DNA of 25,657 nt, from NCBI GenBank assembly GCA_016987375.1, contig PJRA01000036.1, forward strand, positions 22,924 to 48,580. Reading direction: 5' to 3'. The notes under the pieces are model-generated. The model was not told the origin of the DNA, did no database searches, and worked only from the letters and a program-made list of their open reading frames with translations. Source of the DNA: Brachionus koreanus. Its lineage: Eukaryota > Rotifera > Eurotatoria > Ploima > Brachionidae. A program made the position numbers and the translations under genes. Of the stretch, positions 1-25,657 are shown piece after piece. Every line of letters begins with the position of its first letter. Positions within the stretch are counted from its first letter, which is position 1.

Positions 1-480
1 GAAAAATCCAAAGCACAGTTTTTATATCCGTCTTGTTTTCTCTCGAACCCACCATTCTAAAAATACTAGTCGACTAGGTGTGTAGTTTAATAGTTTAAAT
101 AGAGAAAAATATGTGTTGTTATTTTAGAATAAACATTATTTATATATTTAAATATATATGGATTTAGTGGTCTAGATCAAGCGAGCTTTCTTTAGGTTAA
201 TAGTTGAAAGCCCTCAAAATAGGTATTAATTAAATGCAGTATTTAATCTGTACAGTAATTTAACACTAACTCGATCAATTATGCTTGTTGTAGTATAGCG
301 TTGGTATTTGGAAAGGATTAAAAGATTGGTCTAGAAATCTTTACTAGTCCTAGTTTGATAGAGAAATTAAATGTCATTTTCTACATTCAATGCCCGCTTC
401 TATTTATTCACTGCACTTGGGCCATTTACATATACATATAATTTAGTTGTTGACTTGGTTTATTTAAAATAAAGAGCCTG
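1..480. other. Unassigned left edge, possibly the 3' end of an upstream gene
   Basis: No open frame of useful length is visible. The segment is slightly less A+T-rich than what follows, and its right end carries AATAAA at 468-473 followed by a T/G-rich stretch, which would suit a 3' untranslated region of a + strand gene whose coding part lies left of the window. A 12-bp perfect palindrome, CTAGTCGACTAG, sits at 66-77. Without transcript data this stays a guess. Confidence 0.2.
468..473 (+). terminator. Candidate poly(A) signal AATAAA
   Basis: AATAAA is followed about 12 bases later by a TG/T-rich segment (tgctgatgttttttattt) that resembles a downstream cleavage element. AATAAA is common by chance in DNA this A+T-rich, so support is weak. 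Confidence 0.2.
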
Positions 481-716
481 CTGATGTTTTTTATTTAAAA
501 AAAAAAAAAATATTTTCTTCAAGCTTAGACTGTGATAGCGGACAATTGTTGAAAATATAGGATTTTAAAAATAAAAATATTGATTTATGCTTTTAGAAAA
601 ATTTGAAATTAAAATTAATTTTCTAATTTTAATTATTTAGCCTAAACGCCTTGGAATAATAGCACAATCCGGTTATTCTAAAATTGGACAAGCCCGGTAG
701 AGCTTATCGAAAAATT

Positions 717-717
<1 letters not shown>

Positions 718-749
<32 letters not shown>
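718..749. repeat. (GT)16 microsatellite
   Basis: An uninterrupted dinucleotide GT tract of 32 bases. It is probably length-polymorphic. The short open frame across it (684-869) owes its VCVCVC run to this repeat and is not a gene. Confidence 0.97.
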
Positions 750-751
<2 letters not shown>

Positions 752-1520
752 AAGGAAGAAAATGATGGAAATTTTTTTTATCCAGACCTATAAACTAGTA
801 AAATATGCGCTGAAAACATTTCTTATAAATATTGATTTATTTTTGTTGATCGTGATATTCATAGTTTGATTAGAATTTACTATTAGATCTGAACTTTCTC
901 GGATAAACAAAAATCTCGAATAAATAAAACACATGTGATCAAAACGATTTTGAATAGATAAGGTCGTCGATAAATATTAAATTTTATTTAGTTAGCCTAG
1001 CGCAAAATAAAAAGCAAAAAAAAATTAAGCCTTCACGTGTAAGCACACAAAACCTAGGGCGTATTTTAGCTATACAAAGATAAATTGGACCCTCTGTTCC
1101 CTAAATAGCTTAGGGCGCTGTCAATTAAAATTATTTACTCTATCTAAATTAAAAATAATAGTAATAAATTGCTCTAATCGGAACAAGTGGCTGATTATCA
1201 TACTATTTGCCGCTATTTCTATCTCTTGAAGAAAAGAAAATTAATTTTTTTTTCTCAGATGCTTTTTTTAAATATTTTTAAAATGGAATTTAAAAGAAAA
1301 AATAATTCTAATTTTTTACTCGAGAGAGGAAAAACTTGTATTAAAAAATACTTGATAATTTTTTTCTTTCCAAAAAATTAATAGTGAAATAAATGAAATT
1401 ATTTTTTAAGAAAATAAAAATTGCATGGCTTCTCATTGAAAAAACTGGTTTCCGGGCCTCTTAAACTATTTACTAAAATTCAAGAAAAAAAATTTATTGT
1501 GTTGTCACTTCGAGATGGTA

Positions 1521-1534
1521 AGAGAGAGAGAGAG
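1521..1534. repeat. (AG)7 microsatellite
   Basis: Fourteen bases of perfect AG repeat inside a longer purine-rich stretch that continues to about 1549. Confidence 0.9.
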
Positions 1535-2152
1535 AAAAAAAGAGAAAGGTAAGCCAAGTCGATAAAAATTTCAAGTGTCAAAATTTATTTATTGTTTAAG
1601 AAAAAAAAATTATAGAAATTGAAATTGATTTTTAAACCAAACTAATTAATTAAACTAATAAGTTGGTTTGTATAAAGACTAAATAATTGAGGGATTTTTA
1701 TTATTATTAAATTTTAATTTTTCTTACTTAATCACAAGCCATAATTAACTATTATCCAGAGTGTCATAAATTTTGTTATTTTTTTTCTTTTCTTAAATAA
1801 CAATTTTATGTTTTTATTGCTGGTATTTTTTTATAGATTGAATTAAAAATTTTGGCATAATTTGTTCGAAAAGAATCCTACAAAATCACTATTTTCCTTT
1901 TCTTGATTACGTTTGTGTCCTAGCAACAAAAATTCCAATTAATAATTTTTTCTCACTTCCCATTTTGACTAGGCCAAAAAAAAACTCACGGCCTAAAATT
2001 AATTCCATAGAAAAATTAATTACCGCCTATATATATTTTTTTTTAAATGCTGTTTATTATATAACATTTTGAAAAGCAAAATAGCAACTCGATACTTTGT
2101 TGAAATATGATGCAAACAAAATATTCATGAGCTATCTATTTGCTGTAAATCG

Positions 2153-2196
2153 CTTCTCCCTCTCTTTCTTTCTTTCTCTCTCTTTCTCTTTTCTCC
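2153..2196. repeat. 44-nt pure polypyrimidine tract
   Basis: Every base on the + strand is C or T, in irregular CTTT/CTCT units. Such tracts are simple repeats that can form triplex structures. No acceptor AG with a coding region follows, so it is not read as a splice acceptor tract. Confidence 0.9.
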
Positions 2197-2382
2197 ATTG
2201 ACTTGTTTATAAAGCTCACTGTTTTGGAATTAATTTGCATTTGGTTTTAATAGTGCCCCGGTGGAATCGAGACTATTTAATACTGAAAATAATTTATTTC
2301 GTCTTGCAAAATACCCTCTGCTAACTAAGTAGATAAATTTTTAATTAAAATAAATTTGAAAAAATTTCTAGCCTGGCTCCTG

Positions 2383-2413
2383 GCATCGCATGAATGTTAG
2401 ATTCGTGCAATGC
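2383..2413 (+). other. Short strong hairpin
   Basis: GCAT-C-GCATGAAT pairs with ATTCGTGC-A-ATGC around a 5-nt loop, giving 12 base pairs (one G-T) with a single C/A mismatch, in unusually mixed-composition sequence. The stem does not extend outward enough for a microRNA precursor. Function unknown. Confidence 0.5.
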
Positions 2414-3054
2414 AGTGTACTAATCCTCTTTATATGTTTTTTTCTAGGCTTATATTAAATTTTTTGAAAAAATAATAAAAAAATTCTTTTTTTTTTTTGA
2501 AAATTTACTTTGCTTTTTAAAGAAAATTTTTCTACAAGGTTTTATTTTGTTGTGTAGAACAAGATTTTAACTTAAGTGAAAATGGAGAATAACATTTTAA
2601 ACCATTTTGCTTAAATTTAGAGATTCCATTTGCTAGTTTTGTTTTAGCTAATTTAAGAATTGTATACTCTAGCCAGGTATATTAGCAGCCCACGTCAAAC
2701 AAACTAAAAGCTTTCAATCTATATGCTCAGATTGTTTCTTTCGACTTTGATTCAGATCAATATGTTTTTAAATATTCGAATTTGAGCGCATAAGGGTTTA
2801 TTTTGCATCGAATAAAATTGTCAGAATTAAAAAAAATAAAAAAAACAAAAAGATAAAATCGTTGTTTTAGATAAGCTTTGCTTTTGCATATCGAACTAAA
2901 ACAATTAAATGAATGATTATTTGAATTAATTGTCTTATCTCAATCAGATATCGATAAGAAATTATTTCAATCTATTTAATCTAATTTGGAAATAGATAGC
3001 AATCTCGGGCTTTAGCTAGTTGCCTAAAGGCAGGCAATAGTTTTGAAAATTAAA

Positions 3055-3103
3055 GCAAACAAATGCTTTGACAAATGATAGCTTAATGGTAGTCTTTGTT
3101 TGT
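3055..3103 (+). other. Hairpin with an 8-bp perfect base, microRNA-like size
   Basis: CAAACAAA at 3056-3063 pairs perfectly with TTTGTTTG at 3095-3102, continuing inward through GCT/AGT-type pairs over a terminal region of about 20 nt. The size would suit a small precursor RNA, but neither arm matches a microRNA family I recognise, and the inner pairing is imperfect. Confidence 0.3.
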
Positions 3104-6100
3104 TGATCATATCTAAATTGAGCTTAAATTAGTTAGTTTTTTAAATAATTAAAAATAAAATTCCGAAAAATCAAAAAAAAAAAAAAATTTTTGTAAACAT
3201 TAAAGAGCAAATTGCTAGCTATTTTTTACTTTTTCATTCAAGTTTATTTCAAATGAGACCGATCGAATGAGGCCTATTTAATAGCAAATTAAAAGCTCAC
3301 TCTGTTTTCTTCATCATCAATTTAAGATTGTGTGATTATTTTTATTTACTCTTATCAATCAACTATTTAAAAATAGCTTAAAACAAAAATATTTTTATTT
3401 AAATAATACTTAATTAGGTGCTGATGATAGCCGCAGTATAGAACAAATTTCTAAATAATTTTTGTATTAAGAAACGTTACTTCACATAAATTACCAGTTG
3501 TAAATAGAAAACAATAGATCTTTGAGTTTTGAACTTGAAATCGATTATTAAATAGATGATGATGGAATCGCTTGCATTTGATAAGCTTGCTCCTAAATTC
3601 ACTAGAACCGATATTTTCTAATCCACTTTCAAACTAACACTTTTATCTAAAATACCCTCGTACCATCTAGATCATTCCACAATCAATTCATTCATTCTCT
3701 TATCTACTGATTTTATAATTGCTTTAAAATTATCTAATAGATTGAGCTTATTTTTTTATCTTGATTTCATGAAAGAACTTGTTGCATGAATTCGACAACA
3801 AGCAGATTTGAATTTATTTAAATTTACGAACTGTTTGGATCTAGTGAAATAATAGCTATATTATGATATTTAAGTATTACATAAAATCATGAAATGTTGC
3901 ACAAATAGTTTTATGCAGTTTAATACCACCTTAAAATGAACTCGAAAATCAACAAAAGTGATTAAAAAAATTTTTGACTTTAATAGACATATTCAAAATA
4001 AAAAGTATAAAATAATTTTTTTAACAGAAATTTGGGCTATTTAAATACAAATTACTAGTCAATGGATGAGCTTGGCTTAGGAAAATTTAGCTTGTTAGAA
4101 TAGGATTACGCTTTTTTAATGAATGTCAATAAAAGGTGTTTTTCAAGTCCTCCCTTCCATCCTCCACTAAAACATATCCAAAACGATTTGTAAAGAAAAA
4201 AATTCAAATAATCAAATTTCAGTTTTTGTTAGTATTTAAAAAGTAAAAGCTTTAAAAATATTAGAAGGCTTTCTCTCTCTTTTTTTATGTTGTTATTTAT
4301 TAGGTAAATTAAACTAATGAAAAACGATCATGATTCCTCTAGGATGTATCATCTTTAATGATCCAAATTTAATTCAGACGAGATTCTTAGAATAATTGTT
4401 TATTTCATTTTTAATAATATGTCAAAAAAAGTCTCTCGATTGACAAGTTTAATCCTTTGTTTAAAGACTCTTAAGACGTACCCAACAATGAGTAAGCGAA
4501 TTTTTTTTCAAATTAAAATTTTAATTAAATTTTTATGCGCACTACTATGAACCTTGTTTTTGTTGAAAATCGACTTGAGTGCCTCATTGTACAAATTAAA
4601 GTATAGAACTCACAAAAAAATTTTAAGAAGTTGTTTAACTTAAGAAATATTTATACTAATTCAAAAAAAATAAAAAAATTCTAGTTTAAATAAAAAACAA
4701 TCATTTCAGGTATAATAATTCCTGGATTTTGTTTTATTGTTAAATGTGTTTTAACTATAATAATTTGTTGTTTTATTAGAAAAAAAAAAAAACAATTTTT
4801 TCATATGTTTCACATTCGGCTAATGTATACAGAAGCTCAAATCAGTGCTTACACTTTTGCTAAAAATTGAAAAAAAAAATAAACACAAAAACATGAATTT
4901 TAGCTAACCTTAAAAACATTTTCAAACCCGGCTAAAAATTACCAAATTTAATTTTAAAATAAATGTTTGATTATTAAAATTTTTATTTGACTATTTACTA
5001 AACAATTTAAAATAGAGTAAATAGAGCTTAAATTTGCAAAAAACGCTCTCTTTAAATGCATCAATATGGCATATCCTATTGAATTCAGATACTATACGGT
5101 TCAATGCCAGTAGCTATTTATCAGTAACGCTATTTTATACTAGGTGAGGCGAAAATATCTTTTTGAAATTATAAAATGATAAGACTTGGATTTTATAGCC
5201 AATAAATGAATCATAGTTTTTGCTAACATTTGCGATGTCTTAATAAAAGATTGACATTAAATTATTCTTTGAAGTAAAGATTGAAATTTTTTTTCGAGTT
5301 TGTTTGGAATATCATAAACAAAATATTTTTCATAAAAGAAAAAAATTTGTTTAGTCTTGTATAAATCAAAATTGGAAGTATTAGTAACAAAAAAAAAAAG
5401 AGAAATAAAAAATTTTTTAATAAAAATATGTTGAATTTGCAGATTTGAAAAAAAAAATTCTAAATTTGCTCTTTAATCATTAGAAAACAGATTTTCTCTT
5501 GTTTATTCGTCTAAAAGTTTATCTATTCTCTATGGGCTAAGTTGGATTTAATTTTTGTTAATTAATGCAAGTATCCTAAAATAGATTTAAAGCTACTTTA
5601 TTTGATATTGGATTTCGAAAAATTATTTTGAAAAACAAAAAAAAATAGAAAAAAAAACCACTCTTAACTCAGCAAAAAACATCCTACGGAAAATTAATGC
5701 AAACATCGGATGTTTTTAGATTTTTAAATTTCTAATCTAACTTCAGGTTTAGTTACTTGTAATTAATTGCGAGTTAACTATACATGATTTATTATTCATT
5801 TGAGATATAGCAAAAATAAGCTCATTATCGCAGCTATTCCCCAATTAGGAATCAAACTCTAGCTTATAATTTAGATAGCCGGAAGCTTCTATTTTATATA
5901 AAAAAAAAAAACTTAATCGTTTGTTTAGAAATTACATGACTATTTTTTTACCAATTTGAAAAGAAAAAATTTAATTAATTACAATTAGTAAAAATTATTC
6001 AAATCCTAAATTGAGCATGCTAGCTTAATAATTTGAACTCAACGAGTATTTATGTCACAGTTTTAGATGATAGTTTTTTTTTTATTTTAAATTTTTTAAA

Positions 6101-9100
6101 TGTCATCCTCTGTTATAAATACTAAATAAATACCAAAAATGAGACTTGATCAAATAAACATAAAATAAAGCATTTAGACTGTTCGCCTATTTATCCATGA
6201 ATGCTTAATTTTGGTCCATGTCCTATGACCTTTAGTTTTGGTCATTTATTTCGGTTTAAAGTTAAATTAAAGTGAATTTTATTCTTAGACATTTTTATGG
6301 TCTTAAATAGTGAATTTTTTTGTTGATTATTTTGCCAAGTAACAAAGACATCAATGGTAAAAAACAATAAACTAAGGTGAAAAACAATAGAAGGCACTAA
6401 AGACTCTAGAATTCAAGATTTTACATTAAGTTTTAGAGGAGTCAAAATTGGAATTTTCAATTATTTAACAAGCCGAATTTTAAGAAATAAAAATAATTCT
6501 TTTTTTTTTACCTAACTCTAATTTTATTTGTTATTTTCAATTAATTCAAAAAAAAAAGTGTTTTTCTGAGAAAACTTAAAAAACAAATATTTTATTTTTG
6601 CTTGAATTGAAGCAGCTCTATAATAATAGGTTATTAAACATGAATTTTCGAGATTAGTATCACACATTATAACTTAGTATATATGCTTTTTAAATAAAAG
6701 AAAAAAAATTAATCAAAAAGAATTATTTTACTTAACTTTATTAAATTATTTTGCGTAGTTTGTTACCTTTTTTTCTACTTTTTTTTTCTATAAGCCCATG
6801 GATAAAATGCTAAAACTGTGTATTCGTTGATTTAAACTAGTTCTAAGTAATAAAAACAAAAATTGTAAATTTAAATTAATTTTTTTCGTCTGATTAGGTT
6901 TTTGATTTAAATGATTTTTTTCAATACAACGAATCCTTTTAATTTATTCAATTCATCTGAATAGTCAATTAACCTTGATTGAGAATATGATTCCATAAAA
7001 TCCCTTTTAAAAAAAAAATCCAAATTATCAAGTATTTTGACTAGATTTCGATTAAATATGAAAATAAAAATGATAAATTCATATGCAAATACCTCTATTA
7101 CAACAAAATAAATATCTTAAATACTAAAAATAAATGGGTAATATTCTTTAATGCTGATTTTTTGAATGCAAAATTAGATCTTTTGAAGATTAGATGTCAA
7201 TAATAATATTATTTAAACAAATTTATTTTATTCTAATTCGTTTTAAGCTTTAGTTATTATTCAAGTAAATTCAAACAAAATAAATCATTTTGCTTTCAAA
7301 TACATTAACTGAAAACAAATTAACAATCTATTTTTTAAACAATAACAATATAATTGAAGTAATTTTAATCAATTGCTTAGCTAGTTGTTAAATTTATTTA
7401 TTAAAACTTTTCTTCATATAATCCCAAATACATGATTTATCCAGGTTAAGTTTTTTTTTAATTCACTTTGTTTAATTGTTTTTTTTTTAAATATTTTTAA
7501 AAATAGATTTTGAGGATTACTTAATAAATAATTATAGGTTAAATTTTTTATTGAAGAAAATGAGTGCTGGATTACTTTTCAAATAAAATTCTAATCAAAA
7601 AAACTCTTTATTTTTATTTTAAAAAAATAGGCCGATTATTTATTGTTAATTATCTCTTTTTTACATTGCTTTGGAATTAGTTGCTCTTTTAAATGACAAA
7701 AAATTATAATTCAACAAAATTTAACGATACTTTTAAGAAACAGGCATTTCAATTTTTAAAAATATTTGCTCAAAATTATACTCAAAATAAAATTTATATA
7801 TTTTTCAGTCTTTATTCAGTCAATAAAATTTAATTCATAAAGCAAATAATAGAAAATAAAAAATTTTTTTTTAAATACCTTAAATACCTAATTTTAGGCT
7901 TAATATTTATAATAATAATTTTTTAATAATATTTAAATCAATATAAATATAAATTAATTTTATTACAATTTTTTTAAAATTTATAACAATAATAGGAAGA
8001 AAATCTTTGTTTTCCAGTTATTTTAGTTTCAAGTAGAGTTTTTGAACATAAATGAGTTTTGTCCTTGACATGATGAAAATTATATAATTTCTAGTGAATA
8101 GCTTTTTAAAAGCAGAATAATGATTGGGTTTATAATTGGCCTCTTTTGAAAATATAAAAAATTTAAGAAGCCAAAAACACTTGAGTCAAGTTGAAAAAAT
8201 TAGCCCAAAAATTAATTTTTACTCCGTCATATTGAAAAGAGATTGAGCAGAGAGAACTCAAGTATTAGCAAATAATAAATTAGCTGAATTTATTTTCTAA
8301 ACAATTCATAAAACGGTTAAATAATAATTTGTTTTTCGCTAGGCTTTCTAAAGAATTCTGTCAACGTAACATTTCAAACAAGCAATTTTAGAAAATTTAC
8401 TCAAAAAAAAAGTTAATTGTGTATGTATTGTTAATTTTACATTTAAAATTTATTTCAAATATTTTTTTATAGAAAAAAAACTTAATAATTTTTTTTTTAA
8501 CTAAATACCTAAAACTTCTGTTGCTTGATATGCTTTTTACTAAAATTATTTGAAATAATAATTTTAAAAAAATGAAACTAATATCTTCTCAATCAAAATG
8601 AATATCTTACAAAATACAAAAAAAGGGGTGGATTGTAGTTTTTGATTTCATCAATTAGTTGGTTTATTCTAGCATTTTTAAAAAGTTTTTATTTAAATTA
8701 AAGCTTAAATAAGTCTAAATTTTTTCCAAAGGATTTTTCTTGAATGGAATTTTTAAAAAAAGCACATCATTAAAGTCAAGAATTTAAAGAATATGGAAGG
8801 AAAGTAAGCTTATTAGAAAAAAAATAATTTCTTTCTATTTTATTTTGAATAAAATTATCAATTTCACTTTATTTTAAATAAATTTTCAAGCTTAAATGTT
8901 TAGCTTTTTTAATTGACAATAAAAAAAAATTTTCAGAAATAATAAAAATTTTATCAAGTCTAAAGTTTTAACTTAACTGGGTCTAATTTTCTGAAGCAAT
9001 TTACTTTAGTCCCGAGGTTAAATGATAACCTAAATCTTCGATAGCCAAATTTCTCTCATTTTTTTTCAAAATTGAGCAGAATTCGATTACAAAAAAATTT

Positions 9101-9649
9101 AAATGGAAATTTAACCTAAATTTTCACTTAAGCAAAGAACTGATTTCGAGTCAAATGTGCAAAATAAATAAAAATGCTTGATCCTATAAATTTAATGGAA
9201 TTTAAAATACTTGGAAACACGCAAAAATTAACTGAAACCAATAATATATAAATAATTAATGTATATTTGTAAAAGGAAAACTTAAAAAATCTAGATTGCA
9301 ATTTTTATTAAGTTGATGAGGCCAAGTAGATCTGGAGCCATTAGACAAAAATGTCAAATTTTTTGTTTAGCACGACATTTAATTAGAATTTATTTGTTTT
9401 CCATTGATTCTTCTTTGTGTGTTAGGTTTCCGTTTTGAGTCCTAATTTCGGACACTCATATCCCAATAAGGCCAGTCACGAAATTTTAAATATTTAAAAA
9501 ATATTCTATTTTATTATTTTGTTAATTAGTTTAGGCTTACAAATGTCTAGTTTTTTTGTTTACAAAAGAATTTTATTCTTAAATGAAAAATGTCAAAAAA
9601 TATTTTTTAGTTTAAATTCTATCTGATCTTGATCAAACAAAGCAATTTG

Positions 9650-9860
9650 ATTGATCTTTAACCAAATATTGAGACAAAAGATAAGACACCATGGTAAAGT
9701 GAACAAACCGTTTTACGCTTCGAGTAGCACGGTTCTAGTCAATCGGAAGAGACGCATATGTTCAGCTGTTTCGGATTTTCCACAGCCTCCAACTGATTTA
9801 ATTTGTTTATCTATTTGTGAAACGATTTTAATCAAAAGGCTTCTAATTTAACCAAGATTG
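9650..9860. other. Island of higher G+C with a hairpin, unidentified
   Basis: This stretch stands out from its surroundings by mixed composition. An open frame of 66 codons runs along the + strand but has no recognisable domain, and the minus strand also lacks one. A hairpin lies at 9706-9734: AACCGT pairs with ACGGTT, then TTAC with GTAG across a T/C mismatch, around a 7-nt loop. It could be a small exon, a decayed mobile-element piece or a structured RNA. Confidence 0.3.
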
Positions 9861-10449
9861 ATTAAAGATAAGTGTTTAATTAATCGAATATGTGCATCAG
9901 TGAATTGCTTGAAAAGAGTCTAAACAGCATGTTCATACTTACTTACTTAGCCTGCTCAATAAATTAAATTTTTAGCTGAAATAATTTGTTAAATTTAAGT
10001 GTTTAAAATTAAGCAGAATTTCATTCATTTTGAACTTGAAGGTCAATTGTTTTCTCTTGTTGTTTTTGCTCATAGCTATTTAACCAACAACTTGTTAGCT
10101 CTTCATCATCACTTTGTTTTTCTAACATACTTTCGATTTTCTCAACTAAGGTTCAAGTGAAAGATTAATTAATTTTTTTTTTATTTCTAAACTGTTCTTA
10201 AATATTCTATTTGTCTTTTTTAGGTTTATTAAATTATTTCGAATCAGAAAAAGTGAAAAATTGTGATTTCGAATAACAGTAATTGTTAATGTCTCTTTCG
10301 AAATGCTATAAATACATAGAATTTTAGTTTAGAAAGCATTTTTGGTCAAATTGGAAACAAAATGAACAGATAGTTTTAATTAAAAAATTTCTATTTATTT
10401 TATTAATTTAATTAAGCATCAGATAAGTAGATTATCAGAAAATAAATTG

Positions 10450-10463
10450 GTTGCCATGGTAAC
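10450..10463. promoter_or_regulatory. Perfect RFX-type X-box
   Basis: The 14-base GTTGCCATGGTAAC is an inverted repeat of two half sites (GTTGCC and GGTAAC separated by AT). It fits the X-box bound by RFX/DAF-19 winged-helix factors, which in animals mark ciliary genes. The flanks extend the symmetry (TTGGTT ... AACCAA). The nearest identified transcribed feature downstream on the + strand is the microRNA cluster about 700 bases away. No ciliary gene is visible nearby, so the regulated gene is unknown. Confidence 0.55.
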
Positions 10464-10939
10464 CAAGAACAAACAAATATATAATTGACATTTTTTTTGG
10501 TTCAATAGTTCGTAGTAATAAATGAGCATAAATTATTAATATGAATAATTGAACTCGATGTGAACTTTGAAATTATAAATTTGACTATTGGTTTTAGGCC
10601 ACGCCTTGTGTGTACACAATAAAATCATTTAACATTGATAAGTATAGAAAAACATACGAATGCATAAATCCCAATGCAAATAAGGCCAACTAAAACACAG
10701 CCAACCAATGAGAGATTAATTAGAAAAAAAATGTTGCTTATTTATAGTTCGATTTTATATCAATAAATTCTTTTTTCAAAAAATCTAGAACACTATATAT
10801 GTAGAACAATTATTCTGTATTTTTTTTTGTTTGTCCGAGGCCAAACACTATTTCGCATTTAACTTTATTTTCTTAGTCTAGTTAATTAAAAGCAAACAAA
10901 AACCAACTTAAAAAATCGATATTTTCTTCATAATTATCG

Positions 10940-11055
10940 ATTCTAAGCTCCACCCATGTTTGACCGCCCGTCTCTCCACCATTTTTTTATAGTTGTATCT
11001 TGATCACGTTCAAAATAATAAATTAACATTGGTCAATTAGATTTATGTATATATA
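10940..11055 (+). promoter_or_regulatory. Possible promoter zone ahead of the microRNA cluster
   Basis: C-rich CACCC/GC-box-like motifs (ctccaccc, gaccgccc, ctccacc) at about 10950-10980 are followed by ATTGG (reverse CCAAT) near 11030 and TATATATA at 11048-11055, about 110 bases before the first microRNA hairpin. This is a pattern reading only, with no transcription start evidence. Confidence 0.25.
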
Positions 11056-11164
11056 GTATGGCTTAGTTGATAATGGTGGCCAGTTTTTTTCGATTCATTT
11101 TATATCGTCAAAAAAATTCAGAATTTAAAATCAACCGTTTGAGAGTCAATTAATAGGCGCGTAT

Positions 11165-11230
11165 ATTAGTGTCGAGTGATGACCCTGGTTATGAAGTCAA
11201 CTCATCACCGGGTCTACACTTGCCACTAAT
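11165..11230 (+). ncRNA. mir-36: miR-36-family microRNA precursor, hairpin 1
   Basis: The 66-nt segment folds into one arm-to-arm hairpin. ATTAGTG at the base pairs with CACTAAT. AGTG pairs with CACT, GACCC with GGGTC, GGT with ACC and ATGA with TCAT, separated by 1-2 nt mismatches and one bulge, around a 7-nt loop (AGUCAAC). The 3' arm begins UCACCGGGU at 11205, so the predicted 3p mature RNA spans about 11205-11226 and has the seed CACCGGG. That seed defines the miR-35/miR-36 family of nematodes and lophotrochozoans, whose mature strand is likewise the 3p arm. It would load into Argonaute and repress mRNAs bearing CCCGGTG sites. GGCG at 11156 and CGCC at 11233 may extend the basal stem. It is the first of three tandem paralogues on one probable primary transcript. 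Confidence 0.88.
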
Positions 11231-11299
11231 TTCGCCTTCAATAAACATCAAGACAAGCCTAATGAATCAGTCCCAAAGAATGAATGCTTATGCTCAGCT

Positions 11300-11357
11300 G
11301 GTGAGGTGACACGCGGCGAATATAGCTCGCAACATATCACCGGGTAACACACTCACC
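11300..11357 (+). ncRNA. mir-36: miR-36-family microRNA precursor, hairpin 2
   Basis: GGTGAG at 11300 pairs with CTCACC at 11352. The stem continues with GTG/CAC, AC/GT, CGG/CCG-type pairs and ATAT/ATAT, interrupted by small mismatches, around a 10-nt loop (AGCUCGCAAC). The 3' arm carries UCACCGGGU from 11337, so the predicted mature RNA is about 11337-11358 with the same CACCGGG seed as its neighbours. Its downstream half (AACACACUCACC) differs from hairpins 1 and 3, making it the most diverged copy. GCTCA at 11292 and TGAGC at 11373 could close a further outer helix. It begins about 70 nt after the end of hairpin 1 and ends about 50 nt before hairpin 3. Confidence 0.86.
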
Positions 11358-11407
11358 TTTGGAGTATAATTGTGAGCTTCCAAATGTATCTAATCAGTCT
11401 TGATGCT

Positions 11408-11477
11408 CGTTCAGCAAGTGTAGCCTGAGTTATGTGGTTTAGCTTTTTCATCACCGGGTTTTCACACTTGCCAAACG
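11408..11477 (+). ncRNA. mir-36: miR-36-family microRNA precursor, hairpin 3
   Basis: GCAAGTGT at 11414-11421 pairs perfectly with ACACTTGC at 11464-11471. An outer CGTT/AACG helix lies across a 2x2 loop. Above it, CCTG pairs with TGGG-side bases and GT-AUG with CAU-AC, leaving a 14-nt terminal loop. UCACCGGGU starts at 11451, giving a predicted 3p mature RNA of about 11451-11472 with seed CACCGGG. Its 3' tail ACACUUGCCA is identical to that of hairpin 1 but is shifted by two nucleotides relative to the seed, so these two copies look like recent duplicates with an indel in the middle. Confidence 0.87.
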
Positions 11478-11479
11478 AA

Positions 11480-12240
11480 ATTGAGCTATGTCAATTTAAA
11501 TTAATCATTTTTATTAAACTATTTTTTATTAAAAAAATAAAATTTTAAAAGTATTATATTTTCATTCATCTAAACTTCACTGTTAAATTTAAAGTGTAAA
11601 TAAAATTCTCTTTTATTTAAACGCCATTTTGTTTCACTTAATTTATTTTTTAAAAAATAAACCTTTGTTTATCATATTTCATGCCTCAACTTTAAGCGAA
11701 AGCAAACTTCAAATTTAACTAGCCAAATTATTTAATAATATTATTTACTGAATTGAGGAGGTAATGGCGTATTTTAAAATACTTAAAGTAAATCAATATA
11801 TATTAAAAACTAATAAGACTACGCTTATTAACTTAACTTGAAAGGTTTCTATAAATTATACCCTAGCCCATTTATTTTTTTAAAATCAGTATTCAAGTCA
11901 TATATTCAGCCATTTTCAGCTGTATTTCCTAAACATAAAAATGTGAACTATTTTTATTCAGTATTAGTTTGTAGGGGTTTTGAGTACTGTAATTTTAAAA
12001 ATGGAGTCATACATTAAAACCAAAATATTAGACATTTGTAAAATTAAGCTATTGTAAACCCCATTGGCCTTTTATTTTTATGGATGTAGCATTTTTGAAA
12101 AAAGATAAGAAGAATTTAGTAAAAGTACAATGATAGCTACCATGTTAATTGAAGTCCTTAGGGAATAAACAATTTTTCATAGGAATAAATAAATTAAATT
12201 AAAAATGAATGAGTTCATATAGAGAATAAATTTTCGATCA
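11480..12240. other. Intergenic, nothing identified
   Basis: A+T-rich sequence without a recognisable reading frame. GGGGTTT near 11975 and AAACCCC near 12058 are a 7-bp inverted repeat about 80 bases apart, of unknown meaning. Confidence 0.6.
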
Positions 12241-12254
12241 TCCATTCGTTTAAA

Positions 12255-12410
12255 TAAGACCAGCTGTAACATGGAGGTCAGTAATCACGAAAGAACTCAT
12301 CGAAGCAATGGTAAAGGCAAAAAAAGACTTGAGTGGAAGTCAAAAGTAATGACCCTAGCTCCACATGAAATGAATAAGGAAAAAGAAATTATTTTAAATC
12401 ATTGTGATTA
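12255..12410 (+). other. Coding-like island beside the mariner relic, unidentified
   Basis: The composition is clearly less A+T-rich than the flanks, and two + strand frames stay open for roughly 35-50 codons with a polar, lysine-rich translation (for example TKELIEAMVKAKKDLSG). I do not recognise a family. It may be a relic of another element or the untranslated end of the adjacent mariner copy. Confidence 0.2.
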
Positions 12411-12439
12411 ATTAATAATAAAATTTTATTATTTTTTTT

Positions 12440-13085
12440 ATTTTAAAAATCTTTACGCTCTAAAGCTTCAAGTCATCTATCAGCTTGTAATTCGAATCCT
12501 TTCTTTTCCAATTCACGGCTTTTAGACCTAAAAAACCTTCTTCAACTTGGTTAGTAAAACGCCGTTCTCTAATTAAGAAAATAAGTCATTGAAGGAAAAA
12601 GATGATAATCAGAAGGAGAAAGATCTGGACTGTATCCTGGATGAGGAAGAAGTTCGATCACTTTCAGATCTTCTATTTTTGACATTTATCTTCTAGCTGT
12701 ACGAGCTCTTAAGTAGTATTGATAAAAATAAACCCAAATTTCGGTTGAAAAAAGATGGATATTTTTTTTGAGTGAAGTATACATTCGTTTTTATTTTTCA
12801 GAATAAAGTTCTACATTTAAAGAACGACCATCTGGAACCTGCTAATCATCAGAAACTGTATTGTCCTTTGAAAATTATAACAAACACATCATTTCTATCA
12901 ATGCGTTAACCACTGTCTGCGTTGATTGAGTTCAACCATTATTTTATGTTATCATATTTCAAAAAAAAATTCATTTCTTATCAAAAGTACTGATCTATCT
13001 GAATAACCGTTTATTTGGAGGACTTTTAAGCAGTTTCCTACAAATTTCAACGCCTTTTCTTGTATCCTTCTTATACTTCACGAGT
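12440..13085 (-). mobile_element. Decayed mariner-family transposase (mariner copy 1)
   Basis: Reading the minus strand from about 13085 to 12445 gives, in order, pieces of a mariner (D,D34D) transposase. RKGVEICRKLL (about 13055-13030) matches the segment before the first catalytic block. TFDKK-IFF matches the usual DEKWIYF block, with TGA in place of the Trp codon and Lys in place of Glu. QTVVNA and PDGRSLNVELY-SEK with KRMYTSLKK follow. Next comes the signature LPHPGYSPDLSPSDYHLF at about 12645-12595, which contains the third catalytic Asp. RRFTNQVEEGF and, in another frame, KSRELEKKGFEL plus a stop and LEALERKDF complete the C terminus. Several in-frame stops and frameshifts make it a pseudogene. 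The expected HDNARPH block is not preserved. I could not find terminal inverted repeats. It lies tail-on to a second mariner fragment on the same strand. Confidence 0.88.
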
Positions 13086-13292
13086 TAATACTGTCGCTAA
13101 TAGGTCTTTTTCCAATAATGGCATATCATTATCAAAATTTCAAAATTTTCATTTAAAGTTTTCACTTTATAAAATTTATAAAACAAAAATTAGAAATGTC
13201 ATTTTCAATTCAATATTGTTTTTTTTTAAATATAATGTATGATTCAAAGTTTTAGAATTTCAAAGATGCTAAAATCAAAAATACTCAATCTT

Positions 13293-13451
13293 TTAAAAAC
13301 TCCAAATTTTATGCCTTAGCATAGTATAATACCGTCTTATTTGGAAGTGAGCCATTGAACGGTAGGAGAAAGGACTTTTAGCTAAATGCGGAAAAAGTTT
13401 GATCGCTTCCATTTCACGATATTTTGGCGCTTTTTGATACCTAGCTTTATT
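13293..13451 (-). pseudogene. Second, shorter mariner-like transposase fragment
   Basis: A minus-strand frame of about 50 codons reads NKARYQ, then EMEAIKLFPH, then FSYRSMAHFQIRR before a stop. Mariner transposases show a DNARPH block, then about 20 residues, then LPHPxYSPDLAPSDYHLFRSMAHFLxxRRF in this order. The middle of the PYSPDLAP block appears deleted or mutated. It repeats the same region of the protein already present in the copy at 12440-13085, so it is a separate, older insertion. The match rests on short motifs and could be partly coincidental. Confidence 0.45.
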
Positions 13452-13507
13452 TTGAATATATCAACCAAGCTTTTATTAAAGCTTACTCTTTTAAAAAACC
13501 AATTGAA

Positions 13508-14972
13508 TTGGTCAAAATAGGACTGATTCATGTGATAAAAATTTTGAAAAGATATCCAGATATAATCACAATTATTGATTTATCTAAAAAATCGTTAATC
13601 AAAAGACTTTTTCAAGTAATTTTTTACATTTTTTTTAAATGTGAACTTTTGAACTTTCAATTTGTATTTACTTTCTATGTTAAGGAATTATGGTCTAAGA
13701 CTAATTTTGATAATCTCCTTGATTTTGAAAGCAACCAAATCATAAAGATCAATATTTCAAAAAAAAATATCGATAATAATCAACATTATATTCAATTAAT
13801 TACTAAAGACAAAATGGATCTAAACTCCACGTTGTCTTTTTGGATGCTAGTAAAGCGTTTGACAAGCTGTAGAGGGATGGTCTTTTCTTCAAACTGATTA
13901 ATCGTGTGCTTGATGGATTGTGCCGTTTACTATATAAATATTACGATATCTCAAAGGTTATTGTTGAATATGAGAACAAATTAGGTGACATTATGGATTC
14001 AACTGAGGGTGTTAAACAAGGAGGTATTCTTTCTCCTTATTCATTTTGTTGATTTTGTTGACAAGATTTTACATTTTCAATTTTGTGTTCAATTTTTTTA
14101 TTAATGACTTATTGACTGAGTGTACTCAGTTAAATCTTGGTGCTTCAATAAATGAAACATATCTATCCGTAATTGGTTACTGCGACGACCTAGTTATTCA
14201 AGCGCCCTCACATGGTCATTGTCAAATTCTGCTCGACAAATGTTCCAGGTTTGCTCAGAAGTGGAAAATTGATTTCAATCCCACGAAATCGGTGGCGTTA
14301 ACTTTGCAAAAAGGCAAGGCCACAGTGATAAGAAATTTTGTTCTAGACGGTTTCAATATTCCCGAAATTAAGAATGTAGAATACTTAGGCCTTCCTATAG
14401 GCAATAGTGAATTCGTTTGGAACTTTGCCGAAGAGAAATGGAAGAAAGTCGAGACAAGCTTCTACTCTCTTTATGGCCTAGGTTGCAAGCCGAAGGTTGC
14501 ATCTCCAGATCTAGTTGTTTTCCTATACAAACAATTCTGTCAATCAATTTTTCGTTATCCTTTGGACTTGTTATTCATGGGGGAGAATAAGCTTAGTGAA
14601 CTAAATATTAGGCAAAATTTACTAATCAAAAGAATGTTTGATATCAAGAAATTTACCAGATTCAGACCGATGTTACAGGCTCTACGTCTTGAATCGGTAG
14701 AACAATTATATATGAAACATAAAATATTTTTTATGGCAATTAAGGAATAGTAAAATATGCTGGGAATTGTTGACGTTTTTGCATTCGGATTATTCACTCT
14801 TTGAACAGAAAAATACATCTTATTGCAAGCAGCTAAAGTATCTAGAGAAGAAAATACATATGATGTAATGAGTTATAGTCAAAAGACCTCAATCGCCATA
14901 ATTGACCATGTATCCTTAGATAAAAACCATGGCTTGGTTGACTCGGTCAAGTTTGTATGTTCGCAAATATAA
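13508..14972 (+). pseudogene. 5'-truncated, frameshifted LINE (non-LTR) reverse transcriptase
   Basis: A nearly full reverse-transcriptase core is spread over three frame changes. A weakly matching N-terminal part (GLIHVIKILKRYPDI...) runs from 13508. Motif A is FLDASKAFDKL at 13837-13869, followed at 13870-13872 by a TAG stop where the family usually has Trp before RDGLFFKLI. Motif B is GVKQGGILSP at 14008-14037. After a frameshift near 14040 comes FFINDLL. Motif C is YCDD at 14178-14189, with LVIQAPS after it, then FNPTKSV and YLGLPIG of the thumb region. The frame shifts again at about 14746 (NSKICWELLTFL) and at about 14845 (YDVMSYSQKTSIAIIDH), ending with TAA at 14970-14972. The active-site residues are intact, but the copy cannot be translated. 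No endonuclease domain, poly(A) tail or target duplication was found. YCDD instead of YADD is unusual but tolerated. Confidence 0.9.
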
Positions 14973-15930
14973 ATTAATATAAAGTTAAATTTAGAATACT
15001 TTCACTTTTATAAAATTTTGAATGTTCTATTAAGAGTAGAATTTTATACGTAGTAAATATTACAAATGTACAAATTATTCTTTTTTTTTTTACTTAATTT
15101 AATGTAATTTTTCTTCTATTTTTGCCCATGGGGTTTTAAACTAATAAATAATAATAAATAATAATTAAATTAAGAAAATTTTAGACAAAAAAGCTTTTTC
15201 CAGCTAATTTTTTTTTAAATATTTGTTTTTTAGAAAAATATTAATTTATCGAAATGGTAACATTTTTGTTTTGTTTGTATCTTAATTTCACAATACCAAA
15301 AATGTTATTTTATTAGTTGATGCTTGAATATTTAATTTATGAAAGTTCATTTTATCATATTTGGTAATATCTGATTGCAGGTCCATTTTTGAGGTTTTAT
15401 TATTAAAAGTTTTACAAAGAAAAAAAAACAAATAAAATAAAGAATAAATGTATAATTATAAAAATTAAAAAATAAGAGTAATACGTAACCATTCATCCCT
15501 TTGATAACTAGATTACTTGATTATCATCGTGTGTGAACTCTTTTCCATTTTTAATTAAAGTAATCTTTTCGAAGTTTTTAAAATAACCAATTGATAGTTA
15601 AATGTTTTCTTTCATTTGAGCTAAACTTTTCTCTTAAGTTTTTGAATTAATAGCTCCATAAATTTAATGAAAAATGATTGTTTTGAAAAAAAATTGTGCT
15701 TTAAAAATGAATTATATGAATTAACTGTTAATCTCGGTTGAAAATTTAATTTAAACCAATTTTTTTTCTCTTTTTTTTCTTGCAAACAGTTATTATCCTA
15801 GCGACACCGGCAGGTTTGGTGTTGCAGCTCTTTTTATCATTATCTTTGATTGTTTTTTTTTGGAAAGATTCTTAATGAGGATTTTGAATCAAAATCAAAT
15901 AGAAAAGCTTTTTAAATAATACTAATTAAA
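14973..15930. other. Intergenic, A+T-rich, no gene seen
   Basis: Nothing with coding character. One compact hairpin is listed separately at 15801-15825. Confidence 0.6.
15801..15825. other. Compact G+C-rich hairpin
   Basis: GCGACACC pairs with GGTGTTGC (8 pairs, one G-U as RNA) around the loop GGCAGGTTT. It stands out in A+T-rich sequence. It may be a fragment of a mobile-element terminus or a structured RNA; no family was recognised. Confidence 0.35.
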
Positions 15931-15933
15931 AAG

Positions 15934-17103
15934 TAAATTACCCAGAATGCTTTAAAACCTTTTGGATATGGAATGCCAAAATGTTGCCTATTTCATTAAA
16001 AAAAGACTATTCATTTTGACATGTCACTAAAAAATGAACACTGATTTTTAAAAATGAAATATTCAACTTTTAATACATGTCTTAAAAAATGAATAAATTA
16101 ACTGTAGCTAAAATACACATCCTGCTTTAGTGCCATCTTTTTAAAACAATTAGGAAACTTATGAAGCAACCAAAAAAAAATTTTGATAAAAAATAAGCCA
16201 TCATTGTTCCTTTATTTAAATTGATTAAAATATTAGTTCAACAAAAGTACATTTCACCAATTATATTTTAATAGATATTTACAAACGACGTCTAAATATC
16301 TAAGCTTTTTAAATTATTTAATACAAACTCTACAATAGAACGAGTCATTTGGCTTGAGGCCTCTAGGTCAACAGTCACTACAGATCCAATTAGAACAATT
16401 TTCACATGAAATCCATTCATCATGAAACTTGCTTTTAGAAAATAAAATTTTACAGCTAAAACAACGTTTTGAAATCAATTCAGACGATTGATTATTTGAT
16501 TGATCTGAGTTGAAGATCTAAGTGGTTTAATTGTAATAGATGACTTGTTTGATTTATTGGAAATTGAAATGTCAATTTTCTTGATGCTGAGATGCATGGT
16601 GTAGTTGGTTGTTCCTTGGTGTTCATTTTTTTAAAGTAAAAATTTCATATGCTCTTAGTTAGATAATAATGGAGAATAGCCGCTCTTTTGAATCCTATTG
16701 TCTAGGATCTTCTCATGAAAATTTTATTTTTCATTTTACGATTTAAGCTTAAAGTTTAGAATTGCTTTTTAATTTAATGAAAAATATAGAAAAATTTCTT
16801 ACATGATTCTAGTTCTTATAGCTAGTCTTATGCTTATTCATTGAAGACAAAAAAATCTTTGAATTTGAAATTTTAATTATGAATTTTACTTACAAAATAC
16901 AAAACTAACTTTCCATTTTTAAAGACATGTCATAAAATTTGAAACAATTTTTGATAACTTTTAAATTTATTCCCTTTTAATTACATGTTATTAAAAGTCA
17001 TTCAAAAATTAATTTTTTTCAAAAAAGTGCTCAATTTTGATTGACATGTTACGAAAATAGAGTACTCTATTTTAATGACATGTTATTTATTTCGGGTAAT
17101 TTA
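15934..17103. mobile_element. Probable non-autonomous DNA transposon with TA-flanked inverted ends and palindrome arrays
   Basis: TAAATTACCC at 15934-15943 is the exact reverse complement of GGGTAATTTA at 17094-17103. Excluding the outer TA, which would be the target duplication used by Tc1/mariner/pogo-type elements, the termini are AATTACCC. Inside each end lie palindromes centred on ACATGT: two at the left (16019, 16075) and four at the right (16925, 16983, 17044, 17078), most flanked by TTTTAAT on one side and its complement on the other. A further perfect 20-bp palindrome (AAAATAGAGTACTCTATTTT) lies at 17054-17073 between the last two. Such subterminal repeats are typical transposase-binding arrays. 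The interior holds a broken PHD-like finger on the minus strand but no transposase core. The inverted ends are short, so the boundaries are tentative. Confidence 0.5.
16314..16517 (-). pseudogene. Broken PHD-like zinc-finger fragment
   Basis: The minus strand from 16517 to the TAA at 16316-16314 is open except for one TGA at 16370-16368. It contains CFSC (first Cys codon 16463-16461), DEWISCENC, NWICSDC and FYCRVC (last Cys codon 16325-16323). The spacing C-x2-C, then W-x2-C-x2-C, W-x-C-x2-C, then FYC-x2-C is that of a PHD finger. The usual His ligand position is Cys here, giving eight Cys instead of C4HC3. The TGA falls in the loop before PRGLKPNDSFYC. PHD fingers of this type occur in chromatin readers and also at the C termini of some pogo-like transposases. 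The second fits its position inside a TA-flanked element. No upstream exon or transposase domain was found. Confidence 0.6.
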
Positions 17104-17161
17104 ATTATTAAGAGGTTTATTAAAATTTATTTATTAAATTATTAAATAATTTTATTATTTA

Positions 17162-17167
17162 TTTATT
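17162..17167 (-). terminator. Distal candidate poly(A) signal for CAND1
   Basis: AATAAA on the minus strand about 165 nt after the CAND1 stop, in very A+T-rich sequence with an overlapping second copy. A nearer AATAAA overlaps the final codons (17336-17341). Which is used cannot be told from sequence. Confidence 0.25.
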
Positions 17168-17331
17168 AAAAATAATTTTTAAATTCGATTTTATAAATCT
17201 AATTTCGAATCTTGAATTCTAAAAAATAAAGTTAAACATAAAATGGAATCGACCAAAAAAAATTAGATAAAAATTGATTACTAAGTCTCTTGAATGAGAA
17301 AAATGTTTAAGTTATGGTGCGAGATTTTTTT

Positions 17332-20300
17332 TTAATTTATTTCCATTGAAACTGTTTCGTTGGAGTCCTTAGCATCGCGCTGAATCGATTCAAACATGCT
17401 GGCCAATTCAGGAGTTGCTCTAATATTTGCCAGAAAGTCGCGCACAAGTGGATTTTTTTCTGCATCAGAGATATTTAGCAGAGAAATAAATGCTCTCAAT
17501 GCCGAACGCTTCAGCTCATCTGTCTTTTCATATTCCTGTTTAACTGCATTACTTTTAACTTTTTGCAAACAAGTATTCACCAGTGGTTCAATCAAACGAT
17601 CAAGACCTTTTATGAAAAAATTCAAAAATCTAATTTATTTGAAATTTTTAACATACGTTGCATTAGAGCATTGGGGCACAAAGTCGAGAGACGAACTAGC
17701 ATCAAATAAGTCAGCATCTTTATATCATAGTGGTCTTTAAGCCCGTCTTCAACGTGGTTTAAGAACTCAAAAATGTCAATTCTATCCAAGCATGAGTCCA
17801 ACAAAGTGTACATGGTTTCAAAAGCGGCTTTTCTCAAGTCCAAACCATCGTCAACCGTGTGCTTAAACGGACCCATTTCGACCTCTCTAATAAGCTCGCT
17901 GCGAACTTTGGTCTCATTGTAAAGGTACTGCATCAAAGTAGAAGGTTGTACATCAGCTCCGTCAACACTCATTCCTTCTTCACTCACTCTGCTCATTGTT
18001 ATCAAGTCTCTGACCAATGATGGTTTATTATGCGCTGCTGAGTTGAATGTTACCAAAGCGACTCGTCTAACATTTATGTCCGTATCTCTTAGTGTGTTCA
18101 AAAATTTGCCCAAATAATTTTTTAGATAAAAATCAATCGGTTGAGGCTTTTTTTTTTAAAATAAAAAAAAAATTTAGAAATTTTTTTGAAAATTTTTTTC
18201 TCACTTGATCAGTTATGGTAAATTTAATAGCAGTAACCACAGTTGCTCTTGCTAGTGCTGACTCGAATTCTAAATATTTTTCCAAATTTTTTAACAAATT
18301 TTCCGGATCTAATAAAGTCAATTTGCCCAGGCATTCAGCCACAACATTTCTCGTTCCTTCTTCACTGCACTCACAGTGTTTTATCAAAATGTTCCATACA
18401 TCATTCATGAAAGGCTTGAGAGCTTCAAAGCCTTTTTCCTGGCTACTCTCATAGCTAATTATCTCTTTTAACGAATTGAATAGCAAATACTGACGCTTAG
18501 AGTTTGAGTTTATTTCATTCAGAATGAATGGTATGTATTTTTGCAAATTGCCAAGACTAAGATAGCCCAAAGCGTATGAAGCAGCCGATTTTACTTCTTC
18601 TAATGGAGATGAAAAAGAGTCTATAATGACCAGTTCTAGATCTGCATGACAGCTCAACTCTCTAAACACAAAATTTTCAAATAAAAAAAAGAAAAATTTT
18701 TTTTTGTTTTTTTTTTACATGTATTTGCCTGTTTCTCCCAAACAAAGCAAAGCCAGAAGTCGCACCGAGTCACGAGATTTGGAATCTTTTATGTCTTGAA
18801 TGAATTTTTTAATGACCAATTGTCCTTCTTCTTGATTAGTGACAGTAAGTGCAGCAATGCACTTGGCTATAGAATAAAAAGCCTGTTTATGAACTGCCAA
18901 ATTGCTGCTCTCATAAACGCCATGGCCATTAGCTGGCTGTATACTCATACTTTGTTCTTTTATAGGCTTAATTAACATCTTTTGTTAGCAAAAAAAAATT
19001 AGAGATTTAAAAATATTTCTTTTTTCGGCATAAAATTACCATAACCAAATCTTGGTATTGAAGACCTGGTTGCTTGTGCTTTACAAGAGAAATAAAAAAC
19101 TCAATTGTTTGCTCAAGTGCAAGACCTTGTAGCAATGGAGATTGTATCAACAAGAGTATTTGATTTAAAATATTTTTTGAAATTAAATTAGGGCCATGAT
19201 TTTGGCAAATTAGAGTCGAAATTTTCAAGGCAACCTAAAAAATAAAATGTTCTTTTCTTTTTTAGATTAATTTTTTAAGCAAAAAATTTACATATGAAAT
19301 GTGAAGATCGTTTTCGGACAATAAAGGTGGTAATTCAACAATAACTATATTTTTAAGTTCTTCAATAGATATTAGTTGACTGTAATTTTTGTAAATTGAC
19401 AACAAAGTATTTATTGAGGAAAGCTTTAGAGTGCGATAGTTTTTCCTCAAAAAAGATGCCAGCAATTGCAATGCTTCGGGAAAAATGGCATTCAACTCGA
19501 CTTTGGTTGGAGAACTGAATAAAGAAAAAAAACTAAAATAAAATTGATCATCTCACTTTACAATTTAAATTACTCTGCGATTGTGTTTATTGCTTTTACG
19601 GCTGTAAGACGAGTTATTTCGTTCTTTAGACGCTCAACTAAAATTGGCCAGCATAAATTTAAATCTTTACCGACTAAGTGTCCTAAATTGCAAATTATCT
19701 GAGCCCTTTAATAAAATTTTTTTAATAATTAGAAATTTTATTTAATAAATTTTCATGACTTAATGCTGTTTAATTAAAGAATAAAATTGTTTTGTCAAAT
19801 AATTGATATTTCATTTTTTATCTAATACATGATTATTTTATCTTAATTTTTTATCTTTTCATTTATTTAATATCAACAAATTTCAAATTCAAATAAAGTA
19901 TTAAATTTTTTTTTAATCAAGAACGAGGAATTAGTATATAATAATCCTGGCCCAAATTTGAAAAGTATTCTCTTATAGTAAAACAGAATTTGATTACATC
20001 GAGTGGTTGATGTGAAATAGAATTCAATGAATAATAATAAAATTTAATTTGTGAAATCTTTAAGATATTTACTTTCAAGAGGAAAACTTTTGTTTTAAAA
20101 ATTTAAGTTTGGGTTTTAGTGAAATTTGGTACAACTAAAAAAATAGAAAATAAATTAATACTTAAAATGATTTTAACTTTTTTTCTCAAGGTTATTACTG
20201 ATTCTATAATAAAACAAGTCTGCTAATGATGTATAAATTACTGCAAAATGCACTACAGTCAAATTTTTCAAAATTTAATTAATGCTAAATTTGCAGAGCT

Positions 20301-23300
20301 TTACCAGAATGGTCTAAAAAATGCACTTTTGCACCATGTTGCATTTAGAGAACTTACTTTTGATCTCTAGAAAAAAAATTATTAGAATTTTTGACATTTT
20401 TTTTGTTCTATGGTATTAAATTTCACAAAAGTTTTCTATTTTATCAAAACTGATTTTATTAATAAACTTAACTGTATATTATTCTAAAAACGTTAAAATA
20501 TAATTTATAATTTAAAATTATGTAAAAAAGACATAATTTTTTAAAAATATTTATTAACTGTTATCATCCCTATATTTTTACCCATCAATTTTGTTATAAA
20601 ATAATATTTTGACCGAAAGAAAACACCGTTTAATTGACGATGTTATTATTTAAAAAAATAGTAGTCTTAAACAATTAAAATTGAACAAAATCAATTCCCA
20701 ACATTTTTTCAGATGAGTCTTTATTTTTAAGCGTCACCAATTTTATATACTGTTTATTATCAAAAAGAAGAAGTTGGTATCCTAAACTTTGAGGAAAAAT
20801 AAATTGTTATTTTGAATTTAAAAAGGTTAACTTTTGTAAAAAAGTCCAAACAGCTTTTGAATTGGGCTTATAAATGGAGATCATCAATAGAGATACTTTT
20901 TTTATCCTTATTTAATTGTTTTGTAAAAAAGGATCTGCTTGAATAATAAAAATAAGCATCTAATTAAATATTTTTTATCCCACTTTCTTATTATTTTAAA
21001 ATGAATTCAACGATATTGATATCATAAATTGTTAAATTTCCAATTTTCAATTTCCAACAATCAGTCAATCTCACGTCTTGGCGTCCATTTTGAACCAATT
21101 TGAAAAGAAAAAGATAGATATGTTTATTTAATTGTTTTAGAGAAAAAATATTAACCCTCTCTAAACTCATAAACAAATTTTTAAAAAGATTTTTTTTCCA
21201 ATACAAGCATTGTAATAAAACAGTATATTAAAGTAATATTTGTGATTGAAAACTTGATTAAAAATTAAAAATTAAAAAAATTAATCTATTTTAAATTAAT
21301 TTTCAAAAATTTTAAATAAGGAATTCATCAAGAATTCAATTCTTCTTTCTCACAATATTAAAAGAAAATATATAAATACAATTTACATGGTTTTACTTGA
21401 AATGATTTTTATTGCTTTGAAAATATTATTTAATATTTGATCGTGTTAATATTGTTATGGTAAACTTTCGAAGTTATTCTCCAAAAATACAATTTAATTA
21501 TAGTATAATTTGAGTGTGGTAGAAAGCATAAAAAAGAGAAAGAAACGTAAATTTAAAAAAAATTAAATGAAAAATTAATCGAAATTTTTTTATAAAAAAT
21601 ATTTTTTATCAATAAAGAATATTTTTTAATGAAAAAGCTACTCCAATGATACAGCAAGTATATAACTTATTTTAGTGACTGTCTAAATTAAATTCTTTTG
21701 ACTAAATCTAAGAATTAACAAAAACAAAATGTTAAAAGTTTTAAATTGCTTACATGCAGTTGATAGCTCTTTCTTTTACTTCCTGGTCAATATCGGTTTG
21801 TTTCAAGCGAGTGAGAGTAGCAGAATAGAACTCCTCTACGTATTGTCTGCAATTGTTGCTTTCTTTTAAAGAGCTGCGCATTATTTTTGACAAGTGTTGG
21901 CCAACTAAAAGAGCATCTGATGCAATTTTGTAAAAATTATCTTGGATGCATTTCAAAACAAGCTAAAAAAAGAGTAACGAAAAATTATTTAATTTTGTAA
22001 AAATATACTTGAATGATAGATTCCAAATATGGATGAAATAGTTTTTCTTCATGGGTTAAAATTAGATTGTATAGAAAATTAAGTGTATCAATTTTCATAT
22101 TCGAAGTAGATAATTTATCACTATAAAATCAAAATTAATGCTTAGAACAGAAATAAATAGACTTTTGAAGTTTACTTCAGTGAAAATATAATTCCTTGAA
22201 TGACAACATTAAAATGATTAGCCAAAGCGCCTGGATACACGTTGACCAGCTGAGTCAATAAAGTGAAGCATCCCTGACGAGTCTTAGCATTTTTGTTTTT
22301 AAATAATTTTTGTATGGCTTTTACAATCATGTTTATTTGCGATTTAAGCAACTGAATTGATTTCTCTTCGGTTTCCAACTGCTTTATGTCCAAAAACTGT
22401 TTAGATTTAAGTATCAATGGCTTCGTTTGCTGCAAAATTGTAATGTAAACATTAAATATGTCAGATTTAACAGTTTCTTCCCTTTCTATTTATATTAAAC
22501 AATTAAATTTTTTTTAAGAAAACATCAGTCTTATTTATTTATCACATGATCAAAAAATTTTCATTAAGAGAATTGCAACAAAAGTTCAAACCTGTTTTTA
22601 AGTCTGATTTTAGTCAGGTATAATAATATTTTTTCTATAAATAATTTATTAAAAAAATTTTTTATTATTTTTTTTTTGATTTTTAAATTAAGACATAGTT
22701 TATTTAATTAAGATTTGATATTCTTAAAATAATTTTTAGATTTAAATTTTAAATATTTACATCTCTGATCTTTTTTTTTCATTTTGTGTTAGATTTTTTT
22801 AATTTAAAAAAAAAAAAAACAAAATTTTGCTAACACATTTTCCATGTTTCATTGCATGGAAAGTCTAAATCAAATTTCAACTGTCAGCTTATTTTTTTTA
22901 ATTATTTTTTTTATCAGTTAATTGATATTATCGAATATTTAAAACTTTTTTAATCAGAAATTGTACTGCTAGATGTAGAAGTTATTATTATTTGAAATTT
23001 AATTCATCTTTTATAAAAAGTTAATTTCTAAATGAAAAATATGATTTTTTTAGGATAATAAAATCAAAACCAATTATTAACTTTTTTTTGCACTTGTCAA
23101 AATATAGAATAATCTTTGACAATTACCTTCAAAGCTGTTAAGTTAAAACTCTCTCTAATTATTTGGTGAAAAAAATAAAAATTAAAAATTTTCTGAAATA
23201 TTGCACAAAAAATCTAAAAACATGAAAATGTAAAAATTTAAAATTATTTTCCACACACAACTAATACAAATTTAGATTTAAATTTCGAAGGATAATGCTA

Positions 23301-24902
23301 TGAATGATAAGAATAACAAAAATAAATAAATTCTCTATGATTTTTGGTTTTATATGAAAAATTTTATTCTAATGTTAACAAATAAGACTGATCCTTAAAA
23401 GATAATAAATAAAATTTACCTTTAAATCGGCTTATCAGTACAGGAGAGACTTCACTATAAAACATGTAGAGTAATTCTCGTCTAGTGCCAATTATGGCGT
23501 CCAAACATTTTGCAGCAGCTCTTCGAATCCTCCAACTTACATCATCATCGTCTGAATATTCCTCTAGATCCCTGCAACAAAAAAAAAAATTTTCTCAAAT
23601 TCAGCAATTAAAACATTAACTTTAAATAAAGAATACTCTTCTTGATCGAAGTCTCCTTCATCAACATCCATTTCCTCTTCATCATCGTAATTATAATTTG
23701 GATCATAAGAAATATATTTAAGACACAAATCTAAAATCTAAAAAATATAAATATTTTTAACATTTATTGATATTTTTGCGTTTTCGTTTTACTTGTTTGA
23801 TAAACGGGGTTATTTCTTTAGGACATCTTCTAACAAATGATTCAAAGGCCTGCAATGAATATTCAACAATTTCTTCATCCTTGCTGTTACAATAAAAAAC
23901 AATCAGCGGAATAATACAATCTAAATTTTGGCCTATTCTCTGACCAGCAGTGCGACTTATGGCACTCAAACATTGAATGTATGTTTTTGTCAAGGAATTG
24001 GACTGCTTTTTTTTCAACTCATTTAAAAGAAGAGTTAAAAGTTCATCAAATAGGACCGAATTACAACTAGCCACTAGGTATCCAATAGCCAAAATAACTC
24101 GTTTTCTAACTGCCAGTCTAGGGCTTATTAATTGAACTTTGAGACAAGATAAAATTTGCGGATGAAAGCTGACTAGACTATTTCCAAAATGGTTTAGTAT
24201 GTCTGCCATTATATCAAGAATTTCTAGTTGAACTGAAGCGTCATCCTTTAAATAAAAAAATTTTAAAAATTAAAAAAAAACAACTATTTTTGTTATAATT
24301 AAAAAAAATTACTTTTTGAATGGAATTTAGTAGACGGCCGGTTATTTTTTTGACTACATTAGAACTTATTTGTGAAGATATGTGCGGCAATTGATTAATG
24401 ACAGTTTTAAGGCCAATAGAAGAAATATCCTTTAGCTGTTCTTTATCGGAAAGCATGTTAGAGCACAATGTCTCAACAATTGTTTCTACTTGAAATTCTT
24501 TGGTTTTGGCAACCAAAGGACCTAAGCTTTAAGTTTTTTATAGATTTATATAGAAATATTAATATTTTTTTTTCATACCATTTAACAGCCAAATTTTGCA
24601 CTTCACCATTTTTGTCTTCAAGAAGTTTTAATAATGTTTTGACAATCTAAACAAATTTTAAAGTCATTTATCAATTTGTTATGTTTTCATTTCATACTTT
24701 TCTTTCACTGTCGTCATCAAGTTTTATGGAATCGCTTTGAAGTTCTGCCATTAAATCATTGGTAGCCATAAAACGAAAGTCTTTGTCGACCGATGTCATC
24801 TTGTTAGATGTTTATTATTAAGTAATTTTATAAGTATATCAATGAACAGGTTACTTTTTCCAATAAAGTTGGTAAATTTGATATTTGATATTGGTTAGAC
24901 AT
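17332..24902 (-). CDS. CAND1: CAND1, cullin-associated NEDD8-dissociated protein 1 (17 exons)
   Basis: CAND1 is a HEAT-repeat solenoid that wraps un-neddylated cullin-RBX1 and exchanges substrate receptors of SCF-type ubiquitin ligases. Exons on the minus strand: 24902-24855, 24799-24698, 24646-24579, 24526-24313, 24245-23793, 23737-23637, 23571-23420, 22485-22176, 22120-22009, 21962-21754, 19705-19574, 19514-19292, 19234-19040, 18978-18719, 18661-18205, 18146-17657, 17606-17332. All introns are GT-AG and the phases agree throughout, giving 1266 codons plus stop (vertebrate CAND1 is about 1230). Family landmarks include [13 protein letters not shown] near the N terminus, [49 protein letters not shown] followed by an acidic loop (about residues 315-345), [60 protein letters not shown], and the C-terminal TIP120 domain starting LYNETKV (about 1087) with [22 protein letters not shown]. 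Oddities are a 20-residue insert at 1066-1085 and a longer loop in exon 14. The start has a close match to the family N terminus ([10 protein letters not shown]). Confidence 0.97.
17336..17341 (-). terminator. Poly(A) signal overlapping the CAND1 C-terminal codons
   Basis: AATAAA lies within the last codons (GAA ATA AAT TAA), so cleavage 10-30 nt downstream would leave a 3' untranslated region of only about 10-30 nt. No other AATAAA occurs on this strand until 17167. Confidence 0.3.
17928..17987 (-). other. CAND1: 60-nt in-frame candidate optional intron (exitron) in CAND1 exon 16
   Basis: On the minus strand the segment starts GTGAGTGAAG, a strong donor, and ends CTTCTACTTTGATGCAG, a pyrimidine-containing acceptor. 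Its length is a multiple of three and it has no stop. It encodes residues 1066-1085, which are absent from other CAND1 proteins I know. Removal joins RDLITMSR to YLYNETKV, one residue short of the vertebrate length at this point. Its size falls within the 46-67 nt of the neighbouring introns. Against an intron: its base composition (27 G or C of 60) is like coding sequence and unlike the A+T-rich introns, and [10 protein letters not shown] resembles the family helix DTVLPHLYNE. Both readings are open. Confidence 0.5.
19706..21753 (-). other. CAND1: CAND1 intron 10, 2048 nt
   Basis: The largest intron, thirty-fold longer than most in the gene. Its ends are GTAAGC and TTAAAG. No coding region is recognised. 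The ORF-like stretch at 20991-21206 has no similarity I can name. A diverged inverted repeat at about 20113-20432 suggests an old mobile-element insertion. Confidence 0.85.
20113..20432. repeat. Diverged inverted repeat in CAND1 intron 10
   Basis: The left arm near 20113-20135 (TTTAGTGAAATTTGGTAC) matches the reverse complement of the right arm near 20410-20432 (TTTTGTGAAATTTAATAC) at all but three positions, and an A-rich tail follows inside each arm. Both arms are preceded by AAAACTTTTGT. The spacer of about 280 nt has more mixed composition and no coding sequence. It looks like a small decayed inverted-repeat element. Confidence 0.4.
22486..23419 (-). other. CAND1: CAND1 intron 7, 934 nt
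   Basis: Donor GTAAAT and acceptor AAATAG delimit a long intron splitting a Glu codon (phase 1). It is A+T-rich with no coding content. One 24-nt hairpin (TTTCCATG, 8-nt loop, CATGGAAA) lies at 22839-22862. Confidence 0.85.
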
Positions 24903-25657
24903 TTTTGTTCAGCTTTTTATTAATCTAAGGAAAAATTTTATTTTATTATTTTATTTTAAAATTGAAATTTTCAAATTAGTGGATCAAATCGGAAAATTTT
25001 AAATGTTGTTTTCATATTTTAAAAATAAATTTAAAGCATATTTCTGTGTTAAAATTTTTTTGCATTATGTGATTTATTTTAGAGTTGCAAATTTTTGTTC
25101 AAATAAGATTAATTCATGTAACTACATTTTACAAGACAAATAAAAATCTTCATAATTAAAAAATGAACAAAAAAATCCCTAATTTAATTACTAATTAATA
25201 TATTTTTTAAGAGTTAAACTAAACTTTTCGAGTAGAAAGTTACAGAACAAATTAAATGGAAATTAAATCGCATCTTTTTTTTTCCGAAAGAATGATACCG
25301 TTTTGAAAAATAAAAAAATAAGAAAATTGATTACTAATTTTTAATAATTTTTTTAATATAATTGGGTTGCTGATAAATGACGAGAATTACAAATAACGAG
25401 ATAAGCTAAAAAATGCAGATAACAAGAATAAATCATTAAGAATATGAGCGAAAATGGCATTAATAAACAATGTATATCAAAATTTGACCGAAAATCAGCA
25501 AAAGCAAGTTTGATCAGTAAAATTAGAATTGAGAAAAAACAAAGATGCAATCTAAACTATTTGTAAACTTTTTTTTTCATATATTTCATATAAACAAATT
25601 TTTTTTTATTATGTAAATTTTATTTTCCAAGGATATTTTGGATTTAAAATAAGGAAA
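24903..25657 (-). other. Upstream region of CAND1
   Basis: No second gene is seen. On the minus strand a splice-acceptor-like TTTTTCCTTAG ends at 24925, 22 nt before the CAND1 start codon. The rest is A+T-rich. A 65-codon frame at 25353-25550 starts with a hydrophobic, signal-like stretch but has no similarity I recognise and is probably chance. No clear TATA box or initiator could be picked. Confidence 0.5.

Follow-up and report, generated by a model that had tools for sequence, protein, structure and literature searches.

Does this stretch of rotifer DNA, 25,657 nt in all and called the window here, carry microRNA genes of the miR-36 family? A sequence-only reading had proposed a miR-36-family cluster, and the proposal is supported by the seed, the arm on which the seed lies, the spacing of the hairpins, their folds, the drift of the spacers against the stable hairpins, and the Drosha and Dicer genes of the host. 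With a probability of about 0.9, we read the locus as three MIR-36 microRNA genes (mir-35/36 seed) arranged in tandem, in a monogonont rotifer that resembles Brachionus.

A shared seed in the window and in the genome

When searching both strands of the window, we found exact copies of the 9-mer TCACCGGGT at 11205-11213, 11337-11345, and 11451-11459, all on the + strand and all within 255 nt, and an exact search showed no fourth site on either strand. Shuffled windows held 0.01 sites on average, and none of 100 shuffles had three. The starts at 11205, 11337, and 11451 that had been claimed for UCACCGGGU on the + strand are exact matches, with 0.01 expected in the window. The seed CACCGGG, nucleotides 2 to 8 of the predicted mature strand, is the same in all three hairpins and in all three of a second copy of the cluster on another contig, C18. 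The mature strand would begin at the UCACCGGGU start that carries this seed.

By itself the 9-mer TCACCGGGT is not enriched in the genome, since the 83.26-Mb assembly (92 contigs) has 59 sites versus 77 for the reversed control pattern. Clustered sites account for 6 of the 59 and are found in two places only, the window, which lies on contig C68, and C18:855224-855474. The genome scan for further family members covered the TCACCGGGT and CCACCGGGT sites, in which CACCGGG has C or T before it and T after it.

Structure of the predicted precursors

At each of the three sites, a microRNA-sized hairpin carries the seed at the 5' end of its 3' arm, with 15 to 16 of 20 bases paired. The predicted features are listed below, with a length of 22 nt assumed for all three 3p products.

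11165..11230, + strand: hairpin 1 (pri/pre-miRNA, MIR-36-like), flanking pairs reaching 11155-11237; fold -30.5 kcal/mol, z -5.77; Rfam mir-36 score 30.3 bits
11205..11226, + strand: hairpin 1 predicted mature 3p, UCACCGGGUCUACACUUGCCAC; seed exact, 16/20 bases paired, same in C18
11171..11193, + strand: hairpin 1 predicted 5p/star, placed from the fold with 2-nt 3' overhangs
11294..11363, + strand: hairpin 2 (given earlier as 11300-11357, here with the lower stem added); fold -26.0 kcal/mol, z -3.01
11337..11358, + strand: hairpin 2 predicted mature 3p, UCACCGGGUAACACACUCACCU; seed exact, 15/20 bases paired, same in C18
11301..11321, + strand: hairpin 2 predicted 5p/star, placed from the fold
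11407..11478, + strand: hairpin 3; fold -25.9 kcal/mol, z -3.71; core 11412-11473 without differences from C18
11451..11472, + strand: hairpin 3 predicted mature 3p, UCACCGGGUUUUCACACUUGCC; seed exact, 16/20 bases paired, same in C18
11415..11434, + strand: hairpin 3 predicted 5p/star, placed from the fold

With the assumed 22-nt 3p product, the folds give predicted precursors of 56 to 58 nt, stars of 20 to 23 nt, and loops of 11 to 16 nt. By a scripted count, the lower stem has 9 to 12 pairs in the region of the predicted Drosha cut and beneath it. The same precursor scan found a CNNC motif at +20 in hairpin 1 and at +19 in hairpin 2 and none in hairpin 3.

Folding the three segments against shuffled sequence had been suggested as a check, and all three folded better (z of -5.8, -3.0, and -3.7). 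The minimum free energies and z scores listed above come from 76- to 77-nt folds and 200 shuffles each, of which 0, 1, and 0 folded equally well for hairpins 1, 2, and 3; hairpin 2 is the weakest of the three against its own shuffles (1/200). The minus strands likewise fold well (z of -4.70, -3.73, and -3.61). When both strands were tiled (5116 tiles of 80 nt), the three loci ranked 1, 2, and 4 among non-overlapping single hairpins, and for ranks 1 and 2, which are hairpins 1 and 2, the better 80-nt tile was the minus strand. Folding does not give the strand, because the minus strands fold nearly as well; we call the + strand because the shared seed sits at the 5' end of the + strand 3' arm. 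In the same ranking, third place goes to a single hairpin at 14411-14490 (+), with -26.4 kcal/mol, inside a reverse-transcriptase frame.

Across the genome, the six cluster hairpins of both copies fold at -25.7 to -30.7 kcal/mol. All other 53 TCACCGGGT sites were also folded, with a mean of -11.4 and a best value of -20.1 kcal/mol, and none attains the folding energy of the cluster. Two control sites of the same sequence, L042 and L064, pair 19 bases of the 3p arm upstream, compared with 16 to 18 in the cluster, in weak stems of -12.2 kcal/mol. The 27 genomic CCACCGGGT sites reached -22.7 kcal/mol at best, and the five best pair only 0 to 7 bases of the 3p arm upstream.

The sequence around the seeds had been described as not repeated. 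By eye, this holds only in part: the tails that follow the seed have ACACTTGCC, ACACTCACC, and ACACTTGCC in common with shifted spacing, and the stems around these in hairpins 1 and 3 are similar. The common tails suggest that the three hairpins arose by tandem duplication of one ancestor. A further claim, that the arms show compensating differences, was borne out in part. By eye, two-sided changes are confined to hairpin 2, in its lower stem; opposite the seed, whose own side is invariant, G.U pairs, bulges, and mismatches take up the differences. When hairpin 1 and its C18 counterpart were used to build a model (R1), it recovered hairpin 3 over its full length at 14.8 bits (E of 0.19), slightly less than the 15.2 bits of an unrelated match, and missed hairpin 2. 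With hairpin 3 recovered marginally and hairpin 2 not at all, we claim no family-wide covariation. MAFFT alignments of the hairpins put the 5' arms out of register, and the structures given here are not based on them.

A second copy of the cluster

The C18 copy is collinear with the window copy and 93% identical across the cluster, with spacings of 132 and 110 nt versus 132 and 114 nt in the window. Collinearity extends around the cluster and includes a gene for CAND1, with piecewise identities of 79 to 95%. On a larger scale, C68 (104 kb) is collinear with C18 at about 803 to 881 kb, as judged from five C68 pieces and eight C18 pieces; pieces near both ends of C68 match C18 in order, the match at the low end covering just 278 bases. 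C68 probably represents the other haplotype or a recent duplicate. Other contigs also repeat one another at single sites (L042 and L064, L033 and L061, and the RNase III pairs on C36 and C21), and the repeated contig sequence looks like uncollapsed haplotypes of high divergence.

The differences between the two copies are unevenly placed. In hairpin 1, the copies disagree at a single position of 66, 11174, where a G.U pair becomes A-U and pairing is retained; in hairpin 2 they disagree at 2 of 68, the loop positions 11328 and 11331. For hairpin 3, the core (11412-11473) shows 0 differences in 62 positions, the nearest being 11479, or 1 in 77 if 11404-11480 is taken. By comparison, there are 5 differences in the 66 positions of one spacer, 5 in 35 (plus 3 gaps) in the other, and 7 in 44 in the downstream flank (11481-11524). 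In this one pair of copies, with gap columns dropped and borders chosen by the analyst from the folds, the hairpin arms are conserved above their flanks: 3/196 differences in the hairpins versus 23/284 in all near flanks (Fisher P of 9e-4) and versus 10/109 in the stretches between hairpins (P of 0.0025). One stretch upstream changes little too:

10901..11164, + strand: upstream low-change stretch; 3/139 and 5/124 aligned positions differ from C18

With 8 of 263 positions changed between C68 and C18, this stretch may be a promoter or the 5' part of the primary transcript. Its fair conservation means that the conservation signal may partly reflect a wider transcript or promoter.

The presence of two copies, 79 to 95% identical by piece, raises the question of whether the window holds the remains of a cluster, now decaying or silent, with C68 resembling a second haplotype of C18. 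We give this very little weight; the two copies agree in every seed and every predicted mature, and the single stem change keeps its pairing.

Another explanation is that these are not microRNAs at all but inverted repeats that belong to a mobile element, or hairpins arising by chance. Its best points are the minus strands, which fold about equally well, and a fragment of a reverse transcriptase 2.5 kb from the cluster:

14016-14750, + strand: reverse-transcriptase fragment, Brachionus jockey-like LINE; 37 protein matches

However, the block occurs twice in the genome as collinear copies and not as a dispersed repeat, 0 of the 53 other 9-mer sites fold as strongly, and the spacers drift while the hairpins are conserved, all of which makes an origin of this kind highly improbable. 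The named matches of the fragment are to Brachionus plicatilis or B. calyciflorus, with identities reaching 80% across part of the query. At 13792-15177 the window exceeds its C18 counterpart by about 1 kb, and the LINE element may therefore exist in one copy only.

Host genome and neighboring genes

If the hairpins are processed as microRNAs, the host should have the enzymes. A frame on C36 matches solved Drosha with 630 bits, C21 carries a similar pair of RNase III domains that is probably Drosha as well, and a frame on C6 matches solved Dicer with 446 bits, so that both processing enzymes, Drosha (C36, probably C21) and Dicer (C6), are encoded in this genome. The host also fits a protostome: the named reverse-transcriptase matches are all from Brachionus, indirect evidence since the fragment belongs to a mobile element, and CAND1 is animal-like.

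17335-24811, - strand: CAND1 (cullin-associated NEDD8-dissociated protein 1); about 16 exon pieces, read by eye

CAND1 has its 3' end toward the cluster, at a distance of about 5.9 kb. The best protein matches of CAND1 are six proteins listed under no organism (67 to 73%), followed by named animals at 48 to 59% (sturgeon, beetle, lancelet, and others); Brachionus is not named in the 120 listed of 1629 matches. Ten longer frames around the cluster gave no Pfam match above the curated cutoff, and the cluster may lie in an intron. The mir-35-like cluster prompted a test for nematode origin, which was rejected: an SL1 leader pattern was absent from the genome within 2 mismatches. A cuticle-collagen search was empty, as was its control, and carries no weight. 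A bdelloid leader pattern was not found either, a weak argument against a bdelloid host, and neither 18S patterns nor COX1 gave a match. A miR-1 sequence was absent within 1 mismatch; we take this negative result as divergence or as an incorrect query.

Probable assignment to the miR-36 family

The sequence-only reading had named CACCGGG as the miR-35/36 seed, and this sequence is indeed present at the start of cel-miR-35-3p (PMC12219410). In Echinococcus and Schistosoma, the miR-36 mature is the 3p strand and starts with UCACCGGGU or CCACCGGGU (PMC8016320, PMC2820009). The orthologues compared in PMC3653858 have CACCGGG in common, with two Brugia exceptions. That 2013 paper describes the family as seen in helminths only, yet its own figure list has the annelid Capitella, and PMC8016320 places mir-36 among the protostome families.

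Rfam at gathering thresholds gave no match in the window. A relaxed search of 801 bases gave mir-36 (RF00685) as the best match, aligned end to end on hairpin 1 with 30.3 bits and an E value of 1.9e-4; this is the only hairpin matched and its score is below the gathering cutoff of 48 bits. Hairpins 2 and 3 were unmatched by RF00685 at E values up to 10. Five other matches were listed, all with E values of at least 0.14 and all on or across hairpin 3: mir-7940, mir-355, two snoRNA families, and one sRNA family. These five, with mir-7940 as the best on hairpin 3 (E of 0.14), look like chance. A genome-wide search with RF00685 had no match at an E value of 0.001, and the control was likewise without a match.

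In ungapped comparison, the predicted matures are identical to published miR-36/35 matures at 10 to 15 of 22 positions. With identity this low, what ties the matures to the family is their first 9 nt, the arm, and the way hairpin 1 aligns to the Rfam model. The same numbers would fit real microRNAs that acquired the miR-36 seed by convergence, forming a rotifer-specific local family without descent from protostome MIR-36: 8 to 9 of the 10 to 15 identical positions are the shared start, the remainder is near chance, and Rfam picks up one of three hairpins, under its cutoff. We consider convergence unlikely, as the 9 nt, the arm, and the register all equal those of Echinococcus miR-36 and C. elegans miR-35, and the Rfam match extends over the whole precursor with an E value of 1.9e-4. 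Descent from MIR-36 is our preferred reading, and the locus is then a further member of a known protostome family, in a group whose microRNAs have been catalogued before. The Brachionus plicatilis set in MirGeneDB has 54 microRNAs in 35 conserved families (PMC12256650). The string "mir-36" is absent from the main text of that paper. In a search limited to the text of papers, the first 18 to 20 nt of the three predicted matures, with U or T letters, were not found.

Proposed pathway and significance

Our proposal starts from direct observations: the sequence and how it folds, its conservation across the two copies, and the Drosha and Dicer genes. One primary RNA would be made from the + strand in the space past the CAND1 3' end, and the three hairpins probably share this transcript. 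Drosha would cleave the hairpins out of the primary RNA, and Dicer would free duplexes of about 22 nt. The 3' arms starting with UCACCGGGU would enter Argonaute, and the loaded 3p strands would repress mRNAs with CCCGGUG sites. For this cluster, everything from transcription and its strand to the exact cleavage sites, the choice of arm, and the targets is predicted.

In C. elegans, the mir-35 family is expressed in the germline and embryo, is required for viability and fecundity, and is essential for embryos (PMC6404603, PMC4169167). By analogy, we would guess at a maternal or embryonic role for the rotifer cluster. A more speculative idea, which we hold to be rather doubtful, is that rotifer MIR-36 multiplied locally, independent of the nematode mir-35-41 expansion, giving eggs a large maternal dose of a single seed. 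If true, high-dose redundant MIR-36 clusters would be a recurrent protostome solution, approachable here in an animal that has amictic as well as sexual eggs. Should eggs express the cluster, the embryonic role of the family could be addressed outside nematodes. With this locus, an old protostome family probably gains rotifer members whose arms have diverged, and the Rfam mir-36 model, used at its curated cutoff, misses genes of this kind.

Comparison with known systems

The Rfam family RF00685 aligns end to end with hairpin 1 at 30.3 versus 48 bits and leaves hairpins 2 and 3 unmatched. Flatworm miR-36 (emu-miR-36a/b-3p and sja-mir-36a) is like the rotifer cluster in its 3p arm and CACCGGGU core (PMC8016320, PMC2820009), whereas only 10 to 14 of 22 positions are identical. 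The C. elegans mir-35-41 cluster shares CACCGGG at nucleotides 2 to 8 and the UCACCGGGU start (cel-miR-35-3p, PMC12219410), and it too has several clustered copies (PMC4169167); it differs in that the rotifer locus has three copies with other 3' halves and is known from sequence alone. The Brachionus plicatilis set in MirGeneDB (PMC12256650) comes from what is apparently a related rotifer and may contain orthologues of the cluster, which is possibly already annotated in this congener.
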